DNA of 64,000 bases from Acidobacteria bacterium Mor1 (lineage in GTDB: Bacteria > Acidobacteriota > Polarisedimenticolia > Polarisedimenticolales > Polarisedimenticolaceae): contig CP011806.1 of the NCBI GenBank assembly GCA_001664505.1, forward strand, positions 3,048,378-3,112,377, given 5' to 3'. Below the pieces are notes generated by a model. It was not told where the DNA came from, ran no database searches, and worked only from the letters and a program-made list of their open reading frames with translations. A program made the position numbers and the translations under genes. Positions 1 through 64,000 of the stretch are shown here, in pieces. Every line of letters starts with the position of its first letter. The first letter of the stretch is position 1.

Positions 1-730
1 CCTCGACCAGCGGGCCCGCGACGATACGACGCTCCGACTTGAGCTCGAAGATCCGCCGCGCCAACCGCGATTTGCCTGCGCCGGTGGGTCCGGTCAGCAG
101 GATCGGCGCCTTCGACGCGATGGCGACCTGCTCGATCCGCTCCATCAGCGCGTTGAACTTGTCGTTGCGCGTGTCGATTCCCGACTTGAGGAACGACAGC
201 GCCTGGGCGTGCTCCTGTTCGAAGCGGGTGGCGATGCGGTCGTAGCGCGAGAGATCCAGATCGATGACCTGGTAGTCGCCGGGGCCGGGCTTGTCTCGCT
301 TGGGCGGCGACGTCTGCACCAGCCGGCCCGGCAGATGCCGGGACTCGGTCAACAGGAACAGGCAGATCTGCGCCACGTGGGTCCCGGTGGTGATGTGGAC
401 CAGGTAGTCCTCGTGGTCGGTGTCGAAGGTGTAGCCGCGGGAAAACTGATGGAGCGCGTCGTAGACCGCCTCGAAGTCCCAGGGCGCCGGCATCGGCACT
501 TCGTGATGACGCACCTCGGTCTCGGGGGATACGGCGGCCAGGTCCTCGCGGAGCTTGTCGGCGAGCTTGGTGTAGCGGCGGTCGGACAGCAGCTCCAGGC
601 GGTCGACGACCAGATCCTCCTGGCGGCAGATCCCCACGGTCGGCCGCCACCGGTTCCAACGGTCGGGGCTGGTGCCGGAATCCAGCACGGTCCCGATCAG
701 GCCGATCACCACGGTGCGCTTCTTATCCAT
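1..730 (-). CDS. rtcR: RtcR, sigma54-dependent activator of the RNA-repair operon (C-terminal part outside window)
   Basis: Only the first 243 codons are present; the gene runs off the left edge. The N-terminus reads MDKKRTVVIGLIGTVLD and continues with the WRPTVGICRQEDLVVDRLELL block typical of the RtcR ligand-sensing domain (a CARF-like fold in known RtcR). The AAA+ module starts with a Walker A, GPTGAGKS, at residues 214-221. The sigma54-contacting GAFTGA loop and the HTH would lie outside the window. In characterised systems RtcR senses RNA ends and turns on rtcBA through sigma54. It is divergent from rtcA, the usual layout, and a sigma54 promoter is visible in the shared intergenic region. 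No clear Shine-Dalgarno is seen before ATG 730. Identity is strong from the family motifs and the neighbours. Confidence 0.93.
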   Translation of the reverse strand, partial: MDKKRTVVIGLIGTVLDSGTSPDRWNRWRPTVGICRQEDLVVDRLELLSDRRYTKLADKLREDLAAVSPETEVRHHEVPMPAPWDFEAVYDALHQFSRGYTFDTDHEDYLVHITTGTHVAQICLFLLTESRHLPGRLVQTSPPKRDKPGPGDYQVIDLDLSRYDRIATRFEQEHAQALSFLKSGIDTRNDKFNALMERIEQVAIASKAPILLTGPTGAGKSRLARRIFELKSERRIVAGPLVE

Positions 731-740
731 CTCTATAAAT

Positions 741-756
741 CAAGATAGCTCAAGAT
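741..756. promoter_or_regulatory. CAAGAT direct repeat, possible RtcR upstream activating site
   Basis: CAAGAT occurs at 741-746 and again at 751-756, exactly one helical turn apart, about 105-115 bp upstream of the -24 element. That is the normal distance for a sigma54 enhancer site. It also lies just upstream of the rtcR start, so it could serve autoregulation. The sequence shows only the repeat; the role is inferred from position. Confidence 0.3.
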
Positions 757-858
757 CACAAGAATCGAAATCGACACCTCCGGCGCTCGACCCCGCTGGA
801 CCGATAAACGTCCAGCAATCAACATTTTGCACGCCCGATGAACCCGAACAGAACGGGT

Positions 859-874
859 TGGCACGCCCTGTGCC
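859..874 (+). promoter_or_regulatory. sigma54 (-24/-12) promoter of the rtcA-rtcB operon
   Basis: TTGGCAC at 858-864 is followed by GTGC at 870-873. The invariant GG (860-861) and GC (872-873) are separated by exactly 10 bases, the defining sigma54 spacing. Only the -12 box deviates (GTGC for TTGC). The expected start is near 884. An inverted repeat (841-846/854-859) abuts the -24 box. A sigma54 promoter between rtcR and rtcAB is what the known regulation predicts. Confidence 0.85.
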
Positions 875-925
875 CTATGTGTCGGCAACGGACCGGCGAG
901 GGTCGCCGGCCGGGGAGGACGCGAG

Positions 926-1144
926 ATGGCGAGCAAGCTGTTCAGCACCACGGCCGGGCCGAGGCTCCGACAGGCGGATCCACGGGATTCCGAAGGTGCG
1001 CCGGGCCATTCGCGCCCTCCCATGTGGGCGCTGGCGTCAGTGAGGATGACGGGCTGCCAGGGCGGCACCCAGGACGCCAGCGATGCCGCGCAGCTCGAGA
1101 GGGTCTCGAGCTGCGCGGCCGGGCCGGTCGAGGAGGGGTCATAA
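926..1144 (+). CDS. possible leader ORF (72 codons) before rtcA
   Basis: ATG 926 is preceded by GGGGAGG (912-918) at 7-nt spacing, a good ribosome site. The frame stays open to TAA 1142-1144, one base before the rtcA ATG at 1146. That would allow termination-reinitiation coupling. The product starts MASKLFSTTAGPRL and has no recognisable domain, signal peptide or homologue. Third-position GC is high but somewhat below neighbouring genes. The frame runs through the strong hairpins of the leader, so translation would disrupt them. It may be a real regulatory leader peptide or chance in GC-rich DNA. Confidence 0.3.
   Translation: MASKLFSTTAGPRLRQADPRDSEGAPGHSRPPMWALASVRMTGCQGGTQDASDAAQLERVSSCAAGPVEEGS
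1085..1119 (+). repeat. perfect 16-bp inverted repeat with GGG loop
   Basis: Bases 1085-1100 are exactly complementary to 1104-1119, with loop GGG at 1101-1103. The next bases (CGGGCCGG) contain no T-run. The hairpin ends 11 nt before the rtcA ribosome site (AGGAGGGG, 1131-1138). Confidence 0.9.
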
Positions 1145-1145
1145 G

Positions 1146-2207
1146 ATGCGGGCAGGGAGCACCATCGTGAAGCCGAGCTACATCGAGATCGACGGATCGC
1201 AGGGAGAGGGCGGCGGGCAGATCCTGCGCTCGTCGCTGGCCCTGTCCCTCTGCACCGGCAAGCCCTTCCGCCTGACCCGGCTGCGCGCCAAGCGCAACAA
1301 GCCGGGCCTGCTGCGGCAGCATCTGACCGCGGTCAACGCGGCGGCGGAGATCGGCAGCGCCCAGGTCGAGGGCAACGCTCTCGGCTCGGCGGAACTGACC
1401 TTCGAGCCGGGCCGGGTCGCCGGCGGCAGCTATCGCTTCGCGGTCGGCACCGCGGGCAGCGCCACCCTGGTGCTCCAGTCGGTGTTGCCGGCGCTGATGC
1501 GCGCCGATGACCCGTCGGAGTTGACCCTGGAAGGCGGCACCCACAACCCCTTCGCGCCGCCCTTCGACTTTCTCGACCGGGCGTTCCTGCCGCTGATCAA
1601 CCGCCTCGGACCGAAGGTCGAGGCGGAGCTGGTGCGGCCCGGGTTCTTCCCGGCTGGCGGCGGCAAGTTCGTGGTTCGGGTCGAGCCGGCCGCGACCTTC
1701 GAGCACCTGGAGCTGATGGAGCGGGGCGAGATCCTCAGCCGGCGCGCGGTCGCCCGGGTCTCGAACCTGCGACGGAAGATCGCACGGCGGGAGCTGGAGG
1801 CAGTGGCCGGCATGCTCTCCTGGGATGAGAGCGCACTGCACTGCGAGGAGATCACCGGCGGGATCGGACCGGGCAACGTGCTGACCCTGGAGCTGGCCTC
1901 CGAGCACGTGACCGAGATCTTCACCGGCTTCGGCCTGCGGAACGTCACCGCGGAGCGGGTGGCCCATGGCGCCGTCAACGAGCTGCGCAGCTACCTGGCT
2001 TCGGGTGCTCCGGTCGGGCCCTATCTGGCGGACCAGCTTCTGGTGCCGCTGGCGCTGGGTGCCGGCGGCCGGTTCCGCACGGGGTCGCCGACCTCACACA
2101 CGCTGACCAACATCGAGATCGTGAAGGCATTTCTCGACGTCGAAGTCGACGTCCACCGCCAGGAAGGCGGACCGTGGACCCTCGAGGTTCGTGGAGGTGA
2201 ACGATGA
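1146..2207 (+). CDS. rtcA: RtcA, RNA 3'-terminal phosphate cyclase
   Basis: RtcA uses ATP to convert an RNA 3'-phosphate into a 2',3'-cyclic phosphate through a covalent adenylyl-enzyme, giving ends that RtcB can use. The N-terminus has the family signature GSQGEGGGQILR. The C-terminal block TSHTLTNIEIV holds the expected AMP-accepting histidine at residue 318. The protein is 353 aa, against 338 for the E. coli enzyme. ATG 1146 was chosen because AGGAGGGG lies 7 nt upstream; the in-frame GTG at 1167 would also give a complete domain. The stop overlaps the rtcB ATG (ATGA). The operon order is rtcA then rtcB, the reverse of E. coli. Control should be RtcR/sigma54 plus whatever the leader does. 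Confidence 0.96.
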   Translation: MRAGSTIVKPSYIEIDGSQGEGGGQILRSSLALSLCTGKPFRLTRLRAKRNKPGLLRQHLTAVNAAAEIGSAQVEGNALGSAELTFEPGRVAGGSYRFAVGTAGSATLVLQSVLPALMRADDPSELTLEGGTHNPFAPPFDFLDRAFLPLINRLGPKVEAELVRPGFFPAGGGKFVVRVEPAATFEHLELMERGEILSRRAVARVSNLRRKIARRELEAVAGMLSWDESALHCEEITGGIGPGNVLTLELASEHVTEIFTGFGLRNVTAERVAHGAVNELRSYLASGAPVGPYLADQLLVPLALGAGGRFRTGSPTSHTLTNIEIVKAFLDVEVDVHRQEGGPWTLEVRGGER

Positions 2208-3421
2208 GCACCGAGATCAAGCAGACGGCCAAGACCTTCGTCCCGCGGGAGCAGGACGCACCCTGGCGTCAGTGGGGTGACGACCTGGAACCGGAGTCGG
2301 TCCAGCAGTTGGAGAACGCCTGCAAGCTGCCGATCGCAGTGCGCGGAGCGCTGATGCCCGACGCCCACCGGGGCTACGGCCTGCCGATCGGTGGCGTGCT
2401 GGCCACCGACAACGCGGTCATCCCCTACGCCGTGGGCGTCGACATCGCCTGCCGCATGAAGCTGTCGGTGCTCGACCTGCCGGTCGACGCGCTGGAAGAG
2501 GACGGCGGCGAACGGCTGCGTAACGCGCTCCAGCGGGAGACCCAGTTCGGCATCGGCGCCAACTTCAAGAAGAACCGGCGGCAGCACCCGGTCCTCGACG
2601 AGGACTGGAACTTCACCGAGCTGACCAAGGGTCTCAAGGACAAGGCGTGGCTGCAGCTGGGAACCAGCGGCAGCGGCAACCACTTCGTCGAGTTCGGCGA
2701 GTTCGAGCTGGACCGGGATGACCTGGGCCTGGAGAAGGGCCGCTACCTGGCGCTCCTGAGCCACAGCGGAAGCCGTGGCGCCGGCGCGACCATCGCGGGC
2801 CACTACAGCAAGCTTGCGCGCAAGCTCCATCCGGAGTTGCCCAAGGAGCTGGGTCACCTGTCGTGGTTGGATCTCGACACCGCCGAGGGCCAGGCCTACT
2901 GGCAGTCGATGGAGCTGATGGGCAAGTACGCCGCGGCGAACCATGCCTGCATCCACAAGCACGTCCCGGAGAACCTGGGTGCGCAGGTGATGCTGGACCT
3001 GGAGAACCACCACAACTTCGCCTGGAAGGAGCAGCATGACGGCCGCGAGGTGATCGTGCACCGCAAGGGCGCAACCCCGGCGGGTGAAGGGGTGGTCGGC
3101 ATCATCCCCGGCTCGATGGGGTCCTACACCTACATCGTGCGGGGCAAGGGTAACGACGACTCGCTGCACTCGGCGGCTCATGGTGCCGGCCGGGTGATGA
3201 GCCGCACCAAGGCGAAGAAGACCCTGGACTGGAAGGCGGCGATGGTCGAACTCCGCGAAAAGGGAGTGCGGCTCTTGTCCGCCGGCCTGGACGAGGTTCC
3301 GGCGGTCTACAAGAACATCGACGAAGTGATGGCCGCCCAGAGCGACCTGGTCGAGCCGATCGCCCGCTTCTTCCCGCGGATGGTCAAGATGGCCCCGGCA
3401 GGAGAGCGGCCGGAGGATTGA
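2204..3421 (+). CDS. rtcB: RtcB, RNA-splicing/repair ligase
   Basis: RtcB joins RNA 2',3'-cyclic-phosphate or 3'-phosphate ends to 5'-OH ends using GTP and Mn2+. The 405-aa length matches the E. coli type (408). Visible motifs are DAHRGYGLPIGGV, the metal-binding GVDIACRM with Cys83, HSGSRGAG, ENHHNF, and SAAHGAGRVMSR near the end, whose His326 corresponds to the guanylylated histidine. GGAGG lies upstream inside rtcA and the ATG overlaps the rtcA stop. Substrates in this organism are unknown; stress-cleaved tRNA or rRNA, or tagged mRNA, are usual suggestions. Confidence 0.97.
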   Translation: MSTEIKQTAKTFVPREQDAPWRQWGDDLEPESVQQLENACKLPIAVRGALMPDAHRGYGLPIGGVLATDNAVIPYAVGVDIACRMKLSVLDLPVDALEEDGGERLRNALQRETQFGIGANFKKNRRQHPVLDEDWNFTELTKGLKDKAWLQLGTSGSGNHFVEFGEFELDRDDLGLEKGRYLALLSHSGSRGAGATIAGHYSKLARKLHPELPKELGHLSWLDLDTAEGQAYWQSMELMGKYAAANHACIHKHVPENLGAQVMLDLENHHNFAWKEQHDGREVIVHRKGATPAGEGVVGIIPGSMGSYTYIVRGKGNDDSLHSAAHGAGRVMSRTKAKKTLDWKAAMVELREKGVRLLSAGLDEVPAVYKNIDEVMAAQSDLVEPIARFFPRMVKMAPAGERPED

Positions 3422-3501
3422 TCGAAGGCGGTCGCGCCGCCGCGATCACGAACGAGAGGCCCCGATTTCGCGTGTGAGTCGAACCGAGCGATTCGAACTC
3501 A
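3420..3501. other. convergent gap with two hairpins (rtcB / hydroxy-acid dehydrogenase)
   Basis: Between the convergent stops lie a hairpin at 3420-3447 (GGCGG/CCGCC core extended by GATCG/CGATC) and another at 3475-3501 (TGAGT..CGAA/TTCG..ACTCA with one bulge). Neither has a T-run, so any terminator role is weakly supported. Confidence 0.35.
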
Positions 3502-4548
3502 GACGACGAGGTCGGGGCCGATGTCTTTCAGGGTGCGGCAGCCACATTGCATCATTCCGTTTTCGAGTTCAAAGCGCAGCTTCTCGAACACGTCGGCGAC
3601 GCCGTCTTCGCCGTCGACCGCCAGGCCCCATAGCGGTGGGCGACCCAACATCACCGCCCTCGCCCCCCGGGCCAGCGCCTTGATCACGTCGGTACCTCGG
3701 CGCACCCCGCCGTCGACCAACACCTCGCAGCGGCCGTCCACCGCCTCGACCACTTCAGGCAAAGCGTCGACCGGCGCGATGGCGGTGTCGAGCTGCCGGC
3801 CGCCGTGACTGGAAACCATGATGCCCTTGGCGCCGTGCTCCAGACCGATGGCCGCGTCATCCCCCCGCAGGATCCCCTTGAGCCAGATCGGCAGCCGCGT
3901 CTTCGAAGCGAGCCAGTCCACGTCCTTCCAGGAGAGCCCCGGATCGAAGGTGTGGGCCGCGTGGTGCACCACGTCTCCCCCGGCACCGGGGCCGGAGAAG
4001 TTGGGGAAGTCCAGGTGGGGCGCCCCCTCGAAACCGGCGCGTGCCAGGTTTTCCCGCAGGCCCAGCGCCGGTACGTCTACGGTCAAAACCAGCGCCTGAC
4101 ACCCGGCCGCCTCGGCCCGGGCGACCACATCCTCGCTGATCGCCCGGTCGCGGAACACGTAGAGCTGGAACCAGAGCGGATGCCCTACCGCGGCGACCTC
4201 CTCGACGGCGCTGTTGGACATGGTGCTGAGGATCTGGATCACGCCCGCCCGTTTCGCCGCGCGGGCGGTTGCCATCTCCCCTTCCGGATGGGCCAGCTTG
4301 TGCATCGCCGCCGGCGCAATCATCATCGGGGAGTCGCAGCGGGTACCCATCACCGTGCACTCGGTGGAGACCGAGCTCACATCCCGCAACACCCGGGGAC
4401 GCAGCCGCAAACGCTCGAACGCCGCCCGGCTGTCGTCCCGGGCCAGGTTCTCGGCCACCCCGCCGGCGTAGTAGGCGTGGTAGGCCGGTTCCATCCGCTC
4501 GGCGGCCTCGAGCTCGTAGTCGAACAGGTTCAGCAGTTGTCGCGGCAT
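3499..4548 (-). CDS. FMN-dependent alpha-hydroxy-acid dehydrogenase/oxidase (lactate/glycolate type)
   Basis: This is a TIM-barrel flavoenzyme that oxidises L-2-hydroxy acids to 2-oxo acids. The 349-aa chain covers the whole family fold. The FMN-binding PAAMHKLAHPEGE segment is near the N-terminus. LTVDVPALGLRE and LPIWLKGIL follow, then SSHGGRQLD with the catalytic base at His248, and DGGVRRGTDVIKALA/VMLGRPPLWG at the phosphate-binding end. It could be a lactate dehydrogenase (LldD-like), a glycolate/lactate oxidase or another hydroxy-acid specificity; sequence alone does not decide. There is no signal peptide. It stands alone and converges on rtcB. No Shine-Dalgarno is seen; a -10-like TATAGT sits 7 nt before the ATG, suggesting a leaderless transcript. 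Confidence 0.9.
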   Translation of the reverse strand: MPRQLLNLFDYELEAAERMEPAYHAYYAGGVAENLARDDSRAAFERLRLRPRVLRDVSSVSTECTVMGTRCDSPMMIAPAAMHKLAHPEGEMATARAAKRAGVIQILSTMSNSAVEEVAAVGHPLWFQLYVFRDRAISEDVVARAEAAGCQALVLTVDVPALGLRENLARAGFEGAPHLDFPNFSGPGAGGDVVHHAAHTFDPGLSWKDVDWLASKTRLPIWLKGILRGDDAAIGLEHGAKGIMVSSHGGRQLDTAIAPVDALPEVVEAVDGRCEVLVDGGVRRGTDVIKALARGARAVMLGRPPLWGLAVDGEDGVADVFEKLRFELENGMMQCGCRTLKDIGPDLVV

Positions 4549-4555
4549 AGGGACA

Positions 4556-4561
4556 ACTATA
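4556..4561 (-). promoter_or_regulatory. -10 box (TATAGT) 7 nt before the hydroxy-acid dehydrogenase ATG
   Basis: On the minus strand TATAGT is followed by 7 bases and then ATG 4548. No ribosome site fits between. Transcription would begin at or next to the start codon. No -35 at standard spacing is evident; a TTGACG lies 22 nt upstream. Confidence 0.5.
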
Positions 4562-4690
4562 TCGAACCCTGGCGGTACGAGTTCGTCAAGCGATCTTTGC
4601 TGATCGGTTTTCTCCCTCGATGCCGCGTCGTCCAGCGGGTCTCGTTCCGTCGAGGCCGAAGCAGCCGACGCATCTCAGGAGGAGAGAACC

Positions 4691-7600
4691 ATGACCGCCA
4701 GCTGGTACCGACGAGTCGCCTGGCTCGCGACACTGCTCACCTTGTTGCCCGGCCTTGCCTGGGCACAGTGCAACGAAGACGACGTGATCCCGTTCGAACA
4801 TCACGTGATGGTAGGAGAGGGATACGACTTCAACCCGATCTTCGAACTTCCGGTGCTCAACACCACCGGTTTCGCAGCCAACGTCCAGTACCAGACGTAC
4901 TCCGTTTCCGCTCTGAGTGATATCGATCAGCACGTCAAGGACAACATCATTGCGCAGGACTATACCCACGCACAGGGCGGTATCGCACTGGGATTCGCCG
5001 GAGAAGCCACGATCCCGATCCAGCTCTTCACGTCCGACCGAAAGATAAATCATGAAGATATCGAGCTCTTCGCTCACGAGGCCTACCACGACTGGGAGCT
5101 ATTCGGCGACGGTGACATCGTCGGGGAGGCCGGGGACGTCGATGCGCGCTACCGACTCCTTGAATCGGAGAAAAGGGCTGAGCTCAACGACCCATCATAC
5201 GAGGACGGCTATCCGGAATACGGCTACTACGCGCGCCACCGCTACATCAACGCGGAGACCGGACTCAAAGCCTTCATCTTCACGTCGGTCGAGCAGTTCG
5301 AGGTCATCGTCGAATACTACGCTCAGGTCGGCGGGGGCTGCCTGTCCATCGAAAGCCACATCGTCCGGATCTACGACATGGACAAACCGCCGATTCTCAC
5401 GATCCGCGGCACAGAGTTCGGCAAGCCACGGGACTACAACGACTTCTGGTCCAATCTCAACGTCGAGGGCATCGGCTATGACCAGTACAAGGTCGAACGA
5501 GCCATCATGGGTGACGATCTCGAGCTCGCGGCAAACCCGCTGAACGGCCTGTCCGAGCGGTTCCTGGATACGGTCCAGTACCAACCCGTCATCACAGGCC
5601 ACAGCCTGGGCGGCGCCGTGGCCCAGTGGTTCGCTTCTTACTACTCGAATCGCTTCGACGGCTACATCGGCCAGGTCGTCACCTTCAAGGCGCCCGGTAT
5701 CAAGGAGAACCCCGAGAGCTGCGACTACTGCGATCTCGGAGACACTGACGAAGGGGCGCTGAACGCGGACTACTACAAGATCGGCAAGGTCAGCCACTAT
5801 ATCGAACGGGGAGATTTCGTTTCGATGGCCGGGAGTGCCTACCTGCGGCAAGGCCAGTCCGGCTACATCGGCGGCTTCGTGCCGAACTGGGCCCTCCACA
5901 AGTACGACTCAAAGCTCAAGCTCAAGGACATGCTCATGGAGAAACACATGTCCCCGATCGTGTTCCCGCACACGACCCCGAGAGGCCATTCGCGAAACCC
6001 GGATGTACTCAACACGTACGAAAGCGTTGACTTTGCGAGCACCGGATTCGAGGAAACGCCGCCAAACGCGATCGGAACCTACTTAAATTCCGAGTGCTAC
6101 ACCTACCTCAACAACGATGACTACTTCAAGCTGATCGTGACCCTCGCAAGGACGATCCGCGTGATCAATCGGGATCTCGAAGAAGGCACCAAAGTGGCCC
6201 GCGCCATGGTGTTTCGCGACACCGTGGAGGAGGCCCGAACCAAGCTCGGCGAACAGCTCCCGGATACCAACCTCTGGTTTGAGATCGTGGACTTCGCCGA
6301 GGGCCTCCAGGAGATGCTCGAGCATTCGGCGAACAAGGGCGCCCTGCTGAAAGCCCTCTGGAGACTGGCCTCCCACGTACCGGAATCTCACAAGTGCTAC
6401 GGGTTTCTCGATAACCCCGGAACCGCCGATGCGTTCGACCCCCACCCTGATACCGCAGCCTACTTCTTCACAGCCTCCCTGGACTGGCCCGACTGGTTCT
6501 ATCAGGACCTTTGGACCTGGGAGGCCCCGATCGTGGCGTTCGAGACGATGCTCTACTGGACTCCGGAGCAGTGGCAGGAGATGAACTGGCTCGAAGCGCC
6601 GAGCATGAGTGCCGATGCCTGGCGGGACAAGATCGGCGGCGCCGTGTTGAGCGGCACGGTCTGGGAAGACGCGAACGGCGACGGAGATCGAGATCTCGGC
6701 GACAACGGCATCGAAGGTGTCCGCGTCTGGCTAGACGGGAACCCGGCAAACGGCTTGTGGGACGAGACGGAATCCAGCGCGATCACCGAAAGTGACGGCA
6801 GCTGGAAACTGACCGGGATCTTGCCCGGCAACTACGAGGTGCGGCGAGAGCTGGAAGGTGGCTGGACCGTGACCTCGCCTGCGGCCGGCTTCCATGACCT
6901 GGAAGTCGGCACCGATACAGACCACGAAGGGCTCGACTTCGGCAGCGTATGCGCAGACCAAGAACTCTGCAGCCCCGTTCCGGACCAGCACCCCTACGTC
7001 GAGACTTTCGTCAACGACCAGCTCTTTATCCGCACGTACAGCGACATCCCGGGCTGGACCAGCTTCGAAAAGACCGACATCCCGAGCGCCGACTGGCTTT
7101 GCGGCATCGGCGGATACCAAAGTAGCGACGGGAATATCAACGAGAACGAGAACGACACGATCATCCGTGCGACCGTGAGTCACACTGAGGAATATGTCCG
7201 CTTCAACATCGATTTCATCTCGGAGCCTATCAATGAAAGCTGGGACCGGGTAGATCTGGTCTGCTTGTCCCGCGACTTGGTGAGTGACAACACGCCCTCG
7301 CCCGACAAGCCCTTCGTGGTGCAGTTCTTCGATGACCTCGGGGACGACTTCGACTATCAGACCGACTTCGACACCGAGAACTACCACTGTGGCCTGTTCG
7401 AGTACGCCGCCTACGGCGGCATGATCAACGCCAACAAGCGGCGCCACATCATGATCGCCCGAGCGTACGAAAACGCGGAAACCGGCCATTGGCACATGCG
7501 TGGTGAGTTCCGCACACGCAATCGTGAACCGGAGAACTGGAGCATGCGGCTCCTTTGCTCCGACCGAGACCTGGTGGCCAACTGGTTCGGCGAAACCGGC

Positions 7601-10600
7601 AAACCCATGGTGACCCGTAGGTTGGTGGATATCCCGCGAATCACCCCCTACGACACCGGGTTCCCCAAGGACGAGTGGGCTTGCTTCATAGACGGCCTCG
7701 AGATCTATGACGGCGATATCAACGAGAACTCCGGGACCGAGGACCGCATCATCCAGGCCTACATGCAGGAAGGCGCCACGAACTGGGAAGCGGTGGTCAG
7801 CTTCAAAACCCACGGAGACGACGGAGACAAGGAGAACTGGAATGTAGACATCCTCTGTCACCGCAAGGGAGTACCCACCGTAGATGGATCGGTAGCAGTC
7901 ACCGCCACCCCGGTTCTCGAGCCGGGCTACTACGTGGGGCTCTCGGCTGCCTGGGCACCGTATCCGGACGCCGCGGAGTACCGGGTGACTCGCGACTGGG
8001 GGGACACCTGCGGATCCGAATCCGTCACGGAAACCACGACAGCGACCGAGGCTGAAACAGCAGTGTTGCTGAATTGCGGAGCTCCGGACAACTGCATGGA
8101 GCACGCCATCACCGTCGAGGCCTTTAGTGAGAACGGGATCCTCCTGGCTACCGGCACGGATTCGTTCTGCGAGGTCGGCTTCGAGGATGTTCCCGCAGCG
8201 CCCGAGAATCTCACCGTGACCGGCGAAGACAGCGCTCTCAGCTTCTCTTGGGCCGAACCGAGTCGAGATGGTGGCTCACAGGTCACCCTCTACGAGTACG
8301 AGGTCAGTGGGGTCCACGACGGCGTTCTGGTCTCTGACACCACAACCGGGACCTCGGCGCGACAAGACGGCCTGCAAAACGGCAACCTTTACGAGGTGCG
8401 GGTCCGCGCTCAGAACGAACACGGCTGGGGCGCCTGGACCGACTATGTCGAAGGCACGCCTCAGGTCGCGATGGATGTCACCGCGACTCCGTACTTCGAG
8501 CCCGGATTCTTCGTCGGTAACCGCGCCACCTGGTCGGCGGTGTCCGGCGCGACCTCCTACCGGGTCACCCACTACCGGGAAGACGCCTGCGACTCTGCCG
8601 AAGAAACCACGACCACCACCAACACCCGCTCCAGCTCCGGACTCCACGGCAACTGCGGGGCGCCTGAGAACTGCTATCTGATGCGGGCGACCGTCGAGGC
8701 CCTCAACTCGGGTAACGCCGTGATCGCCGTCGGCTCCGACGAGTTCTGCGAGGTCGGCGAGCCGGCACCGGGGCCGCCCGAGGCTCCGACCGATGTCAGC
8801 GTCACGAGCCGAGACGGCGCGCTGGACTTCAGTTGGCTCGCCCCCCTCGACGACGGCGCCAGCCCGATCACCAGCTACGAGTACCAGGTCGAGCCGCTGG
8901 GCGGCGGCAGCATCCTGAGCGGGACGTCGGAAACGACCTCCGCCTCACAGGACGGCCTGCAGAACGGGACCACCTACAACGTTCGGGTCCGTGCGGGTAA
9001 CGTCCACGGGTTCGGCCCCTGGTCCGACGACGCCGCCGGCACGCCGATCGGCGTGGTGAACGTCACGGCAACGCCGGATCTGGAGGCCGGCTACATGATC
9101 GGTCTGACGGCAGACTGGCCGGCCTATTCCGGCGCGACCTCCTACCTGGTGACCCACACCTACTCCGCGTCCTGCACCTCGGGCTCGGAAGAGGAAACCA
9201 CCTCCGGGACCCGTTCCAGCTCGACGCTGGTCTTCAACTGCGACGCTCCGGAGCTGTGCTTGACCCGGGAGGCGACGGTCGAGGCGTACAACGCCGTCGG
9301 CACGCTGCTCGCCGAGGGCAGCGCCTCGTTCTGCGAGGTGGGAGATGCCGGCACCAGTCTGCCCGGCGCTCCGACGGACCTGGACGTCACCGGGGACGAC
9401 GGAGGGCTGAGTTTCAGCTGGAGCGCACCCTCCGACACCGGAAGCGGCCCGATCCTGGGCTACGAGTACGAGGTCATCGCCGAGGACGACAGCGAGTTCC
9501 ATAGCGGCACCTCGTCCAACGAGTCCGCCTACCAGGGTGGCCTACAGAACGGCCTGACCTACTACGTCAAGGTCCGCGCCGAGAACAAGGACGGCTTCGG
9601 GCCCTGGTCCGGCGAAGTCGCCGGCACTCCCAACGTTCCGCTGGTCGTGACGGCCACCCCCTACTACCGGCCGGGCTACCTGGTCGGCAACCGGGCGAGC
9701 TGGTCCGAGGTCAACGGCGCCGTCGAGTACCGGGTCACTCACTTCCGCGAGGACGCCTGCGGTTCCGAAGAGAGCATCACGACGACGACCAACACCCGGT
9801 CGAGTTCAGGACTTCACACCAACTGCGGGGCGCCGGACTCCTGCTACTTCATGCAGGCCACGGTGGAGGCCCTCGATGCTGGGGGCGGCGTGCTCGCCGC
9901 GGGCTCAGGCTCGTTCTGCGAGATCGGCGAACCTGCGGACAACGTGCCGGAAGCGCCCACCGGCCTGAACGTCGTCAGTGACGACGGCGGCCTCAGCTTC
10001 AGCTGGACCGCCCCTGGTGACGGCGGCAGCCCGATCACGAACTATGAGTACGAGGTCGAGCCGCTCGGTGGCGGCACCCTCCACACCGGCACCTCGACCA
10101 ACACCTCCGCCTACCAGGGCGGGTTGGACAACGGCACCACGTACAACGTGCGGGTCCGAGCCGAGAACGAGAACGGTTTCGGACCCTGGTCATCCGATGT
10201 CGCGGGCACACCGGCGGGCACCTTGAGCGTGACCGCCTCGGCCGACCTCGAACCCGGCTACATGATCGGCCTGACGGCAACCTGGCCGACCTATTCCGGC
10301 GCCGTCAACTACCGCGTCACCCACTCCTACTCGGCGTCATGCGACTCGGGCACCGAAGAGGTGATCCTTTCGGGCACCACCTCCAGCTCGACGTTGGCCT
10401 ACAACTGCGATGCGCCGGAGCTGTGCATGACTCGCGAGGCCATCGTCGAGGCGCTCAACGCCGGCGGCGGAGTGATGGCCGTAGGCTCCGCCTCGTTCTG
10501 CGAGATCGGCGACCCGTCCGGAAACCTCCCCGGCGCTCCGACGAACCTGGTGGTGATCCCGGGCGATGGCGGCCTCAGCTTCAACTGGGACGCGCCGTCC

Positions 10601-13411
10601 GATACCGGCGGCAGCCCGATCCTGAGCTACGAGTATCAGGTGGTCGACGGCGACGACACCGAGTTCTACACGGGAACCTCGACCAACGAGTCCGCCTATC
10701 AGGGTGGGCTACAAAACGGCGAGACCTACAACGTCAAGGTCCGCGCCGAAAACAAGGACGGCTTCGGCCCCTGGTCCTCCGAGGTATCGGGGATACCCCA
10801 GGCTGGACTGAGCGTAGCGGCGACCCCCTACTTCGAGCCGGGCTACTACGTCGGCCTCGACGCAAGCTGGTCGCCGTACACCGGCGCCGTCAACTATCGG
10901 GTGACCCATTTCCGGGAGAGCAGTTGCGGCCCGGTCACCGATGTGGTGACCACGACCGCGACGACCTCCGACTCCGGCGCCCATCAAAACTGCAGCGCAC
11001 CCGACGGCTGCATGTTGCGGCGGGCTACCGTCGAGGCGTTGAACGACGCCGGTGACGTCATGGCCAGCGGTTCCGCAGAGTTCTGCGAGATCGGCGACCC
11101 GGCGCTTCCCGGCGCACCCGGCGGCGTCACGGTCACGAGCCAGGACGGGGCGCTCAGCTTCAGCTGGAACGCACCGGACAACGGCGGCAGCCCGATCACC
11201 CTCTACGAGTACCAGGTCGAACCGGTCGGCGGCGGCGCGATTCAGAGCGGCACTTCCACCAACGAATCGGCCTGGCAGGGCGGCTTGCAGAACGGAACCA
11301 CCTACAACGTGCGGATCCGCGCACAGAACGCCGACGGCTTCGGCCCCTGGTCGACCGACGAGCCGGGTACGCCCAAGGGTGCGATGACGGTCACCGCCAC
11401 ACCTGATCTCGACCCGGGGTACATGATCGGCCTGACGGCGAGCTGGCCGGCCTACTCCGGCGCCACGAACTACCGCGTGACCCACAGCTACTCGGCCTCC
11501 TGCACCGCGGGCTCCGACGAGGTCACCACCTCGAGCACCACCTCCAGCTCAACCCTGGCCTTCAACTGCGATGCACCTGAACTGTGCATGACACGAGAGG
11601 CCAAGGTCGAAGCGCTCAACGCCAGCGGCGGCGTCATGGCCGAAGGCACCGCCTCTTTCTGCGAGATCGGCAATCCCGCCGAAAACTTCCCCGGGCCGCC
11701 GACGAACCTCGTCGTAACCCCGGGCGACGGCAGCCTCAGCTTCAGCTGGAACGCGCCCGCCGACACCGGCGGAAGCGCGATCCTGGGCTACGAGTACCAG
11801 GTCGTCGATGAAGACGACACCGAGTTCCATAGCGGCACGTCGACCAACGAGTCCGCCTGGCAAGGGGGCCTGCGGAACGGCGTGACCTACTACGTCAAGG
11901 TCCGTGCCGAGAACAAGGACGGCTTCGGCGATTGGTCTGACGAGGTGCCGGGCACGCCGCAGGGCAGCCTGAGTGTCACCGCGACGCCCTATTTCGAGCC
12001 GGGCTACCTGGTCGGCCTGACCGCGAGCTGGTCCAGCTATTCGGGTGCAACCAACTACCGGATCACCCACTTCCGCGACAGTAGCTGCGGGGCGTTCACC
12101 GATGTCTGGACCACCGGCGCGACGAGCTCCAGTTCCGGTCTGCACGAGAACTGCAGCGCACCGTCGGGCTGCATGACTCGCAGGGCCACCGTCGAAGCGC
12201 TCAACGGCGCGGGGGATGTGATGGCCAGCGGCTCTGCCGAGTTCTGCGAAGTCGGCGAGCCGGATCTCCCCGGCGCTCCGACGGGCGTTTCGGTGGTGAG
12301 TCAAGATGGAGCGCTGAGCTTCAGCTGGAACGCCCCCGACAGCGGCGGCAGCGCCATCACGCTCTACGAGTACCAGGTCGAACCGGTCGGCGGCGGCGCG
12401 ATTCAAAGCGGGACTTCGACCAACGAGTCCGCCTGGCAGGGTGGCCTGCAGAACGGAACCACCTACAACGTGCGCATTCGCGCTCAGAACTCAGACGGCT
12501 TCGGCGACTGGTCGACCGACGAGCCGGGCACGCCCAAGGGTTCGTTCAGCGTGACCGCGACTCCGAACCTGGAGCCCGGCTATCTGATCGGGTTGACCGC
12601 GACCTGGTCCGGCTACTCGGGTGCCGTGAACTACCGGGTGACCCACACCTACTCGGCGCTCTGCGACTCAGGTTCCGAGGAGGTGACGACCTCTGCAACC
12701 AGCTCCAGTTCGAGCTTGATCTACAACTGCGAGGCTCCCGAACTCTGCATGACGCGGGAAGCCAGGGTCGAGGCGCTCAACGCTTCAGGCGGCGTGATGG
12801 CCGAGGGTAGTGCGTCCCTCTGCGAGATCGGCGAACCGGCGATCAATCTGCCCGGCGCACCGACCGATCTGGTCGTCACCCCGGCGGACTCGGGCCTCAA
12901 TTTCAGCTGGAATGCTCCGGCGGACACCGGCGGAAGCGCGATTCTCGGCTACGAGTATCAGGTCATCGCCGAGGACGACAGCTCGATTCACACCGGGACC
13001 TCGAGTAACGAATCCGCCTTCCAGGGCGGGCTACAGAACGGCTTGACCTACTACGTCAAGGTCCGCGCGGAGAACAAGGACGGCTTCGGACCCTGGTCCG
13101 CCGAGGTACCGGGAACGCCGGAGGCGCCACGGGCACCGAGCGCACCGCTGAACCTGACCGTCACTCCCGAGGACGGCGGCCTGTTCATGGACTGGGACCC
13201 TCCGAGCGACCCTGGAAGCTCGGCAGTCCTCGACTATGAATGGGAGCTCGAAGGGATCCACGACAACATCTCCCAAAGCGGCACCACGAGCCAGACCTTC
13301 GCGGAATCCCACGAGCTGACCAACGGCAACCTGTACGAGGTCCGCGTTCGGGCGCGGAACGCCCACGGATACGGCCCCTGGACCGACTGGGTGGAGGGCC
13401 TGCCGAAGTAG
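4691..13411 (+). CDS. giant secreted class-3-lipase-like protein with FN3 repeat array
   Basis: This 2906-aa protein starts at ATG 4691 behind AGGAGGAG. Residues 1-26 form a Sec signal peptide ending AWA. Residues about 200-420 look like an alpha/beta-hydrolase of the lipase class 3 type: an ILTIRGTE strand, then VITGHSLGGAVAQW with nucleophile Ser305. Residues about 653-757 form an SdrD B-like domain (SGTVWEDANGDGDRD). Residues about 758-1066 hold three copies of an unrecognised ~95-residue Cys module. From about 1067 to the end, nine copies of a ~95-aa module (VTATP..EPGY..GL.A.W, four Cys) alternate with FN3 domains, ten in total. It is presumably exported and cell-surface or released; the substrate is unknown. 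Repeats of modules 2-9 come in pairs, showing duplication of a two-pair unit. There is no C-terminal sorting signal that I recognise. A strong terminator follows. Confidence 0.88.
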   Translation: MTASWYRRVAWLATLLTLLPGLAWAQCNEDDVIPFEHHVMVGEGYDFNPIFELPVLNTTGFAANVQYQTYSVSALSDIDQHVKDNIIAQDYTHAQGGIALGFAGEATIPIQLFTSDRKINHEDIELFAHEAYHDWELFGDGDIVGEAGDVDARYRLLESEKRAELNDPSYEDGYPEYGYYARHRYINAETGLKAFIFTSVEQFEVIVEYYAQVGGGCLSIESHIVRIYDMDKPPILTIRGTEFGKPRDYNDFWSNLNVEGIGYDQYKVERAIMGDDLELAANPLNGLSERFLDTVQYQPVITGHSLGGAVAQWFASYYSNRFDGYIGQVVTFKAPGIKENPESCDYCDLGDTDEGALNADYYKIGKVSHYIERGDFVSMAGSAYLRQGQSGYIGGFVPNWALHKYDSKLKLKDMLMEKHMSPIVFPHTTPRGHSRNPDVLNTYESVDFASTGFEETPPNAIGTYLNSECYTYLNNDDYFKLIVTLARTIRVINRDLEEGTKVARAMVFRDTVEEARTKLGEQLPDTNLWFEIVDFAEGLQEMLEHSANKGALLKALWRLASHVPESHKCYGFLDNPGTADAFDPHPDTAAYFFTASLDWPDWFYQDLWTWEAPIVAFETMLYWTPEQWQEMNWLEAPSMSADAWRDKIGGAVLSGTVWEDANGDGDRDLGDNGIEGVRVWLDGNPANGLWDETESSAITESDGSWKLTGILPGNYEVRRELEGGWTVTSPAAGFHDLEVGTDTDHEGLDFGSVCADQELCSPVPDQHPYVETFVNDQLFIRTYSDIPGWTSFEKTDIPSADWLCGIGGYQSSDGNINENENDTIIRATVSHTEEYVRFNIDFISEPINESWDRVDLVCLSRDLVSDNTPSPDKPFVVQFFDDLGDDFDYQTDFDTENYHCGLFEYAAYGGMINANKRRHIMIARAYENAETGHWHMRGEFRTRNREPENWSMRLLCSDRDLVANWFGETGKPMVTRRLVDIPRITPYDTGFPKDEWACFIDGLEIYDGDINENSGTEDRIIQAYMQEGATNWEAVVSFKTHGDDGDKENWNVDILCHRKGVPTVDGSVAVTATPVLEPGYYVGLSAAWAPYPDAAEYRVTRDWGDTCGSESVTETTTATEAETAVLLNCGAPDNCMEHAITVEAFSENGILLATGTDSFCEVGFEDVPAAPENLTVTGEDSALSFSWAEPSRDGGSQVTLYEYEVSGVHDGVLVSDTTTGTSARQDGLQNGNLYEVRVRAQNEHGWGAWTDYVEGTPQVAMDVTATPYFEPGFFVGNRATWSAVSGATSYRVTHYREDACDSAEETTTTTNTRSSSGLHGNCGAPENCYLMRATVEALNSGNAVIAVGSDEFCEVGEPAPGPPEAPTDVSVTSRDGALDFSWLAPLDDGASPITSYEYQVEPLGGGSILSGTSETTSASQDGLQNGTTYNVRVRAGNVHGFGPWSDDAAGTPIGVVNVTATPDLEAGYMIGLTADWPAYSGATSYLVTHTYSASCTSGSEEETTSGTRSSSTLVFNCDAPELCLTREATVEAYNAVGTLLAEGSASFCEVGDAGTSLPGAPTDLDVTGDDGGLSFSWSAPSDTGSGPILGYEYEVIAEDDSEFHSGTSSNESAYQGGLQNGLTYYVKVRAENKDGFGPWSGEVAGTPNVPLVVTATPYYRPGYLVGNRASWSEVNGAVEYRVTHFREDACGSEESITTTTNTRSSSGLHTNCGAPDSCYFMQATVEALDAGGGVLAAGSGSFCEIGEPADNVPEAPTGLNVVSDDGGLSFSWTAPGDGGSPITNYEYEVEPLGGGTLHTGTSTNTSAYQGGLDNGTTYNVRVRAENENGFGPWSSDVAGTPAGTLSVTASADLEPGYMIGLTATWPTYSGAVNYRVTHSYSASCDSGTEEVILSGTTSSSTLAYNCDAPELCMTREAIVEALNAGGGVMAVGSASFCEIGDPSGNLPGAPTNLVVIPGDGGLSFNWDAPSDTGGSPILSYEYQVVDGDDTEFYTGTSTNESAYQGGLQNGETYNVKVRAENKDGFGPWSSEVSGIPQAGLSVAATPYFEPGYYVGLDASWSPYTGAVNYRVTHFRESSCGPVTDVVTTTATTSDSGAHQNCSAPDGCMLRRATVEALNDAGDVMASGSAEFCEIGDPALPGAPGGVTVTSQDGALSFSWNAPDNGGSPITLYEYQVEPVGGGAIQSGTSTNESAWQGGLQNGTTYNVRIRAQNADGFGPWSTDEPGTPKGAMTVTATPDLDPGYMIGLTASWPAYSGATNYRVTHSYSASCTAGSDEVTTSSTTSSSTLAFNCDAPELCMTREAKVEALNASGGVMAEGTASFCEIGNPAENFPGPPTNLVVTPGDGSLSFSWNAPADTGGSAILGYEYQVVDEDDTEFHSGTSTNESAWQGGLRNGVTYYVKVRAENKDGFGDWSDEVPGTPQGSLSVTATPYFEPGYLVGLTASWSSYSGATNYRITHFRDSSCGAFTDVWTTGATSSSSGLHENCSAPSGCMTRRATVEALNGAGDVMASGSAEFCEVGEPDLPGAPTGVSVVSQDGALSFSWNAPDSGGSAITLYEYQVEPVGGGAIQSGTSTNESAWQGGLQNGTTYNVRIRAQNSDGFGDWSTDEPGTPKGSFSVTATPNLEPGYLIGLTATWSGYSGAVNYRVTHTYSALCDSGSEEVTTSATSSSSSLIYNCEAPELCMTREARVEALNASGGVMAEGSASLCEIGEPAINLPGAPTDLVVTPADSGLNFSWNAPADTGGSAILGYEYQVIAEDDSSIHTGTSSNESAFQGGLQNGLTYYVKVRAENKDGFGPWSAEVPGTPEAPRAPSAPLNLTVTPEDGGLFMDWDPPSDPGSSAVLDYEWELEGIHDNISQSGTTSQTFAESHELTNGNLYEVRVRARNAHGYGPWTDWVEGLPK
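8466..13122 (+). repeat. four tandem ~1,167-bp coding repeats
   Basis: Equivalent points (start of the YFEPG-type module) fall near 8466, 9634, 10801 and 11965, about 1,164-1,168 bp apart. Each unit encodes a YFEPG-type Cys module, an FN3 domain, a DLEPGY-type Cys module and another FN3 domain. Like-numbered positions in different units resemble each other more than the neighbouring module within the same unit does, so the duplicated unit is the pair of pairs (about 389 aa). Confidence 0.85.
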
Positions 13412-13444
13412 TGACTTTCGAACCCGCTGCGAGCGATTTCTACC

Positions 13445-13478
13445 GGGCCGCCCTCGAAAGGGGGCGGCCCTTTATTTT
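13445..13478 (+). terminator. Rho-independent terminator after the lipase-like gene
   Basis: GGGCCGCCC (13445-13453) pairs perfectly with GGGCGGCCC (13462-13470) across an 8-nt loop, followed by TTTATTTT. It also lies at the 3' end of the convergent rlmI. Confidence 0.92.
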
Positions 13479-14677
13479 CACACCCGGCAGACCAGCCCCT
13501 TCAGGTACCCCGCCTCGGGGAAACTCAGCGCGACCGGGTGATCCGGCGCCTGATCCAGGCGTCGCTCGATCCAGGCATCGCGGCCGGCATCCAGCGCCGC
13601 ATCGGCGACGATCTTCTGAAAGAGCGGCGGCGTCATGTGCCCCGAACAGGAAAAGGTGATCAGGCGGCCGCCGGGTCGCAGCAGCTTGAATCCGAGCAGG
13701 TTGATGTCCTTGTAGCCCCGCGCCGCCTTCTCCACCTGCATCTTCGACTCGGCAAACTTGGGCGGGTCGAGCACGATCAGGTCGAAGTCGCGGCGAGAGT
13801 CGCGGAAGCTGCGCAACACCTTGAACGCGTCCCCCTCGATATCCTCGACCGCCGCGTCGCCGAACCCGTTGCGCCTCAGGTTCTCCCCGGCCGCGGCGAG
13901 CGCCGGCGCCGAGCTATCGATCTGAACCAGGCCGGATGCGCCGCCGGCAAGCGCGGCCACGCCGAAGCCGCCGGTGTAGGCGAATACATTCAGCACGTCG
14001 GCACCGCGGGCCAACTCTCGAGCGATGCCGCGGTTGACTCTTTGATCCAGATAGAAGCCGGTCTTGTGCCCCTGCCGCAGATCGACGCCGTAGCGGCAAC
14101 CTTCCTCGTCGATCTCGACCTGTTCCGGCGGCTCCTCGCCGTCGATCGGGCCGCTGCGGGGGTCCAGCCCCTCCTTGCGGCGCACATCGGCGTCGGATCG
14201 TTCGTAGCAGGCACAGCCGGGCAAGGCCGCGTGAAGGGCTGCAACCACCTCATCCCGCCGCGCCTCGGCGCCCGACGAGAGGAACTGACAGACCAGCCAG
14301 CGGTCGTAGCGATCGACGATCACGCCGGGCAAACCGTCGGACTCGGAGAACAGCACTCTCCCGCAGACTCCGGCACTGGACGCCCCGTCGCGAGCGAGCG
14401 CCGGGTCCCGGCGAGCCAGCGCACGCGCCACCCGCTCGGCAATGAACGTGCTTTCTACCATCTGCTGGGAGTCGAAGGTCCAGGCACGAATCGCGATCTG
14501 CGACTCGGGCGACCACGCCCCGCGGGTCAACCAGGTCCCCTCGTGATCGACCACGTCGACGGTGCCGCCGGGGCTGCACTCCCCCTCCACCCGCTCGATG
14601 GCGTTGCGGAAAACCCAGGGATGCCGCCGGCGCAGCGAGCCCTGCCGGCCCGGCTTCAACGTCACCCGCGGAGTCAC
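13478..14677 (-). CDS. rlmI: RlmI-type 23S rRNA (cytosine-C5)-methyltransferase
   Basis: SAM-dependent methylation of a 23S rRNA cytosine (C1962 in E. coli) is the family activity. The 399-aa protein begins with a PUA-like domain (LKPGRQGSLRRRHPWVF). A Rossmann methyltransferase domain follows: GHKTGFYLDQR, motif I NVFAYTGGFG, motif IV LDPPKFAESK and the catalytic-Cys block FSCSGHM. Length fits E. coli RlmI (396). GTG 14677 was chosen because it gives the family N-terminus, has GGGGAG about 6 nt upstream and overlaps the DUF502 stop (GTGA), implying translational coupling. Longer in-frame extensions would overlap the upstream gene. Confidence 0.92.
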   Translation of the reverse strand: MTPRVTLKPGRQGSLRRRHPWVFRNAIERVEGECSPGGTVDVVDHEGTWLTRGAWSPESQIAIRAWTFDSQQMVESTFIAERVARALARRDPALARDGASSAGVCGRVLFSESDGLPGVIVDRYDRWLVCQFLSSGAEARRDEVVAALHAALPGCACYERSDADVRRKEGLDPRSGPIDGEEPPEQVEIDEEGCRYGVDLRQGHKTGFYLDQRVNRGIARELARGADVLNVFAYTGGFGVAALAGGASGLVQIDSSAPALAAAGENLRRNGFGDAAVEDIEGDAFKVLRSFRDSRRDFDLIVLDPPKFAESKMQVEKAARGYKDINLLGFKLLRPGGRLITFSCSGHMTPPLFQKIVADAALDAGRDAWIERRLDQAPDHPVALSFPEAGYLKGLVCRV

Positions 14678-15258
14678 GCGCTCTCCCCCTCGGCCGCCTG
14701 GCTCGACACGCCGCCGGAAACGATGAAGGTCATCGCCGCGGTGCTGTCGATCTCCAGCGGTTGGATCCGCTCGCGAGGCACGATCACCACGTTGCCGGCA
14801 AAGTTGTAGGACTGAGGGATATAGACCGAGGCGTGCCCGGGCATGCCCAGCTCCTCGAGACTGTCCCGGGTGAGGAAGCCGAAGAGCGCCAGCTCGCTCC
14901 CCTCCGACGGCAGGATCGCCACCGGCCGGTCGAAGCGCTTCTTCTCGCCGACGAAGGCGCTGATCAGATCCTTCAGGGCGTTGTACAGCAGCTTGATCAG
15001 CGGCAGCCGGGCGAAGATCTGGTCGGCCAGCGAGAACATCCAGCGGGTGGCGATGTTGCTGCCGAGAAAACCGATCAGGGTGATCACCGCCAGGGTGATC
15101 ACGATCCCCGCGCCGGGCACCCGGCGGTTGAGCAGCGTGTCGATGTTGATCCACCCGTCAATGGTCACGAACACGATCCAGGCGACATAGACGGTCACGC
15201 CGATCGGCGCGACGATCAGCAGTCCGCGCAGAAAGTACTTGCCGAGGCTCGGAAACAC
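14674..15258 (-). CDS. DUF502 family inner-membrane protein
   Basis: This 194-aa membrane protein has two hydrophobic segments (GLLIVAPIGVTVYVAWIVFV and GIVITLAVITLIGFLGSN). The family block LIKLLYNALKDLISAF and a soluble C-terminal region (SYNFAGNVVIVPRERIQPLEI) follow. The DUF502 function is unknown. GTG 15258 follows AAGGAGGAG closely and removes a low-complexity N-terminal stretch that a start at 15318 would add. It is the first gene of a two-gene unit with rlmI and divergent from malQ. Confidence 0.85.
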   Translation of the reverse strand: MFPSLGKYFLRGLLIVAPIGVTVYVAWIVFVTIDGWINIDTLLNRRVPGAGIVITLAVITLIGFLGSNIATRWMFSLADQIFARLPLIKLLYNALKDLISAFVGEKKRFDRPVAILPSEGSELALFGFLTRDSLEELGMPGHASVYIPQSYNFAGNVVIVPRERIQPLEIDSTAAMTFIVSGGVSSQAAEGESA

Positions 15259-15367
15259 GTCTCCTCCTTCGCCGCCCTGGGGACTCGGGCGGCCCGTCTG
15301 AACCGGCGATCGGAACAAATCGGCGATCCAAGGCGCTCGATGGTAGCGCCTGGACCGGAGCGGGTCC

Positions 15368-15373
15368 TACACT
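15368..15373 (+). promoter_or_regulatory. -10-like TACACT 8 nt before malQ
   Basis: TACACT (15368-15373) is followed by 8 bases and ATG 15382. No ribosome site is visible between, consistent with a leaderless transcript. No convincing -35 is seen. Confidence 0.4.
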
Positions 15374-15381
15374 TCCCCGCT

Positions 15382-17487
15382 ATGCAGCCCCACGAGCAAG
15401 CCCTCGAGGCCCTGGCCGAGGCCTACGGCATCGAGCGGACCTACACCGACGGCCTCGGCCGGGAGCGCCAGGCGTCCCGGGAGACGCTGCTCCACGTGCT
15501 GCGCGCCCTGGGTGCCGAGATCTGGTCGCCGGAACAGGCGCCCGCGGCCCTGGAACGGCTGCGCCGCCGCCGGGGACGGCGGGTGCTCGATCCGGTGGCG
15601 GTCCAGCAGGCGGGAGTGGCCGGCAAGATCCGGCTGCGAATCCCCGCCCGGTCCCGTGACCAGAGCCTGGACTGGGATATCCGCCCCGAGACCGCCGCAC
15701 CGCTCTCAGGCACCTGGCACGCCGAGGACCGGCTGGCTCTCGGCGAGGCGGAGATCGACGGCGAGCGGGTGCTCGAGGTCGAGGCGCCGCTGCCTCCCCT
15801 CTCGATCGGGGGCGCGACCCTCGAGGTTCACGGAACCGGCATCGCCGCCCGCACCCGGCTGCTGGTCACGCCGGGCCGCTGCCCCCGGGCTCCGATCGAC
15901 CGCAGCTTCGGACTGTTCCTGCCGCTCTATGCCGCGCGCTCCCGGCGCAACGGAGGCTGCGGCGACCTGGGGGACCTGGAACGGCTTTCCTGCTGGACCG
16001 CGCGCCGGGGCGGGTCGCTGTTCGGCACCTTGCCGCTCCTGGCCGGGTTCCTCGGCGAGCCCTTCGACCCGAGCCCCTACGCCACGGTCAGCCGGTTGTT
16101 CTGGAACGAGCTGTACCTGGATCTGGAGCGCATTCCGGAACTTCAGTACTGCCCCGAAGCCCGGGAGCTGCTCTACGAAACCCGCTACCGCGACCGGCTG
16201 CGTCGACTGCGGGAAAGCGATCAGGTCGACTACCGCCGGACCATGGCGGCCAAGCGCGAGGTGCTCGAGGCCCTGGCCCGGACCTTCTTCGCCGATATCA
16301 ACGAACGCCAGGCGGATTTCCATGCCTTCGTCGAGCGAGTCAACCCGCGGACCTGGGACTACGCCCGCTTCCGCGCCGCCTGCGAGCAGGAGAGCAGCGG
16401 CTGGCCCGGCTGGCAGAAGGTGCCGGCCAACCGGCCGTTGACCGACGGCGACGTCGATCCCGAGCGGGCGCGCTATCACGCCTACGTGCAGTGGCAGTTC
16501 GCCGAGCAGATCCACGGGGTCACCGCCCGTTCCCGGGAAGCCGGATCCCGGCTGTACCTCGACCTACCGATCGGGGTTCACGGCGGCGGCTACGACGTGT
16601 GGGCGGAACGGAGCTGCTTCACCCGGCGGGTCAGCGCCGGCGCTCCCCCCGACGCCTACTTCCCGTCAGGGCAGAACTGGGGCTTCCCGCCCCTGCATCC
16701 CGAAGGCATTCGCCGCAACGGCTACGCCTACATGCGGGAGTGCTACGACGCCTCGATGCGGCATGCCGACGTGCTGCGCATCGATCACGTGATGGGACTC
16801 CATCGAATGTTCTGGATTCCCGAAGGCGCCTCCGCCGACGACGGGGTCTACGTGCGCTACCGGCCCGAGGAGGGCTACGCCGCCCTGGCCATCGAGGCTC
16901 AGCGCCTCGGTTGCACGATCATCGGCGAGGACCTGGGCACCGTGCCCGACGGCGTGCGGGAGACGATGGATTCCTACAACATGCTGCGCATGTCGATCCT
17001 GCCCTTCGAAACCGAAGGCGATGGCGAGTTGATTCGCGACCATGGGAAGAACGTGCTCGTGGCGCTGAACACCCACGACATGCCGACCTTCGCCGGGTTG
17101 TGGCACGGACGCGATGTCGAGGAGCGCCGCGAGCTTGGCCTGGTCGACGGCGAGGAGGCAGAGCGGCTTCAAGAAGAGCGATCGGAGTTCGTCGCCGCCC
17201 TGCAGCGGCGGCTGGGAACCGACGGCCTGGAGCCGACCCTGCGCGCCTGCCTCGAACGGCTGGCCGAAAGCGACCTGGGTGTGCTGTTGATCAACCTGGA
17301 AGATCTGTGGCTCGAGAGCCGGCCCCACAACGTGCCGGGCACCTCCTTCGAGCGGCCCAACTGGCGGCGTAAGACCTCGCGTTCGCTGGGGGGCATTTCC
17401 TCGGACCCTGCGATCGCCGAACTGATCGAGACCATCCGCGCCCTGCGTGCAGGCGGGCCCGGCGACCCGGCGGAAGGCGATCGCTGA
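15382..17487 (+). CDS. malQ: MalQ, 4-alpha-glucanotransferase (GH77, amylomaltase)
   Basis: The enzyme transfers alpha-1,4-glucan segments between maltodextrins and releases glucose, in the cytoplasm. The 701-aa length matches the long bacterial MalQ type. An N-terminal domain (EQALEALAEAYGIERTY) precedes the GH77 barrel. Catalytic signatures are LRIDHVMGLHRMFWIP with nucleophile Asp468, IIGEDLGTVPDGV with acid/base Glu516, and NTHDMPTF with transition-state stabiliser Asp566. PGTSFERPNWRRK lies near the end. ATG 15382 gives the known N-terminus; no Shine-Dalgarno precedes it. Its stop shares one base with the next ATG (TGATG), so the pair is translated together and probably acts on the same glycogen or maltodextrin pool. 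Confidence 0.96.
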   Translation: MQPHEQALEALAEAYGIERTYTDGLGRERQASRETLLHVLRALGAEIWSPEQAPAALERLRRRRGRRVLDPVAVQQAGVAGKIRLRIPARSRDQSLDWDIRPETAAPLSGTWHAEDRLALGEAEIDGERVLEVEAPLPPLSIGGATLEVHGTGIAARTRLLVTPGRCPRAPIDRSFGLFLPLYAARSRRNGGCGDLGDLERLSCWTARRGGSLFGTLPLLAGFLGEPFDPSPYATVSRLFWNELYLDLERIPELQYCPEARELLYETRYRDRLRRLRESDQVDYRRTMAAKREVLEALARTFFADINERQADFHAFVERVNPRTWDYARFRAACEQESSGWPGWQKVPANRPLTDGDVDPERARYHAYVQWQFAEQIHGVTARSREAGSRLYLDLPIGVHGGGYDVWAERSCFTRRVSAGAPPDAYFPSGQNWGFPPLHPEGIRRNGYAYMRECYDASMRHADVLRIDHVMGLHRMFWIPEGASADDGVYVRYRPEEGYAALAIEAQRLGCTIIGEDLGTVPDGVRETMDSYNMLRMSILPFETEGDGELIRDHGKNVLVALNTHDMPTFAGLWHGRDVEERRELGLVDGEEAERLQEERSEFVAALQRRLGTDGLEPTLRACLERLAESDLGVLLINLEDLWLESRPHNVPGTSFERPNWRRKTSRSLGGISSDPAIAELIETIRALRAGGPGDPAEGDR

Positions 17488-19922
17488 TGAGCGGACCGCG
17501 CTACGTCTGCGTCCACGGGCACTTCTATCAGCCGCCCCGGGAGAACCCCTGGCTCGAGGAGATCGAGCTGCAGGAGTCGGCCCACCCGTACCACGATTGG
17601 AACCAGCGCATCACCGCCGAGTGCTACGGCCCCAACGGCGCTTCGCGAATCCTCGACGACGAGGGCCGCATCGTCCGCATCGTCAACAACTACGCGCGGA
17701 TGAGCTTCAACTTCGGGCCGACGCTTCTGAGTTGGATGGAACGCCACGCGCCCGAGGCCTACCGGGCGATCCTGGCCGCCGACGTCGAAAGCCGGGAGCG
17801 CTTCGGCGGGCACGGGTCGGCGATGGCCCAGGTCTACAGCCACCCGATCCTCCCGCTCTGCAACCCACGGGACCAGGTCACCCAGGTTCGCTGGGGCATC
17901 CGCGACTTCGAACATCGTTTCGGCCGTATGCCCGAGGGGATGTGGCTGCCGGAGACCGCGGTCGATCTGGCTTCGCTGCAGACCCTGGCCGACCACGGCC
18001 TGCGCTTCGCCGTGCTGGAGCCGGGCCAGGCCGCCCGGGTGCGCCACCCCGGCGAAGACTGGACCGATGTGACCGGCGGTCGCATCGACCCCACGCGCGC
18101 CTACCGCCAGCAACTCGCCGGCGGAAAGCACATCGACCTGTTCTTCTATGACGGCCCGGTCTCCCGGGCGATCGCCTTCGAGCATCTGCTGGATCGCGGC
18201 GACCGCTTCGCCGCACGGCTGGCGTCCGGCTTCGACGACCGCCGGCAGCACGCCCAGTTGATGCATGTGGCCACCGACGGCGAGACCTACGGGCACCATC
18301 ACCGCTTCGGCGACATGGCCCTGGCCTTCGCCCTGGAACGGCTGGAGCAGGATCCGGATATCCGGCTGACCAACTACGGCGAATTCCTCGAACGGCATCC
18401 GGCGGAGTCGCAGGTCGAGATCGTCGAGAACACCGCCTGGAGCTGCGCCCACGGCATCGAACGCTGGCGCAGCGATTGCGGCTGCTCGGGCGGAGGCGGC
18501 CCGGGCTGGACCCAGGCCTGGCGCACGCCGCTGCGGGCGGCACTGGATCACGTCCGCGACCAATTGAGCGAGCCCTTCGAGCGGGAAACCGCCGGGTTCC
18601 TGCGGGATCCCTGGGAAGCACGGAACGACTACATCGACCTGCTGCTGGACGATGCCGGGCGGGATGCCTTCCTGGCGAAGCACGGGTTGCGACCCCTCGA
18701 CGGCAGTGAACGCACCCGGGTGTGGAAGCTGCTCGAGCTCCAACGTCACGCGCTCTTGATGTACACCAGCTGCGGCTGGTTCTTCGACGACATCTCCGGC
18801 ATCGAGACCGTGCAGATCGTGCAGTACGCGGCGCGCGCGATCCAGCTTGCCCGGGAGACACTGCGGGGTGAGGCCGGCGAGCCCCTGGACCTCGACGGTT
18901 CCTTCAGCGACATGCTCGCCGCCGCGAAGAGCAACGTCGCCGAAGAGGGCAACGGTCAACGGATCTACCGGAAACGCATCTTGCCGACGGTCGTGGACCT
19001 GCCCCACATCGCGGCTCACGACGCCGTCGGACGGCTGTTCAACCACAGCGGTGACGCGTTGCCCGGCCTCGACGTCCGGCGACTCAGCGACACCCTGCTG
19101 GAAGGGGGCCGGGCGCGCCTGGCTCACGGCACCGTGCGCCTGACCGCACGGCGGGTCGAGGAAACCGTCGATCTGGCCTACGCCGCCCTGCACCTGGGCG
19201 ATCATCACGTCACCGGCGCGGCCCGGCGGCTGGGAGACGAGGCCGACCACCAGGCGCTGACCGAATCCCTGGTTCAGACCTTCGAGGCCGGCGACCTTCC
19301 CGGCGTGCTGCGCCTGCTGGATTCGCGGTTCGACCCGCCGACCATCTCGCTCCAGAGCCTGTCGCGGGACGAGCGGCGCCGGGTGTTGAACGTGGTGCTG
19401 GCCGATGTGTTGCGCGAGGCCACCGAGGCCCATCAACGGATCTACGAGCAGAACGACGCGTTGATTCGCTACCTGGGCGGACTGTCGCTGCCGCTCCCGC
19501 CGATGCTTCGCTCCGCCGGTGAGCACGTGCTCAACGCCCGACTCGAGGCCTGGATCGAGCGGGAGGACGACGACCTCGAGACGCTGCGCGGCATCCTCGA
19601 CGAGGCCGGCTCCCACGGCATCACCGTCGACGAGCAGCGGCTGGAGCTGGCGCTGCGGAGACGGATGGAAGCCGATGTCCGGGCCCTGGTCGCGGCGCCG
19701 GAACAGATCGACGTTTTGGAGCGCCTGCGGTCCTTCGCCGAATTCCTCGAAACCCTCAGCGCCCCTGCGGACCTCTGGCGGGTACAGAACGGCTTCTACG
19801 AGGTGCTGCAGCAGGCGCGACAACCGATGTCGGATCGATCCGGCGGCGGCGACGAGGCGGCGCTACGTTGGCTGCGGTCGGCGACGGCGCTGACGGAACT
19901 TCTCGGGGTTCGTAGCGACTAG
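17487..19922 (+). CDS. GH57 family glycoside hydrolase with DUF3536
   Basis: The 811-aa protein starts with the GH57 first signature VHGHFYQPPRENPW (residues 9-22). It has GMWLPETAVD (Glu156) and ATDGETYGHHHRFGD, regions that match the conserved GH57 acidic blocks. The C-terminal half corresponds to the DUF3536 extension (TSCGWFFDDISGIE, helical tail). GH57 enzymes are retaining alpha-glucan-active enzymes such as amylases, branching enzymes and glucanotransferases. The exact activity of this subfamily is unknown, and branching or amylase activity are possibilities. No signal peptide is visible, so it is cytoplasmic. It is coupled to malQ by a 1-nt overlap. Confidence 0.9.
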   Translation: MSGPRYVCVHGHFYQPPRENPWLEEIELQESAHPYHDWNQRITAECYGPNGASRILDDEGRIVRIVNNYARMSFNFGPTLLSWMERHAPEAYRAILAADVESRERFGGHGSAMAQVYSHPILPLCNPRDQVTQVRWGIRDFEHRFGRMPEGMWLPETAVDLASLQTLADHGLRFAVLEPGQAARVRHPGEDWTDVTGGRIDPTRAYRQQLAGGKHIDLFFYDGPVSRAIAFEHLLDRGDRFAARLASGFDDRRQHAQLMHVATDGETYGHHHRFGDMALAFALERLEQDPDIRLTNYGEFLERHPAESQVEIVENTAWSCAHGIERWRSDCGCSGGGGPGWTQAWRTPLRAALDHVRDQLSEPFERETAGFLRDPWEARNDYIDLLLDDAGRDAFLAKHGLRPLDGSERTRVWKLLELQRHALLMYTSCGWFFDDISGIETVQIVQYAARAIQLARETLRGEAGEPLDLDGSFSDMLAAAKSNVAEEGNGQRIYRKRILPTVVDLPHIAAHDAVGRLFNHSGDALPGLDVRRLSDTLLEGGRARLAHGTVRLTARRVEETVDLAYAALHLGDHHVTGAARRLGDEADHQALTESLVQTFEAGDLPGVLRLLDSRFDPPTISLQSLSRDERRRVLNVVLADVLREATEAHQRIYEQNDALIRYLGGLSLPLPPMLRSAGEHVLNARLEAWIEREDDDLETLRGILDEAGSHGITVDEQRLELALRRRMEADVRALVAAPEQIDVLERLRSFAEFLETLSAPADLWRVQNGFYEVLQQARQPMSDRSGGGDEAALRWLRSATALTELLGVRSD

Positions 19923-20950
19923 CCCTTGCCCAGCGCCTTGCGCCCCAACCGGGCCCCCGCCACCTTCCCACGTTCGATCCAGGTCAGTCCGAGCTTGCCG
20001 CCGCAGAAGGCCACGGCACCGATCACCCCGAGCAGGCTGTACGCAAGCGTCACACTCCACACCGTCGGTTCGCGGCCACCGACATGGAGGCTGCCGAACA
20101 GGCTGTCGACCGCCAAGGCCAACAGCGCCAGAGACAGCCCACCGCTCAGCGCGGCGTACAGATAGGTCCGGTCGTCGATCACCATCGCCAGCAGCGGGCC
20201 GAGCACACTCATCACCGCGCCCCATAGCGCCCCGACGATCAACGCCGCCACCGACGACCCTGCGGCGACCATGCAGAACACCATCAAGGCCATGACCCAA
20301 TCGGTAGCGCTCCCGTCGCCCACTCCCTTGGTGAACGCCGTCTTCAGACTCCACGCCACGGACCCGACGAAGGCCACGAACAAGCCGGCGACCATGCCTT
20401 TCATCAGGCCCCGATGCAGGCTGCGGGTCACCTTGGTGCGCACGCTGTTCTTGGGGAACTGCGGCGGCGTCGACCGGTTCTGAACGTAGGTCTCCCCGCA
20501 GGTGTCGCAGTGAATCTCGAAGTCGTAGAAGTGCTCCTGGTAGTGAACGTCCTTGTAGATACGATTCACCACCTCGGGCCACTCGCCGACCCCTTTGCAC
20601 TTGGGGCAGTCCACGTGAGTCGGCTCCGAAACGTCGACGAACTGATCCCCGTGCATGCGCTGAACGATCTGGCGCCCCGGCACCGCGCCACGCCCGCCGC
20701 AGGACGAACAGGTCTGGAGCTCGGTCTCCTCGCGGACCAGCACCTGTTTCACCCGGTCATGAGAGTGGGTGAGGGTCTTGCCGACGATCCCCAGGGAAGC
20801 CCACTGGGCCTGGCAGGCTCGGCAGGTCGCGGCGGATTCCTGTTCATGCAGCCATTCGCCCAGGGCGCCATAGGCGATCAGCGGGATCTTGACGATCAGC
20901 CAGTAGATCCAGCCGAAGAAGAGCAGGCCGATGATTGCGAGAATGAGCAT
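19919..20950 (-). CDS. membrane protein with DnaJ-like zinc-ribbon cysteine pairs, function unknown
   Basis: This 343-aa protein opens with a hydrophobic segment (MLILAIIGLLFFGWIYWLIV). Cys pairs in zinc-finger spacing come next: CRACQ, CSSCGGRG, CPKCKGVGEW and CDTCGETY. The CxxCxGxG-like pairs resemble the DnaJ central domain without a J domain. The C-terminal half has about four membrane segments. I do not recognise the family; a membrane-tethered redox or chaperone-related role is speculation. The stop overlaps the convergent GH57 gene by 4 nt. The ribosome site is weak. Confidence 0.75.
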   Translation of the reverse strand: MLILAIIGLLFFGWIYWLIVKIPLIAYGALGEWLHEQESAATCRACQAQWASLGIVGKTLTHSHDRVKQVLVREETELQTCSSCGGRGAVPGRQIVQRMHGDQFVDVSEPTHVDCPKCKGVGEWPEVVNRIYKDVHYQEHFYDFEIHCDTCGETYVQNRSTPPQFPKNSVRTKVTRSLHRGLMKGMVAGLFVAFVGSVAWSLKTAFTKGVGDGSATDWVMALMVFCMVAAGSSVAALIVGALWGAVMSVLGPLLAMVIDDRTYLYAALSGGLSLALLALAVDSLFGSLHVGGREPTVWSVTLAYSLLGVIGAVAFCGGKLGLTWIERGKVAGARLGRKALGKG

Positions 20951-21032
20951 GGCATCCGATCCCGTAGGCTACTTCGCAGCGAACTGAGGCGATCATACGG
21001 CGTTTTTGCCGCTCGGGGCGTAGTACCTGGGT

Positions 21033-21050
21033 CCGATGCCGGAGCATCGG
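21033..21050 (+). repeat. 7-bp hairpin in the 5' region of the alpha/beta hydrolase gene
   Basis: CCGATGC (21033-21039) and GCATCGG (21044-21050) form a perfect stem with a 4-nt loop, 24 bases before ATG 21075. A CGGTACCG palindrome follows directly. It might be an operator or an mRNA-stability element; nothing decides. Confidence 0.4.
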
Positions 21051-21074
21051 TAACGGTACCGAACGGAGACCTTG

Positions 21075-22121
21075 ATGAAACCCCAATGGATGCTGGCCTG
21101 CCTTCTGCTCTGCCTTTCGTCCTTGCCGGCGCTTCACGCCGAGACCGACGCGACGATGAAGCCCTACGAACCCACCGCCGAGGAATCGCCGGTGTCGAAG
21201 TTCGGCTGGCAGCGCTACCTGACCATCGACAAGTTCGGCCGTGAGATCACCTTCTACCTGTCGAAACGGCGGGAGCAGGGCTCGGATCCGCTGCCTCTCG
21301 CCGTGGCGATTCAGGGTTCGGGGTCTCAATCGGTGTTCCTCGAGCATGGCGAGATGATCGCGTCCGGGGGTCCCGAATCGGTGATGGCCCGGGATTTCCG
21401 CGAACGAGCCCGGGTGCTGGTCGTCGAGAAGCCGGGGGTCGAGTTCCTGGTTCAGCCCAGCCGGCCCGGCAGCTCCGAAGAGGGTTCCGCGGAATTCAAC
21501 CGTGAGTTCTCGCTCCTCCGCTGGACCGAGGCGATCAACGCCGCGATCCGCGCCGCGGTCAAACTGCCCGGTGTCGACGGCGAACGCATCCTCGCGTTGG
21601 GACACTCCGAGGGTGGCCAGGTCGCCTGCGAGGTCGCCGCTGCCAACCCGAAGGTGACCCACGTGGCGGTGATGGCCGGCGGCGGCCCGACTCAGGTGTT
21701 CGACTTCCTGCAGCTCGCCCGCCAGGGCGCCATGTACGACCCGAACCAGACACCCCAACAGCGGGTCGACACCTTCCTCGAAGACTGGAACAGAGTGCTC
21801 GAGGATCCGACGGCCACCGACAAGTTCATCCTGGGCCATTCCCATCTGCGCTGGAGCAGCTTCACCCGCTCCTCGCCGGTCGAGGCGATCCTCGAGACCG
21901 ACGCCCGGGTGTTCATCGCCCAGGGAACCGCCGACACCAACTCGCTGCCGGCCAGCGCCGAGGTACTGTACGCGGAGCTCCTGGCCCGGGGCCGGGACGT
22001 GACCTACGAGCGGGTCGAGGGAGGCGACCACGCCTTCATGACCGCCGACGACACCACCGGCAAGGGCTGGTTCGAGACCATCGGCAAGGCCATGGAGTGG
22101 TTTCTCGCCGGCTCCGGGTGA
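21075..22121 (+). CDS. secreted alpha/beta hydrolase (serine hydrolase/esterase-like)
   Basis: This 348-aa protein has a signal peptide (MKPQWMLACLLLCLSSLPALHA). The triad candidates are Ser178 in ALGHSEGGQVA, Asp287 in QGTADTN and His319 in EGGDHAFM, all in the expected order. It is probably periplasmic; acyl-ester or peptide substrates are both possible. GGAG lies 8 nt before ATG 21075 (a TTG one codon upstream is unlikely). It is divergent from the zinc-ribbon membrane gene and 85 nt before the antiporter gene in the same direction. Confidence 0.85.
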   Translation: MKPQWMLACLLLCLSSLPALHAETDATMKPYEPTAEESPVSKFGWQRYLTIDKFGREITFYLSKRREQGSDPLPLAVAIQGSGSQSVFLEHGEMIASGGPESVMARDFRERARVLVVEKPGVEFLVQPSRPGSSEEGSAEFNREFSLLRWTEAINAAIRAAVKLPGVDGERILALGHSEGGQVACEVAAANPKVTHVAVMAGGGPTQVFDFLQLARQGAMYDPNQTPQQRVDTFLEDWNRVLEDPTATDKFILGHSHLRWSSFTRSSPVEAILETDARVFIAQGTADTNSLPASAEVLYAELLARGRDVTYERVEGGDHAFMTADDTTGKGWFETIGKAMEWFLAGSG

Positions 22122-22206
22122 GGACCGGCCGGGCTCATTGCCCTAACTCCAGGAAAGGATTAACCTTAGCCGCCCTGACCGCCCCTGGAGAGAGCGAGAG
22201 CCTCGT

Positions 22207-24123
22207 TTGACCTCGATTCCGCTTCCGATACTTGCCAGCGGCGCTGCCGCCGACGGACACGGCGCCCTCAGCGCCGCCGCAACCACCGTGGCCGTGGCGC
22301 TGGCCGCCGGGATGATCGCCCAGGTCCTGGCCCGGCACCTCAAGCTGCCGGGGATCGTCCTGCTGCTGGGCTTCGGCGTCCTGCTCGGCCCCGATGTGGC
22401 CAACCTGGTCCATCCCCAGGAACTCAAGGGCGCGCTGCAGGTCCTGGTCGGGTTCGCCGTCGCGGTGATCCTGTTCGAAGGGGGGATGAACCTCGACATC
22501 CGGCGCCTGCGCCGGGAGGCGGTCACGATCCGGCGTCTGTTGACCTGGGGTGTCTTGATCACCGCGGTCGGCGCCACTCTCGCCGTCAAGTATCTGATGC
22601 AGTGGGACTGGATGATGTCGGTGCTGTTCGGCACCCTGGTCATCGTCACCGGCCCGACGGTCATCACTCCCCTGCTCCGCCGCATCAAGGTCAAGCACCG
22701 GGTCGAAACGGTGCTCGAGGCCGAAGGCGTCCTGATCGACCCGATCGGCGCGATCATCGCCGTGGTCGCCCTGCAGGTCGCCGTCAGCCCCCAGGACTTC
22801 CTGATGAGCCCGGTGCAGGTCATCACACGGCTGCTGGCCGGACTGGTGCTGGGGCTCGCAGGCGGCTACGGCCTCGGCCTGCTTCTGCGCAACAAGAAGC
22901 TGGTGCCGGCGGGGCTCGAAAACGTCTTCTCGCTGTCGCTGGTTCTGGCGCTGTTCCACGTGAGCAACGAGGTGCTGGAAGAGAGCGGCATCATGACCGT
23001 CACCGCCGCCGGGGTGGTGTTCGGCAACATGCGCACCCGTGTTCAGCGGGAACTCCAGGAGTTCAAGGAACAGCTGACGGTGATGTTCATCGGCATGCTG
23101 TTCGTGTTGCTCGCCGCCGACGTGCGGCTGGCCGAGGTCCAGGCGCTGGGCTGGCCGGGGGCCGCCACCGTCGCGGTCCTGATGCTGGTGGTGCGCCCGA
23201 TCAACATCCTGGCCTGCACCTGGGGCACCGACCTGACCTGGCGGGAGAAGACCTTCCTCTCGTGGCTTTCCCCCCGTGGTGTGGTCGCCGCCGCCGTCGC
23301 CTCGCTGTTTGCCCAGGAGGTGACCCGCTTCGGCATCGAGGGTGGAGACGCCCTGCGCGCCCTGGTGTTCATGGTCATCGCGGCCACCGTGGTGCTCCAG
23401 GGCCTGACCGGCGGCCTGCTGGCCTCGCTTCTGGGGCTCCGGCGTGCGGTTCAGACCGGCTTCGTCATCCTCGGCGCCAACGAACTGGGCCACGGCCTGG
23501 GCCGGGTGCTGCGGGATTGCGGGCAAAAGGTCAGCTTCATCGACAGCAGCCCTGCCGCCTGCAAGGTGGTCGCCGAGGATGGCTTCAAGGTGACCTACGG
23601 CAACGCCATCGAGGAGCGCACGCTGCAGCGGGCGCGGCTCGGCGATCAGGCGGTGTTCGTGGCGGTCACTCCCAACGAAGAGGTCAACCTGCTGGTCAGC
23701 CGGGTCGCCGCCGAGGAGTTCCACGTCGCCGAGATCCGGGTGGCCTCCCGCCGCGACCAACTCGCCGTCGGCGCCGAGCGGATCCATCGGGACGAGGCTC
23801 ACGTGCTGTTCGGCCGGCCCCGGGACCTGGAGCTGTGGGCCCTGCGCATGCGCCGGGAGCTGGCCACGGTGGTCCCCTTCCGCCTGACCGAGAACCGGCC
23901 CGACGACGAGAACCCCTTCGACATGCCCGAGGGCCTGCTGCTGCCCATGGTGCGGATGCGCAAGGACCGGGCGACCCTGGTCCACAGCGGCACCGAGTTC
24001 CGCAAGGGGGACGTCGTGTATTTCTCGGTCTTCGGCGAGAGGCGCGACGAGGCGGATGCATGGCTCAGCGAGCGGGGCTTCGAGCTTGCTGCGGACGCTG
24101 CGTCCGGGGAAACCAGCCGCTAA
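22207..24123 (+). CDS. CPA-family cation:proton antiporter with C-terminal TrkA-N/TrkA-C domains
   Basis: The 638-aa protein has 12-13 hydrophobic helices in residues 1-410, with the Na+/H+-exchanger blocks LPGIVLLLGFGVLLGP, VILFEGGMNLD, TGPTVITPLL and FLSWLSPRGVVAAA. A Rossmann TrkA-N domain begins near residue 415 (GFVILGANELGHGLG), followed by a TrkA-C-like region. The family exchanges Na+ or K+ for H+ under nucleotide control. The start is TTG 22207 with GGAGAG about 12 nt upstream, and gives a full first helix; the in-frame ATG at 22312 would truncate it. It is inner-membrane and single-gene. Confidence 0.9.
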   Translation: MTSIPLPILASGAAADGHGALSAAATTVAVALAAGMIAQVLARHLKLPGIVLLLGFGVLLGPDVANLVHPQELKGALQVLVGFAVAVILFEGGMNLDIRRLRREAVTIRRLLTWGVLITAVGATLAVKYLMQWDWMMSVLFGTLVIVTGPTVITPLLRRIKVKHRVETVLEAEGVLIDPIGAIIAVVALQVAVSPQDFLMSPVQVITRLLAGLVLGLAGGYGLGLLLRNKKLVPAGLENVFSLSLVLALFHVSNEVLEESGIMTVTAAGVVFGNMRTRVQRELQEFKEQLTVMFIGMLFVLLAADVRLAEVQALGWPGAATVAVLMLVVRPINILACTWGTDLTWREKTFLSWLSPRGVVAAAVASLFAQEVTRFGIEGGDALRALVFMVIAATVVLQGLTGGLLASLLGLRRAVQTGFVILGANELGHGLGRVLRDCGQKVSFIDSSPAACKVVAEDGFKVTYGNAIEERTLQRARLGDQAVFVAVTPNEEVNLLVSRVAAEEFHVAEIRVASRRDQLAVGAERIHRDEAHVLFGRPRDLELWALRMRRELATVVPFRLTENRPDDENPFDMPEGLLLPMVRMRKDRATLVHSGTEFRKGDVVYFSVFGERRDEADAWLSERGFELAADAASGETSR

Positions 24124-24207
24124 GCCGCCTTTTTCGACCCTCCGGAACAATGCCGTTCGCGCTCCCGTTAAGCTACGGGTAAGTTAAATAGTGCAAGGAG
24201 CGTGTCG

Positions 24208-25353
24208 ATGAAGTGGTCCGTGCGACTGGCGACAATCTCGGGCATCGGCGTGTACGTCCACGTGACGTTCGTGCTGCTGCTTGCCTGGATTGCCTTCGTC
24301 AACCTCGCCGGCGGCGGAACCATCGGCGGCACGGTCCTGTCCCTCGGCTTCGTCCTGGCGATCTTCGCCTGCGTGCTGTTCCACGAATTCGGCCACGCGC
24401 TGATGGCCCGCCGCTTCGGCGTGGCGACCCGCGACATCACCCTGCTTCCCATCGGCGGGCTGGCGCGGCTGGAGCGCATGCCCGACAAGCCGCGCCAGGA
24501 ACTGTGGGTCGCCCTGGCCGGCCCAGCGGTGAACCTCTTTCTCGCCGCGGCCTTCGCCCTGCTGTTGTTGCTCACCGGCGAGGCGCCGCTCAGCGGGAGC
24601 CTGGTCGAGGGCTCGTTGATGCAGCGGCTGGTGATTGCCAACCTGGCGATCTTCGCCTTCAACCTGATCCCCGCCTTCCCGATGGACGGCGGAAGAATCC
24701 TGCGGGCGCTGCTGGCCAGCGGCGGCAGCTACGTGCGGGCCACACGGGTCGCTGCCGGAGTCGGCAAGGGCATGGCGCTGCTGCTCGGCATCGCGGGCCT
24801 GGTGCTGGTCAACCCGGTGCTGGTCTTCATCGCGCTCTTCGTCTGGATCGGTGCGGCCCAGGAGACAGGTGCCGCGCAGGTTCGCGAGGCCATGGCCGGC
24901 ATCCCCGTCGGCCGGGTGATGCAGACCGAGTTCGAGACCCTCGCCCCCGGCGACACCCTGCGGCACGCGCTGGAACGTTCCCTGCGCGGCTCCCAGCAGG
25001 ACTACCCGGTCGTCGACGATGGCGAGGTGGTGGGCATCCTGCTGCAAAAGGATCTGCTGGCCGCCGTGGCCGGTGAAGATACCGACGACACGCCGGTCTC
25101 CCAGGTCATGCGCCGGGACTTCGGCACCGTCGACCCCTGCGAGATGCTCGCTCCGGTGCTCTCCCGCATCCAGCGCGTGCGCCACCGTAGCCTGCCTGTG
25201 GTGACGCGCAACGGGATCCTGGTCGGCGTGCTCAACATGCAGAACGTCGGAGAATTCCTGATGCGCGAAGGCGGCATGGAGCGCCGCCGCCCGGGCAGCC
25301 TGAGCACTCCGGCGCTTCGAGCTCAGCTCCGGCGCCTCACCGACCGCGCCTGA
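24208..25353 (+). CDS. site-2-type membrane metalloprotease (M50) with two CBS domains
   Basis: The 381-aa protein has four to six membrane helices in its first 230 residues. The zinc motif HEFGH (His59, Glu60, His63) and the third ligand in NLIPAFPMDGGR (Asp160) are intact. Two CBS domains fill residues about 230-350 (VGRVMQTEFETL... and VSQVMRRDFGTV...), typical of the SpoIVFB-like group, where CBS pairs bind adenine nucleotides and tune proteolysis. It would cleave membrane substrates such as anti-sigma factors; the substrate is unknown. ATG 24208 lies 8 nt after AAGGAG; the GTG at 24202 is too close to it. Confidence 0.93.
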   Translation: MKWSVRLATISGIGVYVHVTFVLLLAWIAFVNLAGGGTIGGTVLSLGFVLAIFACVLFHEFGHALMARRFGVATRDITLLPIGGLARLERMPDKPRQELWVALAGPAVNLFLAAAFALLLLLTGEAPLSGSLVEGSLMQRLVIANLAIFAFNLIPAFPMDGGRILRALLASGGSYVRATRVAAGVGKGMALLLGIAGLVLVNPVLVFIALFVWIGAAQETGAAQVREAMAGIPVGRVMQTEFETLAPGDTLRHALERSLRGSQQDYPVVDDGEVVGILLQKDLLAAVAGEDTDDTPVSQVMRRDFGTVDPCEMLAPVLSRIQRVRHRSLPVVTRNGILVGVLNMQNVGEFLMREGGMERRRPGSLSTPALRAQLRRLTDRA

Positions 25354-25400
25354 CCTGCGCAGCCCGTCGCCTCTCGGCAGCCACTGGCGCCGGGGGGGGC

Positions 25401-25946
25401 TCAGAAAGTTACCGAGTATGCAGCGCCGAGGTTGTCGGTATCCACCCAGACCAGCGACAGCACGTGGGAACCGCCGAGTTGCGCGTCCAACGTCGGGTGC
25501 ACCCGCTTGCCGTCGTAGATCACCGTACTGCTGAACCTCGGACCGAAGGTCGCGCGGACGCCGCCGATGGCGGTCCACTCGGCGTCGAACTCCCCGTAGG
25601 CCGCACCGACGTAGGGCGCGATCGGCAGGCCGTAGTTGTCCAGACTCTTGCTGAAGGTGAAGAAGTAGGCCTGCCCGTCGTCGGTACCGATCCGGTCGGA
25701 GCTGGTGCCGAAGATCAGCGCCGGGCGGCGCCCGGTCTCGGTCATCGCCACCCAGTTGAGCAGCGGACCGACTTCGTCGACCTTGGAGTTGTATTCAACC
25801 CCGAGACGCAGCCGCGGCAGCACCCGGTAGGTAAGCGTCTGGCGCGACCGCGCCCGGTCGACCTCACCGTCGACGAAGCGGGTGCTGAACGCCCATCGCT
25901 GCGAACCCGTCTCGGCGGTCCCCCGGACCGCCCGGCCTTCGCCGGG
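25401..25946 (-). CDS. barrel-like protein of unknown function, start unresolved (possible frameshift)
   Basis: The frame is open from a TGA at 25947-25949 down to the stop at 25401. Coding-like sequence (QRWAFSTRFVDGEVDRARS...) is already present near residue 15 of that open stretch. There is no ATG, GTG or TTG in frame until GTG 25823, which has no ribosome site and would remove about 40 sensible residues. A GTG immediately upstream (in GTGACCCGG) is in another frame, and a run of five C lies at 25920-25924. So a one-base error or true frameshift, or a rare start codon, is likely. The chain alternates aromatic and charged residues (VGAAYGEF, SSTVIYDGKRVHP) and ends AAYSVTF, suggesting an outer-membrane or secreted beta protein. 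The family is not recognised. Confidence 0.55.
   Translation of the reverse strand, partial: PGEGRAVRGTAETGSQRWAFSTRFVDGEVDRARSRQTLTYRVLPRLRLGVEYNSKVDEVGPLLNWVAMTETGRRPALIFGTSSDRIGTDDGQAYFFTFSKSLDNYGLPIAPYVGAAYGEFDAEWTAIGGVRATFGPRFSSTVIYDGKRVHPTLDAQLGGSHVLSLVWVDTDNLGAAYSVTF
25914..25946 (-). repeat. two adjacent GC hairpins between TlpA-like gene and next ORF
   Basis: GGCGGTCC (25914-25921) pairs with GGACCGCC (25925-25932), loop CCC. CCCGGC (25931-25936) pairs with GCCGGG (25941-25946), loop CTTC. No T-run follows on either strand. They overlap the C-run where the frame of the downstream ORF seems to break. Confidence 0.7.
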
Positions 25947-25955
25947 TCACAACGG

Positions 25956-26672
25956 TCAGCTGGGGACCCGTGAGTCGATCGCAGGCCGGTGCTGATGACC
26001 CTCGGCATGGTCATGATCCCCACGCATCTGGGCAATCTCGACTGTCGGATCGGGGCGGCCGGCCCGCAGGCCGAGCAGCGAATCGAGCTCCTGACGCAAC
26101 CGCTTCGGTTTGATCACTCCGGGGAAACGGGCCACCACGTGGCCGTGTTCGTCGAGCAGGACCGTACCCGGCAGGAGCGGCAACAGGCCGACGTCCTTCA
26201 TCTGGCCGGTGTCGGCGCCGAGCATGATCGGGAAGTTGATCCCGAGTTTCTCGACGAAGGCGAGAACGTCGTCCCGCTGATCCGCCGCGTTGGCCGCTGC
26301 GCCGATGAACTCGACACCGTAGGGCGCGTAGCGGTCGTGCAGTTCGATCAGGTCGGGCATCTCGGTGATGCAGGGCTTGCACCAGGTGGCCCAGAAGTTG
26401 ACCACGACCGGGCGGCCTCGATGCGCCGCCAGCTCGGCAGAGCGGCCCCGAAGATCCGTCCAGGTCAGTGATACCGGCGGCGTTGCGTGGTCGACGTCGA
26501 CGGCTCCCTGCTCGCCCGCATCTCCCGGCTTGGCGCAACAGTCATCCTTGACCTCGACGGTCTTCTCTTCCTTCGGCTGCTCGCAACAGTCCTTGCCGGC
26601 GTGCGCCGGCTGGGCACCGCCCGGCGCCCAGCAAAGAGCTGCCGTCAACAAGGTCGCTCGAAAAAACCGCAC
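25956..26672 (-). CDS. TlpA/ResA-like periplasmic thioredoxin
   Basis: The protein is 238 aa from GTG 26672, which follows GGAGGG by 4 nt and starts directly on a signal peptide (VRFFRATLLTAALCWAP...AHAG). The thioredoxin fold carries the redox motif FWATWCKPCITEMPDL and the cis-Pro region LPLLPGTVLLDEHG. Family members reduce periplasmic disulfides, for example in cytochrome c maturation. Before the fold, a linker has two CC pairs (DCCEQ and DCCAKPG), which might bind metal. The tail is His-rich (GDHDHAEGHQH), also metal-prone. An earlier in-frame start at 26759 would add an unlikely N-terminus. Confidence 0.88.
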   Translation of the reverse strand: MRFFRATLLTAALCWAPGGAQPAHAGKDCCEQPKEEKTVEVKDDCCAKPGDAGEQGAVDVDHATPPVSLTWTDLRGRSAELAAHRGRPVVVNFWATWCKPCITEMPDLIELHDRYAPYGVEFIGAAANAADQRDDVLAFVEKLGINFPIMLGADTGQMKDVGLLPLLPGTVLLDEHGHVVARFPGVIKPKRLRQELDSLLGLRAGRPDPTVEIAQMRGDHDHAEGHQHRPAIDSRVPS

Positions 26673-26801
26673 CCGTCCCTCCGCCGTTCCGAGCCTGAAG
26701 CCCGGAGGAAGAGAAATGATACGGCCAACGACGCAGAATCGCACTCGGCGACGGAGCATTGCCCCAGGGCGCCGGCGTCGTAAAAGAGAGAGAAACGGTC
26801 T

Positions 26802-28073
26802 TCAGGGACAGGGAGCCGGGTTGCCGCGGGGGGCCCCGTCACTGCCGAACCCGGGATCGGATTCCTGCCCCGCGGACTGCAGGGTGACCAGGTAGTAAAC
26901 ACCCTCCCCCGCGCCCGGAAGGTATGGGTCCGCCTGGAAGGGCTGCAGCAGATCGCAGAAACGATCCGCGCCGGCGCCGTCGGGTTCCTGGGTCAGAGCC
27001 GAGGCACCCTCGCTGCGTAGCCGCCCCAGGTCGCCGCGGTAGAGATTGAAGCTGTCCGCGGTTAGCTCGTCCTGCCAGTTCACCATGTCGCGCAATACCG
27101 ACTCGAGCAGCGGCCGGCCGTCGTCGAGATCGCAGCCATCCCCTTCGCCGTCGGCGTCGAAGTCGGCCTGGGTACTGTTGCGGGTCGACGGGCAGTTGTC
27201 GCAGGGATCGCCGCGGCCGTCTAGATCGCCGTCGAGCTGGCCCGGGTCCGGCAACGCAGGACAGGTGTCGCTGCCGTCGAAGAGCCCGTCGCCGTCGGAG
27301 TCGGCGTGGAGCCGGTCGGTGCCCTCGGCCGCTTCGTCGACGTTGAACAGACCGTCTCCGTCGGGGTCGCCGGTGGGTGCGGGTGGATCGTCGACGCTGA
27401 TCAAGCGAATCGTCAGCAGCCCGACCGGCACCTGCGGCGGCGACGGGGCCAGCGGAGGCGTATCAATCAGGGTGATCGGTTGTGGCGGCTGTGAGTCTGC
27501 GTTGATGGCGACGAAGGTGGTGCCGTCGTCGGTGCCGGCGTCATAGGCCAGCAGCGGAATCTCGATCAAGGCACGCCAGTTGCCGCCGCTACGCAACTCG
27601 AGATCGTGGACGCCGACGAACCAGTCCGGGCTCGGGGCGAGCATCGAAACCCAGGTGAAGCGGTCGAACCGATCGCTGGCGATGAAACGCCCCGAGGTGC
27701 GGGCCGGCGAGAAGATGAACTGGCCGCGAGTCGGGGTCGCCGAGGACAGGCCCGCAAGCGCCGCACCGGCGAACTCCTCCTCGAGAATGATCGTCAGGCC
27801 CTGCTCCGACATCTGCTCGATGCCCTTGGACGCCAGCGCTCCCGGCTCCCAGAAGGTCACCGCCGCGTCGTGCACCACGCCGATGGCCGGACTGAAATGG
27901 GCGTCGGGCGGGTAATCGTCGGGGTGGGTCTCGGCGGTCCAGGTCGCGTCGAAGATGAACTCGTAGTTGGCTTCCGAGGCCTGGGCGGGCGCAATCGATA
28001 CCGAAAACAGCCCAAAAACTGCCAGGATGGCGCAAACAAAGCCTCGTCGTCTCCCGGACACGCAGATTTCCAT
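26802..28073 (-). CDS. secreted spondin-domain protein with thrombospondin type-3 repeats
   Basis: The protein is 423 aa from ATG 28073 (GGAGGG 7 nt upstream). A signal peptide (AILAVFGLFSVSIAPAQA) leads to a spondin_N-like domain at residues about 30-220: YEFIFDATWTAETHPDDYPP, HFSPAIGVVHDA, ALASKGIEQMSEQG. Residues about 240-320 are Asp-rich thrombospondin type-3 calcium repeats (DPDGDGLFNVDEA, DSDGDGLFDGSDTCP, DLDGRGDPCDNCPS, DADGEGDGCDLDDG). The C-terminal 100 residues are unrecognised. Spondin domains mediate adhesion in animals; bacterial roles are largely unknown. It is probably extracellular or surface-bound and Ca2+-stabilised. Confidence 0.85.
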   Translation of the reverse strand: MEICVSGRRRGFVCAILAVFGLFSVSIAPAQASEANYEFIFDATWTAETHPDDYPPDAHFSPAIGVVHDAAVTFWEPGALASKGIEQMSEQGLTIILEEEFAGAALAGLSSATPTRGQFIFSPARTSGRFIASDRFDRFTWVSMLAPSPDWFVGVHDLELRSGGNWRALIEIPLLAYDAGTDDGTTFVAINADSQPPQPITLIDTPPLAPSPPQVPVGLLTIRLISVDDPPAPTGDPDGDGLFNVDEAAEGTDRLHADSDGDGLFDGSDTCPALPDPGQLDGDLDGRGDPCDNCPSTRNSTQADFDADGEGDGCDLDDGRPLLESVLRDMVNWQDELTADSFNLYRGDLGRLRSEGASALTQEPDGAGADRFCDLLQPFQADPYLPGAGEGVYYLVTLQSAGQESDPGFGSDGAPRGNPAPCP

Positions 28074-28131
28074 CGACGATCCCTCCGCGTTTGCCAACAG
28101 CCGGGGCCCTGCTCCTATTCCGAGTCCCGGG

Positions 28132-28833
28132 CTAGCGCAGGAGTTCGCTCAGGTCGGCCACCGGCAGCACCTCCCTCGGCTCCTGGCCCCGGCGGAACAG
28201 CCGGGCGCCCGTCGAACCGCGCAGTTCGACCCGGTCCCCCTCGACCCGCAGCATCGCTCCCTCACGCAAACCGACCACGGTGCGGTCGTTTTCCTCGAGG
28301 AACTCCTCGATCCGCTGCTGCCGGGTCTCGCCCATGTGCTTCGAACCGGGATCGGGGTCGAGGTAGTGGGGATTGATGTTGAAGGGCACCAGCTGCAGCG
28401 CGTCGAAACTCGGCGGCTGCACGATCGGCATGTCGTTGGTCGTGCGGATGCTCCAGGTGGCGACGTTGGTGCCGGCGCTGCTGCCCATGTAGGGCGCGCC
28501 ACCTTCGACCCGTTTGCGGATCGTCTCGACCAGATCGTTGTCGTAGAGGGTCTTGAGCAAGCGGAAGGTGTTGCCCCCGCCGGTGAAGAATGCGTCCGCT
28601 TCGGCGGCCGCCTGCCTCGGGTCGGCCGCGGCGTGAATCGACGAGCAGTCGTAGCCCATCTTCCGATAGCGCTCGATGGCGGTCCGGGCGTAGGCGTCCC
28701 GGTCGTAGAGGGCGTAGGGAATGAACAGCACCCGGCGGCCCTCGCCGAGAAAGTCGCGGATCTCCTCTTCACAGTGGTCGAGGTAGCCGCCCCCGTAAAG
28801 GGTCGAGTTGCTGATCAGCAGCAAGCGCTTCAT
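28132..28833 (-). CDS. pepE: PepE, peptidase E (alpha-aspartyl dipeptidase, S51)
   Basis: The enzyme hydrolyses Asp-Xaa dipeptides in the cytoplasm. The 233-aa length fits E. coli PepE (229). Its N-terminus (MKRLLLISNSTLYGGGYLDH) matches the family. The FFTGGGNTFRL block and the nucleophile elbow MGSSAGTNV with Ser119 are visible, as are NINPHYLDPDP and HMGETRQQRI. The second of two ATGs was preferred because GGAGG lies 4 nt before it and only 1 nt before the first. It is divergent from the HAD gene with 37 nt between. Confidence 0.95.
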   Translation of the reverse strand: MKRLLLISNSTLYGGGYLDHCEEEIRDFLGEGRRVLFIPYALYDRDAYARTAIERYRKMGYDCSSIHAAADPRQAAAEADAFFTGGGNTFRLLKTLYDNDLVETIRKRVEGGAPYMGSSAGTNVATWSIRTTNDMPIVQPPSFDALQLVPFNINPHYLDPDPGSKHMGETRQQRIEEFLEENDRTVVGLREGAMLRVEGDRVELRGSTGARLFRRGQEPREVLPVADLSELLR

Positions 28834-28870
28834 CATGCCTCCGCCCGGTTCGCATCTCCGGAGAATCCCA

Positions 28871-29602
28871 ATGGTAACTCGCGCTCCACGTTATCAGGCG
28901 GTCCTGCTCGACGCCGGAGGCACCCTGGTCGGCCCCCGGGGCAGCTACGGCGCCGTCTACGCCGCGGCCCTCGCGGCGGTGGGGATCGACCGGCCCGCCG
29001 AGGATTTCGAGCGGGCCATCCGCAAGACGATGGTTGCCATGGAGTCGGAGATCCCCCCCGGCGTCGATCGCTTCCGCCACTTCCCCGGCGGTGAGGCGGA
29101 GTTCTGGCTGCGCTTCGCCCGGCGCGCCCTCGGCGAGACCGTCGGTGAACCGGTCGACGGCACCGTCGCCATGGCGGCGCTGGAACATCTTCGTGGAGCC
29201 TTTCGCCGCCGCGAGGCCTGGGAGGTGTTCCCCGACGTGCGGCCGGCGCTGGACGCGCTGCGCGAACTGGGGCTGCGGCTGGCGGTGGTCTCCAACTGGG
29301 ACTCCCGCCTTCCCGAGGTGCTCGAACTGCTGGAGCTGGCACCCTACTTCGAGACCGTCGCGGTGTCCCACACCGAAGGGGTCGAGAAGCCGGCGCCGGG
29401 CCTGTTCCATGTCGCTCTGGAGCGGTTGGGAGTCCCCGCCGACGCGGCGATCCACGTCGGCGATCGGGAGGATCAGGATGTCGCCGGCGCCCGGGCCGCA
29501 GGAGTTGAGGTACTTCTACTCGACCGGAGGGCTGACCAGGACGCCGGCGACCGCATCAGCGATCTCTCGGGACTCGTGCGCCACGTGCAGGCCACGCGCT
29601 GA
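28871..29602 (+). CDS. HAD-superfamily hydrolase (HAD-IA, phosphatase-like)
   Basis: This 243-aa phosphotransferase-fold protein has motif I AVLLDAGGTLVG, where the first Asp is the nucleophile; DAGGT in place of DxDGT is typical of HDHD3-like members. Motif II is AVVSNWDSRL, motif III VEKPAPGLFHVAL, and motif IV VGDREDQDVAGARAAG. A helical cap lies between motifs I and II. The substrate is unknown. ATG 28871 has GGAG 8 nt upstream, and the alternative upstream start would overlap pepE. Confidence 0.9.
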   Translation: MVTRAPRYQAVLLDAGGTLVGPRGSYGAVYAAALAAVGIDRPAEDFERAIRKTMVAMESEIPPGVDRFRHFPGGEAEFWLRFARRALGETVGEPVDGTVAMAALEHLRGAFRRREAWEVFPDVRPALDALRELGLRLAVVSNWDSRLPEVLELLELAPYFETVAVSHTEGVEKPAPGLFHVALERLGVPADAAIHVGDREDQDVAGARAAGVEVLLLDRRADQDAGDRISDLSGLVRHVQATR

Positions 29603-29609
29603 AGGCGAA

Positions 29610-31163
29610 TCAGGGCGGCCCTTCACCGCCGTCGTCAACACAGACCACGCTGTAGTAGCGGTCGGGCAACCCCGCCGCCATGGCATCTCGGAAGGTGTTG
29701 CCCGGCCCGTCGCTCAGCAGCGTCCAGCTGCCCGAATCGAGTTCGGGAAAGCCGGCGGCGTAGACCCGGTAGGAATCGGCCTCTGGCAGGGTTCCCCAAC
29801 TCAACAGGATGTCGTCGACATCGCGGGTCAGCTGCAGGTCGCGGATGAAGCCGCAGTCCGCCTGGGGCAACGGAGTCGGATCGATCGGGGCACCGGCCCG
29901 GGCCACCAGGTCCGCAACCAGGGTCAGGTCGCCGCTGTCCGAACACAACGGGTAGAGCTGCATGCCCACCTCGATCGGCGTCAGATTGGAGTCGAGGGTA
30001 TCCAGCAGCGTGAAGCCGTAGGCCCCGTAGGCCGCATCGTCCTCGTCGCCGTACCCGGTCTTGCCCGGCACGGTGTCGTCGTAGGACGCGTCGTCCCGGT
30101 AGAAGAACTCCCGCGTGGCGTAGAGCGGCGAGAGGGGCACGTCGAACAGGGTCACCGAACCACCTGCGGGAGTTCGCGTCAGCACCCAGTCGACCCATTC
30201 CGCACCGATCGCCCCGTCGGGGATCCCGTCCACCGCAACACCCGAAAGATCCTGTGAGGTGACCAGGACGCTGCCGTTGATCGGAAGACCGTCGAAGTAG
30301 ACCGACGTCGACTCCAACTCGTGCACCCGCAGGTTGATGCGGCGGTGCCAGGCGTGGCGGTAGACGATGTCGTGGTGAACCGTGTTGACGCCGCTCCTCG
30401 CGCCGCGAACGTAGCGGATCGCTCGGACCGGCCCGACCTTGCCGCCCAGGTAGGTCGACGTCAGGTTCCAGTCCTCCTCGTCCTGAAACACACCGGGGAA
30501 GGGAGTGACCCGTCCCTTGAAGCGATCGATCAGATCCCCTCCGGTTCCGCAGGGCGCCGAGACCCGCAGTCCGCCGAGAATCCAGCGATCGTCGTACTCG
30601 ATCAGGAACGACTCGCCGGCGGCATCTCCGTCGACGGTGGTGTCCCACACGACGTACTGGCTCGTGCTCTCCGGCAGGGAAGAACCGACGAACAGGTACA
30701 GGTAGCGGTCGGGCTCCGGATCGTCGAGCCGTGGATCCTGGGCCCGAATCTCGAACCGGAGCGGCTCTGCGCCGGTGGGCCAGACGGCCCCCGGTGGCGC
30801 CTGCCCACCGGCGTCTCCAAAGTAGAAGACCAATTCATCGTCGGCGTCGAGGGTTCCGTCCTCGTCACCGAATACGTCGTACATCGCTTCGGAAAACTCG
30901 GTCGGCTCGCCGGCATCGAACACCTTGACCAGCCGTTCGTCCAGCTGAAACGGAACGGGCACGAAGCCCTGAGGCGGGCCGTCGAAACGATAGAGACGCA
31001 GCTCCGAAAGATCGCGCCCCATGAGTTCGGGAAGCATCGCGCCGCTCAGAACCACCGGGTCGTCGTCTCGCCCGGTACCGTCTGCTGCGGCCAGGGTGGC
31101 CGCCAGCAGGCCGCATAGAAGCGACGCCGGCAGGATCGCGTCGTTCGATCGCGTGGATCGCAT
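29610..31163 (-). CDS. large secreted protein of unknown function with C-terminal FN3-like region
   Basis: The protein is 517 aa from ATG 31163, behind AGGAGG at 5-nt spacing. The signal peptide is LPASLLCGLLAATLAAADG. The body is acidic and beta-rich (LYRFDGPPQGFVPVPFQLDER, DELVFYFGDAGGQ, YDDRWILGGLRVS). The last ~90 residues resemble an FN3 strand pattern (LTRDVDDILLSWGTLPEADSYRVYAAGFP). I do not recognise the N-terminal family. It is presumably exported to the periplasm or surface. Its 3' end meets the HAD gene 7 nt away, so the two converge without an obvious terminator. Confidence 0.75.
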   Translation of the reverse strand: MRSTRSNDAILPASLLCGLLAATLAAADGTGRDDDPVVLSGAMLPELMGRDLSELRLYRFDGPPQGFVPVPFQLDERLVKVFDAGEPTEFSEAMYDVFGDEDGTLDADDELVFYFGDAGGQAPPGAVWPTGAEPLRFEIRAQDPRLDDPEPDRYLYLFVGSSLPESTSQYVVWDTTVDGDAAGESFLIEYDDRWILGGLRVSAPCGTGGDLIDRFKGRVTPFPGVFQDEEDWNLTSTYLGGKVGPVRAIRYVRGARSGVNTVHHDIVYRHAWHRRINLRVHELESTSVYFDGLPINGSVLVTSQDLSGVAVDGIPDGAIGAEWVDWVLTRTPAGGSVTLFDVPLSPLYATREFFYRDDASYDDTVPGKTGYGDEDDAAYGAYGFTLLDTLDSNLTPIEVGMQLYPLCSDSGDLTLVADLVARAGAPIDPTPLPQADCGFIRDLQLTRDVDDILLSWGTLPEADSYRVYAAGFPELDSGSWTLLSDGPGNTFRDAMAAGLPDRYYSVVCVDDGGEGPP

Positions 31164-31264
31164 GGGCACCTCCTATCGAAGGAACCCCCCAATGCCAGCG
31201 AACATACCTCGGCATCGCGCGCCTGAGAGCACGAGTGCCACAAACGACGGATTGTTTGCGTGTG

Positions 31265-31283
31265 GGCCGCGGACGCCGCGGCC
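31265..31283. repeat. 8-bp perfect inverted repeat downstream of thioredoxin gene
   Basis: GGCCGCGG (31265-31272) and CCGCGGCC (31276-31283) pair around ACG, six bases past the stop of the minus-strand thioredoxin gene. No T-run is present, so it could only be a weak 3' boundary. Confidence 0.5.
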
Positions 31284-31288
31284 GCAGG

Positions 31289-32329
31289 CTACGAGCCCAG
31301 CAGCTGCTTGCGCTTGGCTCCCAGATCCTTGTCGAAGTCGATGTTGCCCGAGGTGAAGACCGAGTCGATCTTGCCGCCGGGCCCGACGACCAGGATGGTC
31401 GGCGTCGCGGTGACCTGGAACAGATCGCCCAGGCTCTTGTTGTCATCGATCAGCGTCGGGAAGACGAAGTTCTGGATCTTGCAGTAGTCCTCGGTGCGCT
31501 GCTTCTGCGCTGAGTTCTCGACCCTGGCTGCGGTGATGATGTTGTAGCCGTCGGGGTTTCGCTTCAGCCACTCGTTGATCTCGGGCATGGTCTTCTTGCA
31601 GTGTCCGCAATCGACCGACCAGAAGACCAACACGTTGAGCGCCTTGGGATCGAAGAGCTTGGACCAGCTGGTGCGGGCACCACTCCCCACCATGGCCGCC
31701 TCGAAATCGGGACAGTCCTTGTCGACCATCTCGACAACCGGGTAGTAGGGAGGCATCGGACCGTAGGTTCCGACGTTGCCGGTCTTGGCCGCGCGCGAGA
31801 TCACCCCGGCGATATCCAGGTTGTACTCGACGGTCTGCTTGAGGGCGCCGGCGGCGGCGAGCCGCAGCTTCCCGCTGGAATCGAGGATCGAGATGTTCGG
31901 AACCGTGGCCACCGTCAGCTGCTGCCCGAGCACGAATCCGTCGTCGCGCAACACCGGAACGTCAAGCTTCAGTTCGTTGATCCGGGTCTTGAACGCCGAG
32001 GGGTCGGCATCGGACCGGATGAAGACCAGAGGCAGGAGTGCGACCTTTTCCCGGCCGAGCTTGTCGACCAAGGCGACCAACTCTTGCAGCACCTCCTCGG
32101 AGCGCACGTGGCCGGGAGCCATGTAGTAGAAGACCACCGGCTTCTTGCCGATGTAGTTGACCAGGTTGACCTTGGCCGGGCCCCCGTTCGGGTTGAGGTT
32201 GTCCAGGATCTTGGCCGGGAACAACTCGGCGAAAGCCGCAGCCGGCACACGCTGGGCCGCCGGTTGCTGGGCGAACAGCGGAGCCGCGAGCAGGGCGATC
32301 ATGATGAGCGGAAGGGCGAAACGGTGCAT
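31289..32329 (-). CDS. secreted protein with two thioredoxin-like domains
   Basis: This 346-aa protein has a signal peptide (MHRFALPLIMIALLAAPLFAQQ). The first thioredoxin-like domain (about 45-160) lacks a CxxC (VVFYYMAPGHVRSEEVL). The second (about 205-345) has WSVDCGHCKKTMPEI, with Cys241 and Cys244, and the cis-Pro segment TATPTILVV. Cys208 (DKDCPDF) and Cys265 (DYCKIQ) are also present. It is probably a periplasmic disulfide oxidoreductase, the first domain being structural or a binding site. GGAGAA precedes the ATG. No partner is encoded alongside. Confidence 0.85.
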   Translation of the reverse strand: MHRFALPLIMIALLAAPLFAQQPAAQRVPAAAFAELFPAKILDNLNPNGGPAKVNLVNYIGKKPVVFYYMAPGHVRSEEVLQELVALVDKLGREKVALLPLVFIRSDADPSAFKTRINELKLDVPVLRDDGFVLGQQLTVATVPNISILDSSGKLRLAAAGALKQTVEYNLDIAGVISRAAKTGNVGTYGPMPPYYPVVEMVDKDCPDFEAAMVGSGARTSWSKLFDPKALNVLVFWSVDCGHCKKTMPEINEWLKRNPDGYNIITAARVENSAQKQRTEDYCKIQNFVFPTLIDDNKSLGDLFQVTATPTILVVGPGGKIDSVFTSGNIDFDKDLGAKRKQLLGS

Positions 32330-32404
32330 CGGGCATTCTCCGGCGTTGATCGGGGGCGGTCGGTCCTCGGACAGACCATTATAGGTCAGCGACTTGGGTC
32401 GCGC

Positions 32405-32995
32405 TTACGCCCCGGCCCCGGACCCATCCAGGGAATCCGCGTCCTCCGCCGTATCCACGTCGAAGGCCCCGCCGTCCCAGTCCACCGTGGCTACCCGCGC
32501 CAAATCCCTACGGATCAATGCCTTAGCCCCGGCATCCCCCTGGAGGCTCCGAAGCTCATCGAACAGCTCCGAGCGGAACAGCGCCGGGGCGCCCAGCACC
32601 CGGTCGTAGCGGCAGGCGGCGATGGGGAGCCCGCTGCTTTTACAAGCTTTAGACAAATCGAGCAGCACGCCGGCGGTCAGCCGGGGAAGATCGCAGGGGA
32701 TCAGCAGCACCGCATCGCAGCCGGCCGCAGCCGCGGCGGCGACGCCGGCGGCCACCGAACCCGCCTGCCCCGAACGCCAGGCCTCATGAACGACCGGGCG
32801 AACCTCGAGGCCGGCGACCGCATCAGCCACTCCATCGGCCTCGGCACCGAGCACCAGGAACACCGGCCCGAGGCCGCTGTCGAGGGCGCAAGTCGCGGCG
32901 CGGCGCACCAGACTCACGCCCTCGTGGACGAGCAGCTGCTTGGGCCGGCCGAGGCGGGTCGACCCGCCTGCGGCCAGCACGACCAGCCCGGTCAC
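32405..32995 (-). CDS. MobA-like nucleotidyltransferase (MocA/molybdenum cofactor cytidylyltransferase family)
   Basis: The 196-aa Rossmann-type transferase starts VVLAAGGSTRLGRPKQLL, the NTP-binding signature of the MobA/MocA group. It has WRSGQAGSVAAGV, the metal-site block LLIPCDLPRL and ACRYDRVLGAPALF. Family enzymes couple CTP or GTP to molybdopterin; related enzymes act on other substrates, so the acceptor is not certain. The start is GTG 32995, sharing one base with the hflC stop (TAGTG), so it is translationally coupled to hflKC. The functional link is not obvious. Confidence 0.85.
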   Translation of the reverse strand: MTGLVVLAAGGSTRLGRPKQLLVHEGVSLVRRAATCALDSGLGPVFLVLGAEADGVADAVAGLEVRPVVHEAWRSGQAGSVAAGVAAAAAAGCDAVLLIPCDLPRLTAGVLLDLSKACKSSGLPIAACRYDRVLGAPALFRSELFDELRSLQGDAGAKALIRRDLARVATVDWDGGAFDVDTAEDADSLDGSGAGA

Positions 32996-33933
32996 TACTT
33001 GGACTTGCCCAGGTAGCGCAGGAACTCGCCGTCGGTGCTCAACACCAGCACCGTGTTCTTGTCGATGGCCTCGTCGTAGATCTCCATCGTCTTGAGGAAA
33101 CGATAGAACTCGGGATCCCGGTTGTAGGCCGCGGCGTAGATGTCCGCCGCCTCGGCGTCCGCCTTACCCCGGATTTCCTGGGCCTCGCGATAGGCCTCGG
33201 AGGTGATGCGCTTCAACTCCCGGTCCTTTTGACCGTTGATTCGCGCCGCCTCACCGGCACCCTCGGAGCGGAACTGCTCGGCGATCCGGTTCCGCTCGGA
33301 GATCATGCGGTTGTAGACCTCTTGCCGCACCTGATCGACGTAGTTGATCCGCTTGAAGCGGAAGTCCAGGATCTCGATACCGAGATCGGAGGTGCGCTGC
33401 TGGGAAGCTGCGAGCACCTCGGCCGCCAGCTTGGCCCGGCCGTCGTTGATGTTGTCGACGGTCTCCTGCCCCAGGCTACCCCCTTCTTCACCGCTGGCGA
33501 CGAACTCCCGGTTGCTGTTGCGGACCACCTCGATCAGGTCGTGGTTGGCCACGACGTTGCGGGTCTCACCGTCGAGGATGTCGCTGAGCCGCTGCAACGC
33601 GCCCCGCTCGGTCTGCAGTCGCTTGAAGTACTGCAGCGGATCGGTGATGCGCCAGCGGGCGTAGGTGTCGACGTAGATGAATCGCTTGTCCCGGGTCGGC
33701 ACCTGGTTGGGGTCACCGTCCCACTCGAGGAAGCGCTTCTCGAAGAAGTTCGCCGTATCGAGAAACGGAGCCTTGAAGTGCAGCCCGGGGTTCGTGATCG
33801 GTTCGCCGCGGGGTTCACCGAAGCGGGTGATCACGACCTGCTGGGCTTCATCGACCACATAGATCGCTCCACTGACGACCGCGAGCCCGAGGACGACGAG
33901 AATGACCACGATGATGAGTCCGGCCTGCTTCAT
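32995..33933 (-). CDS. hflC: HflC, SPFH-domain subunit of the HflKC complex
   Basis: This 312-aa protein has one N-terminal membrane helix (GLIIVVILVVLGLAVVSGAIYVV) and a periplasmic SPFH/band-7 domain (VDEAQQVVITRFGEP, IYVDTYARWRITDP). A long helical region (SERNRIAEQFRSEGAGEAARINGQKDREL) and the end ILVLST... follow. HflKC forms a cage that surrounds and modulates the FtsH protease. Length is close to E. coli HflC (334). Its ATG overlaps the hflK stop by 4 nt (ATGA). Confidence 0.95.
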   Translation of the reverse strand: MKQAGLIIVVILVVLGLAVVSGAIYVVDEAQQVVITRFGEPRGEPITNPGLHFKAPFLDTANFFEKRFLEWDGDPNQVPTRDKRFIYVDTYARWRITDPLQYFKRLQTERGALQRLSDILDGETRNVVANHDLIEVVRNSNREFVASGEEGGSLGQETVDNINDGRAKLAAEVLAASQQRTSDLGIEILDFRFKRINYVDQVRQEVYNRMISERNRIAEQFRSEGAGEAARINGQKDRELKRITSEAYREAQEIRGKADAEAADIYAAAYNRDPEFYRFLKTMEIYDEAIDKNTVLVLSTDGEFLRYLGKSK

Positions 33934-34907
33934 TTCCCACCTCCCGACCCGAGCGGCAGCAACGGCAGCACGCCCTTCAAGTCGTCGTCCAGGACGATCT
34001 TGTCCTGGACCTTGGGATAGATGCTGTTCATCGTCTCCAGATAGATCCGGCGACGGGTCACGTCGGGCGAGCGTTTGTACGCTGCCAGCAACGCCTTGAA
34101 CGCCTCGGCATCGCCCTTGGCCCGGTTGACCCGGTCGGTGGCGTAACCCTCGGCCTGCTGGATCGTCTGTTGGGCCTCACCCTGAGCCCGCGGGATCACC
34201 CGGTTGTATTCGGTCTGGGCCTCGTTGATCATGCGCTCCCGCTCCTGCTGGGCCTGGTTGACCTCGTTGAACGCGGGCTTGACCTTGTCCGGCGGGTTGA
34301 CGTCCTGCAGCACGATCTGATCGATCTCGAGACCGGTCTCGTACTGGTTGCAGAGTTCCTGCAGCCGCTGCTCCACCTGGGATGCGATCTCTTCGCGACC
34401 GATGGTCAACACTTCGTTGACGCTGCGATCACCGACGACCTCACGCATCACCGCCTCGTTCATGTCGCGGAAGGTGTCGCCGATGTTGCGCACCTTGAAC
34501 AGGTAGGCGTAGGGATCGGCAACCCGGAACTGCGTGATCCACTCGACCTCGGCGACGTTCAGGTCGCCGGTCAGCATCAGGGATTCCTCGGTCACCCGGC
34601 CGAAGTCCGAGCGCCTTGCGGTCCGCTCGGTGCGAAAGCCGAACTCCTCCTTGAGCTGAACCTGCACCGGGACCTTGACCACCTGCTGGATCGGCCAGGG
34701 CCACTTGAATCGCAAGCCCGGAGGTGCCTCCCTGGCGTACTTGCCGAAGGTCAAGACCACTCCGACCTCCTCGGGCTGCACGGTGAACCACATGGAGAAT
34801 GCGGCTGCGACCAGCACCGCTACCAGAATCAGGATCCCGACGATGCCGACCGGGATCTTCGGGGGGCGCGGCGGGCTCATCCTGACCACGCGGGGTCCGT
34901 CAGACAT
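33930..34907 (-). CDS. hflK: HflK, SPFH-domain subunit of the HflKC complex
   Basis: This 325-aa protein has a short Pro-rich cytoplasmic N-terminus (MSPPRPPKIPV), a membrane helix (VGILILVAVLVAAAFSMWF) and an SPFH domain (VQPEEVGVVLTFGKY, TGDLNVAEVEWITQFRVADP). A coiled-coil tail rich in Gln, Ala and Glu (NQAQQERERMINEAQTEYNRVIPRAQGEAQQTI) follows. It lacks the long Gly-rich N-terminal extension of E. coli HflK. GGAGAGA stands 4 nt before the ATG. It leads the unit hflK-hflC-MobA-like; ftsH is not in this window. Confidence 0.95.
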   Translation of the reverse strand: MSDGPRVVRMSPPRPPKIPVGIVGILILVAVLVAAAFSMWFTVQPEEVGVVLTFGKYAREAPPGLRFKWPWPIQQVVKVPVQVQLKEEFGFRTERTARRSDFGRVTEESLMLTGDLNVAEVEWITQFRVADPYAYLFKVRNIGDTFRDMNEAVMREVVGDRSVNEVLTIGREEIASQVEQRLQELCNQYETGLEIDQIVLQDVNPPDKVKPAFNEVNQAQQERERMINEAQTEYNRVIPRAQGEAQQTIQQAEGYATDRVNRAKGDAEAFKALLAAYKRSPDVTRRRIYLETMNSIYPKVQDKIVLDDDLKGVLPLLPLGSGGGK

Positions 34908-34995
34908 GGATCTCTCCTTAGTTTGGGATGCACGCGCATTCTATACCCGGGACCCTGACGGCCTATTCACGGGCATGGCCGCGATCTTACAGTTC

Positions 34996-35025
34996 TTGTT
35001 GGTAGGCCTACCAGCTTGGTAGGAT
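34996..35025 (+). promoter_or_regulatory. promoter with palindromic operator before DUF3313 lipoprotein gene
   Basis: TTGTTG (34996-35001) and TAGGAT (35020-35025) are separated by 18 bp. The spacer contains the perfect 14-bp palindrome TGGTAGGCCTACCA (35000-35013), and a third half-site TGGTAGG lies at 35017-35023 over the -10. A repressor bound there would block polymerase. The promoter call is inferred from spacing; the palindrome is directly visible. Confidence 0.5.
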
Positions 35026-35046
35026 CGACCGACGCAAGAGGGGGGC

Positions 35047-35769
35047 ATGATGAGGAATTCGGCTTCGATTCCACCTTTCGCTGCGACGCCGGTACACCGC
35101 AGGCCGTCGCGATTGGTGACCTGGCTGACCCTCGTGGCCATTTTCCCCTGGGCGATCCTGCTCGCCGGCTGTTCGGCAAAGCAAGGTCCCACCACCTCGG
35201 GATTCCTCGGCGACTACTCGCAGCTCCGGTCCGGGCCCAAGGACGGTCCGATCCTCGTCTACAGCAGCGGGCCCGATGCACTGGCCCCGTACAAGCGCTT
35301 CATCATCGACCCGGTGCTGGTCTACTTCCACGCCGAGGCCGAGGGGGTCGCCGTCGACCCGACCGAGCTCGCGGAGCTGACCGACTACTTCCACGAGCAG
35401 ATCGTCTCGGAGTTGACCGAGGGGGGCTACGAAGTGGTCGATGCGCCGGGTGATGGCGTGGCCCGGATCCGGGTGGCGCTGACCGACGTGGATCCCGCCT
35501 CACCCGGGAAGAACATCGGAGCCAAGGCCGGCGGCATCGCGACCGGCGTCGGCATCCTGGTTCCGGCGCTGGACGTCGGCCGGGCGGCGATCGAGGTCGA
35601 GCTGGTCGACACCCGGACCTCGGAACGGATCGTCGCCGCCGTCGATCAGGATCGGGGCAAGCGCTTCTTCAACTTCAAGGGCAGCAGCACTCGTTGGGGC
35701 GACGCCAAAGGAGCGTTTCGCGACTGGGCCGGCCAGTTCGTCAAACGGCTGCAGGACCTGCATCGCTGA
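35047..35769 (+). CDS. DUF3313 family lipoprotein
   Basis: The 240-aa protein has a long basic N-terminus, a hydrophobic stretch and a lipobox (ILLAGC), so it should be lipidated and probably sits in the outer membrane. The mature part has the DUF3313 pattern (TSGFLGDYSQLRSGPKDG, YKRFIIDPVLVYF, ELTDYFHEQIVSELTEGGYEVVD) and a Gly-rich hydrophobic middle (IGAKAGGIATGVGILVPALDVG). The function is unknown. The GGGGG before ATG 35047 is a poor ribosome site; ATG 35050 is equally possible. It lies 82 nt before the efflux operon and divergent from hflK. Confidence 0.8.
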   Translation: MMRNSASIPPFAATPVHRRPSRLVTWLTLVAIFPWAILLAGCSAKQGPTTSGFLGDYSQLRSGPKDGPILVYSSGPDALAPYKRFIIDPVLVYFHAEAEGVAVDPTELAELTDYFHEQIVSELTEGGYEVVDAPGDGVARIRVALTDVDPASPGKNIGAKAGGIATGVGILVPALDVGRAAIEVELVDTRTSERIVAAVDQDRGKRFFNFKGSSTRWGDAKGAFRDWAGQFVKRLQDLHR

Positions 35770-35839
35770 CGTTCCGATCTGGCGCCGCAGGCATGCCGGG
35801 TGGCGCAAATCGCCGAGGCCCGGCCATTGCCCGCGGTGT

Positions 35840-35845
35840 TAGCAT
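35840..35845 (+). promoter_or_regulatory. -10-like TAGCAT 6 nt before the TolC-fusion gene
   Basis: TAGCAT (35840-35845) is followed by 6 bases and then ATG 35852, with no ribosome site in between, as expected for a leaderless mRNA. No -35 is evident. Confidence 0.4.
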
Positions 35846-35851
35846 GACGCC

Positions 35852-38266
35852 ATGCGCACCCTAGTTTTGATCGTCGCCATGCTGGCCATGTGCTGGCCGG
35901 CCTCGGGCTTCGCCCAGGAGAACCTGCCGGTCGTTCAGGTCGGTGTCATCTTCGACGGAACCGGCAACGGCCAGGACGTGCTGTTGATCGGTGAGCAGGC
36001 CCGGGCGCTCGCCGCCCTGCGGGAACAGACCCACGCCCTGACCCGCCGCCAGTTCGATGTCCGCTTCGACGAGAAGCACCTGGTCACCGGCGACTGGACG
36101 CTGGAGTCGATTCGCCGGGGCATCGACAAACTGCTGGCCGACCCCGAGGTCGACGTCGTCGTCTCCCTCGGCGCCCTGGCGACCAACGATCTGGTGCGCC
36201 GCGGGCCGATGCCCAAACCGGTGATCTGCGCCTGGGCCATCGATCCCCAGGCCCAGAACCTGCCGCTGGTGCGGGACACCTCGGGCGTCGAGAACATGAC
36301 CTACATCCTGACCCCCAACAGCATCCTGCGGGACCTGGGGAAGTTCCAGGAGGTGCTGCGGCTTTCCCGGGTGCACATCCTGGTCGACGAACTGTTCATC
36401 GAGGGCATTCCGGAGCTCGAGCAATACACCGCGGCCGCCGCGGCGACGCTGGGCATCGAACTGGTCACCATTCCGATCAAGGGCTCGGCGAGCGACGTGC
36501 TGCGACGGCTGCCTGCAGACATCGAGACCGCCTATCTCACACCCGCGATCCGCATGCCCGCCGCCGAGTTCGACAAGCTGATCCAGGGATTCAACCAACG
36601 CAAGATCCCGACCTTCTCGCTGCTGGGTGAGGCGGAGGTTCGCCGGGGCGTGCTCGCCGGCGTCGGCCGCCAGGCCGATCAGCTCCGGGTCGCGCGACGG
36701 CTGGCGCTGAACATCCAGCGGGTGCTGCTCGGGGACAATCCGTCCAAGCTCCCGGTAACCCTCGAAGAGCCCGACGGTCTGATGCTCAACCTGGCCACGG
36801 CCCGGGAGATCGGCGTCTACCCTCGCTGGCGGGTGCTGATCGAGGCGGAGTTGATCAACGACGACCGCACCGAACGGGGTCGCGACGTGAGCATGGCCGA
36901 TGCGGTCCAGGCGGCGGTCACCGCCAACCTCAACCTGACGGCCTTCGACCGCAGCGTCGCCGCAGGACAGGAAACCATCGAGCAGGCGCGCTCGGCCTTC
37001 CGGCCCCAGGCCCAGGCGTCGGTCAGCGGCGTCCAGATCGATCAGGATCGCGCCGCGGCCTCTTTCGGCCAGCAACCGGAACGCACCGGCACCGCGACGG
37101 TCGGCGTCTCGCAGCTGATCTACGGCGATGGCGCCCGGGCCAACCTGAAGATCGCGAGAGAAGGACAGCGCTCCCTGGTCGAGCAGCGGGAAGCGCTGAT
37201 GCTCGACATCGCCCTCGACACCTCGGTTGCGTTCCTCAACGTGCTGCGGGCCGAGACCCTGGAGCGCATTCAGCGGGACAACCTCAAGCTGACCGAATCC
37301 AACCTGGAGTTGGCCCGGCGGCGGGAGCGCATCGGCTCGGCGGGCCCCGCCGACGTCTACCGCTGGGAGAGCCGGCTGGCCAGCGACCGCAGCTCGGTGA
37401 TCACCGCATCGAACCAGACCCGGGCCGCCCGCAACGTGCTCAACCAGCTGATGAACCGGCCCCAGGAAGAACCTTTCCACGCCGTGGTTCCGGACCTCGA
37501 CGACAAGGGCATGTTCCCCGACTACAACCGCATCGAGACCTACGTGGACAACCCCCAGGCCTTTGGCCTGTTCCGGGAGTTCTCGGTGGGAGAGGGCCTG
37601 GACCGGTCGCCGGACCTGCGCGCCCTCGACGCCGCCATCGCAGCCCAGGACCGGGTGCTTCTGGCTGCGCGACGAAGCTTCTGGGCCCCCGAGGTCTCCC
37701 TCTCCGGCGAGGTCTCCGAGCGGTTCGAACAGAGCGGCGCCGGACTACCCATGAGCGGCACCGGGGTCCCCATCGCCGATCGCAACAACTGGAGCATCGG
37801 GCTATCGGCCGCACTCCCGCTCTACGTGGGCGGCGCACGCGATGCCGAGACCCGGCAGGCCCGCGAGACGGTGGCCCAGCTCCGCTTCGAACGGGATCTC
37901 GTGCGACAACAGGTCGAGCTCGGAATCCGCACCGCCCTCTACGACGCGGTCTCGACCTATCAGGCCATCGAACTGACCCGGGAAGCCGCCGATGCGGCGG
38001 ACAAGAACCTTGAGCTGATCGCCGACTCCTACACCCGCGGAGTGGTTCCGGTGATCAACCTGCTGGATGCGCAGAACGCGCAGCTGGTCGCGGCCCAGAG
38101 CGCCGAGAACTCGGTGTTCGACTTCATCATCGACATGATGGAAGTCCAGCGGGCGACCAACAACTTCGACTTCTTCGAATCGGACGAGGAGCGGAAAGCA
38201 TGGTTCCAACGACTCGACGGATTTATCGAGGAACGGGGCGGCACCGTCCCGGGAGCCACCCCGTGA
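35852..38266 (+). CDS. TolC-family outer-membrane efflux protein fused to an N-terminal ABC-type substrate-binding-like domain
   Basis: The protein is 804 aa, far longer than ordinary TolC (about 450-490). After a signal peptide (MRTLVLIVAMLAMCWPASGFAQ), residues about 25-330 look like a two-lobed periplasmic binding fold of the ABC_sub_bind type: VQVGVIFDGTGNGQ, DVVVSLGALATNDLV, TYILTPNSILRDLGKFQEV, and EEPDGLMLNLATAREIGV at the lobe end. Residues about 345-785 are TolC-like: two repeats with long helices (LNLTAFDRSVAAGQETIEQARSAFRPQ, LDIALDTSVAFLNVLRAE) and IGLSAALPLYVGGARDAE. It heads a coupled operon with an adaptor and an RND permease, so it should form the outer-membrane duct. The binding domain could sense or present cargo; that is inference. 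Confidence 0.88.
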   Translation: MRTLVLIVAMLAMCWPASGFAQENLPVVQVGVIFDGTGNGQDVLLIGEQARALAALREQTHALTRRQFDVRFDEKHLVTGDWTLESIRRGIDKLLADPEVDVVVSLGALATNDLVRRGPMPKPVICAWAIDPQAQNLPLVRDTSGVENMTYILTPNSILRDLGKFQEVLRLSRVHILVDELFIEGIPELEQYTAAAAATLGIELVTIPIKGSASDVLRRLPADIETAYLTPAIRMPAAEFDKLIQGFNQRKIPTFSLLGEAEVRRGVLAGVGRQADQLRVARRLALNIQRVLLGDNPSKLPVTLEEPDGLMLNLATAREIGVYPRWRVLIEAELINDDRTERGRDVSMADAVQAAVTANLNLTAFDRSVAAGQETIEQARSAFRPQAQASVSGVQIDQDRAAASFGQQPERTGTATVGVSQLIYGDGARANLKIAREGQRSLVEQREALMLDIALDTSVAFLNVLRAETLERIQRDNLKLTESNLELARRRERIGSAGPADVYRWESRLASDRSSVITASNQTRAARNVLNQLMNRPQEEPFHAVVPDLDDKGMFPDYNRIETYVDNPQAFGLFREFSVGEGLDRSPDLRALDAAIAAQDRVLLAARRSFWAPEVSLSGEVSERFEQSGAGLPMSGTGVPIADRNNWSIGLSAALPLYVGGARDAETRQARETVAQLRFERDLVRQQVELGIRTALYDAVSTYQAIELTREAADAADKNLELIADSYTRGVVPVINLLDAQNAQLVAAQSAENSVFDFIIDMMEVQRATNNFDFFESDEERKAWFQRLDGFIEERGGTVPGATP

Positions 38267-39354
38267 GCCGGCGGTTGACGGCACGGCGGCCCTTCCTCGC
38301 CCTGACGGCACTGTTGATTCTCGGCGGTTGCGCCGAGGAACCGGTGGTGGAAACCGTACTGCGCCCGGTGCGCAGTGAAACGGTGATGGCCACGGGGTCC
38401 GCCCGCAGCCGCACCTTCTCGGGCACCGCCCGGGCCAGCCAGGAAACCGAACTCAGCTTCCGGGTCAACGGCCGTATCGAACGGCTGGCGGTCAAGGTCG
38501 GCGACACCGTGCGCCGCAATCAGCTGATCGCCCGGCTCGAGCCGCGGGATTTCGAGATCGCGGTCAACCAGGCGGAAGCGGCGCTGGCCCAGTCCCAGGC
38601 AACCTTTCGCAACGCCGAGTCGGATCTCGAGCGCATCCGCGGCCTGTGGGAAAACAACAATGCGTCCCAGACCGAACTGGACCAGGCGACCGCCGGCTTC
38701 CAGTCCGCCCGGGCGGCGGTCGACGCGGCCCAGCAGAGCCTGGAGAGCGTGAAGCGTCAGTTGAGCTACTCGGCGCTGCGGGCGCCGGTGGGTGGCTCCA
38801 TCGCGGCGGTCAACGTCGAGGTCAACGAGAACGTGGGCAACGGGCAGGCGATCGTGCTGCTCACCTCGGGCGAGCGTCCCGAGGTCGAGGTCGCGATCCC
38901 CGAGGTGATGATCTCCCAGATCCACAAGGGGGACGCGGTCACCATCGGCTTCGACGCCCTGGAAGGAGAGTTCCCCGGGGTGGTCACCGAGGTCGGTGTG
39001 GCCTCCACCGCCAACGCCACCACCTTCCCGGTCACCGCCCGGCTCGAACGGGAGAACCCGGACATCCGCTTCGGCATGGCGGCCAACGTGACCTTCCGCT
39101 TCAGCGGCGAGGACCGGCAGCGCATCCTGCTGCCGAGCCACGCGGTCGCCGCCGATGACGACGGCTCCTTCGTCTTCGTACTGGAAGCCTCCGGCGAAAC
39201 CGGCGTGGTCCGCCGCCGTGGCGTCGAGGTCGGGCCGCTGACCGCCGACGGCCTGGAGATTCTTTCCGGCGTCGAGGTCGGCGAACAGGTGGTCACCGCC
39301 GGGGTCGCGCGACTGACCGACGGACAGCAGGTCAAGTTGCCGAGACAGTCATGA
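38263..39354 (+). CDS. RND efflux periplasmic adaptor (membrane fusion protein), lipoprotein
   Basis: The protein is 363 aa from GTG 38263, which overlaps the stop of the TolC-like gene (GTGA) and has GGGAGC about 6 nt upstream. A lipobox (LILGGC) places it on the inner membrane facing the periplasm. It has the HlyD_D23-type lipoyl halves (TELSFRVNGRIERLAVKVGDTV and SYSALRAPVGGSIAAVNVEVNENV), a helical hairpin rich in Ala and Gln, a beta-barrel (PEVEVAIPEVMISQIHKGD) and a membrane-proximal domain. It bridges the TolC-like duct and the permease. Confidence 0.93.
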   Translation: MSRRLTARRPFLALTALLILGGCAEEPVVETVLRPVRSETVMATGSARSRTFSGTARASQETELSFRVNGRIERLAVKVGDTVRRNQLIARLEPRDFEIAVNQAEAALAQSQATFRNAESDLERIRGLWENNNASQTELDQATAGFQSARAAVDAAQQSLESVKRQLSYSALRAPVGGSIAAVNVEVNENVGNGQAIVLLTSGERPEVEVAIPEVMISQIHKGDAVTIGFDALEGEFPGVVTEVGVASTANATTFPVTARLERENPDIRFGMAANVTFRFSGEDRQRILLPSHAVAADDDGSFVFVLEASGETGVVRRRGVEVGPLTADGLEILSGVEVGEQVVTAGVARLTDGQQVKLPRQS

Positions 39355-42300
39355 ACCTGACCCAGCTCGCGATCGAGAAGAACCGGATCACCATCATCGC
39401 CCTGGCGGTGGTGTTCTTCGCCGGGATGCAGGCCTACTTCACCCTGCCCCGCAGCGAAGACCCCGGCTTCATCATCCGCACCGCGGTGGTGCAGACCCGG
39501 CTCCCCGGCGCCAGCCCCGCCCGGGTCGAGCAACTGGTCACCGACAAGCTCGAGAAGGCGATCCAGGAGATCCCCGAGCTCGACTTCGTCAACAGCCAGT
39601 CGAAGACCGGCGTATCGATCGTCTTCGCCAACTTCCGCGAAGAGTACAAGAACATGCGCCCGATCTTCGACAACCTGCGGCGCAAGGTCGACCGGGCGCG
39701 GGGGGAGCTCCCCGACGGCGTGATCGGGCCCAGCGTCGACGACGAGTTCGGCGACGTGTTCGGCATCATGGTCGGCATCTCCGGTGACGCCGCCTTTTCC
39801 TACCGCGAGTTGAAGGACATCGCCGACGAGGTCCGTGACGAGCTGCTGCTGATCAACGAGGTGGCCAAGGTCGAGATCTACGGCGACCAGGACGAACGGA
39901 TCTTCGTCGAGTACAACAACGCGCGCCTGTCCGAGCTCGGCATCTCGCCGGGACAGCTCCAAAACATCCTGCAGTCGCAGAACATCATCATTTCCGGCGG
40001 CGACGTCCGTACCGACTACGAGACCTTCGTCATCGAACCCTCGGGCAACTTCGAGACGGTCACCGATCTGGAGCAGACGGTCATTCCGCTCCCCGGCAGT
40101 ACCCAGGTGACCTACCTGCGCGACGTCGCCGAGGTCCAGCGGGGCTACATCGATCCCCCGCGCCAGCGGGTGCGGGTCGACGGGGGCCCGGGGCTGGTCC
40201 TGGCGATCTCGATGCGCGAGGGCGGACGGATCAACGTTCTCGGTGAGGAGGTCAACGCCACCATCGAACGGGTGCGCGGCTTCTACCCGATCGGAATCGA
40301 CTTCAACTACATCCAGTTCCAGCCCGAGGTGGTCGAGCAGGTCGTCGCCAGCTTCGTCGAGAACCTGATCCAGGCGGTGCTGATCGTGGCCGGCGTGATG
40401 CTCCTGTTCCTGGGGCTGCGCACCGGACTGATCGTCTCGAGCCTGATCCCGATGGCGATGGTCGCCGCGATCTTCGTCATGAGCCTCTTCGACATCAGCA
40501 TCGATCAGATGTCGATCGCCTCGCTGATCATCGCCCTGGGCATGCTGGTCGACAACGCCATCGTGATGTCCGAATCGATCATGGTGCAGGTGGGCGAGGG
40601 CAAACCGAAGCTCAAGGCCGCCGTGGACTCGGCCAACGAGCTGCGCATGCCGCTGTTGACCTCGTCGCTGACCACCGCCGCGGCGTTCCTGCCGATCTTC
40701 CTGGCCGAATCGGCGGTCGGCGAATACACCGCCGCGCTGTTCAAGGTGGTGACCATCACCCTGCTCTGCTCCTGGGTGCTGTCGCTGACCATGATCCCGA
40801 TGCTCTGCGTCGCCTTCCTCAAGGTACCGAAGAACCAGGGCGGCACCGACTTCAACACCCGCTTCTACCGCACCTTCCGCTCGATGCTGCTCACCGGGCT
40901 CAAGCAGCCGTTGTTGGCCCTGGCCGGCGTCGTCGTGCTGTTCTTCGTCGCGGTCTTCGGCATGGGCTTCGTCCCGGCGCTGTTCTTCCCCGACAACGAC
41001 CGGGCGACCTTCACCGTCGAGATCGAACTGCCGCTCTACACCCCGATTCACCACACCGAGGAGATCGTGCGGGAGATCGAGGAGCATCTGGAGCGGGAGT
41101 ACAAGGTGGGCCCCGACCGTGAAGAGGGCATCCTCAACTGGAGCACCTTCATCGGCAGCGGCGCACCGCGTTTCATGCTTTCGTACAACCCCGAACAGTC
41201 GGCACCCAACTACGGCGTGATGGTGGTCAACACCACGTCGCGGCCGCTGGTGGACACCTACGCCGAAGAAATCGAGCGCTGGATTCGCGATCGCTACCCC
41301 GACGTGGTGCCGATCGCCCGGGCGCTCTCGTCGGGCCCCTCGAGCTGGCCTCCGGTGGCGATCCGTATCAGCGGCCGGGACACCGAGGAGCTGTTCGCCC
41401 TGGTCGACCAGGTCAAGGGCCGGGTCACCGAAACCGACGGCGCCGTGCTGCTGGGAGACAGCTGGGGATCCCGGGCCAAGAAGCTGTTCGTCGACATCAA
41501 CCAGCCCCGGGCCCGCCGGGCCGGGATCACCAACCAGGACATCGCGATCTCGCTGCAGACCTTCCTCAGCGGCCTGGAGGTCACCGAGTTCCGTGAAGGG
41601 GACGAGCTGATCCCGGTGATGCTGCGCTCGGTCTCCGCCGAACGCCAGGCCCTGGACAAGCTCGAAACGCTGAACGTCTACGCCCAGTCCACCGGCAATT
41701 CGGTTCCGCTGAGCCAGGTCGCCGACATCGACGTGCAGTTCCAGGCGTCTCAGATCCTGCGCCGCGACCGGCTCAAGACGGTGACCGTCGAGGCGGCAAC
41801 CGATCCCGGCTACACCGCGGCCGCGGTCACCGCCCCCCTGGCCGAATGGCTGGCCGAGGAATCGAAGAACTGGCCGCTCGGCTACAAGTACGAGCTCGGC
41901 GGTGAAGATGAGGACTCCGCCGAGGCCAACGCCTCGATCGGCGCCAAGCTGCCCATCGCCGGCCTGATCATCATTCTGTTGCTGGTCGGCCAGTTCAACT
42001 CGGTGCGCCGCCCGGCGATCATCCTGCTGACGATTCCGCTGAGCATCATCGGCGTCACCGCAGGGCTCTTGATCTGGCGGTCCTACTTCGGCTTCATGAC
42101 CCTGCTCGGCATCATCTCGCTGGCCGGGATCGTGATCAACAACGCCATCGTGCTGCTCGACCGCATCCGCATCGAGATCGACGACAACGGACTCACCCCT
42201 CAGCAAGCGATCGTCGAGTCGGCCCAGCGGCGGCTGCGCCCGATCCTGCTGACCACCTGCACCACCCTGGGCGGTCTGATCCCGTTGTGGCTCGGGGGCG

Positions 42301-42443
42301 GCGCAATGTGGGAGCCGATGGCCATCAGCATCATTCACGGCCTGCTCTTCGCCACGGCGTTGACCCTGGGTGTGGTGCCGATTCTCTATTCCCTGTTCTT
42401 CCGGGTCAGCTTCAAGAACTACGCCTACAAACCGGCCAAGTAA
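39351..42443 (+). CDS. RND-family efflux permease (AcrB/HAE-like)
   Basis: This 1030-aa proton-driven inner-membrane transporter has the typical N-terminal helix (NRITIIALAVVFFAGMQAYFTLPR), two large periplasmic loops and two blocks of five-plus membrane helices. One holds SLIIALGMLVDNAIVMSES, the TM4 block with the conserved acidic residue, and the other FMTLLGIISLAGIVINNAIVLLDR. The closing sequence is TLGVVPILYSLFFRV. Length is normal for the family. ATG overlaps the adaptor stop (ATGA). The cargo is unknown; drugs, lipids or metals are possible, and there is no heavy-metal signature that I can see. Confidence 0.94.
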   Translation: MNLTQLAIEKNRITIIALAVVFFAGMQAYFTLPRSEDPGFIIRTAVVQTRLPGASPARVEQLVTDKLEKAIQEIPELDFVNSQSKTGVSIVFANFREEYKNMRPIFDNLRRKVDRARGELPDGVIGPSVDDEFGDVFGIMVGISGDAAFSYRELKDIADEVRDELLLINEVAKVEIYGDQDERIFVEYNNARLSELGISPGQLQNILQSQNIIISGGDVRTDYETFVIEPSGNFETVTDLEQTVIPLPGSTQVTYLRDVAEVQRGYIDPPRQRVRVDGGPGLVLAISMREGGRINVLGEEVNATIERVRGFYPIGIDFNYIQFQPEVVEQVVASFVENLIQAVLIVAGVMLLFLGLRTGLIVSSLIPMAMVAAIFVMSLFDISIDQMSIASLIIALGMLVDNAIVMSESIMVQVGEGKPKLKAAVDSANELRMPLLTSSLTTAAAFLPIFLAESAVGEYTAALFKVVTITLLCSWVLSLTMIPMLCVAFLKVPKNQGGTDFNTRFYRTFRSMLLTGLKQPLLALAGVVVLFFVAVFGMGFVPALFFPDNDRATFTVEIELPLYTPIHHTEEIVREIEEHLEREYKVGPDREEGILNWSTFIGSGAPRFMLSYNPEQSAPNYGVMVVNTTSRPLVDTYAEEIERWIRDRYPDVVPIARALSSGPSSWPPVAIRISGRDTEELFALVDQVKGRVTETDGAVLLGDSWGSRAKKLFVDINQPRARRAGITNQDIAISLQTFLSGLEVTEFREGDELIPVMLRSVSAERQALDKLETLNVYAQSTGNSVPLSQVADIDVQFQASQILRRDRLKTVTVEAATDPGYTAAAVTAPLAEWLAEESKNWPLGYKYELGGEDEDSAEANASIGAKLPIAGLIIILLLVGQFNSVRRPAIILLTIPLSIIGVTAGLLIWRSYFGFMTLLGIISLAGIVINNAIVLLDRIRIEIDDNGLTPQQAIVESAQRRLRPILLTTCTTLGGLIPLWLGGGAMWEPMAISIIHGLLFATALTLGVVPILYSLFFRVSFKNYAYKPAK

Positions 42444-42599
42444 CTCCGCCGGGGAGACCCGGGAACCGATCCGGAAGGCGCCGCCCGGGCGAGCCGCGAA
42501 AGCGGCTTCGGCCTCGGCCTGTCGTGTTATCGTCGCCTCAACGACGGCCGCGGCGCCGGCCGGCTCGACGCCGCCGTCACGCTCCCCCTGGAGGTTGCG

Positions 42600-44753
42600 A
42601 TGGAATCCGCCCGGGTGCCGCTGGGGCTCGTGCAGCAGGTGCTGGACCTGCTGGAAGTCGGGCACTACTTCCGGCCGGCGCTGCTGATCGGCGTTCTGCT
42701 GCTGATCGTGCCCCTGGCCAGCCTCGGCCTGGTGCGCCCGCTGGAATCGATGCTGGGCAACCTGCTGCGGGGATTGCACCCGCGTAAGGGCTGGCTCGGA
42801 CCGCTGAGCGGCGACGTGATGTGGGTTTCCCTGGTCGGCATGGGCGCCGCGTGGTCGGCGATGACCACCTTTGCACTGCTGCAACGCACCTGGCCCCTGG
42901 CCAAGACCGGCAGCTATCCGGCCGCCGAAGGTCCTCTGGTCAGCGCCCCGGTCTTCGCGGTCTTCACGGCGCTCGGCCTCGTGACCGTGGTCGCCGCGGT
43001 CATCCGGGCCAAGGTCACCCCCCGGACCGGCAATCGCATCCACGCCTGCGTGGGCGCCGCCGCGGGCATCGGCGTCGCCGGCGCCATCGGCTACGTCGCC
43101 TCCTGGCCGGCGGTGATGTCCGAGCCCTCGCTGCGTCTGATGCCCTTCCCGGTGCCTGCGGTACCGGGAAGCGAACTGGCCGAACGGGTCCGCGCCCTGG
43201 TCTCCGACGTGCTCATCGGTTTCGGCCTGGTGGATAGCGGCCTGCTGCACAACGGTTGGATCCGCCCCGAGCACTATCACGCCATCGTCGTCACCGGCCT
43301 GCTGTCGGGCCTGTTGATGGCGGGCTACCTGCTGAGCCCCGAACGGAGCAACCGGTACCTCCCGGCAGCGGTGTACCTGTTCACCTTGATCACCTTCCTC
43401 AACTGGTTCCTGGTCGGCCTCTATGTGCGGGTCGGCCCGATGGTGCCGGTTTCGTTGATCCTGCTGCTGTGGTTCCTGATTCCCGCCGCGCTTCTCACCC
43501 GGCGCGGTTGGCGCTACGGCTACTTCCACGAGCTGCGCCGCCGCGGCGACAGCGAAAGGCTGCAGCCGGAACAGCTCCTCGACGCGTTGGGCAACGGGCC
43601 GAACCTGGTGGTGATCGCCATGTCCGGCGGCGGCATCCAGGCGGCGGGTTGGTTCACCTGGGTGCTCGGCAAGCTCTCCGCCCGGCGACGGGAACTGCTG
43701 GACGAACTGCGCATCGTCAGCGCCGTCTCCGGAGGGTCCGTCGGCCTCGCCTTCGTGTTGGAGTCGCTCCAGCGCTTCGGCCGCACGAACACCGAGGAAA
43801 CCCTGCGGCAGGCCCATCGGCGCTCGGTGGCCTCCAGCCTGTCGTCGGTAGCCTTCGGCCTGACCTACCGCAGCACCTCGCGCTTCCTTTCGCTGCAGCT
43901 ACTGTCGCTGCTTCACGGGCCGTTCTGGGACCGCGGCCGACTCCTCGAACGGGCCTGGCAACAGAACGCCGACGAAGACGCGCCTCCACTCGAGGCTCCC
44001 GACGGCGGACAGGCCCTGGAACAACTCACCGGCGAGATCCGCCGCGGCGAGCTGCCGCTGCCGATTCTCAACGCCACCGCCATGCGAAGCGGCGAGCGGG
44101 TCCTGCTGACGCCGCTGGCCCTCGATCCCGCGGCGGACGGCTGCTCGCTGGCCCGCTTCACCGACGACGACGACGTCGATATTCCGCTGTGGACCGCCGC
44201 GCGGCTGTCGGCGACCTTCCCCTACGTCAGCCCCGCCTCACGGGGCTACGTGCGGGCCGCCCGTGGCTCGGGCGAGAAATCGGAACTCAAGGTCAAGCAT
44301 CTGATCGACGGCGGGTACCACGACAACAGCGGCCTGGTCTCCCTTTGCGAGGTGTTGAACCGGGTGTTGCCCCACGCCCCCTCCAGCCTGGAGCGGGTCG
44401 CGGTCATCGAGATCGAGGCCTTCCGTTCTCCCCTGGCCACCGACGGCTCGAAACCCTGGCAGGCGGCGCTGCTCGGCCCGGTGCGCGGCATCCTCTCCGC
44501 CCGGGGTCAGACCCAGCGCGAGCGACGCCGGGCCACCGTCGAGGCGCTGCGCGAGACCTGGCCGAACCTCGACATCAAGCACTTCTGCTTCGAGCCCGAA
44601 TCTCCGCGGGAAGGGCGTCTGTCCTGGCACCTGACCAGCGAAGACAAGCAGCACCTGCGGGATGCCTGGCAGCAGGGCAACGAGCTGGAACTCGGCTCCC
44701 TGAGCGCCTTCCTCTCCACCGAGGATTCCAACCGGGAGGAGGAATCGGCCTAG
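42600..44753 (+). CDS. membrane-anchored patatin-like phospholipase
   Basis: The 717-aa protein has six or more hydrophobic helices in residues about 25-310, e.g. ALLIGVLLLIVPLASLGLV and VSLILLLWFLIPAALL. A patatin domain follows: the oxyanion-hole block IAMSGGGIQAAGW, the nucleophile elbow SAVSGGSVG with Ser380, and the catalytic Asp570 in IDGGYHDNSG. Patatins are lipid acyl hydrolases. The long membrane part is unlike soluble bacterial patatins and would hold the active site at the cytoplasmic membrane. GGAGG is 5 nt before ATG 42600. It is 156 nt downstream of the RND permease and may have its own promoter. Confidence 0.88.
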   Translation: MESARVPLGLVQQVLDLLEVGHYFRPALLIGVLLLIVPLASLGLVRPLESMLGNLLRGLHPRKGWLGPLSGDVMWVSLVGMGAAWSAMTTFALLQRTWPLAKTGSYPAAEGPLVSAPVFAVFTALGLVTVVAAVIRAKVTPRTGNRIHACVGAAAGIGVAGAIGYVASWPAVMSEPSLRLMPFPVPAVPGSELAERVRALVSDVLIGFGLVDSGLLHNGWIRPEHYHAIVVTGLLSGLLMAGYLLSPERSNRYLPAAVYLFTLITFLNWFLVGLYVRVGPMVPVSLILLLWFLIPAALLTRRGWRYGYFHELRRRGDSERLQPEQLLDALGNGPNLVVIAMSGGGIQAAGWFTWVLGKLSARRRELLDELRIVSAVSGGSVGLAFVLESLQRFGRTNTEETLRQAHRRSVASSLSSVAFGLTYRSTSRFLSLQLLSLLHGPFWDRGRLLERAWQQNADEDAPPLEAPDGGQALEQLTGEIRRGELPLPILNATAMRSGERVLLTPLALDPAADGCSLARFTDDDDVDIPLWTAARLSATFPYVSPASRGYVRAARGSGEKSELKVKHLIDGGYHDNSGLVSLCEVLNRVLPHAPSSLERVAVIEIEAFRSPLATDGSKPWQAALLGPVRGILSARGQTQRERRRATVEALRETWPNLDIKHFCFEPESPREGRLSWHLTSEDKQHLRDAWQQGNELELGSLSAFLSTEDSNREEESA

Positions 44754-44824
44754 CGGCCGGCCGGCAGGCCGGGCCCCGTGGCGTACAATCGCGGTCCGGG
44801 ACCACTCACCCGACGGGAGTTGCG

Positions 44825-45301
44825 ATGATGACCACGAGAAACCTCCGCCCGATGCTCCTTGCCGGCTTGCTGCTGCTCGGCATGCTCGCCACGCTCTCCG
44901 CCCAGGCGGAGAGCGGCTGGCTCGTCGCCTTCGAACGCCAGCAGGTCACTCCGGTCAACCGGGCGGATACCGAGCGCCTGATCGAAGTCGGCGTCCTCGA
45001 TACCGACGGATTCTCGGAGATGGTGCTGAGCCTCGGCGGCGAGTTCAAGGAAGCGGTGCCGGGCAAGGGCCGGGTCGGCGCGCTGCTCGTCCCCGACGTC
45101 GACGCCTTCAACTTCCTGATGCGCAACGAAGGGAAGATCCTGTTCCCGCTGGAGGTCCAGGCCCATGCCAACGGTGGTGACGCGATCTTCGTCTCGGAAC
45201 AGATGACGGTGCGGATCGCCTTCCCCCGCTACCGGGTCTACCTGTACAACGAGACCTCGTCGGGCGCGGTGGCGTCGCTCTACGCCTACCGGGTGCGCTG
45301 A
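44825..45301 (+). CDS. small secreted protein, unknown function
   Basis: This 158-aa protein has a signal peptide (MLLAGLLLLGMLATLSAQAES). The mature part (GWLVAFERQQVTPVNRADTERLIEVGVLD...YRVYLYNETSSGAVASLYAYRVR) has no motif that I recognise and looks beta-rich. GGGAG stands 5 nt before ATGATG. A -10-like TACAAT at 44784-44789 lies about 35 nt upstream. It converges on the ECF sigma gene 24 nt later. Confidence 0.8.
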   Translation: MMTTRNLRPMLLAGLLLLGMLATLSAQAESGWLVAFERQQVTPVNRADTERLIEVGVLDTDGFSEMVLSLGGEFKEAVPGKGRVGALLVPDVDAFNFLMRNEGKILFPLEVQAHANGGDAIFVSEQMTVRIAFPRYRVYLYNETSSGAVASLYAYRVR

Positions 45302-45325
45302 CCACCCCCGCCCCGATCAGATGGG

Positions 45326-45910
45326 CTAGGAGCCGGCTTCGTCGGGGCTCGGCGGCGGGCTTCCCATCTGGAGCTGCAGGAGCGCCCGGGCCTTGCGCCA
45401 ATCCCGCTTGATCGTGCGATCGGTCACCCCGAGCACGTTGGCGGTCTCCTCCACCGACAGGCCGGCGAAGAAACGGTACTGCACCACCTCGGCAAGGCGC
45501 GCATCCAGCTTCTCCAACTTCTGCAGCGCCAGATCCAGCTCGACGATCTGGTCGGTGGCGGCGAGCTCGCCGTGAAGGGACTCCATGAACACCTCAGGCT
45601 CGTTGCCGCCGCCCCGCTTTTCACGGCGGCGAGCCTTGGCGTAGTCGACCAGGATGTGGCGCATCGCCTTGGCCGCCACGGCGAAGAAGTGCCGGCGGTC
45701 GGCCCACTCGATGTTCTGGTCGACCAGCTTGAGGTAGGCCTCGTGGACCAGCGCCGTGGTGTCCAGCGTCTGGTCGCGGCCGCCGGAAAAGAGCTGCCGC
45801 CGGGACATGCCCCGCAGCTGCTTATAGACCAGCTCGAACAGCGAGGTCAGCGCCTCGGTGTCCCCCTGGCCGTGAGCCTTCAATAGCTGGGTGATCTCGC
45901 CGTGGTCCAC
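45326..45910 (-). CDS. ECF-type RNA polymerase sigma factor (TIGR02999/SigK-like group)
   Basis: This 194-aa sigma-70 family factor has region 2 ([44 protein letters not shown]-like, with [12 protein letters not shown]) and region 4 ([44 protein letters not shown]). This group is common where Ser/Thr kinases control ECF factors, and such a kinase gene lies immediately upstream in the same direction. No anti-sigma gene is adjacent, which also fits kinase control. Two GTG codons are possible; the second (45910) is 5 nt from GGGAG and was chosen over 45913. Confidence 0.92.
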   Translation of the reverse strand: [194 protein letters not shown]

Positions 45911-46164
45911 CACATCTCCCGTACGGGCAACGCCGCGACCTGAGCGTAGCGGGATCGGGTGATGGAAACAACCGGGAGAAAAAGGGCGCCCGGACAGGCC
46001 GGTTGAGGAGGCATCCGGCCGGTCCGGGCATCGGGAATCAGGGAGTCCACCTTCCCCGAATTCCCTGGGGAGAACCGTTGCGGGGGTTCGCAAGGTAAGA
46101 CGACAAAGCGAATTCCGGGGGGACACCGCCGGCGTGATTTTTTTCAGCCGGGGCGGGGTGCGGG

Positions 46165-46187
46165 AAAAACAGCGGCGGGGCGCGCCG
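46165..46187 (-). terminator. weak terminator after the kinase gene
   Basis: On the minus strand CGGCG and CGCCG (46183-46187/46173-46177) form a short stem two bases after the stop, followed by CTGTTTTT. The stem is short, so this is tentative. The remaining bases up to the sigma gene (45911-46164) show no gene. Confidence 0.4.
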
Positions 46188-46189
46188 AA

Positions 46190-48814
46190 TCAGAGGGCGC
46201 CGAGTTGCTCCAGGGCCTCTTTGCTGTCGGCGAACTCGTCCTCGTCCTCGGGGAGCCGCTCCTCGCGAATCTCGTAGGCCCGGCGATGGGCCCGGATCGC
46301 CTCGTCGGTCCGGCCTGCCCGGCGATGGAGCTCGCCGATGTACCAGTAGGTCCACGCAGTCGATGAGTGTTTCGGTCCGAAGGAGTGCTCGCGAACCGCC
46401 AGAGAGGTCTCGAAGTCGGTCAGGGCCGGTTCGAGCTCACCCAGTTCCATCCGCGACACCCCCCGCTGCAGCACCGCCCAGGCGTAGCGGGGGTTGCCCT
46501 CGCCCAGGGAGTTGCGCCAGATGCGGAGCGCCCGCTCGATCACCGGCAGCGAATCCCGGTAACGCCCCTGCTTGTTCAGGTTGATCGCCAGATTGGTCAC
46601 GCTCAACCCGAGCTCCGGATGATTCGGTCCCAGGGTTTTCTCGCGGATCTCCATGGCCCGGCGGTACATCTCCTCCCCCGCCGCGTCATCGTCCCCCTTG
46701 GCCAGGAAGGTCCCGAGGTTGTGCAGGCTGGCGGCGACCCGGGGGTGGTTCGGACCGTAGTACTCCTCGCGGATCGCCAGCGCCCGCTCGTGAAGTCCGC
46801 GGGCCCGCTCACGGTCACCCGACACACCGACCAGCACCGCCAGGTTGCCCAAGGTCTCGGCCACGTCGGGATGCATCGGCCCGAGCTCTCGCTCCCGGAT
46901 CTCGAGCACGCGTTCGTAGAGCGCTTCGGCCTCGTCCCGCTGTTCCAGATGGCGCTTGGCGATGGCCAGGCCGTTGATCGCCGGCCCCAGACGCACGTCG
47001 TCGGGTCCGTAGGCCGCCTCGAGAATCGGCAGCGCCTGCTCGTAGATCTCGGCGGCCTTGGCGTAGTCGTGACGCACCCGGTGCATGCCGGCGACGTCGG
47101 TCAGGCTCTCGCCGATGTCGGGGTGCCCCTCGGGCAGCAGCTCCTGCCGGATACGCAACGCCTCGCGGATCTCCGCTTCGGCAGAGTCGAAATCTCCCAG
47201 CGCCCGGTACGAAGCGCCCATGGTCGCCAACAGCCGCGCCCGCACCAGCGGCTGATCGCTCAACTCCTGCTCGATGCGCACCTTGCCCTGGTCGAGCAGG
47301 TCCCGGGCGGTCAGCTCGCCCCCATCGGCTTCGTTGGGATCGGATTTCTCGAACAGCTCGATCAGGAAGCGGGAGACCTGCTCCGACGCCGCGGCTTCCC
47401 GGTTGGCCCGGTCCCGCTCGCGGGAGGCGGTCACCGACTGGAAGGCGGCGGCCAGCGCCAGCCCCACGACGAGAACCGCCGAGGCCAGGGCCAGGGTGAA
47501 CGTTCCACGATGACGCTGAACCAGCTTGCGCAGCTCGTAGAGGGAGCTCGGCGGCCGGGCGAGAATCGGCTGGTTGGTCAGGAAGCGGTCGATGTCCTCG
47601 AGCAACGCCGCGGCACTCTGATAGCGCTCCGCCGGATCCTTGCGCAGCGCCTTGGCCACGATGGTGCGCACGTCGTCGTCGACGGCGCGGGCATCCAGCG
47701 GTGCCGGCGGCTGCTCGCAGATCGCCCGGGCCATCTCGGGCAGCGACTTCGACTTGAGATCCAGCGGCCGGGCGCAGGACAGCAGCTCGTAGAGCAGCAC
47801 TCCCAACGAGTAGACGTCGGAGCGCACATCGATCTCGTCGTTCTCGCCCCGGACCTGCTCCGGGCTCATATACGGCAGGGTGCCCTGGATCTCGGCGGCG
47901 CTGGTGCGGAGGGTGGTCTTGCCCATGTCGCCGTCGACGATGCGGGCCAGGCCGAAGTCCAGCACCTTCACCCCTTCGGCCGCGACCACGATGTTGGAGG
48001 GCTTGATGTCCCGGTGGATCACCCCGCGCTGATGGGCGTAGGAGACCGGCTGCACGATGCCGCGAAACAGCTCGAGGCGCTCTTCCAGTTCGGCGCGGCT
48101 CTCCACGGCGCTCCGCTCGTTCAGCCACTCGCTCAGGGTCGGCCCCTCGACCAACTCCATGGCGAAGAAGTGCTCGCCCCCCTTGGTGACCCCCGCCTCG
48201 TGGACCCGGGCGATGCCGGTGTGATCCAACCGGCCCAGCGCCTGGGCCTCCCGGCGGAACATGCGGATCCGCTTGCGATTGGCCTCGGCCCCGCCGCGCA
48301 GCACCTTGACCGCCACCCGGCGGCGGGGGTCCTGCTGCTCGGCCTCGTAGACCACCCCCATGCCCCCTTCGCCGATGCGCCGCACGATCCGGTAGTGCCC
48401 GACCTTGGAGCCCTCCTTGTGGGCCTCCATGCCGGGGAACAGGATCGTGGTGCTGGAGGAGGGGTCGTAGACATCGGACTCGGAGCTGCCGTGGAGCTGC
48501 ATCAGCATGTCCCGCAGGGTGCGGCCGGAGGTGGCCTCGAAGTCCGAGCGGTCGCCGGTCAGGGTCGCGTCCTCGGCCACCTGGGCGACCAGATCCTCGA
48601 GGAGCATCGGGCTGTCCCGGTCGAGCACACCCCCCTCTTCCTCGTCGGCAGCCACCAGGCTCTCGACCAGGGTCCGCAGATCGGCGTCGTCGCCGCAGGC
48701 CTCGTCGAGGTAGGCGGCGCGCTCGGCGGCGGGCAACTCCAGGGCCTGATCGAGGATCGGCTGGATCTGCTGCCAGCGCTCCGGAGTCAGGTCCTTGAGG
48801 GGGTCGCGGGTCAT
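46190..48814 (-). CDS. membrane Ser/Thr protein kinase with C-terminal TPR array
   Basis: The 874-aa protein starts with a ~130-residue N-terminal region (ERWQQIQPILDQALELPAAERAAYLDEACGDD) seen in kinases paired with this sigma group. The Hanks-type kinase domain, residues about 140-410, has RRIGEGGMGVVYEAE, Lys170 in VAVK, HRDIKPSN with Asp269, DFGLAR with Asp286, and MSPEQVRG. One membrane helix lies near residues 450-470 (LALASAVLVVGLALAAAF). About six to eight TPRs follow (EALYERVLEIRERELGPMHPDVAETLGNLA and similar, kinesin-light-chain type). All catalytic residues are present. It probably phosphorylates cytoplasmic targets, perhaps the adjacent sigma factor, in response to signals or partners bound by the TPRs. 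Confidence 0.93.
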   Translation of the reverse strand: MTRDPLKDLTPERWQQIQPILDQALELPAAERAAYLDEACGDDADLRTLVESLVAADEEEGGVLDRDSPMLLEDLVAQVAEDATLTGDRSDFEATSGRTLRDMLMQLHGSSESDVYDPSSSTTILFPGMEAHKEGSKVGHYRIVRRIGEGGMGVVYEAEQQDPRRRVAVKVLRGGAEANRKRIRMFRREAQALGRLDHTGIARVHEAGVTKGGEHFFAMELVEGPTLSEWLNERSAVESRAELEERLELFRGIVQPVSYAHQRGVIHRDIKPSNIVVAAEGVKVLDFGLARIVDGDMGKTTLRTSAAEIQGTLPYMSPEQVRGENDEIDVRSDVYSLGVLLYELLSCARPLDLKSKSLPEMARAICEQPPAPLDARAVDDDVRTIVAKALRKDPAERYQSAAALLEDIDRFLTNQPILARPPSSLYELRKLVQRHRGTFTLALASAVLVVGLALAAAFQSVTASRERDRANREAAASEQVSRFLIELFEKSDPNEADGGELTARDLLDQGKVRIEQELSDQPLVRARLLATMGASYRALGDFDSAEAEIREALRIRQELLPEGHPDIGESLTDVAGMHRVRHDYAKAAEIYEQALPILEAAYGPDDVRLGPAINGLAIAKRHLEQRDEAEALYERVLEIRERELGPMHPDVAETLGNLAVLVGVSGDRERARGLHERALAIREEYYGPNHPRVAASLHNLGTFLAKGDDDAAGEEMYRRAMEIREKTLGPNHPELGLSVTNLAINLNKQGRYRDSLPVIERALRIWRNSLGEGNPRYAWAVLQRGVSRMELGELEPALTDFETSLAVREHSFGPKHSSTAWTYWYIGELHRRAGRTDEAIRAHRRAYEIREERLPEDEDEFADSKEALEQLGAL

Positions 48815-49386
48815 GACTCCCGAGGCTACGAGAGGGCCTCGCCGTCGTCAAGAAAGGGAGGGAGGGGGGTACGGCGGGAAGCCGGATTTACGGTCCCGCC
48901 GCACCGATAGTCACAGGCTCGAGGGCGTCCCCTGGATCGAGCCGCGGAAGGGTGGCACAGCAATCAGGTGTCAGCTGCCTTCGCCATGCCCGGACCACCC
49001 GGGCACCGCGAGAGACGTTTTCGGTGAGAAGCGCTCGGGGGAGCCACCTCTCACTCCATCCTTACGACGCCACCCCGGGAGGGGGGACATCGGCCCGAAA
49101 AAAAGTTTCGACCCCGGCCGGCGCGAACCACCCGCCCCCAGTTGCAGGGGGCCCGGCCGCCCGGAGTCGAACTTGTCGGACCTTCTCCCGAGCCGCTTCC
49201 CGGGCGCTTGCCCCGGGGGGCTCGGCGATCGCCGGCCCGGCCCCAGCCCCCAGTTGCAGAGACCGAACCGGCGATCGTCGAACTTCTCGTGCCGAGCCTC
49301 GGAGTGACTCGGCGGCCGCCGGCCCGGCCCCCCGCCCCCAGTTGCAAGGGACCGAACCGACGGACGTCGATGGTTGCGGGCGCTCC
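48815..49386. other. 572-bp intergenic region with repeats, no convincing gene
   Basis: This stretch lies upstream of the kinase and downstream of the channel gene, both on the minus strand. Open frames exist but are low-complexity (Ala/Gly/Pro/Arg) and simply mirror the repeats. Its 3' half carries three imperfect repeats; its 5' half must contain the kinase promoter, which I could not identify. Confidence 0.7.
49119..49370. repeat. three imperfect ~90-110-bp repeats with conserved CCCCCAGTTGCA core
   Basis: CCCCCAGTTGCA occurs at 49135-49146, 49247-49258 and 49335-49346, spacing 112 and 88 bp. Copies two and three share a longer pattern: CGCCGGCCCGGCCCC before the core, and GACCGAACCG then CGTCGA after it. 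Copies one and two share GTCGAACTT and GAGCC downstream. In copy two CGATCGCCGG (49226-49235) is perfectly complementary to CCGGCGATCG (49268-49277), so the core sits in the loop of a 10-bp stem. On the minus strand the core lies in successive G-runs. Confidence 0.75.
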
Positions 49387-50871
49387 TTAGGCGGAGCGGC
49401 CCTGATCTTCAATCCGGCCGCGCTCACCGCGCAGTCCGGAGAACCAGTGCTCGAGCTGGCGACCGGCGGCTTCGCGACCACCCAGGCCGAACGCCAGGGC
49501 GCCGGCGACGGCGATCGATCCAAGGGTCAGCCCGAAGGCCAGGTTCACGATGTCCTCGGCGATGCCCATGGCGCGCAGGCCCATGGCGAACACCAGGCCG
49601 AGGATGGCGAAGCGGGCGACCTCGGCGCCGGGACCGGCGTAGCGGGAATCGAAGCCCCGGATCGCGGCCTGGGCCAGGTTGGCCAGCCACAGCCCGACGG
49701 CGATCACCGCGCAGCCGAGCAGCACCTGCCCACCGAAGGAGACCAGCGTGCCGACCAGATTGCTGATCTGGTCGAAGCCGAGCATGGAACCGGCCTCAGC
49801 GAGGGCCAGCAGCATGACGAAGACGGCGACCAGCGTTCCGATGACCCGGGAGGGCTTCTGCGGAGAGTCCCCCTTGAAGCCGAGCCGCTGGGGCACTGAA
49901 TCGATCCCGACGCCGGCGAGCAGCTCCCGGGAGAGGTCGGCCAGCAGGCGGCCACCGAACCAGGCCAGGGCCAGCACCAGACCCGCGGCGACCATGCTGG
50001 GGACGGCCGTCAGGATCTGTTCGAGCATCTGGGTCGCGGGCACCGACACTGCTTCGATCTGGAGTGCGTGCAGGGCCGCGATCGAGGCGGGCAGCAGGAT
50101 CGCGGCGAAGGCGATCACGCCGACCAGCCGGCCGAGGGCCCCCTCGCGCAGTCCGGCCTTGACGCCGATGCGGTCGGCGCCGACGGTGTTCATCAGATGC
50201 ACCGCCAGGCTCCGCACGATGCGAGCCACGATCCAGCCGACTACGCCGAGAAGCACGGCGGCCAGCACGTTGGGCAGCATGCTCAGCCCCTCGTCGACCA
50301 TCGACTGCACCGGGCCGAGCAGGCCGGTGATACCGAAGGCGCCGAGGATCGCCGGCAGGAACACCAGCAGGGTCAGGGCGTAGAGGGTCTGTCCGGCGCT
50401 CTCGCTGATCGGCTTGACGCCGGCTGCGGAGGACAGCTTTTCATCGACCTTGGTCGAGGCCAGGGCGTGGGTCGCCCCCTTGCGCAGCACCGAAGCGACG
50501 AGCCAGGCCACCAGGGTCAGCGCCGCGCCGGCGAAGAGCTGGGGCATGTAGTCGAAGACCCGCTGGGCGAATGCCTCGAGGGGGCCGGAGACGAGTCCCA
50601 GCCCCAACACGTTGAGGAACGCGATCAACGCCAGCACCAGCACCACGTAGTAGGCACCGGCGCTGATGCCGGACTCGACGTCCAGCGGCTTCTCGGTACC
50701 CGAGGCCAGGCGCTTGTTCAGGCCGACCAGGTTCAGCGAGCGGCGGACGGCGGCACGGACGACCAGCGCCACGAACCAACCGGCGACCAGAATCGCCAGG
50801 GCGCCGAGAATGGTCGGCAGCGACCCTCCCAGCGTGTCCAGTATCGAGTTCCACAAAGCGTTGAAATCCAT
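49387..50871 (-). CDS. mechanosensitive-channel-related TM-helix-repeat membrane protein
   Basis: The 494-aa protein is built of repeated hydrophobic segments of the conserved TM helix type linked to MscS-family channels: ILGALAILVAGWFVALVVRAAVRR, LFAGAALTLVAWLVASVLRKG, VLAAVLLGVVGWIVARIVRS, VAAGLVLALAWFGGRLLADLS and VLLGCAVIAVGLWLANLAQAA. Each has the GW.VA..VR-like pattern, giving five internal repeats. The MscS beta domain is not evident. Its role in osmotic or envelope stress is inferred from the family. It ends in a Gly-rich helix (AGALAFGLGGREAAGRQLE). Confidence 0.85.
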   Translation of the reverse strand: MDFNALWNSILDTLGGSLPTILGALAILVAGWFVALVVRAAVRRSLNLVGLNKRLASGTEKPLDVESGISAGAYYVVLVLALIAFLNVLGLGLVSGPLEAFAQRVFDYMPQLFAGAALTLVAWLVASVLRKGATHALASTKVDEKLSSAAGVKPISESAGQTLYALTLLVFLPAILGAFGITGLLGPVQSMVDEGLSMLPNVLAAVLLGVVGWIVARIVRSLAVHLMNTVGADRIGVKAGLREGALGRLVGVIAFAAILLPASIAALHALQIEAVSVPATQMLEQILTAVPSMVAAGLVLALAWFGGRLLADLSRELLAGVGIDSVPQRLGFKGDSPQKPSRVIGTLVAVFVMLLALAEAGSMLGFDQISNLVGTLVSFGGQVLLGCAVIAVGLWLANLAQAAIRGFDSRYAGPGAEVARFAILGLVFAMGLRAMGIAEDIVNLAFGLTLGSIAVAGALAFGLGGREAAGRQLEHWFSGLRGERGRIEDQGRSA

Positions 50872-51007
50872 CGTTTTCCCCTCCCGGCGGTTCCCCCGCC
50901 CTCACACCCTCAGACCGCGGCGAATCCGGAAAGTCACACGGGGGTCAGGAAAACTTTTTCCCGTAGCTGCAACAGCCTGGGCGGGCGTCGAAACCGGTTC
51001 AAAACGC

Positions 51008-51036
51008 AAAAAAAAGGGCCCCTTGCGGGGCCCTTT
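51008..51036 (-). terminator. Rho-independent terminator after the peptidoglycan-binding repeat protein
   Basis: GGGCCCC (51016-51022) pairs with GGGGCCC (51027-51033), loop TTGC. On the minus strand it is followed by eight T. It is 25 bases past the stop at 51061. A weaker TTTC follows on the plus strand. Confidence 0.92.
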
Positions 51037-51060
51037 CGCCAATTGATTTCTAGAGTCGCT

Positions 51061-52029
51061 TTAGAGCTTCACACCGAGGGCGTCGATGGTCTCGTAGGTC
51101 AGGTAGCCCTGGGCCAGGCCCTTGGCTTTCTGGTACGAGCGGACGGCGTTCATGGTGTCGGTACCGATGACACCGTCGATGTCGCCCGGGTTGTAGCCGG
51201 CGGCCTTGAGGGCGCGCTGGATGCTCATGATCGTGCCGCGAGTGGCGTTGGTCTCACACAGCACCGTGGCCCACTCCATGCGGCCGTCGGTGGTCTGGAT
51301 GGTGCGGGTGACGGTCTTGTACTCGGCCGGGATCTCGATGGTGCGGGACTCGGCGTCCTTCACCAGGCGGCGGGTCTTGACGGTGTCGTAGACGGCCGGG
51401 ATCTCGATCTCACGGGTGCTGGGCGGGTTGCTCATGACCTGCTTCTTGACGGTCTTGTACTCGGCCGGGATCTCGACTTCGCGAGTGGTCGCGGCGGCCT
51501 TGAGCACGCGCTTGGTCACGGTCTTGTAGGTGGCGGGAACCTCGACGAGACACATGATCTCACCGGTGGCGTTGTCGACCTTCTGCAGCGGGCCGGTGCC
51601 CTTCTTCCAGACGGTGTGGGCGGGGCGATCGAGCACCCGCTCGGTCACGGTCTCCCACTGGGCCGGGACTTCGACGATCTTCTTGGCGGCGGGCTTGACG
51701 AGCATCCGCTCCTCGACCCACTCGTACTTGGCCGGGACCACTTCGAGGCGCTTGCTGGCTTCCTTGACCAGGACACGCTCGGTGACCCACTCGTACTTGG
51801 CCGGGACGATTTCGACGCGGGAAGACGCTTCACGGGTCAGCACCCGCTCGGTTTCGGTGCCGTACTTCGGCGACACGTAGACGCGGGCGTAGCACTCACC
51901 CGGCTTGGCGGCCGGCGGCAGCAGTTCGTTTCCGGCCTCCAGCTTGGCGATATCGCTCTGGGCGAAAACCGGGACACACAGGGCCAAAACAGCCACCGCG
52001 ACGATGCACTGGGACATACGCACTTTCAT
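51061..52029 (-). CDS. secreted repeat protein with C-terminal peptidoglycan-binding domain
   Basis: The protein is 322 aa from ATG 52029, with AAGGAGGAG 7 nt upstream. The signal peptide is SQCIVAVAVLALCVPVFAQ. Residues about 50-250 contain about eight imperfect ~25-aa units of the pattern VPAKYEWVTERVLVKEASKR, each with a conserved P-x-x-Y/W and an ERV/KRV step, probably an extended beta structure. The last ~60 residues match a PG_binding_1 domain (IMSIQRALKAAGYNPGDIDGVIGTDTMNAVRSYQKAKGL). It is likely periplasmic and attached to the cell wall. No enzyme domain is present. Confidence 0.85.
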   Translation of the reverse strand: MKVRMSQCIVAVAVLALCVPVFAQSDIAKLEAGNELLPPAAKPGECYARVYVSPKYGTETERVLTREASSRVEIVPAKYEWVTERVLVKEASKRLEVVPAKYEWVEERMLVKPAAKKIVEVPAQWETVTERVLDRPAHTVWKKGTGPLQKVDNATGEIMCLVEVPATYKTVTKRVLKAAATTREVEIPAEYKTVKKQVMSNPPSTREIEIPAVYDTVKTRRLVKDAESRTIEIPAEYKTVTRTIQTTDGRMEWATVLCETNATRGTIMSIQRALKAAGYNPGDIDGVIGTDTMNAVRSYQKAKGLAQGYLTYETIDALGVKL

Positions 52030-52176
52030 CTCCACTCCTCCTTGGATGGCAACCCACACGTCGCCACCTTCACAGATTCAAGTAATTCAATAGTGGCTGC
52101 TTCTGCTCGACCTTTTCGGTGCGAACCGCCGAGCCACTGGGGCAGTCAAGTAGGTAGATTCGAGGGCGCAACAAAA

Positions 52177-52205
52177 GTCACAAAGATTTTTGTCGGACCT
52201 ATACT
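52177..52205 (+). promoter_or_regulatory. sigma70-type promoter of the yihY-like gene
   Basis: GTCACA (52177-52182, 4 of 6 matches to TTGACA) and TATACT (52200-52205, 5 of 6 to TATAAT) are separated by exactly 17 bp. The predicted start near 52212 leaves a 34-nt leader with a ribosome site before ATG 52246. Confidence 0.6.
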
Positions 52206-52245
52206 CGCTGCAGGACTCCGTCCCCTGGGGTGGGTCGGAGAGGGG

Positions 52246-53640
52246 ATGAGCAAGGTAGCAGAACCCCTCTCGGGAATCGATGCAACGCCGGGAGTGCACA
52301 TGCTGGGCAATCCATTCAGAGGCTGGCGCGGACAGGTTTCGCGACTCGTTCACGAACCGCACGCCGAACTCAATCGCGGTCAGCGCACCTTGCGCTTCAC
52401 CTACCTGCTCGGTCTTCACGGAGCGAAACGGCTGGGGACCAATCGCGCGCAGGAAATGGCGGCAGCGCTGTCTTTCCGCACGTTGTTCGGTTTGTTGCCG
52501 GTGCTGGTGGTGGGCACGCTGGTGGTGCGTGCGCTCAGTGGATGGGATCGTTTCTACGCCAGCACCGAGCGCCTGCTCCTCACTATGGGGCTTGGCGAAA
52601 TTAGAGTTTTTGCAGGAGCGGGACAGGCCGGCAGCCAGACGCTGAGTCAATGGCTGCTCGATTTGTTGTCCCAGGTGGAGTCGATCAACGTCACCGCCAT
52701 CGGCTGGGTCGGCGTCGGCGTCCTGGTCTATTCGGCGCTGGGCTTGATGGTCACCATCGAAAACAGCTTCAACACGATCTACCACGCGCCCAGGGGACGC
52801 TCCTGGGTGCGGCGCGTGCCCAACTACTGGTTCGTGCTGTGCCTGGCGCCGGCGGGGCTGGCCGCGATCTTCTACGTCGACGGCAAGGTCGACCGGGTGA
52901 TCCAGGATGTGCGGGCGTGGGACGGGGTCATCGGCGCCCTGGGTTGGAGCTGGTCGCTGCTGCTGTTGTGGCTGATCGTGTTCATCATCTATCGCATGGT
53001 GCCCAACACCTTCGTCGCCGCGCCTTCGGCGGCGCTCGGCGCGGCGGTGGCCGCGCTGTTCCTCTCGCTGGGTAAGGCGTCCCTCGGCGCGTACATGGAA
53101 AACGCGATCTCGATCCGCCAGCTCTACGGTTCGCTGGGTTTGATTCCCCTGTTCATGTTCTGGGTCTACCTGATGTGGATGGTGGTGATGTGGGGGCTCG
53201 AGATCGCCGCCGCGCATCAAACCGTCAGCCGCGAGGCGCTGGAAGAACGCAATCGCAAGCCGGAGCCGGAACATGAAGGCTTCGTCGATCCGCTGACCGT
53301 CGTGGCGCTGACCCGTACCGTGGCCCAGCGCTTCGCAGAGGGACATCCCTCGAGCGAACGGGACTTGGTGGAATCGCTGGGCCTGCCCCTGCAGGTGGTC
53401 CAGCACATGACCGGGGCGCTGGTCGAGCACGGCATCCTGCACCGCCTCGACCGCAACGAGAACACCTACGCCCTGGCCCAGCCTCCCGAGGCGGTTGGCG
53501 CGGGCGAGCTGCTGCACATCGGCTACGAGCTGACCGACCGGGGCCGTGAGAGCGGCGCCCAGAAGTGGCTGGAGCAGTTGCGGAACGCCCAGACCGAGCT
53601 CGCCGCCCGCTCGAACCTGGCGACTTTGCTGCGGGAGTAG
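52246..53640 (+). CDS. YihY/BrkB family inner-membrane protein with C-terminal winged-helix-like domain
   Basis: The 464-aa protein has six membrane helices in residues about 60-330, including the family blocks AAALSFRTLFGLLPVLVVG, IENSFNTIYH, RRVPNYWFVL and SIRQLYGSLGLIPLFMFWVYLMWMVVMWGLEI. The C-terminal 120 residues are cytoplasmic and look like a winged helix (LTRTVAQRFAEGHPSSERDLVESLGLPLQVVQHMTGALVEHGILHR). The family was once called RNase BN but that assignment is no longer accepted; the function is unknown. ATG 52246 has GGAG 5 nt upstream and lies just after a promoter; ATG 52300 (GGGAG upstream) is an alternative. Confidence 0.9.
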   Translation: MSKVAEPLSGIDATPGVHMLGNPFRGWRGQVSRLVHEPHAELNRGQRTLRFTYLLGLHGAKRLGTNRAQEMAAALSFRTLFGLLPVLVVGTLVVRALSGWDRFYASTERLLLTMGLGEIRVFAGAGQAGSQTLSQWLLDLLSQVESINVTAIGWVGVGVLVYSALGLMVTIENSFNTIYHAPRGRSWVRRVPNYWFVLCLAPAGLAAIFYVDGKVDRVIQDVRAWDGVIGALGWSWSLLLLWLIVFIIYRMVPNTFVAAPSAALGAAVAALFLSLGKASLGAYMENAISIRQLYGSLGLIPLFMFWVYLMWMVVMWGLEIAAAHQTVSREALEERNRKPEPEHEGFVDPLTVVALTRTVAQRFAEGHPSSERDLVESLGLPLQVVQHMTGALVEHGILHRLDRNENTYALAQPPEAVGAGELLHIGYELTDRGRESGAQKWLEQLRNAQTELAARSNLATLLRE

Positions 53641-53745
53641 GGCAGGCAGCCTTTGCGGTGAGCTAGCAGAACAAAGCAACGGCACTCGCAAGAAACACGG
53701 CGTGGTCCACGGCGGACGATGTAGGCTCAGGGGCAAGGTACCCGG

Positions 53746-56154
53746 ATGCTGTCACGCCGCCTAAATCCACGACTGTCCTTGCTCGGCCTGATCCTCGTGC
53801 TTACCGGGCTGGTGTCCGCGACGCTTGCCGGCGAACTCAGGGTGCAGGTTCGAGACCGGGAAGCCCGCCCCATTCCCGGAGTAGAGGTAACCGCGACGCC
53901 TCTTCCAGGATCAACGGGCAGCGCGACAGCGAGCGTTTCCTCCGCAGGGGGAGAAGCGAGGCTACAACTCGAGCCTGGGTCGTATCGCATCGGAGCAACG
54001 CCACCAAACGGCTTCGTCGCGCCGCAGCAGAACCCGTTCGTCGGGCCAGTCGATGTGATGATCGACAAGCGCGAAACCCTCGCTGTGGCACTGGAACTCT
54101 GGCGAGGAGCACCCGTATCCCTACGAGTCGATATCCACTCCGGCCCCCGGAACTGGCCGGCGAAGGTTCACCTTCGTTACGGCGATACCCCGATATTGCT
54201 GCATGACGGCGTGGCGAAGGACCTGACCCTCGCACCGGGCAATTACGACTTCTCGCTCTATTCCCCATCCGGACTCAGGGCCCGGCTTCAGAGCGCGTCG
54301 CCGTGGGTCGAAGGGAGTGGCGAAAACGTCGAGTTCGAGATTACCGCTTCGCTTCCTGCCACCGAGATACGCTGGAGCATCGAACAGAGCGCTCGAGTCG
54401 TTGGTGAGATCGACTATGAAAACCCAAACCACCCCAGGCTCATCCCCTGGGCCTCCAACCTAAAGAACGGGCAGGGCGGCGACGTGCGGTGGCTGAATCG
54501 CGAACAGACCCGGTTCGAGGCCTTCCTGGACCCCGGCCCCTGGGAGATCGAGCTCGATCAGAGACTCGGTGTCGTTCCCCGGCAGATCGATGTGGCGTTG
54601 GTCCATGGACAGGAAACGACGATCCGATTCTCTGTTGCGAGCGACCCGGACCACTGTTTTCTCCAGGTGAGCGCGGTCGACAAGCAAGCCGCGGATTCCG
54701 GCCCGCTTGACTACGTAGAGGTCGGCGTTTGGCCATCAGGGAGCGATCCGTACCGAACCGAGCCCCTTGAAACAGAAGATGCGGACGACGAAACAGGGAT
54801 CGCGCGAGTGAAAGTGCCTCATGGGCGCTACGTAGTCGGGGTCCGCCGTTCCGGGTTCATGGATGCGCTTCGAGAGGCAGACGCCGTTTGCTCCGAAGGC
54901 AAGCCTGAAAGCGTTCGGCTCATGATGGAACGCGGGGCAGCTCTCACGCTCCAGATTCTCACCGAGGAAGGAGGCCGCCCCGTCCCGGACGTCAGCGTCG
55001 AAATCGAGAGTTCCGAAATGATCCCTGTACTGCATTTCAGCGGAAACGCGTGGGACAGACGGAGACCACCCGAAACGACCGACTCCACCGGCCGCCTGGT
55101 CTTCAATGGCGTCGAATCCGGACACTACGACTTGACCGCGACGCTCCCGGACCGTCTCGCTCGCAACCATCACCTCGCCGTGATCGACGGAGCCGGCACC
55201 GACCCGCTGGACGGGACCTACTTGCTCCGCGACGGGCCGAAACACTTCATTGACGCCGTCGCTCGGAGAGCTGCCACGATCGAGGCCGCCCTTGCCTGCG
55301 GTGACGGGCATGACTTCGACTTCGGCGCTGAGGTGGTGATCATCTCGGTCGAGCAGGGCCTTCCCGCGCTCTTGCAAGCCAGGTTCGTAGAGGACAACAT
55401 CTTCCGCCCCGTCCAGGCAGAGGCGGACGCTTCGTTCTATCTCCCCAAGGGAGATATCGCCTCGGGACCGGTCATCTTCGGGCCGCTGGTCGAGGGGCCA
55501 TACATCGTGGGGATCCTCCCAGACCCCTTCGACCGTTGGCACTGGATCGGCGGCGGAGACGATCCGCGCAAAGCAACCATCTTCGAGGCTAGTTCTAACC
55601 CCAAGCGAGAACGACTGGATCCGGTCGAGACTCGGTGCGAGCCTCGCTTCGAATGGATCCCTGAGCCTCAAGCCGGCGACACCGCAATGTTCAACCCTGA
55701 ACTCGGTTCGTTCGAAGCAGAGAGTCGCCTGAGCCCTCATAGTTGGCCGGTAGACGAGTTCCGAACTCGCACCACACGAAGAGGCGGCTCATTGGAGATT
55801 GCCGTCGATTCATTCCCAGTCGTCGCCGATATGTCCGTGACGTACCATCATCCCCACATCGAAGGCACGGTGCGGCAGGCTATCGGCCGCCCCGCGATGA
55901 AAGGAATGGCTGTCGTCGAGAAACTCCAGCTACCGCCCCTGGGCGGCGCACTTGACGCCTCGGTCCCCCCGGGGTGCTCCGAGATCCGCCTGACCCGGGC
56001 CGACGGATATGCCCGGGTCCTGCTCGGAGTGGAGAACTCAGTCCGCGTTCGCGGACTCCCGCCGGGTGAGTACGACCTCGCTGCCTGCGGGCTCAGCCAC
56101 CGGGTTTCGATCCGGAAGGGACAGACGACAACCCTCGATTTGGGCGGGAACTAG
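53746..56154 (+). CDS. large secreted protein with carboxypeptidase-regulatory-like repeats
   Basis: This 802-aa protein has a signal peptide (LSLLGLILVLTGLVSATLAGE). Several beta-sandwich segments follow the carboxypeptidase-regulatory-like pattern: LRVQVRDREARPIPGVEVTATPLPG...LQLEPGSYRIGATPPNGF, LTLQILTEEGGRPVPDVSVEIESSE...GRLVFNGVESGHYDLTATLPD, and a C-terminal VRVRGLPPGEYDLAACG. No catalytic domain is recognised. It is presumably exported. Codon use is a little richer in A/T at third positions than the neighbours, as in the giant lipase-like gene, which may reflect a faster-evolving or acquired gene. AAGG lies 7 nt before ATG 53746. Confidence 0.8.
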   Translation: MLSRRLNPRLSLLGLILVLTGLVSATLAGELRVQVRDREARPIPGVEVTATPLPGSTGSATASVSSAGGEARLQLEPGSYRIGATPPNGFVAPQQNPFVGPVDVMIDKRETLAVALELWRGAPVSLRVDIHSGPRNWPAKVHLRYGDTPILLHDGVAKDLTLAPGNYDFSLYSPSGLRARLQSASPWVEGSGENVEFEITASLPATEIRWSIEQSARVVGEIDYENPNHPRLIPWASNLKNGQGGDVRWLNREQTRFEAFLDPGPWEIELDQRLGVVPRQIDVALVHGQETTIRFSVASDPDHCFLQVSAVDKQAADSGPLDYVEVGVWPSGSDPYRTEPLETEDADDETGIARVKVPHGRYVVGVRRSGFMDALREADAVCSEGKPESVRLMMERGAALTLQILTEEGGRPVPDVSVEIESSEMIPVLHFSGNAWDRRRPPETTDSTGRLVFNGVESGHYDLTATLPDRLARNHHLAVIDGAGTDPLDGTYLLRDGPKHFIDAVARRAATIEAALACGDGHDFDFGAEVVIISVEQGLPALLQARFVEDNIFRPVQAEADASFYLPKGDIASGPVIFGPLVEGPYIVGILPDPFDRWHWIGGGDDPRKATIFEASSNPKRERLDPVETRCEPRFEWIPEPQAGDTAMFNPELGSFEAESRLSPHSWPVDEFRTRTTRRGGSLEIAVDSFPVVADMSVTYHHPHIEGTVRQAIGRPAMKGMAVVEKLQLPPLGGALDASVPPGCSEIRLTRADGYARVLLGVENSVRVRGLPPGEYDLAACGLSHRVSIRKGQTTTLDLGGN

Positions 56155-56246
56155 GCCGGATTTCGACATCGGTCGATTTTCGGCCCCGCTCACGAATAAA
56201 CGCTGCAGCCCGGGGTAATCTCTTTTCTTACGAAGGGAGGTGCCCT

Positions 56247-56573
56247 ATGGCATTAGCACTGGCGGTCGCATTCACGAACCTGCTGCTCGCCATCCTGGTG
56301 GTGATCCTGGTCATCCCCATGCGCCAGGGCAAGGTTCCGCGCAACGGAATCTACGGCGCGCGCTTCGCCGCCTCTCTCGAGTCCGACGAGAAGTGGTACC
56401 CGACCAACCGCTACGCGGCCGGCCGGATGATGCTCTGGTCGATTCCTGCGGCACTCTCGGGCCTGCTGGCCCTGGGCGGCTCGCCGCTGATGCTGATCGT
56501 GGCGATCCTGGCCCCGGCGGTGATGTACTCGATCGCCTGCTGGGAGAGCTGGAAGTTCGCCCGGAGCCTCTAG
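56247..56573 (+). CDS. SdpI-family-like small membrane protein
   Basis: This 108-aa protein has three hydrophobic helices (LAVAFTNLLLAILVVILVIPM, MMLWSIPAALSGLLALGG, MLIVAILAPAVMYSIACW). The loop RNGIYGARFAASLESDEKWYPTNRYAAGRM resembles the SdpI-type pattern (G-x-R, then W-Y-x-x-N-R-x-x-G). In Bacillus, SdpI gives immunity to a killing factor; most relatives are uncharacterised. GGGAGG is 6 nt before ATG 56247. No toxin gene is visible beside it. Confidence 0.75.
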   Translation: MALALAVAFTNLLLAILVVILVIPMRQGKVPRNGIYGARFAASLESDEKWYPTNRYAAGRMMLWSIPAALSGLLALGGSPLMLIVAILAPAVMYSIACWESWKFARSL

Positions 56574-56595
56574 ACCGGCGAACGAGCCTTGAACG

Positions 56596-56623
56596 AAAAA
56601 GGGCGGCCCGCTGGCCGCCCTTT
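56596..56623. terminator. bidirectional Rho-independent terminator
   Basis: GGGCGGCC (56601-56608) pairs with GGCCGCCC (56613-56620), loop CGCT. It is flanked by AAAAA on the left and TTT on the right, so it serves the SdpI-like gene on plus and the Bax-inhibitor-like gene on minus. Confidence 0.9.
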
Positions 56624-56647
56624 GAGTCGTTGCCTGAACGGTTCGGA

Positions 56648-57349
56648 TCAGTCGCGGCTCATGAAGATGCGCAGGACGTACCAGAACATCAGCGCCACCG
56701 ACGAGAACAATCCAAGCGCCGCCCCGACGTACCGATCTTCGGGGTAGTGATGCAGGATGTTGCTGGTGTCGTAGAGGATCGCGGCGCCGGCGAAGGCGAC
56801 CATGATCACCGAGAACCAGGTGCCGAGATGGAAGCCGAACAGCAGCGCCGCGACGATGGCGACCAGAGCGATGATGCCGCCCCAGCGCAGCATGGCGCCC
56901 ATGAAGCTGAAGTCCTTGCGGGTCATGAACGCCACGGCGGTCAATCCGGCGAAGGCGATCAGGGTGACAAGGCCCGCGCTCTGGATCACGCCGCCGCCGA
57001 CCTGGTAGTGGGCTATGTAGAGGATCGGCGCGAAGATCAGCGCCTCGGCGGCCACGAAGCCGGCGAGCGCCGCGTACTGGGTCGATAACGACGAGGCCCG
57101 GGAGGCGACGCTGGACGCCAGCCAGCCGACCACCATGAAGGCGCCGAGTACCAGGAACCAGTTGTTGAGCATCGGCGCCGCGATTCGCTCGGCGATACCC
57201 GTCTGGAACAGCACCACCTCGAGTCCGACGAAGGCGAGGATCGCGCCGAACAGGTGGTTGTAGGTACGCACGATGAAACGCGCACGTCGGTCGACACCCA
57301 GGGCTTCGATCGGAGTGGGCTGATAGTTGGTCGAACCGTACTCACTCAT
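56648..57349 (-). CDS. Bax inhibitor-1/YccA family membrane protein
   Basis: This 233-aa protein has seven hydrophobic helices and the family blocks FIVRTYNHLFGAILAFVGLE, AALAGFVAAEALIFAPILYIAH, AFMTRKDFSFMG and the C-terminal ILYDTSNILHHYPEDRYVGAALGLFSSVALMFWYVLRIF, which carries the conserved acidic residues of the family pore. Relatives act as Ca2+ leak channels or modulate FtsH; the role here is not defined. GGAGG lies about 8 nt before the ATG. Confidence 0.93.
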   Translation of the reverse strand: MSEYGSTNYQPTPIEALGVDRRARFIVRTYNHLFGAILAFVGLEVVLFQTGIAERIAAPMLNNWFLVLGAFMVVGWLASSVASRASSLSTQYAALAGFVAAEALIFAPILYIAHYQVGGGVIQSAGLVTLIAFAGLTAVAFMTRKDFSFMGAMLRWGGIIALVAIVAALLFGFHLGTWFSVIMVAFAGAAILYDTSNILHHYPEDRYVGAALGLFSSVALMFWYVLRIFMSRD

Positions 57350-57461
57350 GGTTGTCTTTTCCTCCGGAACCGGTCTCCGGCGGGAACCGCCGGGGTACTG
57401 TTCCTAGCCTAACATGCTACCGGGACGCCCTCCGGGCCCGCCAATTCCTGGCCGGCCCCGG

Positions 57462-58640
57462 TCAGCGCAGCGACTGAATCAGAACAAATCCACCGATCAC
57501 GACCAAACCGGCCAGTACCGCCAGGGCGATCTTCCCCACGCTCCAGGGACGATCTCCCTGGACCTCGCCGGTTCCGGCGTTGACCACCACCTGGAAGGAC
57601 TTGCCCTTGTAGCGGTAGGCCAGCATCCAGATCGGCAACAGCAGGTGCTTGAAGGTAATGGCGTTGTACGAGGTGTCCATCGAGGTGATGCGCTGGACGT
57701 CGCCGCCGATCCGCCGCCTGACGTCCCGCTGAAGCGCCGCCTCCATGGCGTCCCGCCCCATGGTGAAGCCCTGCTCCAGTTCGACGTCGTAGGTACGGGC
57801 CAGGAAGCCGGCCAGGAGTCCCGGCGAGAACGGCACCAGCTTGTCCAGCGGCCAGGGTTCCAGCGACTCGATCCGCCCCCGGGGCAGCCCCTTGCCCGCG
57901 ATGACCAAGACGTCGTCGAAGAAACGTTGGAAGCGGCCGGAGACGCTGCGCCAGCGAGTGCGGCGCACCCGGCGCTTGTTCTTCCCGCTGCCCTGGGTCA
58001 CGTAGTAGTGATCCCCGCGCTGGCCGGTGTAGGCGGTGCGGGTCGCCGAGTCGAAGGTCCAGTAGGGAATGAACACGCCGTCGAAGCGGCCGTCGGCGCC
58101 CCGCTTCAGAAAGTCGCCGGGGGCGAACCAGCGGGACTTGACCCACTTGCGTAGATTCGCCGCGGCGGTCTTCTTGTCGACGAGGAACGGCAGCACGCCG
58201 TCGACCGGCACCCGGTCGGTGGCCTCGTGGACCTTCTCCAACTGCAGGGGTACGCCGCAGTACGAACAGTGCCGCGCGGTCAGCGTGCCCTGGAACTGCA
58301 CGTTGGCGCCGCAGGCGTCGCAGCGGATCTCCTTGAGGTCGTCGGCGCCGGCCGCAGCCGCGTCGTCGTCCTCCCTGGCCCGCATCTCCCGCAGGCGCTC
58401 GAGCATCGCCGCGTAGTCCTGTTCGCGGACGGCGGTCTCGGGATCCTGGTCGAGATCCTTGACCTCTCCGCAGAAAGGACAGCGCAGCGTCTGGGCGCCG
58501 ATGTGGAACTCGAGCTCGCCGCCGCACGCCTCACAGGGAAACGTGCGGCTGGTCGGACCTTCGGGCTCCACCTCCAGCGGATCGACGGTGCCTTCGACTT
58601 CGACAGCGGCCGCGTCGGCAGAACCTTCCGTGGCGCTCAT
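57462..58640 (-). CDS. zinc-ribbon protein with C-terminal membrane anchor (SPFH partner)
   Basis: This 392-aa protein has two CxxC...CxxC zinc ribbons, FPCEACGGELEF...LRCPFCGEV at about 35-60 and IRCDACGANVQF...RHCSYCGVPL at about 104-130. A conserved soluble body contains FIPYWTFDSATRTAYTGQRGDHYY. The C-terminal membrane helix is ALAVLAGLVVIGGFVLIQ. This type is often annotated as TFIIB-type zinc ribbon protein, although it is not a transcription factor. Its start is 14 nt after the stop of the SPFH-GYF gene, so the two form one unit. The function is unknown, plausibly a membrane-associated complex. Confidence 0.88.
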   Translation of the reverse strand: MSATEGSADAAAVEVEGTVDPLEVEPEGPTSRTFPCEACGGELEFHIGAQTLRCPFCGEVKDLDQDPETAVREQDYAAMLERLREMRAREDDDAAAAGADDLKEIRCDACGANVQFQGTLTARHCSYCGVPLQLEKVHEATDRVPVDGVLPFLVDKKTAAANLRKWVKSRWFAPGDFLKRGADGRFDGVFIPYWTFDSATRTAYTGQRGDHYYVTQGSGKNKRRVRRTRWRSVSGRFQRFFDDVLVIAGKGLPRGRIESLEPWPLDKLVPFSPGLLAGFLARTYDVELEQGFTMGRDAMEAALQRDVRRRIGGDVQRITSMDTSYNAITFKHLLLPIWMLAYRYKGKSFQVVVNAGTGEVQGDRPWSVGKIALAVLAGLVVIGGFVLIQSLR

Positions 58641-58654
58641 CTATCGCCCCCCGT

Positions 58655-59764
58655 TCAGGACGGGATCGGCGGCGGCGGCGGTCCGAACTGGCCGGCCAGA
58701 TGGGCGACTTGCCCCGCAGGCATCCAGTTGGCCATCCCCGCGCTCCACACGAGGGTCTGCGGCGTGATCTGCCCGGCGGCGATGGCGGCGCCGATCTGGT
58801 CCATGCTGAAGGGACCGGTGGCCTGGCCGTTGACCGCGACGTGATAACTCGGCGCGAGCGGCGGCGGAGCCATACCGGCAGCTCCGGGTGCCGCACCCTG
58901 CCCGCCGGGAAAGCCCTGCATCATCTTGCCCGCCATGGCGAAGCCCATGCCCAGGCCCATGCCCTCGGCAGCGCCTCCACCGGCCGGGTTCTCGGCGGCG
59001 GCGGTCATCGCCTGGCCCATCTGGTACTGCTGGAAGCGGTTCATGTCGCCGATCACACCCATGCTGCTGCGGGTGTCCAGCGCCTTCTCCACCTCTTCGG
59101 GCAGCGAGATGTTGACGATGTTGAGTTGCGGGATATCCAGGCCGTACTCGTCGTCGACCCGTTCGATCACCGCCTTGCGCAGCTTTTCGGACATCTCGGT
59201 GTAGTTCGACGCCAGGTCCAGTGCGGCGATCTGCGAGCTGCCGAGCACGTCGGCAAAGGCGTTGTTGATGATGCCCCGCATCAGCTCGAGCATCTCGTCC
59301 GCCTCGAAGGAGTCGTCGGTGCCGACCAGTTCCTTGAGCAACGCCTTGGGGTCGCTGGCCTTCAGGGCGTAGACGCCGAATGCGCGCAGACGGATCGGGC
59401 CGAACTCCGGATCCCGCAGCATGATCGGGTTGGGAGTGCCCCATTTGAGCTCGGTGATCTGCCGGGTGTTGACGAAGTAGACCTCGGACTTGAACGGGCT
59501 CTCGAACCCGTACTTCCAGCCCTGCAGCGTCGAGAGGATCGGCAGGTTGTCGGCGGTCAGTTTGTAGTTGCCCGGTTCGAACACGTCGGCGATCTCGCCG
59601 CGGTGCACGAAGATGGCCATCTGGCCGGGGCGCACGATCAGTTGCGCGCCGTTCTTGATCTCGTTGCGGTAGCGCGGGAAACGCCAGACCAGCGTGTCCC
59701 GGGTGTGGTCGAGCCACTCGATAATGTCGATCAGCTCTTTGCGCAGTCTTTCCAGCAGGCCCAT
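58655..59764 (-). CDS. SPFH-domain protein with C-terminal GYF_2 domain
   Basis: The protein is 369 aa from ATG 59764, where GGAG lies 6 nt upstream (an in-frame start at 59782 is less likely). The SPFH-type body (LIVRPGQMAIFVHRGEIADVFEPGNYKL, PIMLRDPEFGPIRLRAFGVYALKASD, LDIPQLNIVNISLPEEVEKAL) belongs to the virion-core-protein-like group. A Gly/Ala/Met/Pro-rich linker leads to a GYF_2 domain at about 310-355 (YHVAVNGQATGPFSMDQIGAAIAAGQITPQTLVWSAGMANW). There is no N-terminal membrane helix, unlike HflK/HflC. It is transcribed with the zinc-ribbon gene. Confidence 0.9.
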   Translation of the reverse strand: MGLLERLRKELIDIIEWLDHTRDTLVWRFPRYRNEIKNGAQLIVRPGQMAIFVHRGEIADVFEPGNYKLTADNLPILSTLQGWKYGFESPFKSEVYFVNTRQITELKWGTPNPIMLRDPEFGPIRLRAFGVYALKASDPKALLKELVGTDDSFEADEMLELMRGIINNAFADVLGSSQIAALDLASNYTEMSEKLRKAVIERVDDEYGLDIPQLNIVNISLPEEVEKALDTRSSMGVIGDMNRFQQYQMGQAMTAAAENPAGGGAAEGMGLGMGFAMAGKMMQGFPGGQGAAPGAAGMAPPPLAPSYHVAVNGQATGPFSMDQIGAAIAAGQITPQTLVWSAGMANWMPAGQVAHLAGQFGPPPPPIPS

Positions 59765-60037
59765 CGCAAACTCCTGCCCCACAGGGGGTTTCCGGTCTTG
59801 AAGAAATCGAAAGAGTCTGGGGTGTAGAGACTAGGACGACTCGCCTCGGCCGGTCAACCTCGGGCCGGTTCGGCGCCCCGTCATGGGTAGATACACGCCT
59901 GTTGCGACGTTATTCGCCCTTATCCGGTTCCCCCGCCGAGGAATCCGCCTCCCGGCCGCGAATCGCGGTTGAACCCGGCCGCCGATCACGTAAATGAAAT
60001 CGCGTACCCATCGGGGTGGGGATTTGGAGGTTCCATC

Positions 60038-60526
60038 ATGAAGCACATCTGCAGGCTTTCCCTGCTGTGCGCCGTGGCCCTGCTGCTCTGCGGCACCGCG
60101 GCAGCGCAAGATTCTTATGACAATCGCTCGCTGGAGCGCCTCGGTTCCGGATCGAAAACCGGCACCAAGGTCTACACCAACGCCGATTTGGCCCGCTTGA
60201 AGCCGCTTCCGGTCCAGGGTTCGGCCCTGGCCGACGTCGATATAGACGTCTCGGCCTGGATCGCCGAAAGCCACGCCCGTGGCTCCGAGCGCCGGACGCT
60301 CGAGTACTGGCGCGACCGGCTGCAGGCCGAACTGGACTACGAGATGGCCCGGATCGACGCGGCCTACTCGGTCGGTGGCGGCGATTTCACCGGCTCCCAA
60401 CGCCAGGGCCTGAAGAGCAAGCTGGAAGGCCGGCTCAACCGCCTGCACCGGGAGATCTATCTCGTGGATTGGCAGATCGCACGGCTCGAGGGCCGCGACC
60501 TGCCGGCGCCGGACCTGCGCCGGTAG
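60038..60526 (+). CDS. small secreted protein, unknown function
   Basis: This 162-aa protein has a signal peptide (LSLLCAVALLLCGTAAAQ). A segment GTKVYTNADLARLKPL is followed by a long charged helix region (WIAESHARGSERRTLEYWRDRLQAELDYEMARIDAAYS ... LEGRLNRLHREIYLVDWQIARLEGRDL), a probable coiled coil. I do not recognise a defined function. GGAGG lies 7 nt before ATG 60038. A strong terminator follows. Confidence 0.8.
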   Translation: MKHICRLSLLCAVALLLCGTAAAQDSYDNRSLERLGSGSKTGTKVYTNADLARLKPLPVQGSALADVDIDVSAWIAESHARGSERRTLEYWRDRLQAELDYEMARIDAAYSVGGGDFTGSQRQGLKSKLEGRLNRLHREIYLVDWQIARLEGRDLPAPDLRR

Positions 60527-60537
60527 CGAAGCCCCAG

Positions 60538-60558
60538 GGGCCTGCTGCGGGCAGGCCC
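60538..60558 (+). repeat. 8-bp hairpin just after the 60038-60526 gene
   Basis: GGGCCTGC (60538-60545) pairs with GCAGGCCC (60551-60558); only two T follow. It may protect the 3' end of the transcript or act as a weak terminator. Confidence 0.4.
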
Positions 60559-60576
60559 TTCGGCCCCGTGCCTCGG

Positions 60577-60636
60577 GGACGGGCGGTGGGATTGGCACGC
60601 AAACTTCCGGGGGGGATCACCGCCCGTCCGTTTTTT
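60577..60636 (+). terminator. Rho-independent terminator with 29-nt loop
   Basis: GGACGGGCGGTG (60577-60588) and CACCGCCCGTCC (60618-60629) form a perfect 12-bp stem, followed by G and TTTTTT (60631-60636). The 29-nt loop (60589-60617) is unusually long for a terminator. Confidence 0.8.
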
Positions 60637-60652
60637 GGCATCGACCCGGTTT

Positions 60653-60678
60653 GAGGGCCCCGTTTCGGCGGGGCCCTC
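60653..60678. repeat. 9-bp perfect hairpin upstream of the nlpD-like promoter
   Basis: GAGGGCCCC (60653-60661) pairs with GGGGCCCTC (60670-60678), loop of 8. There is no T-run. It sits directly before the -35 of the next gene, so it could insulate the promoter or be an operator. Confidence 0.6.
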
Positions 60679-60681
60679 GCC

Positions 60682-60710
60682 TTGTTCCGGGATGTTTCGG
60701 GACTTATAGT
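60682..60710 (+). promoter_or_regulatory. promoter of the nlpD-like gene (leaderless layout)
   Basis: TTGTTC (60682-60687) and TATAGT (60705-60710) are 17 bp apart. ATG 60718 is only 7 bases after the -10, so the transcript would start at or beside the start codon, and there is no ribosome site. The -10 lies within the palindrome GGGACT-TAT-AGTCCC (60699-60713). Confidence 0.65.
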
Positions 60711-60717
60711 CCCCTCG

Positions 60718-61566
60718 ATGCGTACGCTCCTTAATGAAAAGGCCGGTATCGGGGCGATCGCGACGGCGTTGATCGCCGTTTTGACGCTCCTGGCGCAGGG
60801 TTGCGCCGGCTCCCAGCGGGGTCTCGACCCCCGCCCGGCACGGCCCGCCGAATCCAAGGTCACCGTAGTCGGCGACGGCCCCGGAATCGCCCACACCGTC
60901 GAGAAGGGCCAGACCCTCTGGCGCATCGCCCGGGTATACGGCCTGACCGTCAGCGAACTGATGCAGGCCAACGGCCTGACCGACCCGTCGGAGCTCGAGA
61001 CCGGGATCCGCCTGTGGGTGCCCGGTGCCCGGGAGCAGCGCCACGTGCCCCCCTACCCCGCTCCGCTGCCGGAGCCGGGGGTCGCCGACAGCCCCGCGGC
61101 ACCGATCACTGAGCGGGCCGATGCCGGGGAGGTCGACCGGGAGCCCACGAGCACCCAGGGGACACCCGGGTTCTCCTGGCCGCTGCGCAACGCCCGGATT
61201 CTCTCCCGCTACGGAGCACCTCGGGGAGGCCGCTCCCACAAGGGGGTCGACCTGCGGGGCAGCGACCATCGCATCCTCGCCGCCGCCGACGGCCGGGTCC
61301 ACTTCGCCGGCACCATGCGCGGCTACGGCAAGACGGTCATCGTCGAGCATGACAACGGCCTGCGCACCCTCTACGCACACAACTCTCAGAACCGCGTCGA
61401 CAAGGGAGACCGGGTCGAGCGGGGTCAGTGGATCGCCGATGTCGGTCGCAGCGGGAACGCCAGCGGACATCACTGTCATTTCGAGGTTCAGCGGAACGGC
61501 GTGGCCGTCGACCCGATGACCTACTTGCCGGGGGTCGCCGCCGCGCGCCCCGGGAGCTCCCGATGA
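60718..61566 (+). CDS. NlpD-like lipoprotein with LysM and M23 (LytM) domains
   Basis: This 282-aa protein has an N-terminal hydrophobic segment ending in a lipobox-like LLAQGC, so it is probably lipid-anchored. A LysM domain follows (HTVEKGQTLWRIARVYGLTVSELMQANGL...LWVP). After a Pro-rich linker comes an M23 domain with SHKGVDLRG and GHHCHFEVQ, where His and Asp of the first and the HxH of the second are the zinc ligands. These look complete, so it may be an active endopeptidase rather than a pure amidase activator. It acts on peptidoglycan during division or envelope maintenance. ATG 60718 needs no leader; a longer TTG start at 60682 lies in the -35 box. It overlaps the next gene (ATGA). 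Confidence 0.92.
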   Translation: MRTLLNEKAGIGAIATALIAVLTLLAQGCAGSQRGLDPRPARPAESKVTVVGDGPGIAHTVEKGQTLWRIARVYGLTVSELMQANGLTDPSELETGIRLWVPGAREQRHVPPYPAPLPEPGVADSPAAPITERADAGEVDREPTSTQGTPGFSWPLRNARILSRYGAPRGGRSHKGVDLRGSDHRILAAADGRVHFAGTMRGYGKTVIVEHDNGLRTLYAHNSQNRVDKGDRVERGQWIADVGRSGNASGHHCHFEVQRNGVAVDPMTYLPGVAAARPGSSR

Positions 61567-62444
61567 AGATCGAGTTCGTCTGCTCCGACTGCCGCCGCAG
61601 CTTCCTCCTCGACGAGCGCATGGTCGAGGGTGCCGATGCCGTGCCCTGCCCGGGGTGCAGCTCGATGATGCAAACTCCGGCGCGCGCACGGACGGCCACG
61701 AAGGCGCAAGCGGCCAACGGCGCTCCGCCGAGCGCTGCGGCACCTGTCCCCGCCCCGGCGGCTCCGTCCCCCGCCGCCATGCCTGCGGTGCAACCCGGGG
61801 CAGCCAGCCCCGCCCCGGCGCAAGCGGCCGCGGCGCCTGTTGCGGCTCCGGCAGCGGCACAACCTACAGCGGCGGCACCGGCTCCCGCGGCAGCGGCCTC
61901 GGTGCCCCCGCGGGTGCAAGGGTCCGCCGCTCCGGCCATGGCCGCCGCACCGGCGCCCCAGGCGCAGCCCGCCGAGTGCGTCTGCCCTCGCTGCGGCCTG
62001 CACTTCCAACCGGAGAAGACCGCCCAGCAAACCGCCGCCAAGGCGACCGAGCGTCACCGGGTGCTGGTCGTCGAGGACCAGGAGTACTTCCGGGAGATCG
62101 CCCGGGATGCGCTGTCCGAGAAATTCGAGGTGACCACCGCCGAGAACGCCGAGGACGCCTGGCGCGCCCTGGCCGCCGGAGGTATCTCGCTGCTGGTGCT
62201 CGATCTGACCCTGGGCGGCTCCGAAAGCGGCCGGCGCCTGCTGGAACAGATCAAGGTCAAGCCCTGCCCCGTGCTGATCTTCACCTCTCGCGACGAGTCG
62301 GAGATGTACGGCGACGAGTGGGACGAACTGCAGGCCCTGGGCGCCGACGACATGGTGATCAAGGGCATGAACGTCGGTGAGTCGCTGATGCGCAAGGTCT
62401 GCGAGCTGCTCGACTGCACCGACGACTCGATCGACCTCGACTGA
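61563..62444 (+). CDS. response regulator receiver protein with N-terminal zinc ribbon and Ala/Pro linker
   Basis: This 293-aa protein starts with an MJ0042-like zinc ribbon (IEFVCSDCRRSF...VPCPGCSSMM). About 100 residues made almost only of Ala and Pro follow, then a second Cys pair (CVCPRCGLHF). The receiver domain at about 160-285 contains VLVVEDQEYFREIARDAL, phospho-acceptor Asp in LLVLDLTLGG, IFTSRD and the conserved Lys in MVIKGMNVG. There is no DNA-binding output domain. No histidine kinase is nearby. It is coupled to the nlpD-like gene by ATGA overlap. The Cys pairs may bind one zinc, with the linker as a flexible arm. Confidence 0.85.
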   Translation: MKIEFVCSDCRRSFLLDERMVEGADAVPCPGCSSMMQTPARARTATKAQAANGAPPSAAAPVPAPAAPSPAAMPAVQPGAASPAPAQAAAAPVAAPAAAQPTAAAPAPAAAASVPPRVQGSAAPAMAAAPAPQAQPAECVCPRCGLHFQPEKTAQQTAAKATERHRVLVVEDQEYFREIARDALSEKFEVTTAENAEDAWRALAAGGISLLVLDLTLGGSESGRRLLEQIKVKPCPVLIFTSRDESEMYGDEWDELQALGADDMVIKGMNVGESLMRKVCELLDCTDDSIDLD

Positions 62445-62469
62445 TTCCGCGCCCGCGCCGCTCGTCCTG

Positions 62470-62475
62470 TAAGCT
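62470..62475 (+). promoter_or_regulatory. -10-like TAAGCT 6 nt before rmuC
   Basis: TAAGCT (62470-62475) is followed by 6 bases and ATG 62482, without a ribosome site. It fits a TANNNT-type leaderless start but is weaker than the others. Confidence 0.3.
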
Positions 62476-62481
62476 TGGGCC

Positions 62482-63483
62482 ATGGACGAGAGCACCCTGC
62501 TCATCGCCGTGGCCGTGCTCGCCGCGCTGTGGCTCTTCGGACAGTTCCGTCTGCAGCGCAAGCTGGAGCAGTTGCAGCAGCACGCGGCCGCGAACGACAG
62601 CCTCAAACAGGATCTCGACGGGCTGCGCGAACAGGTGCAGCAGAGTCTGGCCGGAGGCCGCGATGCCATCGACCGGCGGCTGACCGAGACCAACCGGATG
62701 GTCGGCGACGTGCGCCGGGAGCTCGGAGAGATCGATCGCCAGACCCGGCATGTGGCCGAGGCCGCCCGGGACCTGCGCGGACTTCAAGACCTGTTGCGCT
62801 CACCGAAACTACGGGGCGGCCTGGGCGAGTACCTGCTCGCCGAGTTGTTGGCCCAGGTGCTGCCCCAGGAGAGCTTCTCCCTCCAGCATCGCTTCCACAG
62901 CGGAGACCGGGTCGATGCGGTGATTCGCGCCGGCGACCGGCTGGTGCCGATCGACGCCAAGTTCCCGCTGGAGAACTACCGCCGGGTCTCCGCCGCCGAG
63001 ACCGACGAGGAGCGCGGCCGGGCCCATCGCGCCCTTACCGCCGACGTCAAGACCCACGTCGACGCCATCGCCGACCGCTACGTACTGCCCGCGGAGGGCA
63101 CCTTCGACTTTGCGCTGATGTACCTGCCCGCCGAGGCGATCTACCGGGAAGCGTTCCTCGGTGAGGCGGGTAATGACGATCTGCTGCACTACGCGATCGC
63201 CCGCAAGGTCATCCCGACCTCGCCTCAATCGTTCTACGCCTACCTGCAGGTAATCGTGCTCGGCCTGCGCGGACTCGCCGTCGAGCGGGATGCCCGGGAG
63301 ATCGTCGAACGCCTGGCGGCGATTCGCGGCCGGCTGGGGCAGTTCGGCGAGTCCTTCGAACTGGTGCAGCGCCACGTGTCCCACGCTCAGAAACAACTGG
63401 ACGAATCGCGGCGCCGGCTCGAACGGCTCGATCTGGCGTTGGGTGAAACCACCGGCAGCCCGACGAGTCCGCTCTCTTCCTGA
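62482..63483 (+). CDS. rmuC: RmuC family DNA recombination protein
   Basis: This 333-aa protein has an N-terminal membrane helix (LLIAVAVLAALWLFGQF) and a coiled coil (QRKLEQLQQHAAANDSLKQDLDGLREQ). The RmuC nuclease-like core follows: SPKLRGGLGEYLLAELLAQVLPQESF, VDAVIRAGDRLVPIDAKFPLENY, with the PD-(D/E)xK-like DAK, and FALMYLPAEAIYREAF. A C-terminal helical segment closes the chain. RmuC limits rearrangements at inverted repeats. It is shorter than E. coli RmuC (475) but typical of the compact form. Confidence 0.92.
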   Translation: MDESTLLIAVAVLAALWLFGQFRLQRKLEQLQQHAAANDSLKQDLDGLREQVQQSLAGGRDAIDRRLTETNRMVGDVRRELGEIDRQTRHVAEAARDLRGLQDLLRSPKLRGGLGEYLLAELLAQVLPQESFSLQHRFHSGDRVDAVIRAGDRLVPIDAKFPLENYRRVSAAETDEERGRAHRALTADVKTHVDAIADRYVLPAEGTFDFALMYLPAEAIYREAFLGEAGNDDLLHYAIARKVIPTSPQSFYAYLQVIVLGLRGLAVERDAREIVERLAAIRGRLGQFGESFELVQRHVSHAQKQLDESRRRLERLDLALGETTGSPTSPLSS

Positions 63484-63532
63484 TACAGACCCTGCCGGCG
63501 CCCGCCCGCGGAGTGCCCGCGCGCCGCCGCAC

Positions 63533-63559
63533 AAAAAAACGCCCCGCTGGAGCGGGGCG
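63533..63559 (-). terminator. Rho-independent terminator of the outer-membrane protein gene
   Basis: CGCCCCGC (63540-63547) pairs with GCGGGGCG (63552-63559). On the minus strand seven T follow. It lies about 105 nt past the stop at 63665 and just after the convergent rmuC. Confidence 0.88.
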
Positions 63560-63664
63560 AAGCATCTCTGAGCTGGAGGAGTCTCTCATCGGCCGCGGCG
63601 GGCCTGTCTTGAGGATCGCCGCGGCCGCTTTGGAGATGGATTGAGGAAACGAACTCGATCTCGA

Positions 63665-64000
63665 CTAGAAGCGGAACGAGGCGCCGACGTAGGCGGAGGT
63701 CCCGCCCAGATCGATGTCGCCGAGGCCGGCAAAGTCGCCCCCGGCATCATCCTCGACCCAGGAGTGGCGACCCTCGAAGAACAGCCCCCAGTTGGGAGTC
63801 ACCGGGAACTCGAGACCGGCCAGGGCGTGGGTGGTGAAGGCCCAGTCGGAATCGATGAAGCGATCGAAGAAGATCTCGTCGGTGGTCTGGTCGACGAAGT
63901 CGCCGATCTCCTCGTACTCCCAATAGGTCACGCCGATGCCGCCGCCGAAGTAGAACACCGGACGGCTGACGAAGCGGCCGCCGCCGCGCTTGCCGTAGCG
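63665..64000 (-). CDS. outer-membrane beta-barrel protein (C-terminal part; gene runs off right edge)
   Basis: The last 111 codons are present and the frame is open to the window edge. The sequence alternates hydrophobic and polar residues (FYFGGGIGVTYWEYEE, WAFTTHALAGLEFPVTPNWGLFFEGRHSW) and ends YVGASFRF, the terminal-Phe barrel signature read by the BAM machine. It probably belongs to the small OmpW/OmpA-like barrel group; the function is unknown. Confidence 0.8.
   Translation of the reverse strand, partial: RYGKRGGGRFVSRPVFYFGGGIGVTYWEYEEIGDFVDQTTDEIFFDRFIDSDWAFTTHALAGLEFPVTPNWGLFFEGRHSWVEDDAGGDFAGLGDIDLGGTSAYVGASFRF

Follow-up and report, generated by a model that had tools for sequence, protein, structure and literature searches.

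The window analyzed here, a stretch of 64,000 nucleotides from Acidobacteria bacterium Mor1, carries a gene whose product joins a substrate-binding protein (SBP) lobe to a TolC-type outer membrane factor (Table 1). The frame opens with ATG and closes with TGA, and about 340 residues precede the OEP part, of which some 21 resemble, by eye, a signal peptide. When the N-terminal part was searched for an ABC_sub_bind domain, as the earlier note had proposed, Pfam matched PF04392 at residues 94-332 (38.2 bits against a gathering score of 25.9, E 1.3e-9). The OEP model PF02321 was matched twice (156.4 bits against a gathering score of 22, E 9.6e-46).

Table 1. Features of the fused gene and its neighbors, in positions of the window
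Feature	Position	Strand	Basis
DUF3313 protein, just upstream of the fusion	35047..35769	+	Pfam
Fused ORF: signal peptide, ABC_sub_bind lobe and TolC-type outer membrane factor, 804 aa	35852..38266	+	ORF, Pfam, AlphaFold2 model
Probable cleavable signal peptide, residues 1-21, cleavage after GFA	35852..35914	+	By eye
SBP-fold lobe, residues 26-335 (PF04392)	35927..36856	+	Pfam, lobe profile, lobe model, structural comparison
Short conserved junction, residues 336-344	36857..36883	+	51-row alignment
Complete TolC/OEP part, residues 345-771, two PF02321 repeats	36884..38164	+	Pfam, phmmer, Foldseek
C-terminal extension, predicted helix 778-794, moderately conserved across the fused family	38165..38263	+	Alignment, model
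RND periplasmic adaptor, TIGR01730 244.4 bits (cut-off 94.9), LGGC lipobox by eye	38263..39354	+	Profile search
RND permease, PF00873 E 1.5e-158	39351..42443	+	Pfam

AlphaFold2, run on monomers with 51 sequences as input, gave a full-chain model with a mean pLDDT of 88.0 and a pTM of 0.74, and a model of the lobe (residues 26-338) with a pLDDT of 93.7 and a pTM of 0.90. Foldseek placed TolC-type ducts first among the matches to the full model (1ek9 at E 1e-16, with TMt of about 0.70-0.85 in the top rows), and the same model also matched 3lft and 3lkv (E about 1e-11, TMt 0.75-0.79) as well as CD0873 (6hni). Structural comparison of the lobe gave Z scores of 25.2 for 3lkv (288 residues, 3.5 A), 24.6 for 3lft and 23.8 for 6hni, at 12-18% identity over 287-289 residues; beyond these three, other SBPs and receptors of the same general fold scored Z 18 and below. 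A profile of 21 lobes matched 3lkv (1.6e-9) and 3lft (1.1e-5), and a phmmer search of the PDB matched the second part to MtrE and TolC and residues 122-328 to 3lkv (E 0.0023). PF02321 was matched in all 51 homologues and PF04392, at E <= 0.001, in 27 of the 51, so that the fused-lobe subfamily lies at the edge of the PF04392 model. The earlier note had described an ABC-type binding-protein-like N-terminus followed by a complete TolC in one 804-aa frame, a description that it said would fall if profiles showed no binding-protein fold. That fold was found by sequence profile and in the predicted structure alike, and the description stands. We conclude that, as judged from sequence profiles and predicted models, both a TolC-type duct and a two-lobed SBP are present in one chain.

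The fusion had also been placed in an RND operon, which the gene spacing confirms. A GTG at 38263, within the fusion's stop, can serve as start of the adaptor gene (a 4-nt overlap, GTGA), and the permease starts at 39351 inside the end of the adaptor gene, again with a 4-nt overlap. The RND tripartite set is complete, with adaptor, RND permease and duct in one operon. The solved proteins closest to the permease are MexK (578 bits) and 6vej (570 bits), the latter of which we take to be TriC of Pseudomonas; to our knowledge the MexJK operon has no duct gene, whereas the operon in the window carries the fused duct. Because the DUF3313 protein encoded upstream has no match among the 80 loci listed (see below), it probably lies outside the system. 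Pfam found no ABC importer permease or ATPase genes at 35047-44753, where the neighbors of the fusion encode the DUF3313 protein, the RND adaptor, the RND permease and a patatin. This last gene, directly after the permease at 42600-44753, encodes 717 aa; residues 340-578 are patatin-like, and the N-terminal part is long and hydrophobic.

The fusion has relatives in many genomes. A scan of genome contigs with the single protein as query returned no relative. With the lobe as query, 6 of 60 genomes gave a match, the organism's own included, and in each of the six a match lies in a frame of 769-876 aa. Named genomes were scanned with a six-sequence alignment, which confirmed 127 relatives, and the best 80 by score, a choice biased to full matches, were examined. 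In all 80 loci of these best 80 of 127, the frame that encodes the duct encodes the lobe as well, at least in part, some loci being cut by contig ends and one (L049) split into two frames; aligned members are 28-46% identical over the full length. Record labels of the 80 loci, nearly all of which are metagenome bins whose labels may err, cover about a dozen phyla and include Acidobacteria, KSB1, Deltaproteobacteria, Desulfobacterales, Dadabacteria, Gammaproteobacteria, Krumholzibacteriia, Calditrichaeota, Latescibacterota, Planctomycetota, Myxococcales, Bacteroidetes/Rhodothermales and Ignavibacteria. One of the carriers, Desulfuromusa kysingii DSM 7343, is a named strain, and the cultured carriers include this species and Sulfuricurvum kujiense. 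Records of carriers label the protein 'ABC transporter substrate binding protein' or 'TolC family protein'.

Within the window's own phylum, with both profiles checked, the fusion occurs in 14 of 247 sampled genomes, its own genome included. That genome (5.985 Mb, one contig) holds a single copy; its other matches at E <= 0.01 are two weak ones in one 534-aa frame, which the duct model matched and the lobe model did not. Among 247 genomes of Desulfuromusa's phylum, 13 matches of at least 138 bits fall in 11 genomes, all in frames of at least 758 aa, the duct part having been checked in two of the 13 (L081 and L144). The fusion is rare in the phylum of L095, where, among 398 genomes, a fusion-size match at E <= 1e-20 was seen in the centre genome only. 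Plasmid pSULKU01 of S. kujiense DSM 16994 encodes a fusion of 803 aa (lobe 305 bits, duct 438 bits), and a plasmid record of Cetobacterium somerae has a fusion beside an RND pair, with a much weaker lobe (26.9 bits). No match was found in the phage records searched. The distribution is wide and patchy. This survey, which the earlier note had suggested, bears on the reading that the frame is a chance in-frame joining or an artefact in its own genome: with the same chain at every one of the 80 loci (best 80 of 127) and in 14 of the 247 genomes sampled from the phylum, that reading is refuted by conservation and we reject it as vanishingly improbable.

In a tree of the OEP part with 65 fused and 8 unfused rows, the fused or unfused label needs 2 changes, and the nearest unfused ducts, L117 and L118, form an unresolved fork with fused rows. 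The tree is compatible with a single origin of the fusion and with more than one. In the loci around these two ducts, L119 and L120, adaptor-like genes accompany genes of FUSC type (aromatic acid exporters); Pfam confirmed FUSC and HlyD in L120 only. Another kind of fusion was seen in two genomes of one family of the phylum, where an RND permease and a TolC-type OEP share one frame of 1474 or 1494 aa (L122:3946-8370, minus strand, and L123:2549-7033, plus strand). A signal-peptide-like hydrophobic stretch lies between permease and OEP, as if an internal signal exported the duct part.

The pumps that accompany the fusion are of more than one kind. Among the 80 loci (best 80 of 127), an RND permease stands beside the fusion in 54 and an RbbA-type ABC exporter in 14, while neither was found in 12, of which nine have at least one flank under 5 kb; in L029, L038 and L039, no pump was found in nearly 7 kb on both sides. 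The RND partners fall mainly into two classes, one near the window's permease (about 970-1260 bits when complete) and one at about 565-610 bits, in which adaptor and permease lie mostly upstream of the fusion. The ABC partners, as defined by Pfam in L081 and L061, are of exporter type: an HlyD-type adaptor, a protein with ABC_tran twice plus ABC2_membrane, and a second ABC2_membrane protein. On pSULKU01 the gene order is TetR, fusion, HlyD, rbbA, ABC permease. Since RND permeases (54 of 80) and RbbA-type ABC exporters (14 of 80) both occur, the lobe is linked to the duct rather than to a single pump. As a separate observation, the positions of AcrB D407/D408 are D-N and that of K940 is N in 24 of 25 permeases from the window's class; in the other class, 20 of 21 have D-N and K there. 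In the window permease (39351-42443), the segments at those places are residues 399-405 and 927-936; the correspondence to AcrB is one that we assume from the MexK alignment.

We then compared lobe, junction and duct in 51-row alignments of the window and 50 of the 80 loci, from which truncated frames had been removed by hand, along with several that were similar to others or overlong. Between A332 and the first OEP helix lie 16 residues in 48 of the 51 rows, 15 in two and 18 in one, while a comparison loop that separates duct strands spans a range of at least 11 to 26. This constant length argues for fixed docking and against a swinging tether. The pattern [LVI][ASTVIG][GAS]C was absent from the first 45 residues in 51 of 51 rows; the candidate explanation that the lobe brings a lipid anchor was rejected for this reason. 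Pairwise distances of lobe and duct are correlated (r 0.815 over 1275 pairs, with 0 of 2000 permutations as high), with mean distances of 0.63 for the lobe and 0.57 for the duct, and by this sequence measure the two parts diverge together.

Invariant in the lobe (51/51) are D35, G107, P123, G266, R282, G294, N313 and A332. Two of these, D35 and G107, together with the nearly invariant S144, G145 and N148, would lie at or near cleft-facing loops, as placed from strand order. The predicted-cleft loops were not more conserved than the opposite loops, either overall (p 0.98) or within three subgroups (p 0.998, 0.83 and 0.87), and the same test on 21 standalone SBPs likewise gave p 0.99, so that the measure does not discriminate. 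A DN pair has a role in lobe 2 of the solved aromatic-amino-acid relatives. When the 21-lobe profile was aligned to 3lkv, it showed no DN pair of lobe 2 and no aromatic residue at the place of Y262, while the conserved D and N of the lobe-1 loops are partly kept. According to PMC6816091, from whose spacing the VC_1101 residue numbers were matched, A246 and Y262 of that protein and their counterparts set the ligand in solved relatives. With the aromatic residue and the DN pair absent, an aromatic amino acid bound in the same mode would not be expected from the alignment.

Relatives of the lobe outside ducts are of two kinds. Lobe matches above 180 bits in the 247 genomes of the window's phylum number 17, made up of 14 duct fusions and 3 BON fusions, and none of the 17 is standalone. 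The BON fusions (L130:2545-4194, L131:2188-3816 and L132:1438-3072, all minus strand; 542-549 aa) join the same SBP subfamily to one or more BON domains and have no duct. Eight further matches in this phylum (45-60 bits) are in frames of 323-347 aa (seven) and 493 aa (one), and the 247 genomes of Desulfuromusa's phylum gave 11 matches of 79-114 bits in frames of 342-412 aa. The proposal that the lobe is an ordinary ABC-importer binding protein was rejected, given the lack of importer genes beside the fusion and of standalone strong-scoring members in the 247 genomes.

Nine loci were fetched for the standalone relatives, and the lobe was located in seven of them (not L141 or L143), the 100-bit copy of L139 coming from a separate search. 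In the seven, the nearest standalone relatives (79-114 bits) stand beside MFS_1 proteins or, in L142 and L145, histidine kinases. The MFS_1 neighbors, extended by about 300-400 residues at the N-terminus, were confirmed by Pfam in L136, L137 and L138; ORFs in L139 and L140 begin in the same way as the MFS_1 protein of L138, and three further genes of L145 are, by eye, LivM, LivH and LivK. These neighborhoods point to sensing more than import. In L138-L140, one and the same conserved gene block contains a pair of distinct standalone SBPs some kb apart, one scoring about 60 bits and the other about 100 bits against the lobe model.

The reading that we place ahead of the others, tentatively, is that the lobe is a ligand-responsive collar fixed on the duct and not a fishing tether. 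The protein would be a TolC-type outer membrane factor whose N-terminal part is an SBP lobe, so that a trimer would carry three of them. After export, each lobe would dock outside the duct near the equatorial ring, the region of the TolC N-terminus and, in E. coli, of YbjP binding. This placement is an analogy that draws on the lobe ending 16 residues before the first duct helix and on TolC/YbjP geometry: in PMC13082787, YbjP fills the space alongside the first TolC helix, which extends from the equatorial domain to the membrane. Binding of a periplasmic small molecule would close the lobe and alter the stability, docking or opening of the duct, whichever pump is attached; hand-over of cargo from the lobe into the channel forms no part of this proposal. 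Sensing fits, because standalone relatives adjoin histidine kinases or MFS proteins with long N-terminal parts. Also in favor are both folds in a single frame, the lobe's association with the duct under two pump classes, the constant junction, the correlated divergence, the lack of standalone proteins among the 17 strong matches and the invariant D35; the lobe-2 ligand positions that are not kept and the three loci (L029, L038 and L039) in whose long flanks no pump was found count against it. A bolder version, which we consider rather doubtful, is a ligand-gated duct in which the three SBP lobes, held at the equatorial ring by the conserved 16-residue junction, close on a periplasmic metabolite and open or prime the TolC-type channel, serving RND and ABC pumps. 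With it goes the equally doubtful idea that the moment for export is sensed at the outer membrane end of the machine and not by the pump.

The alternative that comes next, less probable than the ligand-responsive collar although it deserves serious weight, is that the SBP fold has been kept and its ligand binding lost, leaving a structural collar that stabilizes the trimer, keeps it at a distance from peptidoglycan or from the outer membrane, or stands in for an N-terminal lipid or a YbjP-like partner. The short constant junction, the lack of a lipobox in 51 of 51 rows, the variable cleft loops (those of lobe 2 above all), the varying partner pumps and the lobes on BON-domain proteins would all agree with such a role, as does YbjP itself, which PMC13082787 describes as a globular partner between equatorial ring and membrane. 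A purely structural part would, however, need no two-lobed clamshell, and both the invariant or nearly invariant residues placed at or near the cleft and the sensors beside standalone relatives count against it.

The remaining alternatives give the lobe cargo or a message to carry. The TolC duct wall is closed. The earlier note had proposed that the lobe could take up ligand directly or act as a gate of the duct; the binding-protein fold holds, while direct capture into the duct looks unlikely, because the lobe would sit outside a closed-walled trimer on a short, constant junction and follows the duct across pumps. Gating or sensing is possible. Capture of substrate in the periplasm and its passage to adaptor or pump, which we rank third and judge unlikely, could appeal to the operon with an efflux pump and to the fold, which is the cargo-binding fold of ABC importers. 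It has a precedent in SilB, whose CusF-like C-terminal domain is a cargo-binding domain on an efflux component and has been proposed to hand metal on (PMC4446572). Yet it is the duct, and neither adaptor nor pump, that bears the lobe, so that cargo would have to travel back to the pump entrance; its junction is no swinging tether, the pump class varies between RND and ABC, and the lobe is also fused to BON without a duct. Still less probable is an efflux-coupled sensor in which the lobe reports ligand to another envelope component, such as a kinase or regulator, with the duct merely an anchor. Histidine kinases beside standalone relatives in L142 and L145 and the BON fusions favor it, but none of the five window genes tested around the fusion encodes a kinase (0/5), and only TetR-type regulators flank the fusion in the annotated plasmid operon.

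Against known systems, the chain resembles TolC and other outer membrane factors (PF02321; E. coli TolC, MtrE, OprM) in its complete two-repeat OEP and in a predicted fold that matches solved TolC. It differs in the lobe of about 310 residues added before the OEP and in the C-terminal helical extension. Like E. coli TolC, and unlike N-terminally lipidated factors of the OprM and CusC type, the fused family has no lipobox cysteine (51/51). The lobe shares its two-lobed fold with the ABC_sub_bind proteins VC_1101 (3lkv), SP1069/TrpX (3lft) and CD0873 (6hni), but it sits on a duct without ABC importer genes, and the ligand-side residues named in PMC6816091 are not kept. E. coli YbjP-TolC (9v52, 9tg4) likewise has a globular periplasmic module outside TolC, from ring to membrane, an arrangement presumed for the fusion; YbjP is a separate lipoprotein of another family, whereas the fusion is one chain with no lipid motif. 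SilB (PMC4446572) also has a binding domain covalently within a tripartite efflux system, although there it is a metal-binding barrel on the RND adaptor and here an SBP clamshell on the duct. Bucl8, mentioned as an unusual duct in a long review of tripartite systems (PMC8277102), is also an outer membrane factor with an added non-OEP region, which is collagen-like and of another fold.

Duct and fold are each known, and their combination is apparently unstudied: among the mainly open-access papers listed by our searches, no title or opening of an abstract describes an SBP-TolC fusion. In models of tripartite efflux (PMC7396618, PMC8277102), the choice of substrate lies in the inner membrane pump and the adaptor. 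We found no study, in the open-access literature searched, of an input at the outer membrane end of an efflux machine. A binding-protein fold on the duct, kept across many phyla and two pump classes, suggests that such an input exists.
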